From Bacilli bacterium (GTDB taxonomy: Bacteria > Bacillota_I > Bacilli_A > RFN20 > CAG-826), in contig JAKSUY010000003.1 in the NCBI GenBank assembly GCA_024408495.1, positions 1-59,109 on the forward strand: DNA of 59,109 nt. The letters run 5' to 3'. Positions 1-59,109 of this stretch are shown in pieces; the first letter of the stretch is position 1; each line of letters begins with the position of its first letter. A model generated the notes under the pieces. The model searched no databases and had not been told where the DNA came from. It saw only the letters and a program-made list of their open reading frames with translations. A program made the position numbers and the translations under genes.

Positions 1-410
1 AAGTGCTTAAAGAAGTTCCTAAAGTTAGAAAAGATTTAGGCTATCCACCACTAGTTACTCCATTATCCCAAATGGTTGGTACTCAAGCGGTGATGAACGT
101 TATTACTGGTGAACGTTATAAGATGGTGCCAAAAGAGATTAACGATTATCTACATGGTAAGTATGGTAAATCACCTGGAGAAGTTAATGCAGAAATCCGT
201 AAGAAGATTATTGGTGATGATAAGGTCATTACTTATCGTCCAGCGGATGATTTAAAACCAGAATTCAAAGAATTAAAGAAGAAATATAAGAAGATCGCTA
301 AGACCGATGAAGATGTGCTTTCATTAGCGTTATTCCCAGAAGTCGCAATGAAATTCTTTGAGCAAAAAAAGGCTGATAAAAAGCCCACTAAGATTAAGGT
401 GAAGGCATAA
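1..410 (+). CDS. oadA: Biotin-dependent decarboxylase/carboxylase carboxyltransferase subunit, C-terminal part (partial)
   Basis: This is the 3' end of a gene entering from the left edge; the frame is open from base 3 and the true start lies outside. The visible 135 residues match the C-terminal PYC_OADA region of oxaloacetate decarboxylase alpha and pyruvate carboxylase carboxyltransferases (VTPLSQMVGTQAVMNV, then GKYGKSPGEV). The protein ends in a Lys-rich tail with no biotinyl domain, because the biotin carrier is a separate gene two positions downstream. The gamma, carrier and beta genes that follow make a membrane Na+-pumping decarboxylase, most likely for oxaloacetate, the best interpretation. 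The substrate cannot be read from this fragment; methylmalonyl-CoA decarboxylase is less likely because its alpha subunit belongs to another family. Confidence 0.9.
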   Translation, partial: VLKEVPKVRKDLGYPPLVTPLSQMVGTQAVMNVITGERYKMVPKEINDYLHGKYGKSPGEVNAEIRKKIIGDDKVITYRPADDLKPEFKELKKKYKKIAKTDEDVLSLALFPEVAMKFFEQKKADKKPTKIKVKA

Positions 411-411
411 T

Positions 412-711
412 ATGGTATTTCAAGGTATTTGGCCATCTGGTGACTTTAGCGCAGTTGATGCATTAATTGTGAGTGCAATTGCAATTGTTATTGTTTTTTT
501 AGTTTTAATTATCGTGATTTTAATTACACACGGCATTACGGTTGCGCAAGATAAAGCCGATAGCGTTGTGCAAATTAAACCACGTCCAGAAAACAAAATC
601 TTAGAAGACGATAAAGATGCTGTAGCAGCGGTTTTAGCCGCTACGATTGACTTCCATAAAGAGACTGGTAAAAATCCAGAAGTCAAAAGCATCGAAAGAA
701 TTGATGAATAA
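412..711 (+). CDS. oadG: Na+-pumping decarboxylase gamma chain (OadG family)
   Basis: A 99-residue protein with one membrane span (about residues 18-42, rich in I and V) followed by a polar, charged C-terminal half. This is the architecture of OadG, the small subunit that holds the alpha and beta subunits of sodium-translocating decarboxylases together at the membrane. The start ATG lies one base after the stop of the upstream carboxyltransferase gene, so translation is probably coupled. Family assignment rests on size, topology and operon position between the carboxyltransferase and biotin-carrier genes, since OadG sequences are poorly conserved. Confidence 0.8.
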   Translation: MVFQGIWPSGDFSAVDALIVSAIAIVIVFLVLIIVILITHGITVAQDKADSVVQIKPRPENKILEDDKDAVAAVLAATIDFHKETGKNPEVKSIERIDE

Positions 712-723
712 AAGGAGATAGAT

Positions 724-1083
724 ATGAAAATCTACAAAATCAAAGTAAACGGGAAGACTTATAAAGTCGAACTCGAAGCAATGGAAGAAGTTAAAAGCGC
801 AAATAGCGCTGCTCCTGTTGCAGTTAAGAAAGAAGAAAAGAAAGCGGCGGCTCCAGTATCAACTGGTGAAGGTCATGAAGTCTTAGCGCCGATTCAAGGT
901 ATGTTATTAAAATACAAAGTTAAAGTCGGCGATAAGGTAAAGAAAGGCGATGTCCTTTTACTCATCGAAGCGATGAAATTAGAAAACGAGGTTTGTGCGC
1001 CTTGTGATGGAGTTGTTAGTGAAATCGTTGCCCAAGCTGGCAATATGGTCACTAATAAACAATTATTATTAAAGATTAAGTAG
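724..1083 (+). CDS. Biotin carboxyl carrier protein of the decarboxylase
   Basis: A 119-residue protein with a short N-terminal beta segment, an Ala/Pro/Lys-rich flexible linker (about residues 25-50) and a C-terminal biotinyl domain from about residue 50. The biotin attachment motif EAMKLEN is present with the acceptor lysine at residue 85. It carries CO2 as carboxybiotin from the carboxyltransferase to the membrane beta subunit. An AGGAG-type ribosome site lies just before the ATG. The stop is 4 bases before oadB. A minimal biotin ligase is encoded about 8.5 kb downstream at 9562. Confidence 0.93.
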   Translation: MKIYKIKVNGKTYKVELEAMEEVKSANSAAPVAVKKEEKKAAAPVSTGEGHEVLAPIQGMLLKYKVKVGDKVKKGDVLLLIEAMKLENEVCAPCDGVVSEIVAQAGNMVTNKQLLLKIK

Positions 1084-1087
1084 TTTT

Positions 1088-2437
1088 ATGGCGTTTTGGA
1101 ACACAATAGTTGAATTCTTCAAACAATCTGGCATTGCCGGCTTCTTTGTTAGCGGCGGCTGGAAGAATTTAATCATGATTGTTCTCGCCTTAATTCTATT
1201 GTTCTTAGCTATTAAAAAAGACTTTGAACCATATTTATTACTTCCAATCGCATTTGGTATGCTGCTCGTTAACATTCCTTTTGCAGGGCAAGAAGTATTT
1301 AAAGGCGGGACTGCGTATAACTTAGCTGGATTTGCTAGCGTTGCTGGCATTCAGTCTGGTAGTGCTGATTATACGATACTCACACAAATATTTGAGTCGC
1401 TAGGCGGGGTAGATGGCAAATACACTGTAAAGGCCATTTACACGACAGCGTTTGATTTCCCGGGCATGACACAAACTTTAAAAGATGCAATTATCAATGC
1501 TTATAATAGCGACTGCACAGGTCTATTAGGCTGGTTATACTACGGAGTTAAGTTAGGTATCTATCCATGTCTTATCTTCCTCTGTATTGGTGCAACCACT
1601 GACTTTGGTCCATTAATCAGCAATAAGAAAACAATGTTATTAGGTGCCGCTGCACAAATCGGTATCTTTATTACATTCATCGGTGCTATCTTACTTAAAT
1701 TCACACCACAAGAAGCAGGCGCAATTGGTATTATTGGTGGCGCAGATGGTCCAACCGCTATCTTAGTCACTACTAATTTAGCCCCTGCTTTATTACCATC
1801 TATTTCAATTGCGGCTTATTCGTATATGGCATTAGTACCAGTGATTCAACCACCAATTATAAAATTATTAACAACTAAAAAAGAACGTTTAATTAGAATG
1901 GATGCAAACATTAAACCGGTTAGCAAACGGGAAAGAATCATGTTCCCTATCATCGTGTCTTTAGTTGTTATTTTACTTGTCCCAAGTTGCGCACCTTTAA
2001 TCGGTTGCTTAATGCTTGGTAACTTAATTAAAGAATCTGGCGTTGTTCCTAACATCACACATACCTTATCAAACGGATTACTTTACACCGTGACCATTCT
2101 TTTAGGTCTTTGCGTTGGCGCAACTGCGACGGCTGAAAGTTTCTTAACTATCCAAACCATTGAAATATTTGCTTTAGGTATATTTGCTTTCGCTATCGCT
2201 ACTGCAGGTGGTGTTCTTGGTGGTAAATTAATGTGTGTAGCCACAAAGGGTAAAGTTAACCCAATGATTGGTGCTGCTGGTGTTAGCGCAGTTCCAATGG
2301 CAGCACGTGTTGTTCATAAGATGGGACAAAAAGAAGATCCAGAAAACTTCTTACTTATGCACGCGATGGGACCAAATGTCGCCGGTGTTATCGGTTCAGC
2401 CGTAGCAGCAGGTGTCTTACTCTTATTATTTAAATAA
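1088..2437 (+). CDS. oadB: Na+-transporting decarboxylase beta subunit
   Basis: A 449-residue polytopic membrane protein of the OadB/MmdB family, which decarboxylates carboxybiotin and couples this to Na+ export. Family signatures are visible: CIGATTDFGPLISNKKT, GIIGGADGPTAI, and the late GATATAESFL segment that contributes to the ion path. It is somewhat longer than most family members; an extra stretch lies between the first hydrophobic segments (about residues 75-145). It is the last gene of the decarboxylase operon; the next gene begins 55 bases later with a different functional theme. Confidence 0.93.
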   Translation: MAFWNTIVEFFKQSGIAGFFVSGGWKNLIMIVLALILLFLAIKKDFEPYLLLPIAFGMLLVNIPFAGQEVFKGGTAYNLAGFASVAGIQSGSADYTILTQIFESLGGVDGKYTVKAIYTTAFDFPGMTQTLKDAIINAYNSDCTGLLGWLYYGVKLGIYPCLIFLCIGATTDFGPLISNKKTMLLGAAAQIGIFITFIGAILLKFTPQEAGAIGIIGGADGPTAILVTTNLAPALLPSISIAAYSYMALVPVIQPPIIKLLTTKKERLIRMDANIKPVSKRERIMFPIIVSLVVILLVPSCAPLIGCLMLGNLIKESGVVPNITHTLSNGLLYTVTILLGLCVGATATAESFLTIQTIEIFALGIFAFAIATAGGVLGGKLMCVATKGKVNPMIGAAGVSAVPMAARVVHKMGQKEDPENFLLMHAMGPNVAGVIGSAVAAGVLLLLFK

Positions 2438-2492
2438 TAGGTTATATTAATATTTAATGATTGGCTATTTTTGTTTTACAATTAAATAGTCT

Positions 2493-3770
2493 ATGAATAA
2501 GACAGTTATTCAATATAACTATAAAAAAGACACTATCACTAATACTATTGCACAGATTTTGTATTTAGTGGTTTTATGGCTAATGACCATTATCACTCCA
2601 CGACTTAGCACAAGTGCGGATGCTGGCATTTTTACAATTGCATTATCCGTAAGTAATATATGCACTGCTATTGCCACTTATAGTATTAATTTCTTTATTG
2701 CCAGTGATATCAAACATAAGTATGGTGATCAACATTATTTCTTCTTTGGATTAATGTCTACCACCCTTTCTTTGTTAGTCTCGTTTGTTATCACTTTATC
2801 ATTCGGTTATCATTACGATAGCTTCTTATTTTGGGCAGTTATTCTTTATTATTTATTTAAATGTGCTGAGAATATCACCATTATTATTACTGCTAATATG
2901 CAAAGAGCTGGCAAATTATATATTTCTTCCTATGCGTTAATGATTAAAGCGATTATTTGTTTATTAATCTTTACCTTAACTTTATTTTTAAGTCGTAATT
3001 TGGTTTTAACGTTTGGATTATTGATGGGATTTAGTTTACTTTATTTAATTTTTGTAGATTGTCGATTATTAAAGAAGTATACAAATGTCGATTATTCAAT
3101 TAACAAGATTATTTTAAAAACATCATTATTTATTTTTATTGCTGCTTTGCCAACGTTTATCTATGGAATTACTTTTGCCAGCATTGTTTCTTATCCACGA
3201 TTAATCCTTCAACAAGTTACCAGTAAAGAAATCGTTGGTTATTTTGGTTCAATGGCTGCAGTTGCTACTTTAATTCAAAGCGGATTAAGCGCTTTATTTA
3301 TGCCGTTTCTACCACTTATAAGCAACTATTATGCTGAACACAAATATAAGCAATTATTAAAACTACTATTAATATTCGTTCTATTTATTGTCATTATCAC
3401 TATGATTGCCTTCATCTGCTCTCTTTTCTTAGATAAATGGTTAATGGGTATTATTTATCCCGCCGATCAAGAAGCCATTAATTACGCTATTTACTTTAGA
3501 TGGATTATCTTAATTAACGGTCTACAAGCATTTGTAATTTTAGTTTGTTTAACAATGATAAGTTTGAGAACATTAATCCCTTTGGCAATCATTTCCATTG
3601 TTAGTCTAGCTTTAATGTTTTTAACTTCTCATTTATTAATTCCTGATTATCTCATTATGGGAGTTATTTATAGTTATTCAATTAGTTATGGCTTAATGGC
3701 ATTAGCAGGAATAGTAATTATTTATTTGGCGTTAAAAGATAAATTATCCACTAAAATGATTACTTATTAA
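2493..3770 (+). CDS. Wzx/MATE-type polysaccharide flippase
   Basis: A 425-residue hydrophobic protein with about 12 predicted membrane spans, starting with a short cytoplasmic N-terminus (KTVIQYNYKKD) and a first helix rich in L, V and W. Overall composition and the N-terminal TIITPRLSTSADAGIFTIALS segment fit the polysaccharide transporter (Wzx/RfbX, MOP superfamily) that flips lipid-linked oligosaccharides across the membrane. Neighbours are a LicC-like nucleotidyltransferase, LicD and a GT-C glycosyltransferase, which supports a surface-glycan role. There is no clear Shine-Dalgarno sequence upstream; a TACAAT hexamer ends 10 bases before the ATG. Confidence 0.75.
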   Translation: MNKTVIQYNYKKDTITNTIAQILYLVVLWLMTIITPRLSTSADAGIFTIALSVSNICTAIATYSINFFIASDIKHKYGDQHYFFFGLMSTTLSLLVSFVITLSFGYHYDSFLFWAVILYYLFKCAENITIIITANMQRAGKLYISSYALMIKAIICLLIFTLTLFLSRNLVLTFGLLMGFSLLYLIFVDCRLLKKYTNVDYSINKIILKTSLFIFIAALPTFIYGITFASIVSYPRLILQQVTSKEIVGYFGSMAAVATLIQSGLSALFMPFLPLISNYYAEHKYKQLLKLLLIFVLFIVIITMIAFICSLFLDKWLMGIIYPADQEAINYAIYFRWIILINGLQAFVILVCLTMISLRTLIPLAIISIVSLALMFLTSHLLIPDYLIMGVIYSYSISYGLMALAGIVIIYLALKDKLSTKMITY

Positions 3771-3795
3771 CTAGTTAATGTTGTAAAATAAATTT

Positions 3796-4584
3796 ATGAA
3801 ATTAACTCGCAAACAATTTGAAAAATTAAATAAACGTTTTAATCAACATAAAGCTAATAAGAATGATTTAAAAACATTAGCGCCTTATCAAGTTAATAAT
3901 GCAATTATCATGGCGGCAGGAAAATCATCTAGATTCGCTCCGCTATGCTATAAAACGCCAAAGGGTTTAGTTAAAGTTAAAGGCGAAATATTGATTGAAC
4001 GACAAATCAAACAGCTCCTAGATGTTGGAATTAAAGATATCATTATTGTTTTAGGTTATAAAAAAGAAATGTATCTTAAGTTCTTGAAAAAATATCCCTT
4101 TATCAAAGTCATCATTAATAACAAATATATTCAAAGAAATAACATAGAGTCTCTCTATTTAGCGCGCAAATATATTCGTAACACCTATATTTGTTCATGC
4201 GATGATTATTTTACCATCAATCCATTTTCTCATTATGAATACGAGGCCTATTATGCAGGTACTCCCGGCGGAGAAACATTCGATGAATTTTATATGGATT
4301 TAGATAAACTTGGATATATTAAAAGCATCCGTTTAAAACTTAAAAAAGGTAACATCATGTTTGGCCACGCTTTTTGGAATGAAACGTTTTCTAAAGCGAT
4401 GCTCAAATTAATAGATGAGAAGCATACTACCAAAAAATATAGCCAAAAACTGTGGGATGTTTTGCTAATGGATTATTTAAAGAAATTGCCTCCAATGTAT
4501 GGAAAACTATATCCTAATGGCGTTATTAATGAATTCGACACAGTAGCGGATTTAGCTAAGTTCGATAAAGCTTATGATCAATAA
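3796..4584 (+). CDS. LicC-like phosphocholine cytidylyltransferase / sugar nucleotidyltransferase
   Basis: A 262-residue protein. After about 33 N-terminal residues that are basic and helical, the nucleotidyltransferase core begins with NNAIIMAAGKSSRFAPLCYKTPK (GxGxRxxP-type nucleotide loop plus lysine), followed by CSCDDYFT (metal-binding Asp) and a C-terminal NEFDTVADLAKFD segment resembling LicC. LicC activates phosphocholine to CDP-choline for decoration of surface glycans. The convergent neighbour encodes LicD, the transferase that would use this product, and the two genes overlap by 7 bases. No Shine-Dalgarno is present: a TAAAAT box lies 6 bases before the ATG. Another NTP-sugar activating enzyme of the same fold is the main alternative. 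Confidence 0.75.
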   Translation: MKLTRKQFEKLNKRFNQHKANKNDLKTLAPYQVNNAIIMAAGKSSRFAPLCYKTPKGLVKVKGEILIERQIKQLLDVGIKDIIIVLGYKKEMYLKFLKKYPFIKVIINNKYIQRNNIESLYLARKYIRNTYICSCDDYFTINPFSHYEYEAYYAGTPGGETFDEFYMDLDKLGYIKSIRLKLKKGNIMFGHAFWNETFSKAMLKLIDEKHTTKKYSQKLWDVLLMDYLKKLPPMYGKLYPNGVINEFDTVADLAKFDKAYDQ

Positions 4585-5462
4585 TATTTATTTAAACTAT
4601 CTTGGTTAAACCCATTTATTTTAAAGTGCGATATATACTTACTATTATCGATAATTGGCGTTAAATAATTTTCTCCATATAGTTGCTTTAAAATAACTTC
4701 ATAATCAACAAAACAAGGTAAATGAATTTTGCTAAATTCTTTAATATCAATATGTTGAAAGTTAGCGGGATTAAAAATAAATTTTAAATCAAGCATACTT
4801 CCGGTATCGCAATAAGAATATTTCTTTTTATGTTGATACTTTTTACAAATTTTATAGTAATGGTTTAACAAAAGATTCAAATTAAATAGTTTTCCGAAGA
4901 AACGGAAGAAACGGAAGCCAGCGCGTTGGATGAACGGAATTTTGATATCTTTAAATTGATGATTACCATGCGCTGAACATAATGCATAAATAATCTTTAA
5001 ACGAAGAGTAAATAATTTAAAAAACATTTTATTTTTAGGCGCTTTATCTAATACAAATAAGTCAACACGAGGATATTCCATATATAGCGTATTATTAAAT
5101 TCATCTTTTGCTTCATATTTATTCTTTTTAAGAATAATTTTAGGAATTAAATCAACGAATTTGCCTTGATAAGAAAACGCTGTTATTAGGCGAAACGGTG
5201 CTTTGCTCTCTTTTTGCCACACACCTATTAAACGTTCGTAATTATCACGAGTTATAAAAATATCACTATCATCATCCCACGGGATAAATCCTTTATGGCG
5301 GATTTGGCCAAGCATCGTTCCATACGCAGTTGAATATTGGATATTATGCAATTTAGCAATTCGATCAAATTCACTCAAAATATCAATTAAATCATTATGG
5401 AGTTCTACTAGACCACATTCTTTTTCAATTTGTTGGTCTTTACTAATTGAATATTCTTCCAT
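4578..5462 (-). CDS. licD: LicD-family phosphocholine (nucleotidyl) transferase
   Basis: A 294-residue LicD-family protein. The fold signature is clear: STAYGTMLGQIRHKGFIPWDDDSDI with the catalytic Asp cluster at residues 63-67, and a conserved LHNDLIDILSEFDRI helix before it. LicD enzymes transfer phosphocholine, or phosphoribitol-type groups in related members, onto sugars of teichoic acids, glycolipids or capsules. The gene is convergent with the LicC-like gene and ends with TGA, overlapping it by 7 bases. Upstream there is no Shine-Dalgarno; a TAAAAT box sits 7 bases before the ATG, so the mRNA may be leaderless. Confidence 0.88.
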   Translation of the reverse strand: MEEYSISKDQQIEKECGLVELHNDLIDILSEFDRIAKLHNIQYSTAYGTMLGQIRHKGFIPWDDDSDIFITRDNYERLIGVWQKESKAPFRLITAFSYQGKFVDLIPKIILKKNKYEAKDEFNNTLYMEYPRVDLFVLDKAPKNKMFFKLFTLRLKIIYALCSAHGNHQFKDIKIPFIQRAGFRFFRFFGKLFNLNLLLNHYYKICKKYQHKKKYSYCDTGSMLDLKFIFNPANFQHIDIKEFSKIHLPCFVDYEVILKQLYGENYLTPIIDNSKYISHFKINGFNQDSLNKYY

Positions 5463-5513
5463 TAAAATGATTTTATCATTTTTATATCAACTAATGATAT
5501 AGTTATTTTATCT

Positions 5514-7160
5514 ATGAAATCGCTAATTAATTATATTAAGCGCGACAAAATTAATTCCCTTTTGTTATTAGTATCTTTAATTTGGTTTATTGTCGTTATG
5601 GCAATCGTAGGCGCAGATTTCTTTAGTCGCTTTTCAGTTGAACTAGAGGAAGGGGTTCGTGAAGATGGTTCTTTATACTACATGGTTGGAAAAGGCATCG
5701 TTAACGGCTACACACCCTATGTCGATTTTTTTGAAACGAAAGGGCCGTTTTTATTTTATATATGTGCTTTAGGATACCTAATTAGTGGTCCTAATAGTTA
5801 TTACGCTGTCAATGTTTTTAGTTTTATTTGCATCTTAGGAATGGCGCTGCTACCGCTCATTTTTATCGTTATTCGCTTTATCAAGAAAAAACAAAAAAAT
5901 TACCTTCGTTTTGCTGCGACCATCTTAGCGGTGTTTCCGCTTTCTTTCCTTTTAGCATCATCCGCTCAATATTTTGCTGGAAGAATTCACGCTGAAATCT
6001 TTTGCTCATTTTTTGTTTTAATTGCTTTTTTACTTCTATATCTTGTTGATGGCAAAAAGTTAAAATTTTATTCGCCGACAATATTTATAACCGGTTTATT
6101 ATTTTTCTTCGCAGCATTAAGCAAGGAGACTTTTGCATTTATTGCCGTAATCGGTGTTTTGTTTATTTGTCGTTCGAAGCGTGATTTAATTTATAAATTT
6201 TTGCTCCCATTCTCATATGGCGTTATCTTCGCACTAATTTTTTTAGCGGCAACTCAAACATTGATTCCTTATTTTACTATCTATATTAAATCAATGATTG
6301 AAATATGGCTTCCATCTCCTGATAAAGGGTATACTAATGTTCCTTTTATCATTAAAATGCTTGATTTTCCTAACGTTATTAGATTTTTGTGGGGTTTCTC
6401 TCCAATTTTAACGATTTCTATCATTATCGGTTTTCTTCTAACATACTTTTTTATTGTTAAAGATATCGCATTAGCGCATAACCATTCGACTGTTATAAAC
6501 GTATTAATATCTATTTGGTATTGCTTTTCATTAACGTTCATTACAACATTTGTGCTCGCACTCGGCGATCCAACATTCCTACATCAACAGGCAAGCGGAA
6601 TTCCTATTTATTATTTAATTTTGCTTTTTCTAATTGATAACGTAGCTTTTCGCTATCAATTATCGTTTAAAGCAAAAAAGCGCAGTCAACGTATCAATTT
6701 AGTAACTCCTGTCGTCTCTTTTATTAGTTGTCTCAGCATTTTCTTATTACCATCATTTGACTATAGGCAAATCGCTGGGCCATACACTCTTCAAGCTAGC
6801 AAAGAATGTGCAGTCTATGTTGATCAAGTATTAGATGCCTTAAACGAAGAGCGCTATCAATTTGTTGGAAATTTCTTCCGAGCAATATATCCCTATACAA
6901 AGCACCTACCGTATGGTCCTTGCTTTTTTCAAACTGATGCTATGCTTTCAACTAACGATAACTATTTAGCCTTAAATTTAAAATCACAAATTCAGAAAGC
7001 AAACGTAGTGATAGTAACTAATATGAATTGCGGGGTTCTAAACACCTGGATACTTAGCTATTTAAATGGTTATTTTACGACTGATGCCCCTGAAATTGTT
7101 AAAGAAATACCCAGCCCTGTTTCTTTTAGCTTTGCAAAAATTTTTTATCGCATTGTATAA
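5514..7160 (+). CDS. GT-C family membrane glycosyltransferase (ArnT/PMT-like)
   Basis: A 548-residue polytopic protein with about 11-12 hydrophobic segments. The first external loop carries GYTPYVDFFETKGPFLFY, the acidic/aromatic pattern typical of lipid-phosphate-dependent GT-C glycosyltransferases of the GT39/ArnT type, which take a sugar from a polyprenyl-phosphate carrier at the outer membrane face. The C-terminal 130 residues form a soluble domain (NEERYQFVGNFFRAIYPYTKHLP). Divergent from licD with a 51-base gap; together with the flippase and LicC/LicD it forms a surface-glycan cluster. The donor and acceptor cannot be predicted. Confidence 0.75.
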   Translation: MKSLINYIKRDKINSLLLLVSLIWFIVVMAIVGADFFSRFSVELEEGVREDGSLYYMVGKGIVNGYTPYVDFFETKGPFLFYICALGYLISGPNSYYAVNVFSFICILGMALLPLIFIVIRFIKKKQKNYLRFAATILAVFPLSFLLASSAQYFAGRIHAEIFCSFFVLIAFLLLYLVDGKKLKFYSPTIFITGLLFFFAALSKETFAFIAVIGVLFICRSKRDLIYKFLLPFSYGVIFALIFLAATQTLIPYFTIYIKSMIEIWLPSPDKGYTNVPFIIKMLDFPNVIRFLWGFSPILTISIIIGFLLTYFFIVKDIALAHNHSTVINVLISIWYCFSLTFITTFVLALGDPTFLHQQASGIPIYYLILLFLIDNVAFRYQLSFKAKKRSQRINLVTPVVSFISCLSIFLLPSFDYRQIAGPYTLQASKECAVYVDQVLDALNEERYQFVGNFFRAIYPYTKHLPYGPCFFQTDAMLSTNDNYLALNLKSQIQKANVVIVTNMNCGVLNTWILSYLNGYFTTDAPEIVKEIPSPVSFSFAKIFYRIV

Positions 7161-7167
7161 CAATGCG
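7149..7167. other. Hairpin over the 3' end of the glycosyltransferase gene
   Basis: Perfect 8-bp inverted repeat (CGCATTGT, loop ATA, ACAATGCG) covering the TAA stop of the glycosyltransferase gene. No U-tract follows on the plus strand, so it is not a textbook intrinsic terminator; it may protect the mRNA 3' end or act as a protein-binding site. Confidence 0.45.
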
Positions 7168-7224
7168 AATGTAATGTGATATACTATGCTATAGTATCCA
7201 TAATTTATTTCAAGGAGATAAAAT

Positions 7225-9558
7225 ATGAGTAATTTAAAAAACACATTAATTGATTTATCAAAATTATCTGCTCAAGTACTAAACAGCTCCAGCGATAAAT
7301 ACGTGGATGTATTTTGCATTTTTAAATATAACAAGCGACCAATTGAAAAAATTGTTCCCGTGCCAGTTAAAAGCGGTGCTAATAATAGTTATTATATTTC
7401 GACCGCAAAAGCAATTCTCGCTGATGCAAAAAAGAGTGGAGAGTTAGTTAAATATTGTGAGAGATATTTAAAATCTAGCGCTTCTATTGCAAATCCTATT
7501 CTTAAGGTCGCCGCAATTACAGGAGTATCATTACTGGCGGTTGCCGCCATTGGTACTGGCGCTTTTTTTCTTGGCAAGCACCTTACTCCTGGAGGCGGGA
7601 GCGATGGATTAATTGAAGTAACATTTGATGCTGTTTCTACAGAAGATCATTTAGCATACTTTAACAACGACCCTACCCTCACCGCTTTAAAAGTTAAAGT
7701 TGGGAAAGGAATTACTTTTGGTGAAGTTAAAAAGTTAGCGTCCAATTTGACGCGACACACTGGTGGAACGGTAGAAACACCCGTTTATGACATACTCGAT
7801 GCTTGGTCTGATATAACAAGCGAGGTTTCTGATGATCGCGTTTTAAACGATAACTTAACAGTGAGCGCATCTTATAAACCCGAAACCGTCAAGCTAACCA
7901 TCGATGCTTCGGGAAACACCCTTGGGACAATCAGAACTTCTTGGACTGCAGATACAATGGGAGCGGTTAGTAGAACACGAACGTTTGAAGTAAATAAAGG
8001 AACAACTCTTAAAGATGCTTTATACTTAGCTGATATTAAGAAGTACATTGAACCTACAATCGTTAAGTCGACAGGAACCCCTGGAGAATATACGTATGAT
8101 GATAGTATTCACTTTACTTTCTTCAGAGATGCAACAGGCGAAAAAGATATTTATCCACCTTATGAAACAACACCAGAAGCAAAACGAGATGACTACGAAA
8201 AATTTATCATTGACCGCGATGTAATTTTAACGGCTAACTATAGCGGAATGCCTAGTGGCGACCCAGTTGAATGGTTAAATGTGACTTTTTATGCGGCCGA
8301 TCCAATTTCAACGAGCCACGATGATTACCATCGTACTGGTGTATTTAAAAATACAGCTCAAAAAAAGGACTCCCTTTCCTCTAACACTGAAACCAAAAAC
8401 GTTGTTGGTATTGATACACCAGATGACTACACCACTTTTGCGCAAATATTAGAATTAGGTGCTTCTCAATATAAGACTCCGGAGGGTACATTTGCAACAT
8501 TTAAGCATTGGACCGATGAAACAGGCAAAATTTATGATCCAAATAATCCAGATACGACAACAATGTTCCCTCGTGATGTTTCTTTCTATGCTTACTATGA
8601 ACCAGATTTCCAAAAGGATACATTTAGTATGATTGCTGCCTTAGCTAAGAAAGGCAAAAATCAAATAAAAGAAGCGTATAACTTAACGAGCGATAAGGAT
8701 ATCTATAACTTAGAAAAAGATTTAGTGCTTGATGGCGTTACTTATACGGTAAGAGTTATCGGTGTCGCAACAGATTTTCAAGAATTTATTCTTGTAGATG
8801 ATCCTTACGAACGTTCTTATAAAAACGGTCAATTACAATATGATGGCCCTGAATTGTGGATTTTCTCTCAAAAACCTAGCGCTTTAACATTACAATTCAT
8901 TACTCCTTACGGAGATAAAATATCTTGGGGCCACAATAGCGACTTAAACTATTTATATCAAAATGAAAATTGCAACATTAAGAAAAAATTAGATGAGTTG
9001 GATACGAAATTAGAATCCGCTCTTGGAGACGTTTTAAAAACAACAAAAAGATTAATCGATTACGATGGTGATGAACCGATGGTACTTAATGAGATGGAAG
9101 CAGAATATCAATACGATGGTGAAAAAGGTTATGAAATGAATCTTAAAAGTTTTCTTATCGGAGGACGTGGCGAAACGTTGTTTGGAAGCGGTGAGCATGA
9201 TGGTCAAATACCATTTGTATATAATCCAGATGGAAGCGCGCCCCAAACCATGATTCAAATGATTCTCTCAAATTACACAAATCTTTATGGCGAAGCAGCT
9301 AAAGATAAGGCCAACTTTAAAACTTATTGGTCTAGATGGGATACATATATCAAAAAAGATTGGTGTGAAGATGATGTCACTCCACCCCGAATATATAAAT
9401 TAAATACAAATCTTTCATATTTTGATATAGATGAAGATGATGGAAAACTTGATGAATTCGAAGTAGAGAATCAAGGCACTTATGATAGCGTTCCCCCGCC
9501 TTGTACTGAAGAACATTATCTTTTCCCAGCTTTCGCGATTGGTGATGGCATTCTATAA
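7225..9558 (+). CDS. Large membrane-anchored surface protein with InlB-like beta repeats
   Basis: A 777-residue protein without a cleavable signal peptide: about 90 cytoplasmic residues, one membrane span (about 92-118, AAITGVSLLAVAAIGTGAFF), a PGGGSDG linker, then about 650 external residues. The external part has repeats ending in the pattern (N/D)xTxxAxY at about 209-217 (NDNLTVSASY), 330-339 (DRDVILTANY) and 425-458 (FKHWTDETGK then FYAYYEPD), like Listeria-Bacteroides/InlB_B repeats. The C-terminal 300 residues (DGVTYTVRVIG, SWGHNSDLNYLYQNE, SFLIGGRGETLFG) loosely recall DUF6273 domains. A strong AAGGAGAT site precedes the ATG. Probably an adhesin or wall-associated protein; no function is assigned. 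Confidence 0.6.
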   Translation: MSNLKNTLIDLSKLSAQVLNSSSDKYVDVFCIFKYNKRPIEKIVPVPVKSGANNSYYISTAKAILADAKKSGELVKYCERYLKSSASIANPILKVAAITGVSLLAVAAIGTGAFFLGKHLTPGGGSDGLIEVTFDAVSTEDHLAYFNNDPTLTALKVKVGKGITFGEVKKLASNLTRHTGGTVETPVYDILDAWSDITSEVSDDRVLNDNLTVSASYKPETVKLTIDASGNTLGTIRTSWTADTMGAVSRTRTFEVNKGTTLKDALYLADIKKYIEPTIVKSTGTPGEYTYDDSIHFTFFRDATGEKDIYPPYETTPEAKRDDYEKFIIDRDVILTANYSGMPSGDPVEWLNVTFYAADPISTSHDDYHRTGVFKNTAQKKDSLSSNTETKNVVGIDTPDDYTTFAQILELGASQYKTPEGTFATFKHWTDETGKIYDPNNPDTTTMFPRDVSFYAYYEPDFQKDTFSMIAALAKKGKNQIKEAYNLTSDKDIYNLEKDLVLDGVTYTVRVIGVATDFQEFILVDDPYERSYKNGQLQYDGPELWIFSQKPSALTLQFITPYGDKISWGHNSDLNYLYQNENCNIKKKLDELDTKLESALGDVLKTTKRLIDYDGDEPMVLNEMEAEYQYDGEKGYEMNLKSFLIGGRGETLFGSGEHDGQIPFVYNPDGSAPQTMIQMILSNYTNLYGEAAKDKANFKTYWSRWDTYIKKDWCEDDVTPPRIYKLNTNLSYFDIDEDDGKLDEFEVENQGTYDSVPPPCTEEHYLFPAFAIGDGIL

Positions 9559-9561
9559 TTA

Positions 9562-10140
9562 ATGATTTATTATCATCTTTCAAGCGTTGATTCTACCAAT
9601 AATTATCTAAAAACTAATTATCATAAATTAAGAGATTGGACTATTTTAACTGCGGACTATCAAACGCATGGACGTGGACGATATGATAATCGTACTTGGA
9701 TAAGTAAGCGTGGTGATAATCTTTTATGTTCTATATTAATTAAAGACAAAAAGATAATTAATAAACACAACTGCCTTGTATTATTAGTAGGAATTACTAT
9801 TTATCGCTTATTAAATAAACTAGGGTTAAAAAACATTAAGATTAAACGCCCTAATGATATTTATGTCAATGGACATAAGATATGTGGCATCTTACTTGAA
9901 AGCATTTCAATAAGCGATGATATAAAAGCTTTAGTGATTGGGATTGGACTTAATCTTAATCAAGAAGTGTTCTCTAAAGAATTAAACGCAACTTCTTATT
10001 ATTTAGAGGCTAAGAAGAAGATTGATAAGAGCAAAGTATTAAAGCTATTAATTAAAACGCTCAAAGAAGAATTGAAAAAGATAAAGCCTAATTATCAAGA
10101 AATATTATTGAAACAATATAAGAAAGATATTATTGAATAA
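9562..10140 (+). CDS. birA: Biotin-protein ligase, catalytic domain only
   Basis: A 192-residue biotin-[carboxylase] ligase that would biotinylate the carrier encoded at 724. Visible motifs: SSVDSTNNYLK at the start, GRGR at 37-40 (biotinyl-AMP loop), KRPNDIYVNGHKICGILLES at 95-114 with the substrate lysine near 106, and GIGLNLNQE. There is no N-terminal HTH repressor domain, and the protein stops after the central domain, lacking the roughly 45-residue SH3-like C-terminal domain of most ligases. The stop directly abuts the stop of the convergent flavin enzyme gene. Starts 3 bases after the upstream gene's stop without an obvious Shine-Dalgarno. Confidence 0.88.
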   Translation: MIYYHLSSVDSTNNYLKTNYHKLRDWTILTADYQTHGRGRYDNRTWISKRGDNLLCSILIKDKKIINKHNCLVLLVGITIYRLLNKLGLKNIKIKRPNDIYVNGHKICGILLESISISDDIKALVIGIGLNLNQEVFSKELNATSYYLEAKKKIDKSKVLKLLIKTLKEELKKIKPNYQEILLKQYKKDIIE

Positions 10141-11658
10141 TTATTCGTGATATTCAGATTTAGTATTTACTTTCCAAATATCTTCTTTCTTAATGTCACC
10201 TTTAATCGCTTCAACACATTTGATTGCAGTTAGCATTGAATGATCCATATTGTTATAACGATGTTGCCCGTTTCGCCCGATGCAATAAAGATTATCAATC
10301 GAATTAAGGTAGCTGACCAACTTATCAATATCTTTATAAGAATCAAAATAGGCTGGATAAGCTTTTAACACTCGATTAATAGTCGAATCAATAACTTGAT
10401 TCTTATCAATTAGTCCGATTGTGCATGCTTCATTAATCGCTAAGTCAATAATAGCCTTATCAGACATCTGCCATAACTTGTCGCCTTCGTTAGCGAAATA
10501 CTCTAATCCAATTAAAGTCGTATTCTCATTATCCTTCACTAAATAAGGTGACCAGTTATTAAGGACTTGGATACGCCCTAATTGAACATTTCCTTGTTGC
10601 ACATATATCCATGTATCACGAATCCTATTATTGATAGTTTTGATTTTACTTTCATTATGAATCTTTAAATCTTTCATTAATAGACCTACACCAATAAAAT
10701 CACGATATGGTAAATGATTAGCAATATCGTATATTTCCTTACTAGGTATATTACCTTTAATTGCATTAATTAAATCCTTAAGTGGCATAGATGAAATAAT
10801 GTAGTCTGCTTTAAGCTCTTCTTTATGATTAATTTCTATTGAGGTTATTTTGTTATCCTCTATGGTAATTCCAGTAACACAAAAATTTTGATGAAGAATC
10901 GCTCCGTTATTCACGCACCATTTAGCGATTGCCTCATACATACTACCTACCCCATATTTAGGATAAGCAAAAGATTTAATTAACGATGCTTCTTCGTTTT
11001 GCTTCTTTTTAAATACACTACCAATTGCTTTAGTTAAAGATAACCCTTTCACTCTTTGTTTGCCCCATGAAGCATCAATTTCGCTAGGATTACGACCCCA
11101 TACTTTAGTGGTGTAATCTTTAAAGAAACTCTTGTATAAAAAAGAGCCAAAATGATTAATATAAAAATTCTCTAGATTATTTTCCTCTTTCTTAATAAAT
11201 CTACTTTTTATATAACTAAATCCAGCCTTTATGGTTTTATTAAAGCCTAGATTCTTAAACGTTCTCCATTTCATTGATAAAGGATAATCAAAGAATTTAT
11301 CTAGATAATAAATATGCGAAACACGAGAGCGCATTAAAAATACATTATCTATCTTTTCTGGATCAGGTCCGCCTATAGTTAATTTAGTAGATCTACCAAC
11401 CATCTTTTCTTCTAATGTAGGTTGACCTTGAAAAGGCATAAATTTCTGCCATATATCATTGATTACTTTATCTTTAGAAAAGAAACGATGCCCGCCTAAA
11501 TCAATGATATTACCATTAAAGCGTACGCTTCGAGAAATACCACCTATATAAGATGAAGCTTCAATGATAATAGGTTTAATATCGGTTTTAGTTAATAATT
11601 CATATGCAGCGGTTACTCCTGCAGGCCCAGCACCAATAATAATCGCTGTCTTTGCCAT
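10141..11658 (-). CDS. FAD-dependent UDP-galactopyranose mutase-like oxidoreductase
   Basis: A 505-residue flavoprotein. The N-terminus [22 protein letters not shown] has the GxGxxG dinucleotide motif of a Rossmann fold, followed by the flavin-contacting [25 protein letters not shown] segment of the UDP-galactopyranose mutase/protoporphyrinogen oxidase-like group. [22 protein letters not shown] and a C-terminal [24 protein letters not shown] complete the pattern (flavin ring contact). It probably modifies a nucleotide sugar or a lipid-linked sugar for surface glycan. An AAGGA site precedes the ATG. It ends the minus-strand run from truA and lies 10 bases after psuK. True UDP-galactopyranose mutase activity is not certain. 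Confidence 0.75.
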
Positions 11659-11668
11659 AATATAATCC

Positions 11669-12559
11669 TTATTTGTGAGCGTATCGGCTAAGCTTATCTG
11701 AATTAGCCTTTTCGCTCATCAAAGTTAGATTAGCAAGCTTATTGCCAAAGCTAATCGCTTCATGAAAATCTTTACCAAGCATTATATGGTCAATAATACC
11801 ACTCATCAAAGCATCACCGCATCCAGTAGTATTCGCAATCTTTTTAAATTGAGTAACCGAATAATGGTAGATATCTTTTTTATTTAAACCATAATAGACA
11901 TCTTTACGCGAATTACTCACCACTACATTCTTTAAGCCTTTTTTAAATATAGCTTTAATTAAAGGTTCTTTTTCTAATTTTTGATTATTCACTAATGCCC
12001 GTGCTTCGTAAATGTTTAATTTCATTAAATAAATCTTGTCTAATACATTTAGGAAACGTGGAACAAACTCCGGAGCAATTGGATCACAGAAGATTTTCTT
12101 ATGTGAGAAATGTTTACAAATATATTCAGTAGTCTCTTGCGTTACATTACCATCGATAAAAATAAAGTCATGTTGATTAATAATATTGCCAATCATTTTA
12201 ATATAACTAGGGGTTACATCTTTAATTGCGCGATTATCAAATATCGCTATTTCCATATCGTGGTTACTATCATTAATCGCTACATAAGTTGAAGTAGGAT
12301 ATTTAGTAGGTACATCTACTACTTTAACTTTTAAACTAGCGTAATGTTTCTTTAAACTATCCGCCATTTCGCCTTTACCTAAAGCAGTCACAACCGTTAC
12401 TTTATTACCTAATTTAGATAAATTATGCGCAACATTACGAGTAACGCCGCCAAAAGCTACAGCTAACTTACCAGAATTAGAAACTTTATATTCAAGCGGT
12501 TGATCGCTAGTTGCAATATAATCAACCGCTGAGCTACCAAATAAAATTATTTTCTTCAT
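11669..12559 (-). CDS. psuK: Pseudouridine kinase (PfkB family)
   Basis: A 296-residue PfkB-family sugar/nucleoside kinase. Signatures: [15 protein letters not shown] near the N-terminus (substrate loop) and [14 protein letters not shown] with the catalytic Asp at about residue 249. Its direct partner upstream is pseudouridine-5'-phosphate glycosidase, so phosphorylation of pseudouridine to pseudouridine 5'-phosphate is the likely reaction. I chose the ATG at 12559 (MKKIILFG), which overlaps the psuG TGA stop as ATGA; an in-frame TTG at 12574 would add 5 residues but lies deeper in psuG. Confidence 0.88.
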
Positions 12560-13461
12560 TTCTTTAATGCGCAATAAGCTTTAGCGATTTGCGCTCCAAG
12601 TTTAGCGTTGTTTAATACTAATTGAATATTGGTATCTAACGAATCACCTTTAGTGAGTTCAACAATTCTTGCCAATAAGAAAGGCGTCTCATCTTTACCT
12701 TTGATGCCTTTCTTTTCCATTTCGGCTTGCGCTTGTTTAATTGCTTTATTAATTACTTTTTCGTCCATTGCATATTTTTGCGGAATTGGATTAGTCACTA
12801 AAATACCACCGTCTAGTTTATATGCTCTTTTCATTTTATGAATCTTAGCGATATCAAGCGGAGTCTTAGCGTTATAATCAACTTTAAATTTACTAGTTCT
12901 AGTATAGAAGGCAGGCAAACATTCAGTATTATAACCAATTACTGGTACACCTTTGCTTTCTAATAATTCTAACGTTACTGGTAAATCTAAAATTGCTTTC
13001 GGTCCTGCGCAAATAACCGTGACATTAGTTTTCGCAAGTTCGTCTAAATCAGCACTAATATCAAAAGTATGTTGAACACCTTTCTGCGCTCCGCCAATAC
13101 CGCCTGTTACAAAGAATTCAATTCCCGCTAATGCAGCAAATATCATCGTTGCGCTAACCGTAGTTGCACCCCATTTCTTCATCGCTGTGATATAAGGGAT
13201 ATCTCTACGAGATACTTTAGCGATTCCTTTAGTCTTACCGAATTTTTCAATTTCACTTGGAGTCATTCCTACAATTGGTTCACCATTAATAATTCCAACC
13301 GTAGCAGGAACCGCTCCATTCTCACGAATTACCTTCTCCACCATTAATGCACATTTAACATTTTTTGGATAAGGCATCCCGTGCGAAATAATCGTCGACT
13401 CTAATGCGACTACTGGTTTATGCGCCTTAAGAGCTTTGATTACTTCTGGATTAATTTTCAT
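12556..13461 (-). CDS. psuG: Pseudouridine-5'-phosphate glycosidase
   Basis: A 301-residue PsuG/YeiN-family enzyme that splits pseudouridine 5'-phosphate (formed by PsuK) into uracil and ribose 5-phosphate. Family blocks are clear: PVVALESTIISHGMPYPKN at the N-terminus, VPATVGIINGEPIVGM, FVTGGIGGAQKGVQHTFDISADL and GGILVTNPIPQKYAMDE. The start is placed at 13461 (MKINPEVIKAL): a GGAG site lies 8 bases upstream, and a longer reading to 13497 would run into yebC. It ends in TGA, showing that TGA is a stop codon here. Confidence 0.94.
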   Translation of the reverse strand: MKINPEVIKALKAHKPVVALESTIISHGMPYPKNVKCALMVEKVIRENGAVPATVGIINGEPIVGMTPSEIEKFGKTKGIAKVSRRDIPYITAMKKWGATTVSATMIFAALAGIEFFVTGGIGGAQKGVQHTFDISADLDELAKTNVTVICAGPKAILDLPVTLELLESKGVPVIGYNTECLPAFYTRTSKFKVDYNAKTPLDIAKIHKMKRAYKLDGGILVTNPIPQKYAMDEKVINKAIKQAQAEMEKKGIKGKDETPFLLARIVELTKGDSLDTNIQLVLNNAKLGAQIAKAYCALKK

Positions 13462-13462
13462 T

Positions 13463-14170
13463 TTATAACTCCACGTTATGATAGACTTCTTGAACATCCG
13501 TTACTTCATCTAACGCATCAAGGATTTGATTAATCTTATCTTTGGCTTCAGGATCGGTAACTTGAATTAATTCATTCGCAATCATTTGAATTGCAGAAAT
13601 ATCGAATTCAGTAATATTAAGAGTCTTTAACACTTCTTTAGCTTTATTTAAGAAGGTCGGATTCACTAATACTTCAATTATTCCGCTATCTTCACTAACT
13701 TCTCTAACATCGACATCACCTAAAATTAATGCTTCTTCAACTTTATCTTTGCCTGTACCTTTAAAAACTAAAACACCTTGTTCGGTAAAATTATAAGACA
13801 CCGCGCCCATACGTCCACCACGTTTAGTAAACACGGTTCTAACATCTGTTAAAGCGCGATTAACATTATCAGTTAAAGTATCAACAATAAATAAACTCCC
13901 AGCTGGTCCAAAGAATTCATAGCGACCAGCTTCATATTGTTCTCCGCTTCCACCTTTTGCTTTTTGAATCGCTCTTTCAATAACATCCTTAGTGACTTGT
14001 TGTGATTTCCATTTTTCAATCGCACTTCTAAGTGCTAGATTAGCATTAGGATCAGGAACTCCTGATTTAGCTGCCATATAAATTTCTTTACTGGCTCTCA
14101 TAAATAACGCGCTTCTTTTCGCAGCGGTTGCGGCCATAGATTTGGCTCTTACTTCATGTGCTCTTCCCAT
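13463..14170 (-). CDS. yebC: YebC/PmpR-family regulator or translation factor
   Basis: A 235-residue YebC-family protein, complete compared with the usual 235-250. The N-terminal GRAHEVRAKSMAATAAKRSALFMRASKEI helix region is a variant of the common AGHSKW start, followed by GGSGEQYEAGRYEFFGPAGSLFIVD and TKRGGRMGAVSYNF. Family members bind DNA as regulators or help ribosomes through proline stretches. The gene sits one base upstream of psuG in the minus-strand run from truA. Confidence 0.9.
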   Translation of the reverse strand: MGRAHEVRAKSMAATAAKRSALFMRASKEIYMAAKSGVPDPNANLALRSAIEKWKSQQVTKDVIERAIQKAKGGSGEQYEAGRYEFFGPAGSLFIVDTLTDNVNRALTDVRTVFTKRGGRMGAVSYNFTEQGVLVFKGTGKDKVEEALILGDVDVREVSEDSGIIEVLVNPTFLNKAKEVLKTLNITEFDISAIQMIANELIQVTDPEAKDKINQILDALDEVTDVQEVYHNVEL

Positions 14171-14185
14171 AATTACTCCTACGCA

Positions 14186-14998
14186 CTATATTTTATTCTT
14201 TTTGTCCTTTAAGGACAAATTATATATTGGCTCTACACCAGTTGCATTCACAATATGTTCCACAGCTTCCAATCCAGGATATAGAACATCAATCGGTCGA
14301 TGTGAATCAAATCCAATCACTACTCTAGCCTTGGTTTTGGCAACCATTTCCCAAAATGGAGTAAATGGGTATTCATAATAAGAATACGTACCAGCGAAAT
14401 GTCTCATACCATATACTCGAACGTGCCCTAAATTGATTTCTAAAGGAATATCGTATTTAACCGCTGCGTCAATAATTTTTTGCGCGCAGTCTTTAGTTAA
14501 ATTATCCCACTTACCAGTAACGCACATAAATAAATCTGGATGAGCAACATATAAAAATAATCCAGATTTCATCCCAGCGATTAGATGTTCGGTATATTCT
14601 AATAGACCAGTCACACCATGTAAGTGATACCAAATTACTTCGCCTCTTTTAAAATAACAGTGTTGACCTAAGATTAAATAATCAACCTTTTTTTCTTCTA
14701 ATAATGAACGATAATAATCTTCGTATTGAGGCATATATTCACATTCAAACGCAGTATAGATATTTATTTGATTTTTATATTTATTCTTTAGATTTTTAAT
14801 TGAATTAAGATAATCATCTAATAGATAATAAGCCCCTCGCATTCCAGACTGAATCACATTTGGCAAAATAACATGATCAGAAACACCATAATCCTTTAAA
14901 CCGGCTTCAATCGCTTTTTTAATATATTCTTCATCTTCGCCAGAAGCATGACCACAGCGTTTAGTATGTGAATGATAACAGTATGTTATTTTATTCAT
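14186..14998 (-). CDS. PHP-domain phosphatase (histidinol-phosphatase family)
   Basis: A 270-residue PHP-fold metal-dependent phosphoesterase. The N-terminal YCYHSHTKRCGHASGEDEEYIKKAIEAGLKDYGVSDH block supplies the metal-binding His residues 9 and 11; YVAHPDLF and the C-terminal VVIGFDSHRPIDV provide the remaining metal ligands. The family includes HisK-type histidinol phosphatases, but no other histidine biosynthesis gene is in view, so the physiological substrate is open. The ATG overlaps the 3' end of truA by 8 bases. Confidence 0.82.
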   Translation of the reverse strand: MNKITYCYHSHTKRCGHASGEDEEYIKKAIEAGLKDYGVSDHVILPNVIQSGMRGAYYLLDDYLNSIKNLKNKYKNQINIYTAFECEYMPQYEDYYRSLLEEKKVDYLILGQHCYFKRGEVIWYHLHGVTGLLEYTEHLIAGMKSGLFLYVAHPDLFMCVTGKWDNLTKDCAQKIIDAAVKYDIPLEINLGHVRVYGMRHFAGTYSYYEYPFTPFWEMVAKTKARVVIGFDSHRPIDVLYPGLEAVEHIVNATGVEPIYNLSLKDKKNKI

Positions 14999-15722
14999 AA
15001 AATACCTTATTTAAGTATAAACCTTCTGCTGGTGCCTTGTGATTAGTGATGTGTCTAGGACTATTAAATAAACGTTTTAAATCATTTAACTTTTGTTTCC
15101 CGGTCGCTACCAATATCATTTCCGCAACAATATCTCTAACCATATAACGCATAAAAGCATTACCCGTAAGAGAGATTAGTATCTCATCTTTCTTTTTACT
15201 AATCTTAATTGAATAAATCGTTCTAATAAAATCTTTATCATCTCGTTCTTTACTCGTTAAGTTTTGGAAATTATGTTTACCAATAAAAAACTTACTAGCA
15301 TCCTTAAGTAATTTTAGATTAATTTTATCTTTAACTAAATAATGCGTTCTAGCGTAAAATGGCAATTCTCTACCTGTATAGATTTTATAAATATACTCTT
15401 TTTTCTTAGCAGAGAATCTCGCGTGAAAATCTTTATCCACTTCTTTTAGTGATTTAATTTTGATATCGATTGGTAAAAGACGATTAAGCGCATACACTAA
15501 ATGATTAATATCCTTAATCTGTTTCTTAGTATCAAAATGAAATGGCTGAGCGTAAGCATGAACGCCTTTATCGGTTCTACCTGATCCGGTAATATTAATT
15601 TTTTCGTTTAAAATATGCGATAAGATTTTTTCAATTTTATCTTCAATCGTATTATGTGATGGCTGACTTTGCCATCCATCATAATTCATCCCAAAATAAC
15701 TAACAATTCCTAGATAACGCAT
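14991..15722 (-). CDS. truA: tRNA pseudouridine(38-40) synthase
   Basis: A 243-residue TruA enzyme, which isomerises uridines 38-40 in the tRNA anticodon arm to pseudouridine. The catalytic motif SGRTDKGVHA carries the catalytic Asp at residue 51; MNYDGWQSQPSHNTIEDKIE at the N-terminus and TGNAFMRYMVRDIV near the C-terminus are also family blocks. In many Bacilli truA directly follows ecfA1-ecfA2-ecfT; here a DUF4143 ATPase gene is inserted between ecfT and truA. Its AAAGGA ribosome site lies within the last codons of that inserted gene. Confidence 0.95.
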   Translation of the reverse strand: MRYLGIVSYFGMNYDGWQSQPSHNTIEDKIEKILSHILNEKINITGSGRTDKGVHAYAQPFHFDTKKQIKDINHLVYALNRLLPIDIKIKSLKEVDKDFHARFSAKKKEYIYKIYTGRELPFYARTHYLVKDKINLKLLKDASKFFIGKHNFQNLTSKERDDKDFIRTIYSIKISKKKDEILISLTGNAFMRYMVRDIVAEMILVATGKQKLNDLKRLFNSPRHITNHKAPAEGLYLNKVFYE

Positions 15723-15723
15723 A

Positions 15724-17010
15724 TTAATCCTTTAAACATCCAATAGGTATTACAAAGACATTGTCCTTAGTTTTATAACCATATTTAGACCCTGTAACAA
15801 CCATTTTAAGTGTTGGTAAATCCAATTTCTTTTTTGTTTCTTTTTTGTTGTAAGTTTTAATTAATTGCTCAACTTTGTTAAGATGCCTAATTCCTTCATC
15901 GATTTCATCATCTCCTAATTTAATTTCAATTAATGCATAACGACCATCGTTTAAAAATAATACTGCATCTACTTCTAAATCATACCGATCGTGGTAATAA
16001 CATATTTCTCCACCAAATTTAGAGGAATACACTCTTAAATCTCGTATACATAAAGTTTCGAAAATAAAACCGAATGTCTTCAAATCGTACAGAAGACTTT
16101 TAGGGGTTGCTTTTAAAGCGGCAACAGCAATAGATGGGTCAACGAATTCTATTTTTTTGCCACTGCGCATTGCTGTAGCCGACCTAATCATCGGACACCA
16201 CCCTTCTAAATTTTTAACTATGTATAATCTATCTAAGACATCAATATAATCGTATAAAGTTACTTTTGATATTTTATTGGTAGAAGCAACATCTGCCAAT
16301 ATAGTTTCTAGACTCGCTAGTGTTGATATATTACGAGCATAAGAACGCAAAATCGCTCTCATTGTTTTGGCATTACGTTTTATTTGATCGACATTATACA
16401 TATCACTTGTGTAAATTTGCTTATAATAATCTTTCGCTACTTCCAACTGATCAGTCTTGTTTGCTATTAACAAACTTTTTGGCCAACCACCCCGGCACGC
16501 AAGAAATATTAGATCTTCTAAAGATAGTGAAGATGTAAAACGTTTTGGATCGATTTTTTTATCATTAAATAAGTCGATAAGCGATACATGTCCATTCGAT
16601 TCACCGCTTTCGTATAGACTCATTGGGTACATCAAAATTTTAGAAATGCGCCCTGTCCCAGTATGGCGAGTAGTAACTTTACGTGATGTAGAACCAGTTA
16701 AAATAAAATTTCCAAAATTAGAAGAATTGTCGCAATAATTCCTTACTGCATCATAAATATTTGGAGCATCCTGCCATTCATCAATTAGACGTGGCTTGTC
16801 TCCTTCAAGTAAAACTCCTGGATTAAATCTAGTTAATTTAATTAGATTTTCAACATCGAATGTCTCTTGAAATTTGATTTCGCTTTTTGAATGATGTTCT
16901 CCAGTTGTGGTTTTGCCACACCATTTAGGACCAATTATTTGCAATGCACCAAAAATACTTAATTTTTTGTCGATTTCTTGATCAACGATTCTATTAATGT
17001 ATTTTTTCAT
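15724..17010 (-). CDS. AAA-type ATPase with C-terminal DUF4143 nuclease-like domain
   Basis: A 428-residue protein. Walker A GPKWCGKTT lies at about 27-35, a Walker B-like segment with LIDEWQDAP follows, and GNFILTGSTSR is the sensor region. The C-terminal DUF4143 domain ends in a PD-(D/E)xK-like arrangement, YDLEVDAVLFLNDG then YALIEIKLGDDE. The family is common and mobile in gut bacteria, with no settled function. It breaks the usual ecfT-truA adjacency, has its own promoter, and is preceded by three direct repeats. No Shine-Dalgarno is present; the -10 box ends 6 bases before the ATG, so the mRNA is probably leaderless. Confidence 0.82.
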   Translation of the reverse strand: MKKYINRIVDQEIDKKLSIFGALQIIGPKWCGKTTTGEHHSKSEIKFQETFDVENLIKLTRFNPGVLLEGDKPRLIDEWQDAPNIYDAVRNYCDNSSNFGNFILTGSTSRKVTTRHTGTGRISKILMYPMSLYESGESNGHVSLIDLFNDKKIDPKRFTSSLSLEDLIFLACRGGWPKSLLIANKTDQLEVAKDYYKQIYTSDMYNVDQIKRNAKTMRAILRSYARNISTLASLETILADVASTNKISKVTLYDYIDVLDRLYIVKNLEGWCPMIRSATAMRSGKKIEFVDPSIAVAALKATPKSLLYDLKTFGFIFETLCIRDLRVYSSKFGGEICYYHDRYDLEVDAVLFLNDGRYALIEIKLGDDEIDEGIRHLNKVEQLIKTYNKKETKKKLDLPTLKMVVTGSKYGYKTKDNVFVIPIGCLKD

Positions 17011-17016
17011 ATTAAC

Positions 17017-17045
17017 ATTTTATGTTAAATTTTGTTGTTAGTCAA
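17017..17045 (-). promoter_or_regulatory. Sigma-A-type promoter of the DUF4143 gene with overlapping palindrome
   Basis: Minus-strand -35 TTGACT (17040-17045) and -10 TAAAAT (17017-17022) with an exact 17-base spacer. Only 6 bases separate the -10 box from the ATG at 17010, so the expected start point is the A of the start codon. The -10 lies inside the inverted repeat AACAT-AAA-ATGTT. Confidence 0.75.
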
Positions 17046-17050
17046 TTTTA

Positions 17051-17110
17051 CTTTACTATTTTGCGCTTTTTTACTTTACTATTTTGCGGTTGTTTGCTTT
17101 ACTATTTTGT
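17051..17110. repeat. Three direct repeats (iterons) upstream of the DUF4143 promoter
   Basis: Three copies of CTTTACTATTTTG on the plus strand start at 17051, 17074 and 17097, an exact 23-base period; the first two extend to CTTTACTATTTTGCG. They fill the space between the end of ecfT and the -35 box, the position of a regulator-binding array. The 23-base period is about two helical turns, so a bound protein would contact the same DNA face. Confidence 0.8.
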
Positions 17111-17967
17111 TACCATACAAACGGAAATGCTTGCTTAATAAAATCAAGGTTCATTGCGGTGAATGTAATGAACATACTCATATATAAAACAATTAAAACA
17201 ACGGCGATAGTATCATTAACGCTCCAATGAAGTTTACGGTACTGTGTGCGCTTCGCTTTTGGATTATAACCTCTAGCCTCTAATGCAAATGCTAAATCGT
17301 CACTCATTGAAAAACTAGAAACAAATAACGGAATGATTAAAGAAATGATTCCTTTAAATTTTTCTTTAATATTCCCTCTCTTAAAATCAATACCTCTACT
17401 TGATTGAGCTTTATAAATACGATTCGTCTCTTCTAGTAACGTAGGAATAAAACGCAGAGCAATTGAAACAGTCATCGCTACTTCCTCAGAGGGAAACCTA
17501 ATTTTCTTTAATGGACGTAAAAAGAATGCAAATCCATCAGTTAATTCTTGTGGGGTAGTAGTAGAGGTTAATATCATAGCTATTCCAAACATTTCAAGTA
17601 AACGTAGAATAATCTTCCCAGATTGTAAAAACGATTCAGCATATAGTTTAAAATTACCGCTTTCCGCAATCACATGAATGCTTCCGACCGGCGGGACAAA
17701 GATATTGATAAACATTAATATCAGTATTAATAACCATAAGCTTCTTAATTGATAAAGTAAGTCGCGTAAACGTACTTTACTGATTAGCATCAATGCGAAT
17801 ATTACAATTGCATTAATGCCACTTAAGACAAACATCATGGTCCAACTACCATAAGATAGGAAAACGGATACCATTAACATAATCATGCCTAAAATCTTCA
17901 TTCTGGGATCTAGGCGATGGATGATTGTGTTATAAGGAACGTATTTACCTAAGATATATTTATCCAT
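17110..17967 (-). CDS. ecfT: Energy-coupling factor transporter membrane protein EcfT
   Basis: A 285-residue EcfT (CbiQ-like) protein, the membrane coupling subunit of group II ECF vitamin/cofactor transporters. The two coupling helices carry the expected Ala/Ser-Arg-Gly motifs, QSSRGIDFKRG and ALEARGYNPKAKR, which contact the two ATPases. The N-terminal YVPYNTIIHRLDPRMKILG block is typical. Its ATG overlaps ecfA2 by 8 bases. No substrate-binding S component is in the window; those are usually encoded elsewhere and share this module. Confidence 0.94.
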   Translation of the reverse strand: MDKYILGKYVPYNTIIHRLDPRMKILGMIMLMVSVFLSYGSWTMMFVLSGINAIVIFALMLISKVRLRDLLYQLRSLWLLILILMFINIFVPPVGSIHVIAESGNFKLYAESFLQSGKIILRLLEMFGIAMILTSTTTPQELTDGFAFFLRPLKKIRFPSEEVAMTVSIALRFIPTLLEETNRIYKAQSSRGIDFKRGNIKEKFKGIISLIIPLFVSSFSMSDDLAFALEARGYNPKAKRTQYRKLHWSVNDTIAVVLIVLYMSMFITFTAMNLDFIKQAFPFVW

Positions 17968-18805
17968 GGTGTTTTAGCTCCTTAATTAAAGAAGGAATAT
18001 CACATACATCATGAGTAATGTTTTTGCCTAACGCTCTTAATTCATGAATAATTTGATAAATATTAGGAGTTTCTAAATTATATTGTTCTACATCCTCTTG
18101 AAGAATATCTTTAGGCGCACCAATCTTTTGAATCTTGCCGTCATCAATTACTATCATCTTATCAGCATAATCTAAAACTACATCCATATCGTGAGTCACT
18201 AAAATAATTGCGACTCCAGTTTCATGAATCTTTTTAAATAGATCCATAATTTCTTTTTTACCCTTAGCATCAAGTCCTGCAGTAGGTTCATCTAAGATTA
18301 ATAATTTAGGTTGATACGCTAATACGCCAGCAATCGCGACTCTCTTCTTTTCTCCACCGCTTAAATCAAACGGAGAACGATTATAGCATGATTCATCAAG
18401 GCCTACTAAATTAAGGGCTTTAATTGCTAATTCTTCCGGATTCTTATTCTTTGGATAAAAGCTTTGAACCCCAAACATCACATCTTTTAAAACCGTTTCT
18501 TCGAATAATTGATTTTCCGAAAACTGAAATAAGAAACCTATTTCTTTTCTAAATTCTTTAATCGCTTTACCTTTGATTTTTACTTTAGGAGCGTTCACTA
18601 AATTATTAATATGAACTTCTCCATTAGTAGGAGTTAACAATTTATTAATTAATTCAGTTAAAGTAGATTTACCCGAACCAGTCCTTCCTACAATCGCAGT
18701 GATGTTATTCTCATTTAAATCTAAATTAATATCAGTTAAAGCATTCACGCTAAATGGCGAATTAACATTGTAGGTAAAGAAAACATGGTCAAACTTTATT
18801 TGCAT
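17960..18805 (-). CDS. ecfA2: ECF transporter ATPase EcfA2
   Basis: A 281-residue ABC ATPase, the second of the ECF pair. Walker A GRTGSGKST lies at 40-48, FQFSENQLFEETV is the Q-loop region, the signature is LSGGEKKR, Walker B is LLILDEPTAGLD and the switch is VTHDMD. The ENQLFEETV segment and position between ecfA1 and ecfT identify it as EcfA2 rather than a generic transporter ATPase. Start and stop overlap both neighbours, so the three genes form one translational unit. Confidence 0.94.
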   Translation of the reverse strand: MQIKFDHVFFTYNVNSPFSVNALTDINLDLNENNITAIVGRTGSGKSTLTELINKLLTPTNGEVHINNLVNAPKVKIKGKAIKEFRKEIGFLFQFSENQLFEETVLKDVMFGVQSFYPKNKNPEELAIKALNLVGLDESCYNRSPFDLSGGEKKRVAIAGVLAYQPKLLILDEPTAGLDAKGKKEIMDLFKKIHETGVAIILVTHDMDVVLDYADKMIVIDDGKIQKIGAPKDILQEDVEQYNLETPNIYQIIHELRALGKNITHDVCDIPSLIKELKHHG

Positions 18806-19611
18806 ATTTTCTTCGCTAATGAGTGAAAATCGTAATCTACTTCACTAATTAAGCCCTCACTTAACAATGCTTGATTAAGCTTAACGATAAATGGAATATC
18901 TAATCCTAATTCTTTTAATTCAGCATCATGCTTAAATACATTAATAGGTGTGTCATTAAAGATAATCTTACCTTTTGATAAGACTACTACTTTATCACTA
19001 TTAAACGCTTCATCTAAATCATGGGTAATTCTAATAATCGTTAATGATGGATTATTCTTTTTAATATCTTTAATTAAATCACTAATCTCTTTTTTGCCTT
19101 TAGGATCAAGCATCGCTAATGCTTCATCAAAAACAATAATATCCGGTAGCATCGCTAAGATACCAGCTAAGGCTACTCTTTGCTTTTGACCTCCACTAAG
19201 TGATTCAGGTGCTTTATCCAAAAGTTGATTAACACCCATCTTAGATGAATATTCATTAATAATTGCATCCATCTTTTCGTGTGGAATACATTTATTCTCT
19301 AAACCAAAAGCAATATCATCACGAACCGTAACCCCGATAAATTGATTATCTGGGTTTTGAAAAACTATACCCGACTTGGCTCTAATTAAAGAATCGTTCT
19401 TGTTATCAATAATAGTTCCATTAAAAGATAAGGTTCCGCTTCTAGGCTTTAATAAAGAGATTAATATTTTGCCTAATGTAGATTTACCTGAACCATTATG
19501 CCCAATAATGGCAATATCTTCACCGGCATTAATAGTTAAATTAATGTCAGTTAAAACATTGACCTTTTTATTATATGAATAGCTAACGTTGTTTAATTTC
19601 AGTATTTCCAT
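18796..19611 (-). CDS. ecfA1: ECF transporter ATPase EcfA1
   Basis: A 271-residue ABC ATPase. Walker A GHNGSGKST lies at 37-45, VFQNPDNQFIGVTV forms the Q-loop with the DNQF signature of EcfA1, the ABC signature is LSGGQKQR, and the Walker B/D-loop reads VFDEALAMLDPKG (usually DEATSMLDP; the catalytic Glu is kept). First gene of the ecfA1-ecfA2-ecfT operon. A GAGG sequence lies about 13 bases before the ATG, further than usual. The 68 bases upstream contain no recognisable riboswitch. Confidence 0.93.
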   Translation of the reverse strand: MEILKLNNVSYSYNKKVNVLTDINLTINAGEDIAIIGHNGSGKSTLGKILISLLKPRSGTLSFNGTIIDNKNDSLIRAKSGIVFQNPDNQFIGVTVRDDIAFGLENKCIPHEKMDAIINEYSSKMGVNQLLDKAPESLSGGQKQRVALAGILAMLPDIIVFDEALAMLDPKGKKEISDLIKDIKKNNPSLTIIRITHDLDEAFNSDKVVVLSKGKIIFNDTPINVFKHDAELKELGLDIPFIVKLNQALLSEGLISEVDYDFHSLAKKICK

Positions 19612-19679
19612 TCTTTAGCATTTCCTCTATTGGACAAAGAAGTAAGTTCCACGAGTAGCTCTATTGAGCGGGTAGTAGC

Positions 19680-20162
19680 TTATTTAACTAGGAATTTAAT
19701 GTCTCTCCCTTTATATTGACGACACTTAACACCCGCAAGGGTTAAAAGTTTCTTGCTCGCTTTAGTACCGATTTGATCTTTATATTTATCAGAAGCATAG
19801 ACCACTTCTTTAATACCCGTTTGAATAATGGCTTTCGCGCATTCATTACACGGGAAGAGAGTAACATACACGGTACAACCATTTAATGAATGACCACCTT
19901 TAGTGTTTAAGATTGCATTAAATTCTGCATGACAAACATAAAGATACTTACTATCTAAACCTTCGTTCTTATTCCAAGTGAACTTATCTTCACAGCAATG
20001 ACGAGGCATACCATTATAGCCAATTGAAACAACTTTCTTTTCACTATCAACGATACATGCTCCAACTTGAGTAGATGGATCTTTACTTCTAAGCGCGCTT
20101 AAAGCCGCAATACCCATAAAGTATTCATCCCAACTAAGTATATCTTTTCTTGGTTTTGTCAT
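19680..20162 (-). CDS. comEB: Deoxycytidylate (dCMP) deaminase
   Basis: A 160-residue zinc-dependent deaminase that converts dCMP to dUMP, feeding thymidylate synthesis. The N-terminal SWDEYFMGIAALSALRSKDPSTQVGACIV is typical of dCMP deaminases; zinc ligands are HAE (78-80) and PCNEC (104-108), and a GYNGMPRHCC block lies in between. No Shine-Dalgarno is visible: a TATAAT box lies 11 bases before the ATG, so the leader would be only a few bases. Confidence 0.93.
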   Translation of the reverse strand: MTKPRKDILSWDEYFMGIAALSALRSKDPSTQVGACIVDSEKKVVSIGYNGMPRHCCEDKFTWNKNEGLDSKYLYVCHAEFNAILNTKGGHSLNGCTVYVTLFPCNECAKAIIQTGIKEVVYASDKYKDQIGTKASKKLLTLAGVKCRQYKGRDIKFLVK

Positions 20163-20203
20163 AAGTGATAATGATTATAACATAAATAAAAATTTATTTA
20201 TGA

Positions 20204-22327
20204 TTAACTAATAATTTGACTAATCTGACTTAGATCTAAAGAATTAGAAATCATGCTAAATGAAATAAGGTATCCACCGATTAAGAAAATAACATACATA
20301 ACGTTATATGCTAAATCCCATTTAGGCGCTCTTTTACCGATGTGTGGATGATAGAAGAGAATAAACGGAATTAATCCAGCAATAATCCAGTTCGTGCCTA
20401 AATTAAGACTATTAAATGGTAATTTAAAGTAGAACAGTAAATCAATTAATGACAAAACAAAAATTACGACACATGCAATGATGTTTTTACATAAAGCATA
20501 TCTACGAGAATCTAAGAATAGTTTCCCGAAATCCTTGCCGTACTTTAGCGAAACGTATTGTTGGAAGAAGAACAGGGCATACAAATAGAAAATAGCAAAG
20601 GCGGTTAATAACGCCCCATTCGTATGGAAGAGAAAATTAACATATGGAGAAAGCGTATCTTGCAAAGAACCTTTAACCACAAAAGCGGTCAATAACAATA
20701 AAACTGGAATAATGCTGCCTAAGCGCCATATAAGAACTTTATGAGGTGTATCTTCAATGCTTTTAGGAACCGTAAATAAGAAAAAGAAGATTAAAGAATA
20801 AAGCATCAAGTTCCAGATAATATTGCCGGGGATAAAAGCAGTAAATAATTTAATCAATTCGCTATAGATAGTTCCTTGGCTTGTTAAGCTCGCATAGACA
20901 ATGCATTCAGCTACATAGAAAATTAGGCCGAACACAAATAGCATTACGATGTTTTCTAACAATTCTTTATTGCTTCTCTTATGATAGACATCCAGCTTTA
21001 AAAAGAACGCTAAAGCCATGCCAGTTACCAATAAATTAGAAACATAGGCATTTAACTCAAGAGCCTCTTTAGAAGACTCTAAGCCTACTAAACTTGCCTG
21101 GGTCAGCCAAACTACTCCAATAGAAGATAAGAGCAATGCGCCTAATGCTAATATTCTTAAAACGCATTCAGGAATTATCATAGGGAACGAGGAATCATTC
21201 GGAACGCTACGATACACTAATGCGGCATCAGCGGTATATTCAGTTTTATGAACAACATACGGTTGAGCCTTCCCTTCCCTCAGCTTAACCTTTCTGCCCT
21301 TAATAAGAGCAAAGATAAATATGCTAAGTGAAAGGATTAAAAACACAGAGGATATTAACATCATTCTAAAGCCCAGACGAAAACCATATTCTTTATGTGA
21401 AGATATCACTTGTGTATCGTTCATCAAGTTTTCAAAAGTATAAGGAGTTTTATAGGTCGCTTTAATATCATCATTAAATTTATTGATGAGCTGGCTAAAA
21501 AGTTCTCCTGAGCCGAATAAAATATTATAAAATTCTTGATATTCAGACGATTCGGGATAATAACTTGTTTCTGTTCCACGTTCATCAGTTATAATAATTT
21601 TTGGCATACTATATTCACCAAATTTCATGTATGTAAAAACAGCATCAGCAGTCAATTCAGTAGTCAATCTATATTTAATAATTCCAATCTTTTTTTGATT
21701 ATATGCATAGGTTTGTAATATGGCTTTACTAGTTGAAAAATACACATACCCATCGCTGGCGTGTTGATCTTTTTCCGGAAACACTAACTCACAAGTCTTA
21801 GAAGTTTGGACAAAATATTCTATATCACCAGGATATTCAACGCTCTCTCTTACCCCGCGATGTTCATCTTTAGGGTTTAGACAATCTTGAATAACTTCTT
21901 GCCGAAAATCAGTAAATTCATTCGACCACATTACCTTTGGATTTACATTATCGCGTTCATAAAAATACACACCCATACCAAGAGTGATTAATAATAAGCC
22001 TGACACAATTCCTGATACTAATTTAGTTCTTTTCTTCTTAATATTGGCGCGAATTTTTTCATCGACATGCGGATCTTCGTATTTAACATTAACTGGAGTC
22101 ACATAAGTAGTATTCTTATTAAAGAAATCTTTATTTAATTTGTAATAATCAATAAAACGAGGCTGAAGTTTTTTACTTACATGTACATATCCTTTTTCAA
22201 TAAGACTTAAATATAAACGAGTTACTTTCAAAGCTTTCGCAGCTTCTTTCAAAGTAATTTTCTTTTGATTACGGGTTTGGAAAAGAGCATAGTTAATAGA
22301 TTTAATAACAAATTTCTTTTCCTTCAT
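20204..22327 (-). CDS. HTH-domain polytopic membrane protein, unknown role
   Basis: A 707-residue protein. Residues about 10-65 resemble an XRE-like helix-turn-helix (KKITLKEAAKALKVTRLYLSLIEKG). A basic linker (ANIKKKRTK) leads to a first span at about 103-122, an external domain of about 200 residues follows, then about eight more spans from residue 325 to the end. The layout suggests a membrane-bound DNA-binding sensor, but I know no family with this architecture. It starts 3 bases after the DegV-family gene stop with no clear ribosome site, so it may be co-transcribed with the degV/aconitase-X genes. Confidence 0.55.
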   Translation of the reverse strand: MKEKKFVIKSINYALFQTRNQKKITLKEAAKALKVTRLYLSLIEKGYVHVSKKLQPRFIDYYKLNKDFFNKNTTYVTPVNVKYEDPHVDEKIRANIKKKRTKLVSGIVSGLLLITLGMGVYFYERDNVNPKVMWSNEFTDFRQEVIQDCLNPKDEHRGVRESVEYPGDIEYFVQTSKTCELVFPEKDQHASDGYVYFSTSKAILQTYAYNQKKIGIIKYRLTTELTADAVFTYMKFGEYSMPKIIITDERGTETSYYPESSEYQEFYNILFGSGELFSQLINKFNDDIKATYKTPYTFENLMNDTQVISSHKEYGFRLGFRMMLISSVFLILSLSIFIFALIKGRKVKLREGKAQPYVVHKTEYTADAALVYRSVPNDSSFPMIIPECVLRILALGALLLSSIGVVWLTQASLVGLESSKEALELNAYVSNLLVTGMALAFFLKLDVYHKRSNKELLENIVMLFVFGLIFYVAECIVYASLTSQGTIYSELIKLFTAFIPGNIIWNLMLYSLIFFFLFTVPKSIEDTPHKVLIWRLGSIIPVLLLLTAFVVKGSLQDTLSPYVNFLFHTNGALLTAFAIFYLYALFFFQQYVSLKYGKDFGKLFLDSRRYALCKNIIACVVIFVLSLIDLLFYFKLPFNSLNLGTNWIIAGLIPFILFYHPHIGKRAPKWDLAYNVMYVIFLIGGYLISFSMISNSLDLSQISQIIS

Positions 22328-22329
22328 AA

Positions 22330-23175
22330 TTAATTATTAAAATAAAGCACGCCGACCGTATCTGGTCCACAATGGCTAGCAATAGTGCCGCCTGCGTGCG
22401 TCACATAGATGTTTTTAAATCCGCGCTTAGTTAATTTATCTTTAACCATACTAACAATTTCGTTTTCATTTTCTAAACTCGGAAAAGTAATAAACACAGT
22501 ATCTAAATCTGGATTATTAAATTCATTTAAAGTTTCATCAACATATTGACTAACTACATTAAAATATTTTCCTCTAAATTTCTTTCCCGCATCCATCTTG
22601 CCTTCGCTTACAACAATCTGCGGACAAATGTGGAATAGGTTAGCGCCGAACATCGCAAGTTTAGAGCAACGTCCACCTTTATATAAATAATCTAAATTGT
22701 GTATAACAAAACTCGCTTGTACATGTGGTATTCTTTCTTTAACTTGCTCGACAATCGCATCCACGTTAAGTCCTTGATCCGCTAATTTGCGCGCGTGTAA
22801 CGCAAGCAAAGCTATTCCTGTAGATAAACTTCTAGAATCAATTACAAATACTTTATCTTTAAATTGTTCTGCAACCGTAACTGCATTACGATAAGCACTA
22901 CTCATTTCACTAGATAAAGTAATATGAATTACCACATCATAATTATTTAATAATGCCTTAAAGTGTTCTTCGTATTGAAATTGATTAACTGCGCTAGTCT
23001 TAGGTAGTTGATTAGTTTCTTTTACATAATTAAATAACTCTTGATTAGACAATTCTCCGTCAAACTTTGATTCTGCACCTAAAACAACAGAGAAAGGTAC
23101 AGTATGAATATCAAACTTCTCTAATAATTCTTTAGTTAGATCAATAGTTGACTCTGCGGATATAGCAATTTTCAT
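22330..23175 (-). CDS. DegV-family fatty-acid-binding protein
   Basis: A 281-residue DegV/FakB-type protein. The N-terminal IAISAESTIDLTKELLEKFDIHTVPFSVVLG, the central VIHITLSSEMSSAYRNA and FVIDSRSLSTGIALL, and the C-terminal HAGGTIASHCGPDTVGVLYF are characteristic. These proteins bind a fatty acid and, with FakA, present it for phosphorylation into acyl-phosphate. The ATG overlaps the stop of the aconitase-X small-subunit gene by 4 bases, so they are translationally coupled. No fakA is in view. Confidence 0.9.
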   Translation of the reverse strand: MKIAISAESTIDLTKELLEKFDIHTVPFSVVLGAESKFDGELSNQELFNYVKETNQLPKTSAVNQFQYEEHFKALLNNYDVVIHITLSSEMSSAYRNAVTVAEQFKDKVFVIDSRSLSTGIALLALHARKLADQGLNVDAIVEQVKERIPHVQASFVIHNLDYLYKGGRCSKLAMFGANLFHICPQIVVSEGKMDAGKKFRGKYFNVVSQYVDETLNEFNNPDLDTVFITFPSLENENEIVSMVKDKLTKRGFKNIYVTHAGGTIASHCGPDTVGVLYFNN

Positions 23176-23612
23176 AAAATAGTAACAGTTCCGTCCTCAC
23201 TTACTTTTAATTTGTCGCCGGTTTTAACGGTCTCTAAAAATTCTTTGCCTAGATTATCGATGGCAATCATATCACTATGTTCCCAAACATTCGATAAGAC
23301 TACGCCTGAAGCTGCTAACGAATCAATATGCTCACTAAATAATAAACACGCTGGATGAATCTTTAAAGCACAAATGGCTTGAATAACTAATCCGCCCGTA
23401 GTTGAACCGATAGTAATTGGTAAACACAATGCTTTACCCGTTAATTCCTTTTTATAAATATCTGGGTTATTCTGATCGCTTGCAATTACAGTTCTTGAAT
23501 TTGCGATTGCGCTGCTTTGAAAAGTGGCTAAAGTGTTTACGCCTTGATGAGAGACGATTGCTTCGCCTTCCCAATTGCCTTTCGCTAGTACTCTACCTTT
23601 AAATGTTTTCAT
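23172..23612 (-). CDS. Aconitase X small (swivel, DUF126) subunit
   Basis: A 146-residue protein of the aconitase-X swivelling-domain family (DUF126). Typical blocks: FKGRVLAKGNWEGEAIVSHQGVN at the N-terminus, LCLPITIGSTTGG, and ASGVVLSNVW. It pairs with the large DUF521 subunit encoded immediately upstream (2-base gap). Known activities of the family are cis-3-hydroxy-L-proline dehydratase in bacteria and mevalonate 5-phosphate dehydratase in archaea; nothing here decides between them. Confidence 0.85.
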   Translation of the reverse strand: MKTFKGRVLAKGNWEGEAIVSHQGVNTLATFQSSAIANSRTVIASDQNNPDIYKKELTGKALCLPITIGSTTGGLVIQAICALKIHPACLLFSEHIDSLAASGVVLSNVWEHSDMIAIDNLGKEFLETVKTGDKLKVSEDGTVTIL

Positions 23613-23614
23613 AC

Positions 23615-24907
23615 TTATTTCCTCTTTCCTACAAGGATATCTAACATATCATCACTCTTATAATAACGAGCTACTGAATAAGTTCTTAACTTATTAGAAG
23701 TCGTCATAATTCTTCTCATTTTGGTCAATGGGTTATTGGTATACATCAGTGGGCAAATGCAAGAAAGTTTAACACCCGCTGATATTAATTTATCGTATCG
23801 ATCAGTCTTTAAGAACTTTTCTTTAACATCTGGCGCCGTCGTAATAATGGTTCTAATGGTAACTTTCTTTCTACCAGTCTCTTTTAAACCATTAACAATC
23901 TTATCGGTCCATTCATTTAATTGATTAAAGCTAAGATGCGGACATCCAATAAAGGCTAAATTGCCTTTAGCATTTGGATTCTTCCACATCACTGGATAAT
24001 TCTTATACACTCTTTCTAATTCAGCATCATCGATAATATATTCTTTAGCATCTTTATTAATTAATTTCTGCCCTAATTCTTTAGCTTCAGGAGTTAAACC
24101 ATCAATATGGTATAAACCAACCGCGCCATTGCTTGCAGTCGCAGCTCCAAAATCTTTTAGATAACTTTTAACATCATCGTTTAAATCATTACCTAAAAAT
24201 TTATCTAATCCGATAACATAAGGAACATCTTCCATAACTTTCATACCAATTGCACTACCTAGTATTTGTGCTTCTGGTAATTTACTTAATTTTAAGATTA
24301 CTTTCCATTTCGCTTTTCTACCTTCATCGGTTAATAAACCAAATTCTGGAACCTTACCTAATATCGAGCCAAATAGATCAATCATTCCTGAATTACGATT
24401 AACGCGTGCGCCTAATACAGAGTTAGCATAGTTAACAGCGCTACTTTCCGCCCAAGAAAGAATATCTCCTTTCTTAGGGACATTACCTACTTCTGGTAAA
24501 TAACAAGCACAAGTAAATGCGTTTGCATCCTTTAGGCCGACTGCCGTTAATTGTTCTTCGTAACGTTTTTGTTCGCCATAAAGAATATGATTAAACACTA
24601 ACTTCTCAAGTAGGTTACAACGTACGTTTGTATAATCTAGTGGTCTAGGATCAACGGTAAACTTTGCTTTAGTATGGATGTCGGCTTTAATAATCTTATC
24701 CATCGTAGTGAATAATGGTTTAATGATTCCAATCCCAAACGAAGTCACTAAATGACCTTCGTGATGAGTCACATCCACTAAGCGAGGCGCTTCAAAGATA
24801 TCACCGAAACGCACAATCGTTTCCATGATCTGTTGCATAGTCTCACCTTGTTTACCTTCAAGGATTGCTTGTTCTTCTTTCGTTAACTTCATTTTTGGCT
24901 GATACAT
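23615..24907 (-). CDS. Aconitase X large (catalytic, DUF521) subunit
   Basis: A 430-residue aconitase-X catalytic subunit. Cysteines expected for the iron-sulfur cluster and conserved blocks are visible: CYLPEVGNVPKKGDILSWAESSAVNYANSVLGARVNRNSG, IGCPHLSFNQL and LSCICPLMYTNNPLT. The enzyme is a dehydratase on hydroxy-acid-type substrates. A good AGGAGG-type site precedes the ATG and metG lies 12 bases upstream. Presence as separate small and large chains, rather than the fused form seen in many proteobacteria, is notable. Substrate undetermined. Confidence 0.87.
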   Translation of the reverse strand: MYQPKMKLTKEEQAILEGKQGETMQQIMETIVRFGDIFEAPRLVDVTHHEGHLVTSFGIGIIKPLFTTMDKIIKADIHTKAKFTVDPRPLDYTNVRCNLLEKLVFNHILYGEQKRYEEQLTAVGLKDANAFTCACYLPEVGNVPKKGDILSWAESSAVNYANSVLGARVNRNSGMIDLFGSILGKVPEFGLLTDEGRKAKWKVILKLSKLPEAQILGSAIGMKVMEDVPYVIGLDKFLGNDLNDDVKSYLKDFGAATASNGAVGLYHIDGLTPEAKELGQKLINKDAKEYIIDDAELERVYKNYPVMWKNPNAKGNLAFIGCPHLSFNQLNEWTDKIVNGLKETGRKKVTIRTIITTAPDVKEKFLKTDRYDKLISAGVKLSCICPLMYTNNPLTKMRRIMTTSNKLRTYSVARYYKSDDMLDILVGKRK

Positions 24908-24919
24908 AATGTACCTCCT

Positions 24920-26494
24920 TTATTTCATTAACCATTTGATATATTCGATTTCAACTTTCGTGTCTAAACGCGGGAATAATTGATTGCCTTTCTTTACTTT
25001 AAATTTCTCAATTATTCCAATCTTATTAATTGATTGATAATTTCTTAAAGATTCAGGAATTCCTAATTGATCTAAGATGTTTTTAGATTGATGCACTAAT
25101 ACCGGTGAAAGCAAAATGCTACTTACATAAAGAACATTCGCTAAATGAGACATAACACTTTTTAGTTCATCGGTCTTTCCTTCTTTTGCTAACACCCAAG
25201 GCGCGGTCTCATCAATATATTTATTCGCACGCGCGACTAAATTCATTGCACTAGTGACACCTTCAGTTATTTTTAAATCATCAAAATTAAGTTCATATTC
25301 TTTAATGGATGCTTTAATCATATTCTCGATTTCACTATCAAACTTAGTAACGTTACTCTTAAATTCAGGAATCTCACCATTGAAGTATTTATCAATCATT
25401 GAAACTGTACGATTAAGTAAATTACCTAATTGATTCGCTAAGTCTACATTAATGCGTTCGACAAATTGTTCTGGAGTAAATTCTCCATCACGTCCAAAGG
25501 TTACTTCACGAGCAAGATAATATCTCACTGCATCTACTCCATAACGTTCTACTAATGGATAAGGAGATACAACATTACCTTTTGATTTAGACATCTTTTC
25601 ATCCTTAATTCTAAGTAGACCATGAACAAATACTCTATCTGGTCTTCTAAGTCCAGTCGACATTAAAAACATCGGCCAATAAATACAATGGAAACGAGAT
25701 ATATCGGCACCAATCACGTGAATAATTTCCGTATTCTCATCTTGCCAGAATTTTTTATATAATTCTCCATCTGGATATCCTAAAGCAGAAATATAATTTG
25801 CTAAAGCATCAAGCCACACATAAACGGTGTGTTTAGGATTTTCTTTAACCGTAATTCCCCAATCATTAGAGGTTCTAGAAACACTTAAATCTTGTAAACC
25901 TGGTTTAATGAATGTATTAATCATTTCATTCATTCTACTAGTGGGAAAACATAGTTTAGGATTCTTCTTATATTCATCTAATAATTGATCAACGTATTTA
26001 GAACATTTAAAGAAATAACTTTCTTCACTAGCTTCGTGGACTGGTCGATGGCAATCAGGACATAAATGACTATCCCCTACTTGAATATCGGTCCAAAATG
26101 CTTCACATTCAGTACAATACCATCCTTTATATTCGCCTAGATAGATATCTTCTTTCTTAAGCATTTGAGAGAATAAATCTTGAACGACTTTAATATGACG
26201 GTCTTCGGTTGTTCTAATAAAGTCATCATTGCTAATTTCCATTAATTTCCATAGTTTTTGGAAATTCGCAACTATTTCATCAACATAAGCTTTTGTTTCT
26301 TTCCCTGCTTTCTTAGCGTGTTCTTTAATCTTCTGCCCGTGCTCATCCGTACCGGTTAAGAAACGTGTTTCAAAACCCCGTAAACGTTTATTACGAGCAA
26401 GAATATCACAAATAGTTGTGCAATAAGCGTGCCCGATGTGGGCGTCACCACTCGGATAATAAATGGGCGTGGTGATATAAAATTTTGTCTTCAT
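24920..26494 (-). CDS. metG: Methionyl-tRNA synthetase
   Basis: A 524-residue class I aminoacyl-tRNA synthetase. HIGH motif in YYPSGDAHIGHAYCTT (about 20-23), a zinc knuckle with CTEC and CPDC, and KMSKSKGN. It lacks the C-terminal EMAP/OB-fold tRNA-binding domain present in longer MetRS forms. The start at 26494 has an AGGAG site 9 bases upstream, and the minus-strand promoter lies just before it. No T-box leader is visible between the rpmE terminator and metG. Confidence 0.96.
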   Translation of the reverse strand: MKTKFYITTPIYYPSGDAHIGHAYCTTICDILARNKRLRGFETRFLTGTDEHGQKIKEHAKKAGKETKAYVDEIVANFQKLWKLMEISNDDFIRTTEDRHIKVVQDLFSQMLKKEDIYLGEYKGWYCTECEAFWTDIQVGDSHLCPDCHRPVHEASEESYFFKCSKYVDQLLDEYKKNPKLCFPTSRMNEMINTFIKPGLQDLSVSRTSNDWGITVKENPKHTVYVWLDALANYISALGYPDGELYKKFWQDENTEIIHVIGADISRFHCIYWPMFLMSTGLRRPDRVFVHGLLRIKDEKMSKSKGNVVSPYPLVERYGVDAVRYYLAREVTFGRDGEFTPEQFVERINVDLANQLGNLLNRTVSMIDKYFNGEIPEFKSNVTKFDSEIENMIKASIKEYELNFDDLKITEGVTSAMNLVARANKYIDETAPWVLAKEGKTDELKSVMSHLANVLYVSSILLSPVLVHQSKNILDQLGIPESLRNYQSINKIGIIEKFKVKKGNQLFPRLDTKVEIEYIKWLMK

Positions 26495-26526
26495 ATGAGA
26501 AAACTCCTATATGTAGGTCTAATTTA

Positions 26527-26558
26527 ATTATACCTAATCTTTTCGTATAAATACGAAA
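26527..26558 (-). promoter_or_regulatory. Probable metG promoter with upstream palindrome
   Basis: A TATAAT box (minus strand, 26527-26532) lies about 30 bases before the metG start. Its -35 region is weak but falls in a perfect inverted repeat, TTTCGTAT-AA-ATACGAAA at 26541-26558, which also touches the U-tract of the rpmE terminator. The palindrome could be an operator. Confidence 0.45.
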
Positions 26559-26576
26559 AAAACGGCCAAAGCCGTT
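26555..26576 (-). terminator. Intrinsic terminator of rpmE
   Basis: On the minus strand AACGGC-TTTG-GCCGTT is followed by a run of T (26555-26560). It lies 24 bases after the rpmE stop and before the metG promoter. Confidence 0.88.
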
Positions 26577-26599
26577 ATTTTCATAATTTAGTACTTAAA

Positions 26600-26815
26600 T
26601 TAGTTTTGTTTTGATTTAAGACCGTACTTCTTATTGAAGCGATCAACTCTACCAGCAGCTTGAACAAATCTTTGCTTACCAGTGTAGAATGGATGGCAAT
26701 TGCTGCAAGTATCAACTTTAATTTCCTTTAAAACTGAACCGGTTTCAAAAGTGTTACCGCAAGAGACACAAGTGACCTTGCAACGTTGATACTTTGGATG
26801 AATGTCTTGTTTCAT
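26600..26815 (-). CDS. rpmE: Ribosomal protein bL31 (zinc-binding type)
   Basis: A 71-residue bL31 with the zinc-binding pairs intact: TCVSCG (Cys16, Cys19) and DTCSNC (Cys37, Cys40), then HPFYTGKQ. This is the C+ form, which stores zinc and is usually replaced by a C- paralogue under zinc limitation. Monocistronic: own promoter upstream and intrinsic terminator downstream. A GGAGGT site precedes the ATG. Confidence 0.96.
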
Positions 26816-26873
26816 AAATCTATTTACCTCCTGCCTTAAGTCTCAAGTGGACCTAAAGAAAGTGTGCCTTAAA

Positions 26874-26903
26874 ACAATATCACTAACATAGTTAGCTTGT
26901 CAA
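26874..26903 (-). promoter_or_regulatory. rpmE promoter with palindrome in the spacer
   Basis: Minus-strand -35 TTGACA (26898-26903) and -10 TATTGT (26874-26879), spacer 18. The spacer contains CTAAC-TAT-GTTAG (26883-26895), an inverted repeat placed where a repressor would block RNA polymerase. The transcribed leader of about 50 bases has a duplicated TTAAGGCA and may hold an L31 autoregulatory element; I cannot confirm one. Confidence 0.6.
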
Positions 26904-26914
26904 ACAATAATAAA

Positions 26915-26943
26915 TTGAAATTATGTTAATTTCATAATATACT
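26915..26943 (+). promoter_or_regulatory. Promoter of the 26953 membrane-protein gene
   Basis: TTGAAA (26915-26920), 17-base spacer, TATACT (26938-26943). Only 9 bases separate the -10 box from the ATG and there is no Shine-Dalgarno, so the 5' untranslated region would be 2-3 bases. Divergent from the rpmE promoter. Confidence 0.75.
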
Positions 26944-26952
26944 AATGAAACG

Positions 26953-28065
26953 ATGAAGAAACACATCAAACTTATCCTTAGAACATTTATCTCGAACAAC
27001 GCTTGCGTTGAAGCGGCGAGAACTAAAGAAAAGAAATATACCATTATTGGTATTATTTTTGCTTTATTTGCGCTTTTCTTTGCGGCTTTACCAACCTGCG
27101 TTACTGGTTTTCAACAAAATGGCGGCAACTGGATTAGAGGTAGTGTTAATTACTCGTTTGATACTGCTATGAGAGATTTTGGGGAAGTAACATCTACTAA
27201 AAACGTCTCTTTCAAAATTGAAGAAGATGAAAAACACAATCATAAATTAACTGCTAATAATTGGGATGCGATGGATTGTTATCCAAACCAAGAAGGCGAA
27301 AACGCACTACACTGCTTCATTTCTACAGTTCCTAATGTAGAAGATGCTGAAGAACACAAAATCATGGAAATCTATCATTGCGACGAGAGTGTCTGTGATT
27401 TTGCTCTTTTCGTTGAAGAAATAGCTAAAAACATTAATCCACTTAAGATAAAAGGTTATATCAATGCACAAGATAAGAAAGCGCGCGAAGAAACCGCTGC
27501 TAATATGTTAGAAAGCGAAACTAAAGATGATAAGACCACAGTTAAAGCGCGCACAACCTCGTTCATCGTCTTTGGCACTTATCACGTTCAAGGTGCGCTT
27601 TGTCCGCCAGGTGTTAGTCAAATTGCATCAAGTGTTTATGGGGATTATAACAACACTCATATAAGCGATGAAGACTTCATTCATACCGTATTAGCTAAAC
27701 CAGGCGCAAGTAATGAAGAAATTTTAAAATCTAACCAAACGTTTTATGATCAAGTGTTTGTTAATGTCCGTCGTACCAATACGTGGCGTTCAACTGGAAT
27801 TATTCTAGGTGTTGATGCCGGTGTAATTCTTTTGATGGGCTTTATGGTTTGGATATTAACTCGTGGTAAGAACAATCCATTTAGAATTTATAGTTTCTGG
27901 GATGGACAAAAGATTGCTTATTACGCAAGTTTAACTCCTGGCATCATCGCCTTGTTTGGTTTCTTAATGCAAAATATGGCCATGATGTTATTTATCTTAG
28001 GCGTTGGCGTTCGTGTAATGTGGCTTAGCATGAAAACATTACGTTATCAATCTGCTGCCAAGTAA
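26953..28065 (+). CDS. Membrane protein of unknown function
   Basis: I do not recognise this 370-residue protein. It has a membrane span at about 28-50, a large external hydrophilic domain of about 220 residues with several cysteines, and three closely spaced C-terminal spans (about 276-298, 318-335, 338-357) ending in a short basic tail. No catalytic motif stands out. Transcribed alone from a good promoter, apparently as a leaderless mRNA, and convergent with the ATP-grasp gene (2-base gap). Confidence 0.6.
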   Translation: MKKHIKLILRTFISNNACVEAARTKEKKYTIIGIIFALFALFFAALPTCVTGFQQNGGNWIRGSVNYSFDTAMRDFGEVTSTKNVSFKIEEDEKHNHKLTANNWDAMDCYPNQEGENALHCFISTVPNVEDAEEHKIMEIYHCDESVCDFALFVEEIAKNINPLKIKGYINAQDKKAREETAANMLESETKDDKTTVKARTTSFIVFGTYHVQGALCPPGVSQIASSVYGDYNNTHISDEDFIHTVLAKPGASNEEILKSNQTFYDQVFVNVRRTNTWRSTGIILGVDAGVILLMGFMVWILTRGKNNPFRIYSFWDGQKIAYYASLTPGIIALFGFLMQNMAMMLFILGVGVRVMWLSMKTLRYQSAAK

Positions 28066-28067
28066 GT

Positions 28068-28940
28068 TTAAATATTACTTAAAATATATTTAGCAACGCT
28101 TCTAGTAAGAGGCGTTTTTGCTAATTGCTCAATAGTTAATGTACGCGCATTACTATTTACTTCTAAAACAAAGTATTTATTGTTTTTATCCTTCACAATA
28201 TCAATTGCGCCAAAATCTAATTTAAGCGCAAGTGAGGAACGAATTGCGACTTTTAATAATACTTCATCTGGTTTATTTATAACTTTCATTTTTCCGCCTA
28301 ATTCAACATTACTTCTAAAATCCTTTTTATTCGTGCGACTCACGACCGCTTTTGGGCGATGGTTGATTACATAAACTCGGTAATCTTTACCATATTCATA
28401 ATCAATATATTCTTGAATAATTAACTCTCTTTGCCATTTACTTTTTATTATTTTGTTTAATTCAATATCGTTATGAATAAGATATACGCCTAAGCCTAAG
28501 GAGTTACGACGTTCTTTAACAATTAGAGGATATTTAATTCCGTTAATGTTGATAAGTTTTTTAATATCGTTAAAGTATTTACTTAAATCCTCAAAGAATG
28601 TTAATGGCAACACAATTGTTTTAGGAGTAGGAATTTTATTTTTATTAAATAATGCATAGCTATAAGCTTTATCATCACATAAACGTAATGCATCTATATT
28701 ATTAAACACTTTTATATTTAGATTTAAGAGTTGATACACCAAGGCAATATCTTTATCCCAAAATAAAACAAAGTCTACATGCTTTTCGTTTTTAATTACT
28801 TCTAATGCATGCAGATTATCCACTAATTTTAATTTAACGTGCTCTAATTTAAAGGCGCTCACATAAGCATCAATTTGGGTTTTGAAAATCTTTTGATTCT
28901 TCTGAGTAATGTTATAGATTAGATATCCATTAATCGCCAT
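28068..28940 (-). CDS. ATP-grasp ligase, RimK/LysX-like
   Basis: A 290-residue ATP-grasp protein. Visible: a pre-ATP-grasp N-terminal lobe, CDDKAYSYALFNKNKIPTPKTIVL, a KERRNSLGLGVYLI glycine-rich ATP loop, and FGAIDIVKDKNNKYFVLEVNSNARTL with the Mg2+-binding Glu/Asn residues. RimK-like enzymes join an amino acid to a carboxylate, for example glutamate to proteins, peptides or cofactors; the substrate is unknown here. Start taken at the ATG 28940 with GAGG 9 bases upstream; a GTG at 28946 is also possible. Last gene of the minus-strand run from rpsF. Confidence 0.82.
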   Translation of the reverse strand: MAINGYLIYNITQKNQKIFKTQIDAYVSAFKLEHVKLKLVDNLHALEVIKNEKHVDFVLFWDKDIALVYQLLNLNIKVFNNIDALRLCDDKAYSYALFNKNKIPTPKTIVLPLTFFEDLSKYFNDIKKLININGIKYPLIVKERRNSLGLGVYLIHNDIELNKIIKSKWQRELIIQEYIDYEYGKDYRVYVINHRPKAVVSRTNKKDFRSNVELGGKMKVINKPDEVLLKVAIRSSLALKLDFGAIDIVKDKNNKYFVLEVNSNARTLTIEQLAKTPLTRSVAKYILSNI

Positions 28941-29268
28941 AATCACTACCTCTAGATTTATCTTCCACGAAGATTTTAAGTGGATTTAGTATATCAGTTA
29001 TTTCTAAGTAGATATAGTCTTTAAGGAGTATAAACGGCGAGTCTACATCCATAGTAAAAAATACTTTTCTATTCTTTTTAACTCTTTCATTAATCGCATT
29101 AATAATTTCATCAAAACGATCTGGATATAAAGGCTTAAGATTCTCTAATTGAGTGTAAAAAGCCGGCTCCATAATAAAACGTGCATCTTTGTTTAAAATA
29201 TAACCAGGACATAAGTTTGATTTACTATCCAAGTTTCTTTCTAAATGTGACCATTCTTGATATTCCAT
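28930..29268 (-). CDS. Conserved-looking hypothetical protein between rlmH and the ATP-grasp gene
   Basis: A 112-residue soluble, slightly acidic protein I do not recognise. Features: EWSHLERNLDSKSNLCPGYI at the N-terminus, a long charged helix (DRFDEIINAINERVKKNRK), then a beta-rich C-terminal half (VFFTMDVDSPFILLKDYIYLEI). It starts 2 bases after rlmH and overlaps the ATP-grasp gene by 11 bases, so it is translationally linked to that ligase and may be its partner or substrate; this is inference from position only. Confidence 0.6.
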   Translation of the reverse strand: MEYQEWSHLERNLDSKSNLCPGYILNKDARFIMEPAFYTQLENLKPLYPDRFDEIINAINERVKKNRKVFFTMDVDSPFILLKDYIYLEITDILNPLKIFVEDKSRGSDYGD

Positions 29269-29270
29269 AC

Positions 29271-29726
29271 TTATTTATGATACTTCTCATGGTGGTTAAT
29301 TTTAAAACCACGATATATTTGTTCCAATAAGATTATTCTACTCATTTGATGAGTAAAGGTTAACTTCGATAAGGTTAAACATTCATTCGCACGATTAGTA
29401 ACTGAGTTACATAATCCTAACGAACCGCCGATAACAAACACTAATTCGCTGGTCTTCATAAATTTGTCATTTAACCAAGTAGCAAACTCCTCACTAGTGT
29501 ATTCTTTTTTATTTAAGGTAAGCGCAATTACATAATCTTTAGGTTTAATAGAAGATAATATTTTCTTACCTTCGATTTCTTTTGCGTTCGGATGAGTATC
29601 ATTTTCTTCTTTAATTTCAATAATCTCTACTTTAGTATACTTACTTAAACGTTTGGTGTATTCATCCGACATATCCTTTAAATATTTTTCTTTGAGCATA
29701 CCGATTGCGATAATTTTAATCTTCAT
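29271..29726 (-). CDS. rlmH: 23S rRNA (pseudouridine1915-N3)-methyltransferase
   Basis: A 151-residue SPOUT-class methyltransferase that methylates pseudouridine 1915 of 23S rRNA. Family signatures: MKIKIIAIGMLKEKYLKD start, the S-adenosylmethionine knot FVIGGSLG, and the C-terminal FTHQMSRIILLEQIYRGFKI...HHEKYHK. Start placed at ATG 29726 with GAGGGTGG just upstream; the TTG at 29738 would add four residues. Overlaps walJ by 11 bases, the arrangement common in Bacillota. Confidence 0.95.
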   Translation of the reverse strand: MKIKIIAIGMLKEKYLKDMSDEYTKRLSKYTKVEIIEIKEENDTHPNAKEIEGKKILSSIKPKDYVIALTLNKKEYTSEEFATWLNDKFMKTSELVFVIGGSLGLCNSVTNRANECLTLSKLTFTHQMSRIILLEQIYRGFKINHHEKYHK

Positions 29727-30465
29727 AACCACCCTCAACTACTTTATTTTGATAAGTGCATCGAATGCATAGTTTATTTACATCAATTCTTTTTTTCTTT
29801 AAAACATTAATACAAGTTTCTACTGGTAATTCATAGGTATTAGCTTCTTGCGAAATGTGCGCTAAAAATATTTGTTTGGTATTGTTTCCTATCATTTCGC
29901 TTAAATAAAGTGAACAGTCTTCGTTATTTAAATGACCGAACTCCGACATAATTCTTTCTTTTACATATGCAGGACGATGCGTCTTAAGCAACATCTTACG
30001 ATTATGATTAGATTCAATGATGTAATAAGTCGCATTATTTGCGAGTTTCATATTCTTCTCATTAATAAAACCGGTATCGGTAATGTACACTAATTTTTCT
30101 TTTTCATTTTTAAAGATAAAACCTAACGGAGAATATGCATCATGGCTCACTTCAATTGGAAGAATATTTAGATGTTTACACTTAAATGGAACATAGGGAG
30201 TAATTTCTTTATAGTTAGGACACACAAAAGAATTCTTCCCGCCATAAATCATAATATTATGAATGCTTTCGAGTCCTTTAGTGTGGTCGGTGTGTTCGTG
30301 CGTTAATAAAATAAAATCTAAATCATCTAAGGATAATTTAAGTCTATTTAAATGCTCTTCTAATTGACGTTTAGAAATGCCTAAGTCAATTAAGATGTGA
30401 ACATTTTTATCTACTAATAAAGTGGCATTCCCTTTAGAGCCGCTAGCAAATATATAGAATTTCAT
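29716..30465 (-). CDS. walJ: Metallo-beta-lactamase-fold hydrolase WalJ/YycJ
   Basis: A 249-residue MBL-fold protein of the WalJ/YycJ type. The metal motif is LTHEHTDHTKGLE, the N-terminus reads FASGSKGNATLLVDKNVHILIDLGIS, and FGHLNNEDCSLYLSEM is the third conserved block. Family members are linked to cell-wall homeostasis and DNA-related nuclease roles. The start codon overlaps the dnaB stop (TAATG). No walR/walK genes are in view. Confidence 0.9.
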   Translation of the reverse strand: MKFYIFASGSKGNATLLVDKNVHILIDLGISKRQLEEHLNRLKLSLDDLDFILLTHEHTDHTKGLESIHNIMIYGGKNSFVCPNYKEITPYVPFKCKHLNILPIEVSHDAYSPLGFIFKNEKEKLVYITDTGFINEKNMKLANNATYYIIESNHNRKMLLKTHRPAYVKERIMSEFGHLNNEDCSLYLSEMIGNNTKQIFLAHISQEANTYELPVETCINVLKKKRIDVNKLCIRCTYQNKVVEGGYED

Positions 30466-32003
30466 TATTTACTTTCGTTATTGTAACGATTTTGAATCGC
30501 CTTTTCTTGATTAGCAAAATCATCGGACACTTCTGAGAATCTACTATAATCTTTTTCAAATAATAATTTAATAACTTTACCCGATTCACCATTACGATTT
30601 TTCGCTAAGATAATATTCATAATCGTGGCATCTTCTTGGCCTTCTTGATTACCTTTATTTTCGTTTACGGTTCTTTGAATAGCTTTATCCAGTAACGCGC
30701 TTCTAGCCTCGGCTGACATATTCGCAGCCGTCACTTTTGGTTGCGATTGTTGCTTTTTCATTTCTTCCGTTAAAGCGTTCTTGTTATAGTCAGGCGAATG
30801 CATTAATAAAACAATTTCAGCATCTTGTTCAATAGAACCGGATTCACGAAGATCACTTAATCTAGGAGTGCCTGATTCACCACGTTCTTCAACTTTTCTA
30901 TTTAACTGACATAATACTAGAATCGGAACTTTTAAGTCTCTCGCTAATTCGTGAAGAGTTCTTGTATATTCTTGAATTTCAAGTTGACGGTTATCGTATT
31001 TTCTCTTGCTTTTGTTGCTACTAGAAATAAGACCTAAATAGTCAATAACAAGTAATCCTAAATCAGGTTGTTGACTCTTTAATTTACGTGCTTTAGCGAC
31101 TAAGTCTTGAATTGAAACCGCACTAGATTCATCAACATAAATCTTTAAAGCCGCCAAACGGTCTAATGCTTCTTTAACGCGAATGACTTCTCGACCACGA
31201 ATGCTACCAGTTAAAATACGTCTACCTTTAACATCAGCTTCATTTGCGACAAGTCGGGAATAAAGTGTAAGCGAAGACATTTCCATTTCAAATATTCCAA
31301 CTGGCACACCGCTTTTTGCGGCATTTAGCAATAAATTAAGCGCAAAAGCAGTCTTACCTAAACCAGTACGTCCCGCTAAAATAATTAAGTTTTCGGGTTG
31401 GAATCCGTTCGTATAATAATTTAGCCATTTAAAACCGGTATCAACGCCAGTCAAATCTCCTTCTTTCTTAGTTTCGCTTAAATCGAGAATTTTCTTTTCA
31501 ACATTTTTAACGACATCACGGCTGCTTTTAAAATTAGATATTCTTCTTTTTTCGGCAATTTGATAAATCTTCTTTTGAGCATCACCAACAAAAGATGTAT
31601 AACTATCAACCTCTTTCTTTAGAAATTCGCCTTCAATTTCGCCAAATGCTAATAAGAGATCACGCATATTAGCATTATCCTTAACGATATTCATATATTC
31701 TTCTGAATTATCAATACTTAATACTGATTGAATTAATTCATATAAATATTCAGTTCCACCAATAGCGTCTAACTGTTTCATGTTCTTTAATTCTTGTGCA
31801 ACAGTTTGGATATCGACTTTAATACCTTTGTCATTAACATTAAAGATAGCTTCAAAAATTGTTTGGTGAATTTTCAAAAAGAAATCAGTAACCGAAATGA
31901 TTGCTAAACAATCATCTTTAACTGATCGGTCCTGTAGCATTGCTCCTAAAGTAGCCTTTTCGGCTTCTATATTACGCGGTAATTTATCAACACTAATCGC
32001 CAT
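30465..32003 (-). CDS. dnaB: Replicative DNA helicase DnaB
   Basis: A 512-residue replicative helicase. The N-terminal domain begins SVDKLPRNIEAEKATLGAML; Walker A is AGRTGLGKTAF (about 211-218), Walker B is LLVIDYLGLI, and the H4/arginine-finger region reads LCQLNRKVEERGESGTPRLSDLRESGSIEQDAD-like. A roughly 30-residue insert (TEEMKKQQSQPKVTAANMSAEARS) lies in the C-terminal part. Start placed at 32003 with an AGGA site upstream; a longer ORF start runs into rplI. No intein. Confidence 0.96.
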   Translation of the reverse strand: MAISVDKLPRNIEAEKATLGAMLQDRSVKDDCLAIISVTDFFLKIHQTIFEAIFNVNDKGIKVDIQTVAQELKNMKQLDAIGGTEYLYELIQSVLSIDNSEEYMNIVKDNANMRDLLLAFGEIEGEFLKKEVDSYTSFVGDAQKKIYQIAEKRRISNFKSSRDVVKNVEKKILDLSETKKEGDLTGVDTGFKWLNYYTNGFQPENLIILAGRTGLGKTAFALNLLLNAAKSGVPVGIFEMEMSSLTLYSRLVANEADVKGRRILTGSIRGREVIRVKEALDRLAALKIYVDESSAVSIQDLVAKARKLKSQQPDLGLLVIDYLGLISSSNKSKRKYDNRQLEIQEYTRTLHELARDLKVPILVLCQLNRKVEERGESGTPRLSDLRESGSIEQDAEIVLLMHSPDYNKNALTEEMKKQQSQPKVTAANMSAEARSALLDKAIQRTVNENKGNQEGQEDATIMNIILAKNRNGESGKVIKLLFEKDYSRFSEVSDDFANQEKAIQNRYNNESK

Positions 32004-32004
32004 G

Positions 32005-32454
32005 TTATTTATCCTCACTCACATGAACGCTTACAATACCAACTATGCCTTTAAATAATTCAATTTTTAATTTAGTAGTACCGAAAGCATTAATTTGATA
32101 ATGATCGATAAATTTACGTTTATCAATAATTAATTGATGCTTGTCCTTTAATTCATCCTCAACTTGTTTATAAGAAATGGTTCCTACCATTCTTCCATCA
32201 GGTGCAGCCTTTGCTTTAAATTCAAGAACAATACTCTCAAGTAACTTTTGATTTTTAACCGCTAATTGTCTTTCTTCTTCTATTTTTTTCGCAGCTTGAG
32301 CTTGTTGATCTTTCAATATCTCTTTAGCGCGATCGGTGTAATTAACCGCTAATTTTTTTGGAATTAAAAAGTTTGTAGCGTATCCGTTGCTAGTTTCTTT
32401 AACTTCGCCCTTTTTTCCAAGGCCTTTAACATCAGCTAGAAGAATAACTTTCAT
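32005..32454 (-). CDS. rplI: Ribosomal protein bL9
   Basis: A 149-residue bL9 of normal length: N-domain [36 protein letters not shown], a long charged connecting helix, and a C-domain ending in [11 protein letters not shown]. Located between gdpP and dnaB as in many Bacillota; two bases separate it from gdpP. Confidence 0.97.
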
Positions 32455-32456
32455 AA

Positions 32457-34478
32457 TTATTCCTCTTTAACCGTAGTAGTTTGAGCTTTCTTTAAGTAAC
32501 TAGTTAAGGTATCTAATAAGGATGCTTCAGCATCTTTGATTGACATATTCTTAAGTGGAACAGCTGCCATAGTAAAGTGTCCACCACCACCCATTTTTTC
32601 CGCTAGTAATTGAACGTTCACTGTTCCATCGCTACGACAAGAAATACGAGCTTCCTTTTCGTTTACACGTCCGATAACAAAAGCGGCATTAACGCCCTTC
32701 ATTTGTAAGCATTGATTGGCAACTTTAGCTAAAGTAGCAGGCTCAATATTATACTTATCATCCGCAGTGCAATACACTACACCAACATGTGGAGTCTTTA
32801 GCGTAGAAGCAATTTGGGTAACTAATGAATATTCTTCAAATTCATCTTTTAAGAAGTCATCGGCTTTTGAGTTATTCGCGCCGAATTCTTTGAGAATCAT
32901 ACTAGCTTCAAATGTTCTAATACCTGTAGTCTTAGTCTTGAAGAAATTCGAATCTAGATAAATACCAGAAAGCATAATCGTAGCATAAGTAGGTGGTACT
33001 TCAATTTTAGGATTTTGCGTTGCATAATGAATAAGTTCACTAATTAATTCAGAAGCACTAGATGCACTAGGCTCAATATAAGAGAACACCGGCATTTCTA
33101 CGAACTCTTCGCTTCTTCGATGGTGATCAATAACTACAATCTTACTGGCTCTTTCAATTAAACGGGGACAAATGGATATAGAAGGGCGGTGGCAATCTAC
33201 TAAGATTACTAAAGTAGATGATTTAACTTCACTTACTACATCTTTAGGGCTCACAATCATCTTTAATATTTGTTCACGTGGGAAACTATTCGCAAAAGCC
33301 GCTCTAGCCTTTCTTTCAACTAATTTAGGATCATAAACCATACGGCATGGTTTCTTTAAGTGTTGGCACATCGCCATAATACCAAGACAACTACCAATTG
33401 CATCCATATCTGCATCATTATGTCCTAACACCACTACATTCTTAGCGAGCTTAATGGTTGCAATTAATGAATCCGCTAAAACACGTACTTTAACTTTATT
33501 ACGAGTTTCAAGCGCTTCGGTCTTACCGCCAAAGAATTTTAATTCATCACCATATTTAGAAATAACCGCTTGGTCACCGCCACGGCTCATCGCAATATCA
33601 ATCGCATCTGTAACCATTTCGTTTAATTTATTGAAATCAGGGAATCCGTGGGCAAAACCGACTGATAAAGTTGGTGGGGTATTTTCTTTCGCTCCCATCA
33701 CCCTTACTTTTTCTAATAAGGAGAATTGATCATCTTCCATTTCTTGAAGTGAAGCATAATCACAAACTGCGAAATAAGCATCATTTCGGAAACGACGCAA
33801 TAATACTTTATGTTGACGCGCGTAATTAATAATTGCATCACCAACTTTCGCTAAGATGTTGCTTTGATCACCAGCGTTACCACCAACTTCGGAGTAGTTA
33901 TCAATAATGATAATACCAACCACACTCGCTTTCGCTTTGGAATAATCCATAATGCTTTGATAGTCAGTAATATCCTTGAAGATATATAGTTTGGTCTCTC
34001 TTAAGTATTTCACTTCATAGTTATGGGAGTTATAAACAAATTTAATTGTGTGATCGACCGCTCCGTTTTTTAGTTCTTTTAACCGTGGTTCCCATAATAA
34101 AATATTTTCATCTAATAACTTAATATTACGGTCTCGAAATAAATCACTACACCAAATAACGGTATCAGTCTCATCCACCAAAACCAAACCTATCATACCA
34201 AAGTTATAAGCTTCTTGAACATCTTGACCTAACAATTGAGCGCTGGTTAAATCGTTCTTACGTCTTAAAAGTAATACCGCTAATAACATCGCTCCACAGA
34301 AGATAACATTAGCGGTAATAACCGAAATCGTAATAATAATAGCGGTTACACCATCGATTACATCTTTACATCCAGCAACATCAAGAAAATAGAAAATACT
34401 TAGTAAAGTAATTCCCACGATTTCTACACCGCTAAATATGGTGTAAGCAAGACGAATGTTACGAAAAGCCTTTTTCAT
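32457..34478 (-). CDS. gdpP: Cyclic-di-AMP phosphodiesterase GdpP
   Basis: A 673-residue membrane protein with two N-terminal spans (about 12-32 and 44-71), a PAS-like domain, a degenerate GGDEF domain (residues about 170-300) and DHH/DHHA1 phosphodiesterase domains. The DHH metal motifs are [15 protein letters not shown] (from about 350), VDCHRPS and VVIDHHRRS; the C-terminal [12 protein letters not shown] is DHHA1. It hydrolyses the osmotic and wall-stress messenger c-di-AMP. A TATAAT box lies 10 bases before the ATG and there is no Shine-Dalgarno, so the leader would be very short. Confidence 0.95.
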
Positions 34479-34501
34479 AAGTATAGGTATTATAACCCAT
34501 T

Positions 34502-34523
34502 TTTTCTTTTAATTAAAAGAAAA
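34502..34523. promoter_or_regulatory. 22-bp perfect AT palindrome upstream of gdpP
   Basis: A perfect palindrome whose left arm is TTTTCTTTTAA and right arm TTAAAAGAAAA, with no spacer. It covers the likely -35 region of gdpP (-10 TATAAT at 34489-34494) and follows the stop of the small membrane protein gene. It has no U-tract on the minus side, so an operator is as likely as a terminator. Confidence 0.45.
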
Positions 34524-34535
34524 TAAACAATTATA

Positions 34536-34835
34536 TTATGCTATATAAGTCCGAATAGCTGCCATAAAGACAATGCATAAAATGCATAGCACCGCACCTG
34601 AAACAATGTTGATGATTGAAAATACTAAGGCCGTAATATTTTTTCCTCTTTCATAAGCATCTTTAATATTTCTAGAACTACGAACAACACCGATAATGGC
34701 TCCAATAGTACAAGCAATAGAAGAAACCAAGCAACAAATTAATCCGACTTTATTTGAAGAAAGCGGGGCGGTTATTGGAATCACGATAGCAAGAATAGTT
34801 TCTATTACGAATATAGTAATCGATGAACCTAGCAT
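34536..34835 (-). CDS. Small membrane protein, unknown
   Basis: A 99-residue protein with three hydrophobic segments: about 3-25, 30-50 and 66-95, with a charged loop SSRNIKDAYERGKN between the second and third. Not assigned to a family. Start placed at 34835 because AAGGA lies 7 bases upstream; a longer ORF would read through the rpsR terminator. Sits between rpsR and gdpP, where B. subtilis has other membrane-protein genes. Confidence 0.65.
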   Translation of the reverse strand: MLGSSITIFVIETILAIVIPITAPLSSNKVGLICCLVSSIACTIGAIIGVVRSSRNIKDAYERGKNITALVFSIINIVSGAVLCILCIVFMAAIRTYIA

Positions 34836-34871
34836 AACGTTTCCTTTTTTATTTATCCTACTCCTTTTTTC

Positions 34872-34901
34872 CAAAAAGAAAAGCCTTACGGGAGTAAGGC
34901 T
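34872..34901 (-). terminator. Intrinsic terminator after rpsR
   Basis: On the minus strand AGCCTTAC-TCCC-GTAAGGCT (arms 34894-34901 and 34882-34889) is followed by TTTCTTTTT. It begins 13 bases after the rpsR stop and separates the rpsF-ssb-rpsR operon from the genes downstream. Confidence 0.9.
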
Positions 34902-34913
34902 CATCTGTTTTGT

Positions 34914-35141
34914 TTAGTCAGCAATGAATGGAAGTAATCCCATATAGCGAGCGTTTTTAATGGCTCTTGCTAATTGGCGTTGGTACTTCGCACTTGTGCC
35001 AGATAGATAACTTGGCATAATTTTGCCATTTGGCATAATAAATCTTTGAAGGAGTTCGACATCCTTGTAATCGATCCATTCAATATGCGCTTTTTTGAAA
35101 TAACATGATTTCTTGTGTTGTCTAACTTTTTTAAATCCCAT
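34914..35141 (-). CDS. rpsR: Ribosomal protein bS18
   Basis: A 75-residue bS18: [50 protein letters not shown] covers the rRNA-binding core. The N-terminal part carries one Cys (KKSCYF), a partial remnant of the zinc-type start. Third gene of rpsF-ssb-rpsR, followed by a strong terminator. Confidence 0.96.
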
Positions 35142-35162
35142 ATACTTTCTCCTTTAATTTAA

Positions 35163-35585
35163 TTAGAACGGAAGATCATCATCCACAATGTCCACGCCTT
35201 CCATTTTGGCATCTGGTTGTGGTTGAGCAATTTCCTCTTTAGTTACTGTTGCTTCTTTATTTGCACCTTTTGGTTCTAAGAATTGAACTGAATCGGCTAC
35301 AACTTCTAAGACGCTAGCTTTAGTTCCGTCCTTCTTCTCAAAACTTCTTTGTAAGAGACGACCATCCACTCCAACGAGCGAACCTTTTCTTACATATTTG
35401 CAAACATTGGTGGCTTGATCATTCCACACAGTAACTGGAATGAAACTGGCGGTCTTTTGACCATCAGCGCCTTTATTGCGGTTATCGACCGCTAACGTGA
35501 AAGATGCAACAGGTTTATCACTGTTGGTCTTTCTTAATTCTGGATCGCGAGTTAAACGACCCACTAATACTACTCGATTGACCAT
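35163..35585 (-). CDS. ssb: Single-stranded DNA-binding protein
   Basis: A 140-residue SSB: OB fold from VNRVVLVGRLTRDPELRKTNSDKPVASFTLAV to about residue 105, a short linker, and the acidic C-terminal tip ending DDDLPF that recruits partner proteins. Start placed at 35585 because a strong AAGGAGG lies 8 bases upstream. The linker is short compared with B. subtilis SsbA. Confidence 0.96.
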   Translation of the reverse strand: MVNRVVLVGRLTRDPELRKTNSDKPVASFTLAVDNRNKGADGQKTASFIPVTVWNDQATNVCKYVRKGSLVGVDGRLLQRSFEKKDGTKASVLEVVADSVQFLEPKGANKEATVTKEEIAQPQPDAKMEGVDIVDDDLPF

Positions 35586-35620
35586 TTGTAATTCCTCCTT
35601 AATCAATTCGCTTTAAGTAA

Positions 35621-35911
35621 TTAATTACCATGACTAATAGTAATTAAATGACGAATAACATTTTCATTAATGCGGATTAAGCGTGAGAATTCATTGAGTT
35701 GATCAGCTTCGGCTAAAACCGTAAGAACGACATAATAGCCTTTCTTTTGGTCTTTAATGATGTAGGCAAAATCTCTGACGCCCCATTCATCAACCTTAGT
35801 GATTTTTACTCCATTCTTAGTCAAAATGTTATGAAGTTTTTCAACTTCTTTCTTACGGCTAGCATCTTCTAGATCAGCGCGTAAGATGTACATAATCTCG
35901 TACTTTTTCAT
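35621..35911 (-). CDS. rpsF: Ribosomal protein bS6
   Basis: A 96-residue bS6 (MKKYEIMYILRADLEDASRKK, VDEWGVRDFAYIIKDQKKGYYVVLTV, RINENVIRHLIT), the bS18 partner in the 30S platform. A GGAGG site precedes the ATG. First gene of the rpsF-ssb-rpsR operon; promoter mapped at 35997-36025. I could not identify the known S6:S18-binding leader motif with confidence. Confidence 0.97.
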   Translation of the reverse strand: MKKYEIMYILRADLEDASRKKEVEKLHNILTKNGVKITKVDEWGVRDFAYIIKDQKKGYYVVLTVLAEADQLNEFSRLIRINENVIRHLITISHGN

Positions 35912-35996
35912 TACATTTCCCTCCTTTGGACATCTGGCTAATAACTAAGGTGTTACTAGCAAGAGAGTAACGACTAATAAATTAATCGTAGGAGAT

Positions 35997-36025
35997 ATTG
36001 TATAACTAAAACACTTAATACGCAA
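35997..36025 (-). promoter_or_regulatory. rpsF promoter
   Basis: Minus strand -35 TTGCGT (36020-36025) and -10 TACAAT (35997-36002), spacer exactly 17. It gives a leader of about 80 bases containing a GTTACT-8 nt-AGTAAC hairpin. Confidence 0.75.
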
Positions 36026-36048
36026 AATAAATATTATCCTAGATAATA
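36024..36048 (-). terminator. AT-rich hairpin that may end the small-ORF transcript
   Basis: On the minus strand TATTATC (36042-36048), loop TAG, GATAATA (36032-36038), then TTTATTTT. A weak intrinsic terminator candidate placed between the small hydrophobic ORF and the rpsF promoter. Confidence 0.4.
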
Positions 36049-36093
36049 ATTTTAACAATTACACCTCCTTACTTAAGCGGGGCAACTCGCCCC

Positions 36094-36121
36094 TTGTGTA
36101 ACCCTCAGATCATGGTATAAT
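36094..36121 (+). promoter_or_regulatory. Promoter of the short plus-strand RNA
   Basis: Plus strand TTGTGT (36094-36099), 16-base spacer, perfect TATAAT (36116-36121). The predicted start is near 36128, only 8 bases before a terminator hairpin, and no ORF follows. Confidence 0.7.
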
Positions 36122-36127
36122 ATCAAT

Positions 36128-36171
36128 AGTGTTGGTGCTGCCTAGCCATGACTAGACAGCATTTTTTTATT
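36128..36171 (+). ncRNA. Short antisense RNA, candidate antitoxin of a type I system
   Basis: An RNA of about 44 bases is predicted from the promoter at 36094-36121 to the T-run ending near 36170. It consists of a short 5' tail (AGTGTTGG) and the terminator hairpin. It is fully complementary to the 3' untranslated region of the minus-strand small ORF at 36171-36299, whose stop codon abuts its 3' end. This convergent overlap matches antisense antitoxin RNAs of type I systems. Its existence is inferred from promoter plus terminator only. Confidence 0.55.
36136..36170 (+). terminator. Intrinsic terminator of the short plus-strand RNA
   Basis: TGCTGCCTAG (36136-36145), loop CCATGA, CTAGACAGCA (36152-36161), then seven T. 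The plus-strand stem has one C-A mismatch; on the minus strand the same position is a G-U pair, so the hairpin also forms in the opposing transcript, without a T-run. Confidence 0.85.
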
Positions 36172-36299
36172 TAGCGGCTAAGTTTACTAACAACTACATA
36201 CAACACTATCAATAAGATAATGAGATCACTCACGTGACCTGACTTACCTCCTTCCCAAGGATTAACACAAGGCATCAGCGCCCCTAAGGCGAATAACAT
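36171..36299 (-). CDS. Small hydrophobic peptide, candidate type I toxin
   Basis: A 42-codon ORF too short for routine calling. Residues 1-22 run MLFALGALMPC...EGGKSGH; residues 23-42 are a hydrophobic helix (SDLIILLIVLYVVVS) ending in the basic tail KLSR, the layout of Fst/Ldr/TxpA-type membrane toxins, though with no recognisable sequence identity. AAGGGGG lies 8 bases before the ATG. An internal GTG at 36233, with AAGGAGGT 12 bases upstream, could instead start a 20-residue peptide. A convergent short RNA overlaps its 3' side. Identification as a toxin is inference. Confidence 0.5.
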   Translation of the reverse strand: MLFALGALMPCVNPWEGGKSGHVSDLIILLIVLYVVVSKLSR

Positions 36300-36360
36300 G
36301 ACATTATCCCCCTTATATATGTACTTAGCGAAAAAGCGCTCAAATTCTCACTTATTTTTA

Positions 36361-36386
36361 TATATTTATATAATTATATAAATATA
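36361..36386. promoter_or_regulatory. 26-bp perfect AT palindrome
   Basis: Perfect palindrome with arms TATATTTATATAA and TTATATAAATATA, no spacer, containing TATAAT on both strands. It sits about 60 bases upstream of the small hydrophobic ORF and may be its promoter, or a cruciform-forming separator before the 36513 operon. Confidence 0.4.
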
Positions 36387-36469
36387 AATTTTACATAAAT
36401 TCTATTTCCAACCATTTAAAGCTACAATTGCCTAGTTATTTACGATTTATAAGATAAAAAATCCCCACA

Positions 36470-36490
36470 ATTTTACCTTTATGGTAAAAT
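36470..36490. promoter_or_regulatory. Inverted repeat before the flavin dehydrogenase operon
   Basis: ATTTTACC-TTTAT-GGTAAAAT, perfect 8-bp arms. Its right arm contains TAAAAT, a possible -10 box 22 bases before the ATG of the next gene, so the repeat could be an operator over the operon promoter. No good -35 is visible. Confidence 0.5.
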
Positions 36491-36512
36491 AACTAACTGC
36501 GGAGTTTAACTT

Positions 36513-37928
36513 ATGAAGTACGATGTAATTATTGTTGGCGCAGGTCCTAGTGGATACTTTAATGCCTATGAATTAGCAAAATTAAATCCTAAAATGAAGG
36601 TTCTTTTAATTGATCGTGGATTAGATATTACTAAAAGACATTGTCCGGTCTTAGAACACAAAATCACTAAATGCCCTAACACTTTAAAAGGTCATAATGA
36701 ATGTTATCCAGCTTGTAGTATCACTAACGGCTTTGGTGGAGCAGGTGCATACTCTGATGGTAAATTTAATATCACTACTGAATTCGGTGGTTGGCTAACT
36801 GACTATATTGATGAAGATGAATTATTAGACTTAATCAATTACGTTGATAAGATTAATTTAAGTTATGGCGCAACTAAGACTATTACTAATCCTAATACGC
36901 CAAAAGTTCATGAAATTGAATTAAGAGCGATGTCGGTAGGCGTTAAATTATTACGCGCCAAAGTTAGACATTTAGGCACCGAAGAGAATTTAAAGATTTT
37001 AACTAAAATCTATAACGACTTAAAGAAGAAAATTGATATGAAATTCTCCACGAATATTAAAGATATCATCGTTAAAAATAATAAAGTATGTGGTGTGGTT
37101 TTAGATGATAATAGTAAAATTGAAGCTAAATATGTGGTATTAGGTGTTGGACGTGAAGGCAGTTCATGGTTGACTGATATTCTTGAATCGCGCGGTGTTA
37201 AGATGACACAAAACCAAGTTGATATCGGTGTGCGTGTTGAATGTGATAACCGCATTATGCAAGAAATTAATGAGAACTTATATGAGGGCAAATTTGTTTA
37301 TCGCACTAAGTCAGGTAATTCAGTAAGAACGTTCTGCTCTAATCCAGGCGGACACGTAGTCGTTGAGAACTATGATGGGGTGGTTAATGTTAACGGCCAT
37401 TCCTATAACGATAGCAAACTTCATAGTAAGAACACGAACTTTGCTTTACTAGTGTCTCATCACTTTGAAGAACCATTTAAGAAACCAAATGAATATGCTT
37501 ATAAAGTAAGTAAATTAGCGAATCAATTAAGTTGTGGTTCCGTTATCGTTCAAAAGTTTGGTGACTTATTATTAAATAGAAGAACAACTTATAAGCGTTT
37601 AAAAGAAGGTTTTGTAAAGCCTACGCTTAAAGAAGCAGTCCCAGGCGATTTAGCTTTAGTGCTTCCTTATAAGACTCTTCGTTCAATTGTAGAGATGATT
37701 AGAGTGCTTGATCACATTACTCCAGGTATCGCGATGGATCACACTTTACTTTATGGCGTTGAATCAAAATACTATACCGCTCATCCAGACATTAATAATG
37801 AATTAGAAGTTAATTCAATTAAGAATTTATATGTTGCAGGTGATGGCGCGGGTCTCACTCGTGGACTTGCTCAGGCTGGAGCGTGTGGCGTATATATTGC
37901 ACGTAATATAATTAAGAAGGAGAAATAA
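36513..37928 (+). CDS. FAD-dependent dehydrogenase (COG2509-like)
   Basis: A 471-residue flavoprotein of the uncharacterised FAD-dehydrogenase group. The N-terminus YDVIIVGAGPSGYFNAYELAK is the FAD Rossmann motif; a Cys-containing segment (KCPNTLKGHNECYPACSITNGFGGAGAYSDGKFNIT) follows, and NLYVAGDGAGLTRGLAQAGACGVYIARNI is the C-terminal FAD block. The substrate is unknown. GGAG lies 9 bases before the ATG. First of four tightly linked genes with a CofE-like ligase, tldD and tldE. Confidence 0.8.
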   Translation: MKYDVIIVGAGPSGYFNAYELAKLNPKMKVLLIDRGLDITKRHCPVLEHKITKCPNTLKGHNECYPACSITNGFGGAGAYSDGKFNITTEFGGWLTDYIDEDELLDLINYVDKINLSYGATKTITNPNTPKVHEIELRAMSVGVKLLRAKVRHLGTEENLKILTKIYNDLKKKIDMKFSTNIKDIIVKNNKVCGVVLDDNSKIEAKYVVLGVGREGSSWLTDILESRGVKMTQNQVDIGVRVECDNRIMQEINENLYEGKFVYRTKSGNSVRTFCSNPGGHVVVENYDGVVNVNGHSYNDSKLHSKNTNFALLVSHHFEEPFKKPNEYAYKVSKLANQLSCGSVIVQKFGDLLLNRRTTYKRLKEGFVKPTLKEAVPGDLALVLPYKTLRSIVEMIRVLDHITPGIAMDHTLLYGVESKYYTAHPDINNELEVNSIKNLYVAGDGAGLTRGLAQAGACGVYIARNIIKKEK

Positions 37929-37930
37929 TT

Positions 37931-39124
37931 ATGGCAAGAAATGTAGGAACTATATCTAGAGGCATTCGTTGCCCTATTATTAAACAAGGCGATGATTTAA
38001 GAAAGATTGTGGTTGATGCTGTTTTAACTGCAAGCAAAACCGATAATTTTTCTTTAAAAGATAAAGATGTAATTGCAGTAACCGAATCAGTCGTAGCGCG
38101 CGCTCAAGGAAATTATGCTGGTGTTGATAATATTGCTAGTGATGTAAAAAGAAAATTCGGTGGAGACACTATTGGTGTAATCTTCCCGATTTATTCCCGC
38201 AACCGTTTCTCGGTGTTACTTAAAGGCATTGCGAAAGGTTGTAAAAAAATTATCTTAATGCTCTCCTATCCTAGTGATGAAGTTGGTAATTCCCTACTTA
38301 CTTATGATGAATTAGATGAGAAGGGCGTTAATCCTTATAGCGATGTATTAACGTTAGAGAAATATCGTGAACTATTTGGTTTTAAGAAACATGAATTCAC
38401 CGGTGTTGATTACATTGAATTCTACACTAAGTTAATTGAAGATATGGGCACACAGGTAGAAGTCGTGTTCGCTAACCAAGCAAAGACTATTCTTAAATAT
38501 ACGAAGAAAGTATTAACTTGTGACATTCATACTAGAGCAAGAACTAAGCGTCTACTTAAAGAAGCAGGTGCGGAAATTGTTTTAGGTTTAGATGAACTTA
38601 TGACCGCTAGTGTTAATGGTAGTGGCTATAACAAAAAGTACGGATTGCTTGGAAGCAACAAGGCCACTGAAGATACCGTTAAGTTATTCCCTAGAGACGC
38701 TCAAGATTTAGTAGAAGGCATTCAAGAAGATATTTTAAAGGTTACTAATAAACATGTAGAAGTAATGGTATATGGTGATGGGGCATTTAAAGATCCCCAA
38801 GGTAAGATTTGGGAATTAGCCGATCCAGTGGTATCTCCATTTTATACTTCTAACTTAGTTGGCACTCCTAATGAATTAAAACTTAAATATTTAGCGGATA
38901 ATGATTTTAAAGATTTAAAAGGTGCAGATTTAAAGAATGCTATTTCTGATTCGATTAAAAATAAATCTAAGAACTTAAAAGGCAGCATGGCTACTCAAGG
39001 CACCACTCCAAGACAAATTACGGATTTACTTGGTTCTTTATGTGATTTAACAAGTGGCTCTGGTGATAAAGGGACTCCAATCATATTAGTCCAAGGTTAT
39101 TTTGATAACTATACGAATGATTAA
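37931..39124 (+). CDS. Coenzyme F420:L-glutamate ligase-like (CofE-like) protein
   Basis: A 397-residue protein of the CofE-like family. CofE adds glutamate to coenzyme F420 using GTP; recognisable parts here are GTISRGIRCPIIKQGDDL and KDKDVIAVTESVVARAQGNY at the N-terminus, and VMVYGDGAFKDPQGKIWELADP with GTPNELKLKYLADND in the second half. It is longer than archaeal CofE (about 250). No F420 biosynthesis or F420-using gene is visible, so it probably ligates glutamate to another molecule. It follows the flavin enzyme by 2 bases and overlaps tldD. Confidence 0.75.
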   Translation: MARNVGTISRGIRCPIIKQGDDLRKIVVDAVLTASKTDNFSLKDKDVIAVTESVVARAQGNYAGVDNIASDVKRKFGGDTIGVIFPIYSRNRFSVLLKGIAKGCKKIILMLSYPSDEVGNSLLTYDELDEKGVNPYSDVLTLEKYRELFGFKKHEFTGVDYIEFYTKLIEDMGTQVEVVFANQAKTILKYTKKVLTCDIHTRARTKRLLKEAGAEIVLGLDELMTASVNGSGYNKKYGLLGSNKATEDTVKLFPRDAQDLVEGIQEDILKVTNKHVEVMVYGDGAFKDPQGKIWELADPVVSPFYTSNLVGTPNELKLKYLADNDFKDLKGADLKNAISDSIKNKSKNLKGSMATQGTTPRQITDLLGSLCDLTSGSGDKGTPIILVQGYFDNYTND

Positions 39125-40511
39125 TAAAAACTTAGCAAAACTGATATTAAACGAAGCGCTAAAAACCGGTGCAGATTTTGCCGAACTTTATATTGAAGAC
39201 ACTACGTCTCATAGTATTAATTACGATAATGGAATCGTTGAAGCGGTTAGTAACACAACTTCTTTAGGCGTTGGATTAAGATTATTAAAAGGCAATCGTA
39301 GTGTTTACGGTTACACAAACGAAATTAACAAAAAGAATTTATTAGATTTAGCGAATAAACTTAATGCTGCATTTAATGAATCACCAATTAAAACTGTCGA
39401 TTCGTTTAAAACAATGAAAGTGAAAGATTTATCTCCGATTGCGGATTCGTATTTCTCTACTCCAATTGAAGAGAAATTAAAGATGTTAGAGTTCGCTCAT
39501 CAAACGATGAAGAATTATTCTCCTTTAATTACGCGCACGATATGCTTAATCGCTGCGAGTAAAAAGAACGTAGAGATTTATAATTCGGACGGCCTACATT
39601 TTAAAGATCATAAAGAAAGGGAGAGAATGATTATTGAAGCGATTGCAAGCGAAGGGGATAAACACGATATTGGTTTTATTGGCCCAGGTGCTAAAGATGG
39701 AATGAACTTCTTCCGTAATTTAGATATCGTTAAATTAGCGAAAGAAGCTGCAGAAGATGCGATTACTTCATTGCACGCGAAAGAATGCCCGGCGGGTAAG
39801 ATGCCTGTAGTAATTGGTAATGGGTTTGGCGGTGTTCTCTTCCATGAATCATGCGGGCATCCATTAGAGGCAAGTTCCGTAGCGCGTAACCTATCGGTCT
39901 TTTCTAATAAGAAAGGTGAAATGATTGCCTCTCCTCTAGTAACTGCTTATGATGATGGAACAATTCCTAATGGTTGGGGAAGCAATAATATTGATGATGA
40001 AGGTAATCTCACTAATAAAACATGTTTAATTAAAAACGGTGTTTTAAATGAATATTTAATTGATAACTTCAATGGTAGAAGAATGAATATGAAAGGCAAT
40101 GGAGCCTGCCGTAGAGAATCTTATAAGTATGAACCGACTAGTAGAATGTCTAACACTTATATTGATAACGGCACTACTCCAGTAGAAGAAATTATTAAGA
40201 ATACTAAATTAGGACTATACGCTAAGAAATTAGGTGGTGGGTCAGTTAATCCGGTTAATGGAGAATTTGAATTCGCCGTTAGTGTTGGCTATATCATTCG
40301 TGATGGCAAAATTGCTGAAAGAGTGAGAGGCGCAACCTTAATTGGTAAAGGCGAAGAAATATTAAAGAACATTGATATGGTTGGTAATGACTTAGAACGT
40401 GCGCAAGGTATATGTGGCGCTAGTAGTGGTAATATCCCAACTGATGTAGGTCAACCAACTATTCGCGTTAAAGAATTAATAGTAGGTGGTAACGGAGGTA
40501 GACTCGTATGA
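39117..40511 (+). CDS. tldD: Metalloprotease TldD
   Basis: A 464-residue TldD with the intact zinc motif HESCGH (His243, Glu244, His248) and the C-terminal NGGRLV. With TldE it forms a peptidase that degrades unfolded peptides and, in several bacteria, matures peptide antibiotics. Start taken at ATG 39117 (MINKNLAKLILNEALKTGADFAELYIED), overlapping the CofE-like gene by 8 bases; a TTG at 39102 with AAGG 5 bases upstream would add five residues and cannot be excluded. The stop overlaps the tldE start by 4 bases. Confidence 0.93.
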   Translation: MINKNLAKLILNEALKTGADFAELYIEDTTSHSINYDNGIVEAVSNTTSLGVGLRLLKGNRSVYGYTNEINKKNLLDLANKLNAAFNESPIKTVDSFKTMKVKDLSPIADSYFSTPIEEKLKMLEFAHQTMKNYSPLITRTICLIAASKKNVEIYNSDGLHFKDHKERERMIIEAIASEGDKHDIGFIGPGAKDGMNFFRNLDIVKLAKEAAEDAITSLHAKECPAGKMPVVIGNGFGGVLFHESCGHPLEASSVARNLSVFSNKKGEMIASPLVTAYDDGTIPNGWGSNNIDDEGNLTNKTCLIKNGVLNEYLIDNFNGRRMNMKGNGACRRESYKYEPTSRMSNTYIDNGTTPVEEIIKNTKLGLYAKKLGGGSVNPVNGEFEFAVSVGYIIRDGKIAERVRGATLIGKGEEILKNIDMVGNDLERAQGICGASSGNIPTDVGQPTIRVKELIVGGNGGRLV

Positions 40512-41821
40512 ACGTGAATAAATTATTCGCGAAGCTTAACGAGAAAGGCGTTAACGATATTGAATACCGTTATGCTTCATCTTCTTCCTTTAGTTGTGGA
40601 GTGTTCCGTCATGAATTAAGTAATTATTCTGCAAGTACTTCTACTATTATCAACGTTGATGCAGTTATCGACCATAAATTAGCAATGGTCACTACTGAAA
40701 ATACTTCTAACAACAATATTGATAATGTAGTGAATCAATTATTTGAAGCCGCAAAATATACTACTAAGGCGGAAGGCGAAATATATAAAGAGAAAAATAA
40801 ATATCGTCACTATAATCATTTCAACAAAGAATTAATTAATGTTCCTCATCAAAAGAAGATTGATTATCTTTTTGTAATTGAAGAAAAGTTAAAAGCCTTA
40901 GATAAACGGATTGAAGAAGTAGAAGTTGGATACGAAGAAACCTTCGTTCAAAGTTTATTTCAAAACTCGGCGGGTATCCGTTTAAAGAATAAAAGAAATA
41001 GTTATTCCTTCTTCGCTTCAGTAGTGATTAACGATAATAACGAAAAGAAAACTGAATTCTTAGTGTTTACTGATAATGACTTCACTAAATTTAACGTGGA
41101 TAACTTTGTTAAAGAATTATACGAGAAAACTATTAAGAAACTTAATGCAGTTAATATTGAGACTAAGAAATATAAAGCAGTGTTTGACCCTGAAGTAGTG
41201 GATACGCTTCTTGATTTCTATATTGGTCAATTAAACGCAGAAGCGGTATTAAAGAATTCTTCTTGGTTTAAGGATAAATTAAATACACAAGTTGCGAATA
41301 AACGGGTAACTATATTAGAAACACCATTAAAACGTGACCATGACTTTATCGGCGCAGATGTTCAAGGTGTTCCGTGTCAAAATAAAGTCTTAATTAAAAA
41401 AGGCGTGTTACTAACTTATTTACATAATTTAGAGACTGCTAGAAAGTTTAATGTTAATCCTACAGGTAACGCGGCGATTGTTGCATCAAAGATTGGCATT
41501 AGACCAGGCCCAATTCATTTAAAGCCTGGAAGATTAACTAGAGAAGAATTAATCACCAAAGTAGGTAATGGCGTCTATATCACTTCATTAGAAGGATTAC
41601 ATGCGGGCATGAACGCTCAAAGTGGAGACTTTTCTCTTAAAGCAGAAGGATTTGTAATTAAAGATGGCAAATTAGATCGCTTTATTAATATGATGACAGT
41701 CGCATCTAATTTATTTGAGATCTTTAATAACGTAAAAGCAATTAGCCAAAACATTGAGTACATCAAAAATGGTGTGTACGCACCTTGTATCTATATAGAT
41801 AATATTTCAGTATCAGTTTGA
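40508..41821 (+). CDS. tldE: TldE/PmbA partner subunit
   Basis: A 437-residue PmbA/TldE protein, the non-catalytic half of the TldD-TldE protease; it lacks the HExxxH motif as expected. Blocks include NAAIVASKIGIRPGPIHLKPG and GVYITSLEGLHAGMNAQSGDFSLKAEGFVI, typical of the C-terminal beta-barrel region. It ends the operon with TGA. The following 186 bases hold no gene; I saw no convincing terminator there. Confidence 0.93.
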   Translation: MNVNKLFAKLNEKGVNDIEYRYASSSSFSCGVFRHELSNYSASTSTIINVDAVIDHKLAMVTTENTSNNNIDNVVNQLFEAAKYTTKAEGEIYKEKNKYRHYNHFNKELINVPHQKKIDYLFVIEEKLKALDKRIEEVEVGYEETFVQSLFQNSAGIRLKNKRNSYSFFASVVINDNNEKKTEFLVFTDNDFTKFNVDNFVKELYEKTIKKLNAVNIETKKYKAVFDPEVVDTLLDFYIGQLNAEAVLKNSSWFKDKLNTQVANKRVTILETPLKRDHDFIGADVQGVPCQNKVLIKKGVLLTYLHNLETARKFNVNPTGNAAIVASKIGIRPGPIHLKPGRLTREELITKVGNGVYITSLEGLHAGMNAQSGDFSLKAEGFVIKDGKLDRFINMMTVASNLFEIFNNVKAISQNIEYIKNGVYAPCIYIDNISVSV

Positions 41822-41956
41822 TACACATTCAACCCATTTACGGAATTGAATAAATAAAAAATACGATAAATACTAGCATTTAAGTACCTAAATAATAATG
41901 ATTTCTTCTTCATCTTTGCTTTTATATTTACACTAACTAAAAAGAACAACCATTAT

Positions 41957-41985
41957 TTCCACAAAGACACCTAATCATATATAAT
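41957..41985 (+). promoter_or_regulatory. Promoter of the lipoprotein genes
   Basis: TTCCAC (41957-41962), 17-base spacer, perfect TATAAT (41980-41985), followed by AGAGG and the ATG at 42008. The -35 is a poor match. Confidence 0.5.
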
Positions 41986-42007
41986 AAATTTATCAGAGGT
42001 TTCATAT

Positions 42008-42961
42008 ATGAAAAAATTAGGTTTATTAATAATGCCAGCTATGGCGCTCTTTCTTTTAGCGAGTTGCAACAAAGAGCAAAAAGTCGTTGAGTATCTTGAA
42101 CTTTACGATAAGGCAACGTATTACCTGTATGATACGTTGGCAATGCAATCCATTCGTGAATACGATGAGCAGCACCGCATCGTGACGAAAGAGGAAAACA
42201 CATTTTATGATTATGACGGCGATGAAAAATTAATCAGTTATAAAGATGTTAAAACGATTAAATATGACAATCATAACAACCCGACATCTACAAAAGTTAC
42301 TAGATTTACAGGCGATAGCTCAACTATTATCACTAATTTAACTTATACCTATGCATATGACGATGCTAATAATATAACCAATTACGTTGAAGAAGGAACT
42401 GATACTAGCGGAGAAGTTCATTATCGCGAGACTGCAACTTATGATGACCATAACCGACCGCTAAAAAGAGAATACTACGGATATGATGAGTCATATTATG
42501 TAAGTTCATACGATGAATATACTTATGATACAGAGCATCTTGATTATCAAACTTTAAAACATTATGAGAAAAAAAGCGTTGATTTTGTTCTCGAATATAC
42601 ATTCCAAAATAGTTTTGATGAACAAGGCCGTATCTTTTACTCGACAATTGTAGATAGTAATCAATATAAAGGAGAAATTATTTATAATTTTGATGAACAT
42701 GGATGTTTAACTGATAGATCTTTATATTTATGTGAAGAAGAAGATAGTAAGATTATTTATCAGACGTATCGAGCGGTTTACTATCAAAACAATCCTAAGA
42801 AACCATCTTATGAATTGTTGTTCTCCGCTGAAGAAGATTTGCCGACTTATACCATTTTTAATATTTATGATGAATACCTTCGTTGCGCTAAACGTACAAT
42901 AATTGTTGGTTTAGACACTGTCGAAATTGTATACACTTACAATTCGCTAATTGAAAAATAA
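42008..42961 (+). CDS. Lipoprotein with YD-like repeats
   Basis: A 317-residue lipoprotein: signal MKKLGLLIMPAMALFLLASC with the lipidated Cys20. The mature part consists of beta hairpin-like repeats rich in Y and D spaced about 20-25 residues (TIKYDNHNNPTSTK, YAYDDANNITNY, ATYDDHNRPLKREYY, NFDEHGCLTDRSLY), resembling RHS/YD repeats found in Bacteroides and Bacillota lipoproteins. Such repeats form beta-sheet surfaces with ligand-binding roles; no function is assigned. 12 bases separate it from the next lipoprotein gene. Confidence 0.7.
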   Translation: MKKLGLLIMPAMALFLLASCNKEQKVVEYLELYDKATYYLYDTLAMQSIREYDEQHRIVTKEENTFYDYDGDEKLISYKDVKTIKYDNHNNPTSTKVTRFTGDSSTIITNLTYTYAYDDANNITNYVEEGTDTSGEVHYRETATYDDHNRPLKREYYGYDESYYVSSYDEYTYDTEHLDYQTLKHYEKKSVDFVLEYTFQNSFDEQGRIFYSTIVDSNQYKGEIIYNFDEHGCLTDRSLYLCEEEDSKIIYQTYRAVYYQNNPKKPSYELLFSAEEDLPTYTIFNIYDEYLRCAKRTIIVGLDTVEIVYTYNSLIEK

Positions 42962-42973
42962 TAGGAGCACAGT

Positions 42974-44014
42974 ATGAAAAAGAAAATTGTTATTATCCTA
43001 CCTATTATCTTATCTCTATTTAGTTGCCACAATAATCATACTGTTAATTTGACGATTAATAGTGGAGCGGGTGTCTTTGGTAATTTACAAATTGAAAGGA
43101 CTTACCAAGTACCAGCCGGTTCTCGTTTATCAGACTTGACTGTTGATCTGCCTAGAACATTTTTTGATATTAGCGGGGCAGATGACATTCCAGCTGCTTT
43201 ACCAGTTAAGTGGCAAACAGAAAATAAGACGGTTGACTACGACTATGTTATTAATCGTGATACTACGATGACCGCTCTATATTTTCATTCAATAGAAGAA
43301 GCGAAGTCGTTTTGTTATGGCGATATCTTGCAACATTATTTTAATGCTTTTCCTGATGCATCGCATACATGGGATGCTGAAATCATCAAGTCGTTTGCAC
43401 AAATTAAACCTTTTGTTAATGCATCCGAAAACGAATATCAACTATTAGCCATTAGCTTGGCAACTGTTTCTGGTGATATGGGAGCGTGCAAACGACTAGC
43501 TATGAATAATAAAGGCGATGTTTTTAATACGCTTGGAGCTTTACGTCAAGCAGTATATGGTATTGAATTAAAGGCTAAGAATCAATTATCGGTAGGCATT
43601 AGTAAAGCTTTTGCAGCCCTCTTTGATGCAATTGGAGAAATATTTAATCCTAGCGCAACAAAAGAAGTGGAATGGCTAAACGGTTTTATTGATTCAATGG
43701 TTAGATGCACTGAATCTCTTCCAGCAGTTTGCTATTATGGTTTAGGAGCATGTGCTCAAGGCTATATTGGTTCTGTAAAACGACGTATGCTGATGAGCGC
43801 AGATGAAGCACTATCTAAATTGAGTATGCTATTCGAAATCTATGTGGATGGTTTTATGCGGTGTAAATTACCTAATCAGGCTGCTTCAATTGGAAAATTT
43901 GGTGCCGCTGTTATGGATGCTGCTGGAGAAAATTATCCTACTAAATTTGATGAATTTGTTGCTTTATCCAAACAAAAAATAGAAGCAATCTTAAGGGAAG
44001 GAGATAATTTATGA
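42974..44014 (+). CDS. Lipoprotein with InlB-like domain and alternating helical repeats (paralogue 1)
   Basis: A 346-residue lipoprotein (signal ends LFSC, Cys18). Residues about 22-105 form an InlB-like beta domain ending RDTTMTALYF. The rest is helical and contains two alternating signatures: GACKR (170-174), FDAIGE (217-222), GSVKR (266-270), MDAAGE (314-319), spaced 45, 48 and 49 residues apart. The same alternation is in the next gene. I do not recognise this repeat. The 3' end overlaps the paralogue's start by 4 bases. Confidence 0.65.
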   Translation: MKKKIVIILPIILSLFSCHNNHTVNLTINSGAGVFGNLQIERTYQVPAGSRLSDLTVDLPRTFFDISGADDIPAALPVKWQTENKTVDYDYVINRDTTMTALYFHSIEEAKSFCYGDILQHYFNAFPDASHTWDAEIIKSFAQIKPFVNASENEYQLLAISLATVSGDMGACKRLAMNNKGDVFNTLGALRQAVYGIELKAKNQLSVGISKAFAALFDAIGEIFNPSATKEVEWLNGFIDSMVRCTESLPAVCYYGLGACAQGYIGSVKRRMLMSADEALSKLSMLFEIYVDGFMRCKLPNQAASIGKFGAAVMDAAGENYPTKFDEFVALSKQKIEAILREGDNL

Positions 44015-45069
44015 AGGGTTATTTTAAATTTTGTTTACCATTTTTAATCGCTGGTAGTTCATTAATTAGTTGTGGAAACAGTGCAATTAAAATCACTTTG
44101 AATGCTGGCCTTGGTTATTTTGTCGACCCCGCTGAATTCGCGATTGAAGCAAGCCCCTCCAATTCGGTTGCATATGTCGAAAAAACATTTATTGTTAGTG
44201 AAGGTACTTCGTTTAAAAATTTTAACTACCCATTACCATCACTCTGCAATAACTTGCTAGACTTCGAATCTATTTATCAACAACCGCTTTTTTGGACTAA
44301 CGAAAACAATGAGATAGTGAAAGAAACGGATGCATTTAAATCTAACACTACCTTGACAGCGCATTATTGCGCTAGTGTTGATGAAATCAGAAGCGTTGGA
44401 ATGGGTGTGTACACGCAAGCGCTAACTGGAGCACTCAAAAGATGCGTTTTAACAGGCAAATCTACTGAGTGTTTATTAAAATTTTCTAATTTTATGGATT
44501 TCGAATTTGCAAACACCAGTTCTCCGTTTTTTTACCTTTCACTAGGAAAAACTGGTGCAGCAATTTCTGATGCTTTGGGCGAAACACAACAATACGATGC
44601 TTTTGCATCTATTTCTATGTTAATGTTTAATCAAATGTCTACCATTAACGACCATTGTGCAAGTAATTCGGGCACCTTCTTTCAAGCGACTATCGGAGCG
44701 ATAAAGCGTATACTCTTGTATCGACCTGACACCTTTAATTTAGTTGCTTGGGAAAATTATATTCGTAAATCTATATCGGCAATAATTGAGGCTGGACCAA
44801 CCAAAGCTGCATATTTATGTAAATCATTGGCTGCTTTATCCGATGAAATAGGCGAGACGGGCAAAGAAGCAGATCCAATGCAACTCGAACTAAACGATTT
44901 TATATATCAAGCCTTCATCAAGGTCAAAGACGTCCCTCAAGGGTTAGCCATCGGACGAGCGACTTCTGCATTTATTGGACAATTAAAACGAATGCTAATG
45001 AATAACCAAGATGTAGAAAACTTTATTCGAGATTACAAGAATAAAATTAATATCCTACTTACATATTAA
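44011..45069 (+). CDS. Lipoprotein with InlB-like domain and alternating helical repeats (paralogue 2)
   Basis: A 352-residue lipoprotein (signal ends LISC, Cys21). Residues about 25-120 are an InlB-like beta domain ending NTTLTAHYC. The helical part alternates GALKR (140-144), SDALGE (186-191), GAIKR (229-233), SDEIGE (277-282) and GQLKR (323-327), a half-period of 44-48 residues. It is a diverged tandem copy of the preceding gene. AAGGGAAGGAG precedes the ATG. Outer-face, membrane-anchored location is inferred from the lipobox; function unknown. Confidence 0.65.
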   Translation: MKGYFKFCLPFLIAGSSLISCGNSAIKITLNAGLGYFVDPAEFAIEASPSNSVAYVEKTFIVSEGTSFKNFNYPLPSLCNNLLDFESIYQQPLFWTNENNEIVKETDAFKSNTTLTAHYCASVDEIRSVGMGVYTQALTGALKRCVLTGKSTECLLKFSNFMDFEFANTSSPFFYLSLGKTGAAISDALGETQQYDAFASISMLMFNQMSTINDHCASNSGTFFQATIGAIKRILLYRPDTFNLVAWENYIRKSISAIIEAGPTKAAYLCKSLAALSDEIGETGKEADPMQLELNDFIYQAFIKVKDVPQGLAIGRATSAFIGQLKRMLMNNQDVENFIRDYKNKINILLTY

Positions 45070-45134
45070 GTAGGCGTTTATTAGATATACATATATACAA
45101 CATTGAAATTGAAAAGAGACTTAATGTTATATAG

Positions 45135-45878
45135 TTATTTCTTTTTGGTGTTTTTGGATTTATTCTGCGCTTGAAGTTCAGCTAAGATACCTTTTAATAA
45201 TTGATGATCGGTTGGTTCAGGAATACCAGGTACCGCTGGAGCAGGTCTCTCTTCAGGATGTTTCTTGTAATATTCTTCCATTGCTTTTGCGTGCATTTCC
45301 GCTCTAGTCTTTTGAAGTTTAGCAAATATTTTAATTATGATAAACAAGACAAGAGCAATTATAATAAAGGAAATAATCGCATTAATGAAAGTTCCCCAAT
45401 CTATAATAGCCGCACCATTAAAAACATATGTTGAACCATGGAGCGTATATTTAGACGTAATCGTGGATAATGCTTGCGCTTCTGTAAGGCCTTGTTCTTG
45501 AACTAATCTATTAACAATATCATTCAAATTAGCAGTCGCGAATTGTTGAATATAAGATCCGCCAATCTTAATACCAGCTTGACTATCTGACATAGCAGGT
45601 AATACAGTAATTAAACCTTTTAAACCACCTGGAACAGTCCAAGTACAAATACTTAAGAAAATATTTGTTAAGGCTGTGACAATTGCTCCAAAAGCACCAC
45701 CGATGACCACACCGATTGACATGTCAACCACATTGCCACGGGTAATGAATTTTTTGAATTCTGCCCAAAGACCGCCAACTTTCTTCTCAGCCTCTTTTTT
45801 CTTTTTTGCCTTTAAAGCTTTTTTATCTAAGACTTCTTCTTTAGCAGCTTGTTCTTTAGCTTCCTTTTTCTTTGCCAT
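45135..45878 (-). CDS. mscL: Large-conductance mechanosensitive channel MscL, enlarged
   Basis: A 247-residue MscL, well above the usual 130-150. The core is clear: FKKFITRGNVVDMSIGVVIGGAFGAIVTALTNIF (TM1, about 52-80) and IDWGTFINAIISFIIIALVLFIIIK (TM2, about 160-184), and a C-terminal helix ending QLLKGILAELQAQNK. Extras are a 36-residue Lys/Ala-rich N-terminal extension and an external loop of about 80 residues. MscL opens under membrane tension to release solutes. Last gene of a five-gene operon, 1 base after the M50-like gene. Confidence 0.9.
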   Translation of the reverse strand: MAKKKEAKEQAAKEEVLDKKALKAKKKKEAEKKVGGLWAEFKKFITRGNVVDMSIGVVIGGAFGAIVTALTNIFLSICTWTVPGGLKGLITVLPAMSDSQAGIKIGGSYIQQFATANLNDIVNRLVQEQGLTEAQALSTITSKYTLHGSTYVFNGAAIIDWGTFINAIISFIIIALVLFIIIKIFAKLQKTRAEMHAKAMEEYYKKHPEERPAPAVPGIPEPTDHQLLKGILAELQAQNKSKNTKKK

Positions 45879-45879
45879 A

Positions 45880-47046
45880 TCATTTAACCTCCGTATCTTT
45901 AATATGCCATTCAGGGCGAACTTGATTCACTTTATCAAGCGCGAGTTGATAGAGTTCTTCTTCAACAGCAACTCGACCTGGTAGCGTTCTCTTTAATGCT
46001 TTCTTTACTCTACTCTTCGCATATCTAGCTTCGTGTTCAGAAATATCTAACATAGATGAAATTAACATATATGCTCTTATCGAAGGCATTGATAAATCGT
46101 TACTAATATAACGTCTTTCGTTTTGATCAATATGTGCATCATAATATGTTTTAGCGGTTTGATAATCTTGAGTTAATAAAACAATGAACATCTTTTGCGC
46201 AACTACGGAACAATAGGTCTCTCTAGACAATTTAGCCTTTTCAGCAATCATCTTATCTAATAAGACCGAAGCATCTTGGTAGTTCTTATTCTTTAAATGT
46301 TTATAGACCGTGTATAAATTAATCGAACAAGTAAAGTTATTAATTTCATCAAATACTTTCATATCCGCTAATTCTTGATTCTCAGCATATGCACATTCAA
46401 TTCTCATTAATTCATTAAAGGCTTTAACATTTTCTTTTTTGCTTAGAAGCGTTAAACGATAACCATCAGTAGTGGTATCTAATTTAGCAGGGAATATATT
46501 ATAAAGAGTTAACATGCCACCAATTGTGACAAAAAGAATCGACATAATGTTAACCAAGAGCATAGCTCTATGAGATGCTGGCCCATAATCACCTGCAATT
46601 TGACTGGTAAAAACATTAAATAGCACCATTAAGATAACTACTTCAGCTACATAAAAGATTAACGGCATTAATGAATACCAACGAGGAGATGCGTCTTCAT
46701 TAACTGGAGCTATTCTAGTTTCACCAGTTAAACCATCAAAATTAGAAAACTTAACTTTCCACTTATTGCCTTTTTTATAAAAGCAAAGACCAAGCATGTT
46801 AACCGAAAAATACTTATAGCCGCTTACTTTAGCGCCCACCATATGCCCTAATTCAATTAAAACAACATTAACAATAATTCCAGCAATAACAAATAACAAA
46901 GCAAAACCTATTTTTTGCCCTCGATCATCCCCTCCGGTAAAAGTTAAATTGCCCATTAGGGGTCCAACAACATATAAGCCTATCATGACTGCAACAACAA
47001 TCATTAGGGCGTATACTAATAAACTAATAACATCTTCTCTTTTCAT
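45880..47046 (-). CDS. M50 (site-2 protease)-like membrane protein with degraded active site
   Basis: A 388-residue protein with several spans in the first 185 residues and a soluble helical C-terminal half (about 200-388) of TPR-like character. The topology resembles bacterial M50 proteases, with NVVLIELGHMVGAKVSGYKYFS matching the usual HELGH...K helix and NIFPAKLDTTTDGYRL matching the NLLPxxxxDG motif. The first zinc His is Ile64 (ATT codon); Glu65, His68 and Asp194 remain. It is therefore probably not a normal protease, and may be a scaffold or regulator. Confidence 0.65.
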   Translation of the reverse strand: MKREDVISLLVYALMIVVAVMIGLYVVGPLMGNLTFTGGDDRGQKIGFALLFVIAGIIVNVVLIELGHMVGAKVSGYKYFSVNMLGLCFYKKGNKWKVKFSNFDGLTGETRIAPVNEDASPRWYSLMPLIFYVAEVVILMVLFNVFTSQIAGDYGPASHRAMLLVNIMSILFVTIGGMLTLYNIFPAKLDTTTDGYRLTLLSKKENVKAFNELMRIECAYAENQELADMKVFDEINNFTCSINLYTVYKHLKNKNYQDASVLLDKMIAEKAKLSRETYCSVVAQKMFIVLLTQDYQTAKTYYDAHIDQNERRYISNDLSMPSIRAYMLISSMLDISEHEARYAKSRVKKALKRTLPGRVAVEEELYQLALDKVNQVRPEWHIKDTEVK

Positions 47047-47597
47047 ACTTTCCTTCCTTTTTTATTTTGTTTATTTACGCATATTAAGTCTAATACACCA
47101 TCGAACGTTTTAGAAATATTTTCTTCAATTGCTGGGATTGACAGTTCCAACGGATTAGACAATAAACGGGATATTTCTCGAGATAAAGAATCGCTCATAA
47201 GCTTAGCGACTTCACTAATATCATTCTTCTCTAAAGTATAACCATATTGAGCTTCAATAAACCCTCTTCCTTTGTGATAAAGGTTATTAAAGAAGAAGGT
47301 TTCTACTGCATTACTAGCCTTGCTCTTAAGAGTTTTTAAAATCAACTGGCGGTTGCCTCTTGCATACATTAAAATCGCATGCACTAGTTCTGGCCAGGTT
47401 TTAGCTTTTTCTAAACCTTCAATCTTTTCATTAAGAAAATAGTCATTTAAAACATCTTCGATATCCGTGTAGTGATAATAAAAGATCTGTCGGTTAATCC
47501 CAGCTTCCTTGCAAAGTTTTTGCACAGTAATATCGCTTAAAGAATTCGCTTCTAATAAATGTTTGAGAGTATCTTTAATTAGTGTTTGCTTATTCAT
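47043..47597 (-). CDS. TetR-family transcriptional regulator
   Basis: A 184-residue TetR-type regulator. The N-terminal HTH is typical: IKDTLKHLLEANSLSDITVQKLCKEAGINRQIFYYHYTDIEDVL. The C-terminal part is a ligand/dimer domain of the DUF-type found with Bacilli TetR proteins. It is the third gene of the operon, overlapping the P-type ATPase gene by 8 bases and the M50-like gene by 4. A likely target is the 19-bp palindrome at 52946-52964 over the operon's transcription start. Confidence 0.88.
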   Translation of the reverse strand: MNKQTLIKDTLKHLLEANSLSDITVQKLCKEAGINRQIFYYHYTDIEDVLNDYFLNEKIEGLEKAKTWPELVHAILMYARGNRQLILKTLKSKASNAVETFFFNNLYHKGRGFIEAQYGYTLEKNDISEVAKLMSDSLSREISRLLSNPLELSIPAIEENISKTFDGVLDLICVNKQNKKGRKV

Positions 47598-50016
47598 GAT
47601 GTTTCCTTTTCTTTGTTATCTTCGTAAATAAATAGCCAATTAAGAAATATAACGGGACTAACACAATAAAGATTATTAACCCTAATAGAGCAGTGGATGT
47701 ATTAATAGCTTGGTAATTAATATCTAGAATGACAATCGGAGTAAAAGCATCGATGACAAACAATATTGACATCAATGCCACTGTTCCAATCAAAACAATA
47801 GAACGATATTTATTAAGCGGCATACAAACGTGAAGTAAAATTACAATGCTCATGACCGACATCATAATAACCGCCATCGCTTTAATTCCGGCCGGAGGGA
47901 ACGCTCCTTCATTAATGTAAGAAGCAGCTAAAATCGCTAACGATAAAATAATTTGAGTAATAGCCCCTGGAATGGCTTCTTCGATGATGTTTCGAATAAA
48001 ATTCCCTTTAATTCTTTCTTTGTTGGGTTCAAGTGCGATAAAGAACGGAGCAATGCCAATCGTTAACACTTCCCATGCCAAAAGATTACTAGTAGAAAAT
48101 GGATATTCTTGTTGTGGCAAACAAAGGAATATTGTAGACATTATCATCGCAAATATTGTTTTAACTAGGAATATAGAGCAAACACGCTGTAAATTATTAA
48201 TTACCCTTCTTCCTTGTTCTACCACCTCGGGTAAACTCGAAAAATTTGAATCAAGTGATACTAAATGAGAAACTGCTTTAACCGCATCTGATCCGCTAGC
48301 CATCGCAATGGAACAATCCGCCGATTTAAGAGCCAATAAATCGTTAACACCATCACCAATCATTGCAACAGTGTTGCCCATTTCTCTTAATTCAGAAATT
48401 ATCATTTTCTTTTGATCAGGGGTAACACGTGCAAAAATCGTACATTTATGAACAGCTTTTCTTACTTCTTTTTCATTTAATCCTTCTAGCGAAATAGCAT
48501 CACTATATCCTTCTATGCCAACACGCGCCGCAATCGTTTTAAGGGATTCAACACTATCGCCAGAAATTAAACGAACACTCGCATCATTTTCCTTAAACCA
48601 ATCGATGTTCTTTTTAGCATCAGGCTTAATATTTTCGCTAAAAGTGATAATACCAATCGCATGCATTTTGCTTGGCATTTTATTATCTTTAATATCACCT
48701 TTACCTTCGGCGATTAATAAAACGCGATAGCCAAGACGTTCATAGTGTTCAACTTTATTTTTAATTTGTTTACTATTATCGATTTTTAGAAAACCAAAAG
48801 CGCCTAATGCATAGGTGGTCTTCTTAAAACTAGCCGCACTAAATTTCTTCGCGCTTTCAAATGGAATTGAACTATATTCATCTTTAATTACGCAAGTAGA
48901 ATATTTAGCCTTTAGTGCTTTAGCGGTTAAATTATCATCTTTAGTCACAAATAAAATATACCCAATCACCTTCTTTAAATAATCTATCGAACAATTAGAA
49001 CAAGATATTAAATTATCCACTTTCATATTGCCATCGGTTAAAGTTCCGGTTTTATCAAGACATACAACATTAACCCTTGCAAGCATTTCAATTGAATATA
49101 ATTCTCTAACTAACATCCTTCTTCTTGATAAGAGAATAACTCCAACCGTTAGAGTAATAGATGTCATTAAATACATTCCAATTGGAATCATCGCTACTAC
49201 AGAAGATCCGATTAAATCAACGCACTTAACAAAACTACTACCAAGCAGAGGATAAGAAATCATTTCTGCTACTCCAATCGCAATTGCAATAATAGAAATA
49301 GCGCGAATGATATAAGTAAGCGAAGTTAAAATTTGACTTTTAGGACGAGAGAACGCTCTAGCTTTTTCTTGTAAACGAGAAGCATAATTCGCACTACCAA
49401 TTTTATCTACACGTGCATAAGCATAACCAGAAGTGACTGCGCTTTCCGCGTATATTGTCGCGCCTTTATACTTTAAGACATCGTCCATCTCACCCGATAG
49501 AAGCGATTCGTTTACTCTAACCGAGCCGTGCAATATCGTTGCATCACAAGGAATTGTATCCCCAGCTTTAATTCTAATAACATCAGTTAATACTATTTCA
49601 TTGAACGGAATTTCCCTTTCTTCACCATCTCTAATGACTGTGGTGCGAGGGCTAGAAACTAAAGAAAGCCTGCTAATTAAAACACGAGCTTTAATATCTT
49701 GGAATAAACTGATTCCAATATTAATTATTAAAATACCTAGGAAGAATAAACGAGTAATGGTTCTACCTTCAAACGCAACAAGATAAATCATGAACCCTGC
49801 TACGATAAAAAGTAGAATGTTTAAAATTGAAAAAACGTTTTTAAAGATAATTTCAAAATAACTTTTGGTGACTGTTTTTTTAGGACGATTAACTAAATTA
49901 TCCTCAATTCTTTGTTTAACTTGCTCATTAGAAAGACCTTTATCGTAAGTAACTTCATAGAAAGTTGCTTCTTTGATATCGCTAACGATTTTATTGGCTT
50001 TTCTATGTAGTGACAT
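47590..50016 (-). CDS. P-type cation-transporting ATPase (CtpE-like)
   Basis: An 808-residue P-type ATPase: actuator motif SGEMD (174-178, normally TGES), phosphorylation site CLDKTGTLTDG (Asp321), GDGVNDLLALKSADCSIAMASGSDAVKAVSHLVSLDSNFSSLPEVVEQGRRVINN hinge. The pattern of the last block resembles mycobacterial CtpE, a Ca2+ transporter. In M4 the usual PEGL is PIGM (278-281), so the coordinating Glu is absent and ion specificity is uncertain. The start is 2 bases before the ABC gene stop, within a five-gene operon. Confidence 0.82.
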   Translation of the reverse strand: MSLHRKANKIVSDIKEATFYEVTYDKGLSNEQVKQRIEDNLVNRPKKTVTKSYFEIIFKNVFSILNILLFIVAGFMIYLVAFEGRTITRLFFLGILIINIGISLFQDIKARVLISRLSLVSSPRTTVIRDGEEREIPFNEIVLTDVIRIKAGDTIPCDATILHGSVRVNESLLSGEMDDVLKYKGATIYAESAVTSGYAYARVDKIGSANYASRLQEKARAFSRPKSQILTSLTYIIRAISIIAIAIGVAEMISYPLLGSSFVKCVDLIGSSVVAMIPIGMYLMTSITLTVGVILLSRRRMLVRELYSIEMLARVNVVCLDKTGTLTDGNMKVDNLISCSNCSIDYLKKVIGYILFVTKDDNLTAKALKAKYSTCVIKDEYSSIPFESAKKFSAASFKKTTYALGAFGFLKIDNSKQIKNKVEHYERLGYRVLLIAEGKGDIKDNKMPSKMHAIGIITFSENIKPDAKKNIDWFKENDASVRLISGDSVESLKTIAARVGIEGYSDAISLEGLNEKEVRKAVHKCTIFARVTPDQKKMIISELREMGNTVAMIGDGVNDLLALKSADCSIAMASGSDAVKAVSHLVSLDSNFSSLPEVVEQGRRVINNLQRVCSIFLVKTIFAMIMSTIFLCLPQQEYPFSTSNLLAWEVLTIGIAPFFIALEPNKERIKGNFIRNIIEEAIPGAITQIILSLAILAASYINEGAFPPAGIKAMAVIMMSVMSIVILLHVCMPLNKYRSIVLIGTVALMSILFVIDAFTPIVILDINYQAINTSTALLGLIIFIVLVPLYFLIGYLFTKITKKRKHHE

Positions 50017-50017
50017 A

Positions 50018-52921
50018 TTACTCCGTTCTTAACGCAACTACTGGATCTTTATTAGCAGCCTTTCTTGCTGGGATAAAACCAGATACAAAAGTTAATAGGA
50101 TTGAAATAATAACTAGGATAACCGCATGCCATGGACTAAGGTTACAAATCATACCTATTCGTTGTTCAGGGAATTGTGCATTAATAATTAAACTAATTGG
50201 CCATTCAACGATGAAGGTAAATAATACACCTGCTAGTCCAGCAATACCTCCAATAATCACTGACTCAGCTTCAAATAGTCGTCCTACATCTTTCTTACGT
50301 GCGCCAATTGCACGTAGTATACCTATTTCTTTAGTGCGCTCTAACACGGACGTATATGTAATTACACCAGTCATAACACAGGACACTAATAACGAAACAG
50401 AAGAGAATACAATTAAAACAACAGAAATAATTTCAATCATTGTTCCTAAAGCATCAGTAAGGCTACCTGCTAAATCAGCGTATATTATTTTGGCCGATTC
50501 TGTTTTATCAGTGTTATAAGCATCTAAGTATTTAAAAATTTCGTTTTTAGCGGATAAACTTTTTGGGAATACTAATACTGAAGTAATGGTTGAATAACCG
50601 CTACAATAAGCAGTAAGGTCTTGGAATTCACCATACGATTCTGCTTTAGGAATGAACAATTTACCTTCCATGCCAATTTTAGAAAAATCGATTTCATCGA
50701 ATGAAATGGACTTATTGTCAAACTCACTAGCAAAACGATAATTGCTTCTGCTGTAATTTTTACTAAAGTTTGCGGTTGCAATATCTGGCAAATCCGTAAA
50801 CTGCGTTTTATCTTTCACGTTATAAACGTTTGCGAATAAACTATAGAATTTAAAATATTTTTGAGTATCTAGAAGCGATGTAAGTAAGTTAGTATTAGCA
50901 GCTTGATAAGCGTAATTTATTCCTTCTAATAAACTAACAACTGCTTTGGGGAATCTATACTTTTCATCTATATCTGTTGCAGCTTGCACATCAATGTAGT
51001 AATTATTTTTTGCAACGTTGTTATATTCGTCATATTGTTCTTTTAAATCGTTTACATAGTGATTTTTTAAAGAAGCGGGGTAGCAAATGCTCCCAGGCAT
51101 TAAATTGATTAATGTGTTTCTTTTAGGACGAATAATACCAGAAACTCTTATTTGAATCGGCTTATATTTTTCATTGTTAAAAAGTCTTTTTCTAGCGTCT
51201 GCTACATCTTTATTATTTTCTTGCGCAATATTTCCGTAAAGGGTAATGGATTTCTCAGAATATGGAGTGGACTGTACAAACCATGGGAGGTTCAACGTTT
51301 CTTCACCTGGAATCGATAAAGATTTGATAAAATCCGAACGCTCAGTGTAAGGAATTTCAATTTCGGTTTTTTGTCCTTCTACATTGCCTACGAAATCAAT
51401 AAGATCATTCGGCTCAAATGCCTTATATCTATATTCACCTTCTTTATCGATAATATCGCTAAAACTAATTGTTTCGCCTTCTTTAGCTTTATCGGTGTCA
51501 GAAAGTCCTAGCGCATACAAAGTTGACATTGGAACGCGATTATAACGATCACAAACTAAACATACATCGACTGTTCTATCATCTAAATTCAAATCTTTAG
51601 GATATGTTCCTTCAACAACGTCATAAAGAGATTCAATATAATCTCTACCACCATAAAGTTCGTGGAAAATAGTTGATGGTAAATTAGTAACTCCGGATAA
51701 TATAGAACCACCAGCGCCTGCCGCTTTAAATTGATCTACTTTAATTACTTCGCCATTATCTCTCTTTGCAAAAATATTAAAATCTAAATATTCATGATTC
51801 TCAAGAACGCTGCTTGCATAATTGCTCGGTGCCTTAAGTAAACCTTTCGCATAATCAGAATATTCTTTTGTTAAATGGTTACGATGAATAATTACCAATT
51901 GACTAAGGTCTTCATCATAAGGTTTAATTTCTTTTTCGCTCGGCCAAGGATTTGGTAAATCAATTTGTTGAACTTGTGTGGTAACAAATGGAGATATGGT
52001 AATAGGTACACTGCTAGCGGTTTCAGCTTCTACTCGATTTACATAACCCTGGAATCCGTTAGACATCGCTAACACAAGAGCAACACCGATAATACCAAAC
52101 GAAGCGGCTACTGCTGTCATTATGGTTCTACCTTTCTTAGTTGCTAAACTCTTCGCGGAACTCCCTAGTGCGGTTAAAAAAGACATATGAGTATGTTTAT
52201 TCTTTTCTTGCTCTAATTCCTTAATTTCTTTTTTACTAACACCTCTTAAAGGGCTTGTGTCGCTTACCACCAAACCATCTTTTAAACGAATAATTCTAGT
52301 AGAATATTTCTTCGCAAGTTCATCGTTATGGGTAACCATGATTACTAAACGATCTTTAGCGACTTCTTTTAAAATCTCCATGACCTGAACGCTAGTGACA
52401 CTATCAAGCGCACCAGTCGGTTCATCTGCTAAAACAATTTCAGGATTATTAACTAAAGAACGAGCAATGGCCACTCTTTGCATCTGACCGCCGGATAATT
52501 GATTTGGTTTTTTCTTAAGGGCATCTTTTAGGCCAACTCGCTTAAGTGCTAAAGCAGCTTTTCTTTGTCTTTCTTTCTTGCTCATACCGGTTAAGGTCAT
52601 TGATAGCTCAACATTACCTAGCACTGTAAGATGAGGAACTAAATTATAAGTTTGAAAAACAAAACCAACACGCTTATTACGATATGCATCCCAATCGCGA
52701 TCAGTAAACTTTTTAGTGGATTTGTTGTTAATAATCAAATCGCCAGATGTATATTGATCTAAACCGCCAATTAAATTTAATAGTGTCGTCTTGCCACATC
52801 CTGACGGACCTAAAATCGAAACAAAACCTTTATCAGGAAAAGATAGATTAATGTTTTTAAGCGCAGGAAAATGCTGTTTATCAACGACATAAGTTTTTTT
52901 AATGTCTTTTAATTTAAGCAT
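50018..52921 (-). CDS. ABC transporter, ATPase fused to FtsX/MacB-type permease
   Basis: A 967-residue fusion. N-terminal ABC ATPase of the LolD/MacB type: Walker A GPSGCGKTT (38-46), signature NQLSGGQMQR, Walker B EIVLADEPTGALD, switch VTHND. After a linker the permease begins with a span at about 262-283 (TAVAASFGIIGVALVLAM), an external domain of about 550 residues, and three C-terminal spans with KEIGILRAIGARKKDVGRLFEAESVIIG. Such transporters export peptides or lipoproteins or act in envelope stress sensing. First gene of the five-gene operon, promoter and palindrome just upstream. Confidence 0.9.
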   Translation of the reverse strand: MLKLKDIKKTYVVDKQHFPALKNINLSFPDKGFVSILGPSGCGKTTLLNLIGGLDQYTSGDLIINNKSTKKFTDRDWDAYRNKRVGFVFQTYNLVPHLTVLGNVELSMTLTGMSKKERQRKAALALKRVGLKDALKKKPNQLSGGQMQRVAIARSLVNNPEIVLADEPTGALDSVTSVQVMEILKEVAKDRLVIMVTHNDELAKKYSTRIIRLKDGLVVSDTSPLRGVSKKEIKELEQEKNKHTHMSFLTALGSSAKSLATKKGRTIMTAVAASFGIIGVALVLAMSNGFQGYVNRVEAETASSVPITISPFVTTQVQQIDLPNPWPSEKEIKPYDEDLSQLVIIHRNHLTKEYSDYAKGLLKAPSNYASSVLENHEYLDFNIFAKRDNGEVIKVDQFKAAGAGGSILSGVTNLPSTIFHELYGGRDYIESLYDVVEGTYPKDLNLDDRTVDVCLVCDRYNRVPMSTLYALGLSDTDKAKEGETISFSDIIDKEGEYRYKAFEPNDLIDFVGNVEGQKTEIEIPYTERSDFIKSLSIPGEETLNLPWFVQSTPYSEKSITLYGNIAQENNKDVADARKRLFNNEKYKPIQIRVSGIIRPKRNTLINLMPGSICYPASLKNHYVNDLKEQYDEYNNVAKNNYYIDVQAATDIDEKYRFPKAVVSLLEGINYAYQAANTNLLTSLLDTQKYFKFYSLFANVYNVKDKTQFTDLPDIATANFSKNYSRSNYRFASEFDNKSISFDEIDFSKIGMEGKLFIPKAESYGEFQDLTAYCSGYSTITSVLVFPKSLSAKNEIFKYLDAYNTDKTESAKIIYADLAGSLTDALGTMIEIISVVLIVFSSVSLLVSCVMTGVITYTSVLERTKEIGILRAIGARKKDVGRLFEAESVIIGGIAGLAGVLFTFIVEWPISLIINAQFPEQRIGMICNLSPWHAVILVIISILLTFVSGFIPARKAANKDPVVALRTE

Positions 52922-52945
52922 CTATTTAGCTCCTTAATAAGAAAA

Positions 52946-52998
52946 ACAATTTATTCTAAATTGTATAACTATATTAGTTTATTAATAAATTAAGTCAA
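52946..52998 (-). promoter_or_regulatory. Promoter of the five-gene operon with 19-bp palindrome at the start site
   Basis: Minus strand -35 TTGACT (52993-52998), 16-base spacer, -10 TAATAT (52971-52976), so transcription would start near 52964. Precisely there lies ACAATTTA-GAA-TAAATTGT (52946-52964; TTC on the plus strand), perfect 8-bp arms, a good size and position for a TetR-family operator. AAGGAG follows before the ATG at 52921. Confidence 0.65.
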
Positions 52999-53001
52999 AT
53001 A

Positions 53002-53451
53002 TTATTTTCGTTTTTCTTGAAAGAATTTTTGTAATATTTGTTTAGCGTCTTTAGCTAAAACGTTATTAGTCACTAACGGTGGTTTATTAATGCTTTTTTG
53101 TTTATAGAGTTTGATACCATTTTTAATTGCTCCGTTATTTTTATCATCAAGAGCATAGACTAAACGTTTAATTCTAGCTTGAGAAATAGCGCTAGCGCAC
53201 ATAGCACACGGCTCAAGCGTTACATAAAGAGTTGTATCTAATAAACGCCAATTATTTAATTTCTTGCTAGCTTTCTTAATTACTAATATTTCAGCATGGG
53301 CGGTTGCATCTAATTTACTTTCTTTTAAATTATGCGCTTTAGCGATAATTTTGTTATCTTTAACTAAAACAGCACCAATCGGGACTTCACCTTCTTTTGC
53401 TGCTTTCTTCGCCTCTTCTAAGGCTATTTTCATAAATTTAATATCGTTCAT
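53002..53451 (-). CDS. tadA: tRNA(adenine34) deaminase
   Basis: A 149-residue zinc deaminase that converts A34 to inosine in tRNA-Arg. Zinc ligands HAE (52-54) and PCAMC (81-85); GEVPIGAVLVKDN and LEPCAMCASAISQARIKRLVYA are typical. Start placed at ATG 53451 (MNDIKFMKIALEEAKKAA); a start at 53472 would lie inside the SRP RNA. Neighbours (SRP RNA, serS) match the order common in Bacillota. Confidence 0.93.
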   Translation of the reverse strand: MNDIKFMKIALEEAKKAAKEGEVPIGAVLVKDNKIIAKAHNLKESKLDATAHAEILVIKKASKKLNNWRLLDTTLYVTLEPCAMCASAISQARIKRLVYALDDKNNGAIKNGIKLYKQKSINKPPLVTNNVLAKDAKQILQKFFQEKRK

Positions 53452-53460
53452 AAATTTAAA

Positions 53461-53536
53461 ACCGCCATACATTAAGAGGTCTATTTATGGCTGCTATATT
53501 TCTATCCTGACCAGGTTCATAGTTCTTAATTATGAC
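53461..53536 (-). ncRNA. ffs: Bacterial small signal recognition particle RNA (4.5S type)
   Basis: Minus strand contains GAACCTGGTCAGG, then a short ATAG-AAAT-ATAG loop region, then AGCAGCCATA, the conserved SRP domain IV sequence bound by Ffh. The flanks pair into a long hairpin: GTCATAATTAAGAACTATG on the 5' side with CATAAATAG, CTCTTAATG and TATGGC on the 3' side. TATAAT lies 7 bases before the expected start at 53536. It lacks the Alu domain of the larger B. subtilis form, giving about 76-80 bases. The 3' end is approximate. Confidence 0.93.
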
Positions 53537-53542
53537 GGTGTT

Positions 53543-53548
53543 ATTATA
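53543..53548 (-). promoter_or_regulatory. -10 box of the SRP RNA
   Basis: Perfect TATAAT on the minus strand, 7 bases before the predicted RNA 5' end. The matching -35 falls within the 3' end of serS and is weak. Confidence 0.65.
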
Positions 53549-53555
53549 ATATCAT

Positions 53556-54830
53556 TTATTTCTTTTTTGGGGTAAGTTTGCTTTTTCCGCCCATAAACGG
53601 GCGAAGGACTTCTGGAATAATTACACTTCCATCTTCTTGTTGAAATTGCTCTAAAATAGCTGGGAATAAACGAGAGGTCGCTAAGCCTGAAGCATTAAGT
53701 GTATGGCAATAATGAGTTTTGCCGTCTTTATCTTTATATCTGGCCATAGTACGGCGTGCTTGATAGCTACGAGCGTTAGATGCGCTACTAACTTCTTTAT
53801 AAATGCCGATACTTGGTAAATATACTTCGATATCGGTAGTTCTGGCCATTGAGTGTGAACAATCCGCAGCCGCTAATTTAGATAATCTAAAATGTAAACC
53901 CAATCTTTCTACTAAGCCGCTTGCGACATTAATCATTTCTTCAAACGCTTTGTCACTACCTTCTTCGGTCGTGTATTGAACAATTTCTACTTTGTTAAAT
54001 TGATAACCACGAATCATACCTCTTTCTTCCGTGCGATAACTACCAGCCTCTTGGCGGTAACACGGAGTGTAGGCAAAATATTTTCTTGGTAAATCACTTT
54101 CTTTTAATATTTCATTACGATGATAATTTACTAATGCGGTTTCAGCGGTTGGAAGTAAGAATTTATTATTGCCTTCTACGTGGAAAACCGCATTCTTAAA
54201 TTTTGGGAATTGACCTGCGCCAAAACCACTCTCTTCGTTTAACATGTGAGGTGGGAGAATGAAGTGATAACCGTTCTTTAAATGAGTAGAAATAAAATAG
54301 TTAATTAACGCCCACTCAAGTTCGGCACCTTCATCGGTATAAATCCATGTACCTTCACCGCTAATTTTAGCCGCACGATCATAGTCAACTAATCCTAATG
54401 ATTTAGCAAGCTCAACATGATCTTTAATTTTAAAATTAAAATTAGGCTTTTGATTAACTTCTTTAATGACTTTATTATTTTCTTTTCCCCCGGGAAGTAA
54501 GTCATCATCGGGTAAATTTGGTAATTCAGCGACAATATCAAAGATCTCTTTTTCAACTTTTTTAAGTTCAATTTCTCCTTCTTTATTTTTGCTCGCTAGC
54601 TCTTTAACTTTAGCAAAAATTTCTTTAGGATCTTTACCTTCTTTTTTATATTGAGGAACTTGCGCGGATAATTTATTTTGTTCAGCTTTATTAGCTTCCG
54701 TTTGCTTAATTAATTCTTTCCGTTTTTTATCAAGCTCAATGACCTTGTTTGGATCAAAATCCCAAAGCTTTTTCGCAAGAGCCTTTTTGACCTCTTCAGG
54801 TTTTTCAATAATTAGCTTTACATCAATCAT
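53556..54830 (-). CDS. serS: Seryl-tRNA synthetase
   Basis: A 424-residue class II synthetase. The N-terminal long antiparallel coiled coil (about 30-100, Lys/Glu-rich) is the tRNA-Ser-binding arm; motif 2 reads YTPCYRQEAGSYRTEERGMIRGYQFNKVEIVQY and motif 3 contains HTLNASGLATSRLFPAILEQFQQEDGSVIIPEVLRPFMGG. Overlaps the upstream glycosyltransferase gene by 4 bases. No T-box leader is visible because the gene is inside the gyr transcription unit. Confidence 0.96.
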   Translation of the reverse strand: MIDVKLIIEKPEEVKKALAKKLWDFDPNKVIELDKKRKELIKQTEANKAEQNKLSAQVPQYKKEGKDPKEIFAKVKELASKNKEGEIELKKVEKEIFDIVAELPNLPDDDLLPGGKENNKVIKEVNQKPNFNFKIKDHVELAKSLGLVDYDRAAKISGEGTWIYTDEGAELEWALINYFISTHLKNGYHFILPPHMLNEESGFGAGQFPKFKNAVFHVEGNNKFLLPTAETALVNYHRNEILKESDLPRKYFAYTPCYRQEAGSYRTEERGMIRGYQFNKVEIVQYTTEEGSDKAFEEMINVASGLVERLGLHFRLSKLAAADCSHSMARTTDIEVYLPSIGIYKEVSSASNARSYQARRTMARYKDKDGKTHYCHTLNASGLATSRLFPAILEQFQQEDGSVIIPEVLRPFMGGKSKLTPKKK

Positions 54831-55825
54831 AATTGTTTCTCCTTCAATAAATTACGATAAATATTTAATAAACGTTTTCCTGTTTTTTCTAATGAATATT
54901 CTTGTGCTTCTTTATACGCTCTTTCGGTAGTCTTTTTTAATTTACCTTTTACTAATAAATCAATCGTATCCACTAATTCATTAATACCTTTTTTAGCGTA
55001 ACAATTAACACCATCTTTAAGATAACAATCACCTTTCATATTTTTAAGATATGCAACTACTTGGGTGTTAGCAGCCATCGCTTCATGAACATTAGTAGCA
55101 TCCGCTTTAAAGTCGTTTAATACTAATAACATTTTCGCCTTCATTAATGTCGCGCGATATGTGTCATCATCAACTAAAGTTGATAATACTACATTGTCGG
55201 GAGTAAGCTTAATGTATTTTCCCGCTAATATAAGTGAGTAATTGGCACCTAGAAAATAGAATTTAACGAATGGAGCGAGCTCGGTTACTTCTAAGAAATT
55301 ATCCATATCTTTTTTATTCAAATAATCTCCTATGCAAAGCACATAAGGTTGCTCTTTTCTCTTTCTAAAATAACGTTTTACTAATTCAGACTGCTTTTTC
55401 TCGCTCATTTTAAATCTAGCTAATTTAACAGGCGCAGGAAATACTTTAATCTTACTTAAAACCCCTTCCTTCTCTAAGAACGTTTTACTAATCTCGCTAG
55501 GCACTAGAACTAGATCCGCTTCGTTTAAACATTTTCTAGCATTATCTTTTAATTTACGTTTTTCTTTACGCGGTTCCGCTAACATTGATTCGCGTTCGTT
55601 CTCGCAGTATAGCGCAGACATTACAACTGGAATATGATCTCTTTTTAAATCTTTAATTTTGCTTAAATCAGGGAAGTTTAAAAAATGAGCAACATCAAAA
55701 TCATCGAATGGATCGCGCGTATATTGAGTTTTAACTAGTTCTAAGCTACCCTTGATTGATTTTATTAAGCATTCTTCTTCACGTGCTCTATGCTTATGAG
55801 TAGCCGCATAGATAAGTGCTTTCAT
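54827..55825 (-). CDS. GT-B type glycosyltransferase
   Basis: A 332-residue glycosyltransferase of GT4-like character: N-terminal Rossmann half, EADLVLVPSEISKTFLEKEG followed by SKIKVFPAPVKLARF at the domain junction, then a C-terminal domain with PYVLCIGDYLNKKD, and MLLVLNDFKADATNVHEAMAANTQVVAYLKN, the nucleotide-sugar binding Glu region. It lies between gyrA and serS, an unusual location, and overlaps serS. A membrane-glycolipid or wall-polymer glucosyltransferase is a reasonable guess; the substrate is unknown. Confidence 0.75.
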   Translation of the reverse strand: MKALIYAATHKHRAREEECLIKSIKGSLELVKTQYTRDPFDDFDVAHFLNFPDLSKIKDLKRDHIPVVMSALYCENERESMLAEPRKEKRKLKDNARKCLNEADLVLVPSEISKTFLEKEGVLSKIKVFPAPVKLARFKMSEKKQSELVKRYFRKRKEQPYVLCIGDYLNKKDMDNFLEVTELAPFVKFYFLGANYSLILAGKYIKLTPDNVVLSTLVDDDTYRATLMKAKMLLVLNDFKADATNVHEAMAANTQVVAYLKNMKGDCYLKDGVNCYAKKGINELVDTIDLLVKGKLKKTTERAYKEAQEYSLEKTGKRLLNIYRNLLKEKQL

Positions 55826-55827
55826 GA

Positions 55828-58491
55828 TTATGCTACTTCGTCGGGAGAAACTACTTTCTCTTCCTTTTCTTCCTCTTCTTGAGGTTCAGCAGCTTTCGCT
55901 TCCGCTACAGCGGCTTTGATTTCTTCTTCGCTCACGCCTTCGGCTGGTAATTCACCCGCATTTGGATCAACTTCACCACCACCAACATCGTGAGGAATAA
56001 CAGTAACACCTACTACTTTATGGCCTTCTTCAAGGCGAATTACGCGTACGCCTTGAGTGTTACGACCGCTTAATTTAATTTGAGCAATTGGAACACGAAT
56101 CACAATACCACCAGTAGTGATAATCATTAAATCTTCGTCACCGTTAACTTGTTTAGTAGCAATTAAACGACCATTCTTTTGTGTGGTATTCAAGGTTAAG
56201 ACACCTTTAGTTCCACGATTGGTTTGACGGTATTCACTAGATTCGGTCATCTTACCATAACCATTTTGAGTAATGGCTAAGACGATATGACCTTCTAAGG
56301 AAGTTGATGCACTTACAACAGTTGTGCCAGTTGCATTCATACCTTTAACACCGGTAGCGGTTCTTCCCATTGGGCGAACGGTAGTTTCTGGGAAGTTAAC
56401 CATCTTGCCTTTAGCATTCGACATACCAAGCATACATTCGCCATTAGTTTGTTTAACATCTAATAATTGATCACCTTCACGTAAACCGATTGCGATCTTA
56501 CCGTTTTGGCGAATAGAAATATATTCCGCAATTGGAGTTCTCTTAACTAAGCCATTACGAGTAAAGAAAGTTAGGAATCCTTGCGGCTCAGTGTTATCAC
56601 CTAAGTCAATAATTGACATGATTCTTTCTTCTTTTTCAAGGTTAAGTAAATTTTGGACTGGAATGCCTTTTGAAATTCTTCCGCCTTCTGGAACTTTATA
56701 GCCACGAATACGATAAACCTTACCTTTGTTAGAGAAGAATAATAAGTTTGTATGAGTCTTGGTGTGTAAGAGTAAACGAATTAAATCGGTATCTCCAACC
56801 GTCACACCCCGGACACCACGACCGCCTCTATTCTGAGTTCTAAAAGTATCTGTTGTCATTCTCTTAACATAACCGTTTTGAGTGATAACTACGACGATAT
56901 CTTGTTGTGGAATGAGTGATTCATCATCAATATCACCAAGCGAGTCACTAATTTCAGTACGTCTATCATCAGCGAATCTTTGTTTAACTTCTTCAAGTTC
57001 TTTAATGACGACTTCGATTTCGTTACCTCTACTCTCTAAGATATGTTGATAATCTTTAATGCGTTGCTCAAGTTCAGCCTTTTCCTCATCAAGTTTGGTT
57101 TTTTCTAACCCGGTTAGACGACGTAATGTCATGGCTAAAATTGCTTGAGTTTGCGGTTCAGAGAAATCAAATTTATTCATTAAAGAAGTAATCGCTTCTT
57201 CTGGAGTTGCGCTGTGACGAATAATATGGACAACTTCATCAATATTATCGACCGCTTTTAATAAACCTAAGACGATGTGTCTACGGTCTTCATCTTTCTT
57301 TAATAAGAATTTAGTACGTCTAGCAACAACTTCGATTTGATGTTCAAGATAATCTTTTAAAATTGCGGTAATTGGTAAGATTTTTGGTGCACCGTTTTCT
57401 AAGCAGAGGAAGATGATGCCAAAAGTCGTTTGCAATTGAGTTAATTTATATAAGTGATTAAGAATAACTTCTGGAATACAATCGTGTCTTACATCAATAA
57501 CAACACGGATTCCTTCTTTATTTGATTCATCACGAATGTTCGTAATACCATCAATTACTTTATCTTTAACAAGTTCCGCGATTGATTCAATTAATCTTGC
57601 TTTATTAACGCCATAAGGAATTTCTTCAACAATAATCCGTTTACGACCAGTAGATTCGCTTTCTTCTACGTGACATTTCGAACGGATCACAATTGATCCG
57701 CTACCGGTATCATAAGCATCTTTAATGCCTTGGCGACCTAAAATAGTACCTCCAGTTGGGAAGTCTGGACCAGGCATAATGCCCATAATATCTAATGTAG
57801 TTAATTCAGGATTTTTAGCAATCGCTATAGTTGCGTCAATTGCTTCACCTAAGTTATGAGTAGGGATATTGGTTGCCATACCAACCGCGATACCACTACT
57901 ACCATTAACAAGTAAGTTCGGGAAACGAGAAGGTAATACGGTTGGTTCTTGGTCAACGCCATCGTAGTTATCCATGAAATCAACAACATCGCAATCAATA
58001 TCTCTAACCATTTGTAGAGCTAACTTAGCGAGTCTAGCTTCTGTATAACGATAAGCCGCAGGCTCATCACCATCAATACTACCAAAGTTACCATGACCAT
58101 CAACGAGAATATTTCTCATTGCGAATGGTTGCGCTAATCTTACAACCGCACCATAAATCGCGGCGTCACCATGTGGGTGATATTTTCCCATGACATCACC
58201 AACGATACGTGCACATTTCTTATGTGGTTTATCAGGGGTGGTGCCACTTTCAAACATGGAATAAATAATACGGCGGTGAACTGGTTTCATACCATCACGT
58301 ACATCAGGAATTGCACGTGCAACAATAACGCTCATCGCGTAATCAAGGAACGCGCTTTGAACTTGATCAGAGATATCGACATCTTGAAGTCCGGGAACAA
58401 TACCAGCTTCCGCTTCAGTAGAGGCGGTCGCTTCAACTTTAACTTCTTCTTTAACTTCGGCTTCAACTTTCTTTTCTTTTTTCTTTGCCAT
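55828..58491 (-). CDS. gyrA: DNA gyrase subunit A
   Basis: An 887-residue GyrA: catalytic Tyr149 in AAYRYTEARL, a C-terminal GyrA box (QNRGGRGVRG, about residue 560) that identifies gyrase rather than topoisomerase IV, and an acidic tail. The N-terminal extension of about 35 residues is Lys/Glu/Ala-rich. The QRDR reads HPHGDAAIYG: the residues equivalent to E. coli Ser83 and Asp87 are Ala110 and Gly114. Sits 15 bases downstream of gyrB. Confidence 0.97.
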   Translation of the reverse strand: MAKKKEKKVEAEVKEEVKVEATASTEAEAGIVPGLQDVDISDQVQSAFLDYAMSVIVARAIPDVRDGMKPVHRRIIYSMFESGTTPDKPHKKCARIVGDVMGKYHPHGDAAIYGAVVRLAQPFAMRNILVDGHGNFGSIDGDEPAAYRYTEARLAKLALQMVRDIDCDVVDFMDNYDGVDQEPTVLPSRFPNLLVNGSSGIAVGMATNIPTHNLGEAIDATIAIAKNPELTTLDIMGIMPGPDFPTGGTILGRQGIKDAYDTGSGSIVIRSKCHVEESESTGRKRIIVEEIPYGVNKARLIESIAELVKDKVIDGITNIRDESNKEGIRVVIDVRHDCIPEVILNHLYKLTQLQTTFGIIFLCLENGAPKILPITAILKDYLEHQIEVVARRTKFLLKKDEDRRHIVLGLLKAVDNIDEVVHIIRHSATPEEAITSLMNKFDFSEPQTQAILAMTLRRLTGLEKTKLDEEKAELEQRIKDYQHILESRGNEIEVVIKELEEVKQRFADDRRTEISDSLGDIDDESLIPQQDIVVVITQNGYVKRMTTDTFRTQNRGGRGVRGVTVGDTDLIRLLLHTKTHTNLLFFSNKGKVYRIRGYKVPEGGRISKGIPVQNLLNLEKEERIMSIIDLGDNTEPQGFLTFFTRNGLVKRTPIAEYISIRQNGKIAIGLREGDQLLDVKQTNGECMLGMSNAKGKMVNFPETTVRPMGRTATGVKGMNATGTTVVSASTSLEGHIVLAITQNGYGKMTESSEYRQTNRGTKGVLTLNTTQKNGRLIATKQVNGDEDLMIITTGGIVIRVPIAQIKLSGRNTQGVRVIRLEEGHKVVGVTVIPHDVGGGEVDPNAGELPAEGVSEEEIKAAVAEAKAAEPQEEEEKEEKVVSPDEVA

Positions 58492-58506
58492 AAACTAAGT
58501 CCTCCT

Positions 58507-59109
58507 TTATAAGTCAAGATTCTTAACGAACTTCGCGTTCTCGTGGATGAATGTTTTTCTTGGCATAACATCATCACCCATTAAGTTGGTGAAGATTTGA
58601 TCCGCTAACATCGCATCTTTAATTGTTACACGAAGCATCTTTCTTGCTTTTGGATCCATGGTAGTTTCAAATAATTGCTCAGCATCCATTTCACCAAGAC
58701 CTTTATAGCGTTGGAATGGATAACCAGCTTTTAATTGTAATTTCTTTTTGAGTTCTTCTAGTTGCGCATCGTTATAGCAGTAATACGGTTTTTGATGGTA
58801 TTCAACTTTATATAACGGTGGTTGCGCAATATAGACGTGACCTTCCGTAATTAAAGATTTCATAAATCTAAAGAAGAAGGTTAATAACAAGATTCTAATG
58901 TGACTGCCGTCAACATCAGCATCGGTCATAATTACAACTTTGTCATAACGAATCTTAGTAACATCAAATTCAGGATCAACACCTGCTCCAATGGCCATAA
59001 TCATATTTCCGATTTCAGCATTTTCAAACGCTCTTTGTTGATCAACTTTTTCCACGTTAAGAATCTTACCTCTTAAAGGTAGAATCGCTTGAGTTCTACG
59101 GTCACGACC
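58507..59109 (-). CDS. gyrB: DNA gyrase subunit B, C-terminal part (partial)
   Basis: The 3' portion of gyrB, open to the right edge (codons readable from GRDRRTQAILPLRGKILNVEK onward), so the 5' part is missing. Visible: TOPRIM metal motif MTDADVDGSHIR, EGHVYIAQPPLYKV, QRYKGLGEMDAEQLFETTMDP, and the C-terminal end. The 5' side shows the QAILPLRGK signature typical of GyrB. ATP-dependent supercoiling enzyme with GyrA. Confidence 0.97.
   Translation of the reverse strand, partial: GRDRRTQAILPLRGKILNVEKVDQQRAFENAEIGNMIMAIGAGVDPEFDVTKIRYDKVVIMTDADVDGSHIRILLLTFFFRFMKSLITEGHVYIAQPPLYKVEYHQKPYYCYNDAQLEELKKKLQLKAGYPFQRYKGLGEMDAEQLFETTMDPKARKMLRVTIKDAMLADQIFTNLMGDDVMPRKTFIHENAKFVKNLDL

What the first reader, a model, noticed from the sequence alone, without database searches (positions are those of the whole stretch)
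36024..36299. Candidate new type I toxin-antitoxin locus upstream of rpsF
The only long gene-free stretch in the window holds a 42-codon minus-strand ORF with a ribosome site, ending in a hydrophobic helix plus basic tail, and a convergent plus-strand RNA of about 44 bases with TATAAT promoter and strong terminator that is fully complementary to the ORF's 3' untranslated region. This is the wiring of par/Fst, TxpA/RatA and BsrG/SR4 systems, but the peptide shows no clear similarity to those toxins and the antisense RNA is unusually short.
Basis: partly seen in the sequence, partly recalled or inferred. Interest (0 to 1): 0.75.

Follow-up and report, generated by a model that had tools for sequence, protein, structure and literature searches.

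The report
Competence-operon type I toxin–antitoxin repeats
In one genus of small-genome gut Bacilli, a predicted self-poisoning gene pair (a tiny membrane peptide plus a ~40-base antisense RNA) has been copied in front of the DNA-uptake (competence) genes and sits behind the same promoter-like element as they do; the toxicity itself is untested.

Summary
The 42-codon ORF is a leader ORF that, in this copy, happens to run in frame into the real cistron: a 20-codon, GTG-start hydrophobic peptide (36171..36233, minus), followed by an A-run, a hairpin, and a convergent ~41-nt RNA (about 36128..36168, plus). The genome holds seven such cassettes; 18 were found in five genomes of the genus. They fall into six toxin types with little shared sequence but one anatomy: leader ORF, 19-23-aa hydrophobic peptide, A-run, hairpin, extended -10 promoter on the other strand. 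The asRNA unit is far above shuffles, the peptide looks constrained (pN/pS 0.25), and the mRNA folds into a closed 5'-3' structure (z about -4 to -6; 15 doubly compensated pairs). Cassettes lie behind an ~80-bp promoter-like module, found only in this genus, that also precedes dprA, comEA, comFA, radC, rpsF-ssb, a thiol lipoprotein and an ABC transporter: a putative competence regulon. Best reading: a new type I TA group wired into competence operons. It fails the Fst-specific tests (PXXXG, direct repeats, shared terminator). No transcript or toxicity data exist.

The parts
36306..36388 (-). promoter-like module R1: AT palindrome TATATTTATATAATTATATAAATATA, AAATAAGTGAG core, T-run, TATATAAGGGGG; shared with competence genes
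   Evidence: R1 hit 54 bits, E 2e-14; alignment of 29 copies
36308..36314 (-). Shine-Dalgarno AAGGGGG of leader ORF1 (3' end of the module)
   Evidence: sequence; conserved in copies
36234..36299 (-). leader ORF1 (MLFALGALMPCVNPWEGGKSGH...), here fused in frame to ORF2; in other copies it ends out of frame at or near the ORF2 start
36246..36253 (-). Shine-Dalgarno AAGGAGGT of ORF2, 12 nt before GTG
   Evidence: sequence; upstream regions of all copies
36171..36233 (-). ORF2, putative toxin, GTG start, 20 aa: (M)SDLIILLIVLYVVVSKLSR
   Evidence: family A pN/pS 0.25
36138..36160 (.). 3'-UTR hairpin of the toxin mRNA; its other strand is the asRNA terminator stem
36128..36168 (+). predicted antisense RNA (~41 nt), ends in T7 opposite the A-run just after the toxin stop
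   Evidence: extended -10 + terminator; 0/400 shuffles
36094..36121 (+). asRNA promoter: TTGTGT - 16 nt - TATAAT with TGG extended -10
   Evidence: sequence
36079..36093 (-). 3' element GGGGCGAGTTGCCCC that closes the 5'-3' fold; lacks a U-run, so transcription may continue into the next gene

Best explanation
A type I toxin-antitoxin cassette placed behind the promoter-like module of putative competence genes. Proposed working: the module drives an mRNA that carries leader ORF1, the 20-aa membrane toxin ORF2 and, by read-through past a hairpin with no U-run, often the next gene. The full mRNA closes 5' to 3' and is poorly translated; ribosomes reading ORF1 reach the ORF2 start (coupling, as mok does for hok). 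A sigma-A-type promoter on the other strand makes a ~40-nt asRNA that pairs with the 3'-UTR hairpin just after the toxin stop and silences or removes the mRNA. When the competence promoter fires, mRNA can outrun asRNA, giving membrane damage or growth arrest; after loss of the locus a stable mRNA could outlive the asRNA. Shown by sequence: anatomy, copies, constraint on ORF2, mRNA structure, asRNA promoter/terminator, gene neighbours. Inferred: promoter activity of the module, competence control, coupling, toxicity, asRNA action, benefit.
For: 18 cassettes in 5 genomes. asRNA unit: extended -10 plus terminator in all six toxin types, tail 7-13 nt from the toxin stop (35 in the truncated copy), 0-1 of 400 shuffles. 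ORF2 intact in 15 of 18; pN/pS 0.25 (A), 0.28 (B). mRNA fold z -4.0 to -6.2 (one B copy -2.0), weaker on the other strand in most; family A 79 pairs, 15 with double changes, 94.4% of cells paired against 39-49% when slid; 0/500 shuffles. Module: 8-22 hits per genome in the genus, only 2 marginal hits in 72 genomes of other genera. Downstream genes: DprA, ComEA-like, ComFA-like helicase, RadC by Pfam/NCBIfam, ComEC beside comEA, ssb in the rpsF operon. These match the core streptococcal SigX regulon (PMC5069739).
Against: No transcript, no toxicity test. No match of any peptide to Pfam or NCBIfam. The module shows no recognisable sigma-A or sigma-H box, so 'promoter' rests on position (after terminators, before SD and genes). 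The SD-GTG spacing of family A is 12 nt, long. Two B copies have ACG where GTG is expected and one A copy is frameshifted. The genome is a fragmentary MAG (85% complete, 6% contamination), though G004 gives the same picture independently.
Confidence: 0.74

Rival explanations
1. Real type I TA, but a selfish repeat: it shares the module only because homologous modules let cassettes recombine between sites. Competence has nothing to do with its function. (This is a rival on the role, not on the type I TA anatomy, so its probability overlaps with that of the best explanation.)
For: Cassette types swap at the same site: rpsF has A in G000, B in G004, none in G001/G002; the rpoC 3' side has B in G000, E in G001. 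Decayed toxins with intact asRNA exist.
Against: The ABC-transporter site keeps a cassette in all five genomes, and cassettes stay in the orientation that shares the promoter-like module.
Confidence: 0.4
2. Not a toxin: ORF1/ORF2 and the asRNA form an attenuator or riboregulator that tunes the downstream competence genes.
For: Most cassettes lie in the leader of a gene, read in the same direction, with no sense terminator after them; long structured leader.
Against: A cassette also occurs without a co-directed gene right behind it (G001 C3); the same genes lack one in G001-G003; ORF2 shows protein-level constraint while only hydrophobic character is shared between types.
Confidence: 0.12
3. 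ORF2 is an exported signal or bacteriocin, handled by the neighbouring ABC transporter.
For: Conserved pairing with an ABC transporter in five genomes; a C39-peptidase-like gene carries the module.
Against: No leader or double-glycine site in ORF2; asRNA converging on every type; the ABC transporter stands without a cassette in 14 other genera examined.
Confidence: 0.07
4. Chance: a random short ORF and a terminator-like repeat in a gene-free stretch.
For: Short ORFs and terminator-like repeats are common.
Against: Six toxin types with one anatomy, shuffle controls, covariation.
Confidence: 0.01

Closest known systems
par/Fst (pAD1) and chromosomal Fst-like loci
   Same: convergent mRNA and ~40-nt asRNA, GUG-start short membrane peptide, structured mRNA, chromosomal copies
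   Different: no PXXXG motif, no direct repeats DRa/DRb, asRNA terminator not shared by the sense RNA, peptide 19-23 aa not ~33, overlapping leader ORF present
TxpA/RatA and BsrG/SR4 (Bacillus subtilis)
   Same: asRNA converges on the 3' end of the toxin mRNA; hydrophobic peptide with charged tail
   Different: those asRNAs are far longer and overlap the ORF (from memory); here ~40 nt and 3' UTR only; no Pfam match
hok/Sok
   Same: leader ORF overlapping or abutting the toxin ORF, closed 5'-3' mRNA
   Different: Sok pairs near the leader start on the 5' side; here the asRNA is at the 3' end; toxin unrelated and much shorter
aapA/IsoA (Helicobacter pylori)
   Same: several chromosomal copies, asRNA, 5'-3' long-distance interaction (PMC6733600)
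   Different: different overlap, unrelated sequence and phylum, no known tie to a regulon
toxTA (Haemophilus influenzae), competence-regulated TA
   Same: a TA pair under a competence promoter (PMC6957337)
   Different: type II protein antitoxin, one operon; here RNA antitoxin, many copies, between promoter-like module and competence genes

Membership tests
type I toxin-antitoxin (general) | short hydrophobic peptide under coding selection | tested here: met
   19-23 aa, KD 1.6-3.1; pN/pS 0.25 and 0.28
type I toxin-antitoxin (general) | cis-encoded antisense RNA | tested here: inconclusive
   promoter and terminator conserved in all six types; the transcript itself is not shown
type I toxin-antitoxin (general) | peptide toxic, RNA neutralises | not testable with these tools
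   needs bench
Fst/Ldr | PXXXG motif in the membrane helix | tested here: not met
   absent from every ORF2; motif defined in PMC7472228
Fst/Ldr | direct repeats DRa/DRb | tested here: not met
   no direct repeat of 10 nt or more in 36060-36320
Fst/Ldr | bidirectional terminator | tested here: not met
   T-run only on the asRNA side
TxpA/BsrG | sequence membership | tested here: not met
   no Pfam or NCBIfam match at E<=1; no direct comparison with TxpA or BsrG was run
hok/Sok | leader ORF running to or over the toxin start | tested here: met
   ORF1 end lies -16 to +66 nt from the ORF2 start in all copies; coupling itself not tested
hok/Sok | antisense RNA against the leader region | tested here: not met
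   asRNA lies 3' of the toxin stop
known RNA families (Rfam) | match to any of 4227 families | tested here: not met
   no match at E<=1 in five loci
competence (late com) regulon | shared upstream element on core competence genes | tested here: met
   module before dprA, comEA, comFA, radC, rpsF-ssb in the genus
competence (late com) regulon | co-induction with competence | not testable with these tools
   needs RNA-seq

The most novel reading that the evidence does not exclude
A type I TA group that is a working part of a natural-competence programme: toxins are fired by the competence promoter itself and either pause growth of competent cells or make cells dependent on keeping their competence loci, an RNA-antitoxin counterpart to CreTA guarding CRISPR-Cas.
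Probability: 0.35. Interest if true: 0.85.

Novelty: new variant of a known kind. Interest (0 to 1): 0.66.

Why it matters
TA pairs under competence control are, in the papers I could search, known from one protein-antitoxin case (H. influenzae toxTA). Here a whole group of RNA-antitoxin pairs has spread along, and shares the upstream element of, the DNA-uptake genes of one genus. That makes a long-open question testable: what chromosomal type I TA loci are for (selfish, addictive, or a programmed pause). It also offers six diverged toxin/asRNA solutions with one architecture, useful for separating what in a type I TA must be conserved from what may drift.

Tried and rejected
Reading the 42-codon ORF as the toxin: rejected, since the frame upstream of the GTG is shifted or stopped in other copies while the 20 codons after it stay open. 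A mobile element with ends: I saw no terminal repeats or target duplication; the shared part is the module, which also precedes ordinary genes. Phage origin: no module hit in the viral contig collection. Rfam, Pfam, NCBIfam: no match. The module as a plain sigma-A promoter: no consistent -35/-10 found; a sigma-H-like factor exists at the cysS-rlmB locus in G004 but no box could be assigned.

Full report
What is in the window. On the minus strand, a promoter-like module (36306..36388) ends in a Shine-Dalgarno and leads into ORF1 (ATG 36299). In this copy ORF1 is in frame with a second cistron, ORF2, that has its own SD (AAGGAGGT, 36246-36253) and a GTG start at 36233: (M)SDLIILLIVLYVVVSKLSR, stop at 36171. 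An A-run and a hairpin follow and, on the plus strand, a TGG-TATAAT promoter (36116-36121) firing towards the ORF, predicting a ~41-nt RNA whose T-run lies just beside the toxin stop codon.

It is a multi-copy cassette. The 401-bp query finds three more near-full copies in the same genome (94, 84, 83% identity) and several matches to the first ~90 bp only. Those partial matches led to a second toxin family (B) with the same plan, and searches in the genus led to four more types (D, E, E2, F; E and E2 share the last part of the peptide). In all, 18 cassettes in five genomes were tabulated. ORF2 starts with ATG in F and E2, with GTG in A, B and D, with TTG in E; it is 19-23 aa, hydrophobic, and mostly ends in Arg (His in one A copy, Lys-Gly in F).

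Tests against chance. On the antisense strand, an extended -10 plus a terminator 25-60 nt away is found in 16 of 18 copies and in 0-1 of 400 dinucleotide shuffles each; the two misses have two A.C mismatches in the stem. ORF2 of family A has pS 0.48 and pN 0.12 (ratio 0.25), B 0.28 and 0.08 (few sites, related copies). ORF1 in contrast changes frame between copies, but its end lies between -16 and +66 nt of the ORF2 start, so ribosomes reading it would reach that start.

RNA structure. The predicted mRNAs fold far below shuffles on the sense strand in all six types (z -4.0 to -6.2, one B copy -2.0), less so on the other strand in most. The fold is closed, the leader pairing with the 3' end. 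In family A the consensus has 79 pairs, 15 of them with changes on both sides; 94.4% of cells pair, against 39-49% when the partners are slid and 89% when shuffled, and no shuffle reaches the observed double changes. The invariant 5'-3' closing helix itself gives no covariation evidence; the support comes from the inner helices, including ORF2 with the 3' UTR. The asRNA-target hairpin holds G.U pairs on the sense strand in nine of fourteen distinct copies, each of which puts an A.C mismatch into the asRNA stem; one position in the G000 comEA copy is the reverse. I read this as selection on the hairpin of the mRNA more than on the asRNA terminator; the events are not all independent.

What it is attached to. 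The ~80-bp module was modelled without structure from 29 copies (R1). It has 8-22 hits per genome in the five genomes of the genus and only two marginal ones in 72 genomes of other genera of the family. At several sites it follows the terminator of the preceding gene, and it usually ends in an SD. Genes straight behind it in one or more species: dprA, comEA (with comEC next), comFA, a small peptide gene plus radC, rpsF-ssb-rpsR, a CxxC lipoprotein, an ABC transporter, a C39-peptidase-like protein and a family of small coiled-coil proteins (identities by Pfam/NCBIfam on partial sequences; ComEC). comEA, comEC, comFA, dprA, radC and ssbB are all core members of the streptococcal SigX regulon (PMC5069739), and sigma-H drives com genes in Lactobacillus sakei (PMC3364868). 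I therefore call it a putative competence regulon; this is inference from gene content. rpsF also keeps what looks like its own promoter further down.

Gain and swap. At rpsF: A cassette in G000, B in G004, module without cassette in G001 and G002, no module in other genera. At the lipoprotein, comEA, dprA and radC: cassette in G000 and G004, none directly before the gene in the G001-G003 copies seen. At the ABC transporter: cassette in all five genomes, of three types (B, D, F), none in 14 other genera. The simplest history is an old cassette at the ABC gene and later spread along module sites in the G000/G004 branch; recombination between modules is a plausible route, not shown.

Mechanism. 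See the best explanation. The steps shown by sequence are anatomy, constraint and structure; transcription from the module, competence control, coupling, toxicity and asRNA action are inferred. The missing U-run after the 3' hairpin in A, B and F is consistent with read-through into the gene; E, with its own module before the next gene, has a U-rich tail.

Relation to known systems. It works like a type I TA with 3' overlap (BsrG/SR4-like wiring), a closed mRNA (hok, AapA) and a leader ORF (mok). It fails the Fst/Ldr tests that could be run (no PXXXG, no direct repeats, no shared terminator; definitions from PMC7472228). TA under competence control has a type II precedent, toxTA (PMC6957337); the addiction idea has one in CreTA (PMC9458426).

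Limits. The window's genome is fragmentary (85% complete, 6% contamination, 72 contigs) and G004 is a horse-faeces MAG. Repeats of this kind break assemblies (several copies lie near contig ends), so copy numbers are lower bounds. One query peptide had a glycine added at its end.

Noticed in passing
G004 C53:22225-25201; G003 C4:64714-65698; G000 C12:60946-62493, C7:23909, C30, C46: A paralogous family of ~80-160-aa proteins with variable front and conserved end (..GFKQVNARIDxIDARLDYIVKANNLKDLPK), almost always behind the competence module and often in tandem; no Pfam match for the one tested.
   Followed up: partly
G000 C17, G004 C1, G001 C42:5961, G002 C7:8146: Conserved ~58-aa peptide (KLTDQ..VGEAITLASVMAxLSIAIT) between the module and radC, looks like a leader plus hydrophobic core; possible bacteriocin or pseudopilin-like peptide, no Pfam match.
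   Followed up: no
G000 C67:35354, G004 C1:65854: 404-aa protein starting like a C39 peptidase (QNECGYASLKMLL) behind the module: peptide processing or export may belong to the regulon.
   Followed up: no
36138-36160 and the same hairpin in other copies: Departures from perfect pairing are mostly G.U on the sense strand and A.C on the asRNA strand (9 of 14 distinct copies, one reverse position).
   Followed up: partly
window 35912-36030 and upstream of rpsF in ~30 genomes: rpsF seems to have its own promoter (TTGCGT-17-TACAAT, 35997-36025) and a leader (CTCTCTTGCTA..TAGCCAGATGTCCAAAGGAGG) conserved across the order, yet no Rfam match at E<=1; perhaps the S6/S18 autoregulatory leader.
   Followed up: no
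G004 C15:14320 (L218): Sigma-H-like protein (206 aa) near cysS and an rlmB-type gene, the Bacillus sigH neighbourhood; candidate reader of the module.
   Followed up: partly
G004 C23:86919 (L063): An insertion sequence (IS3-like transposase) has landed inside a module copy.
   Followed up: no
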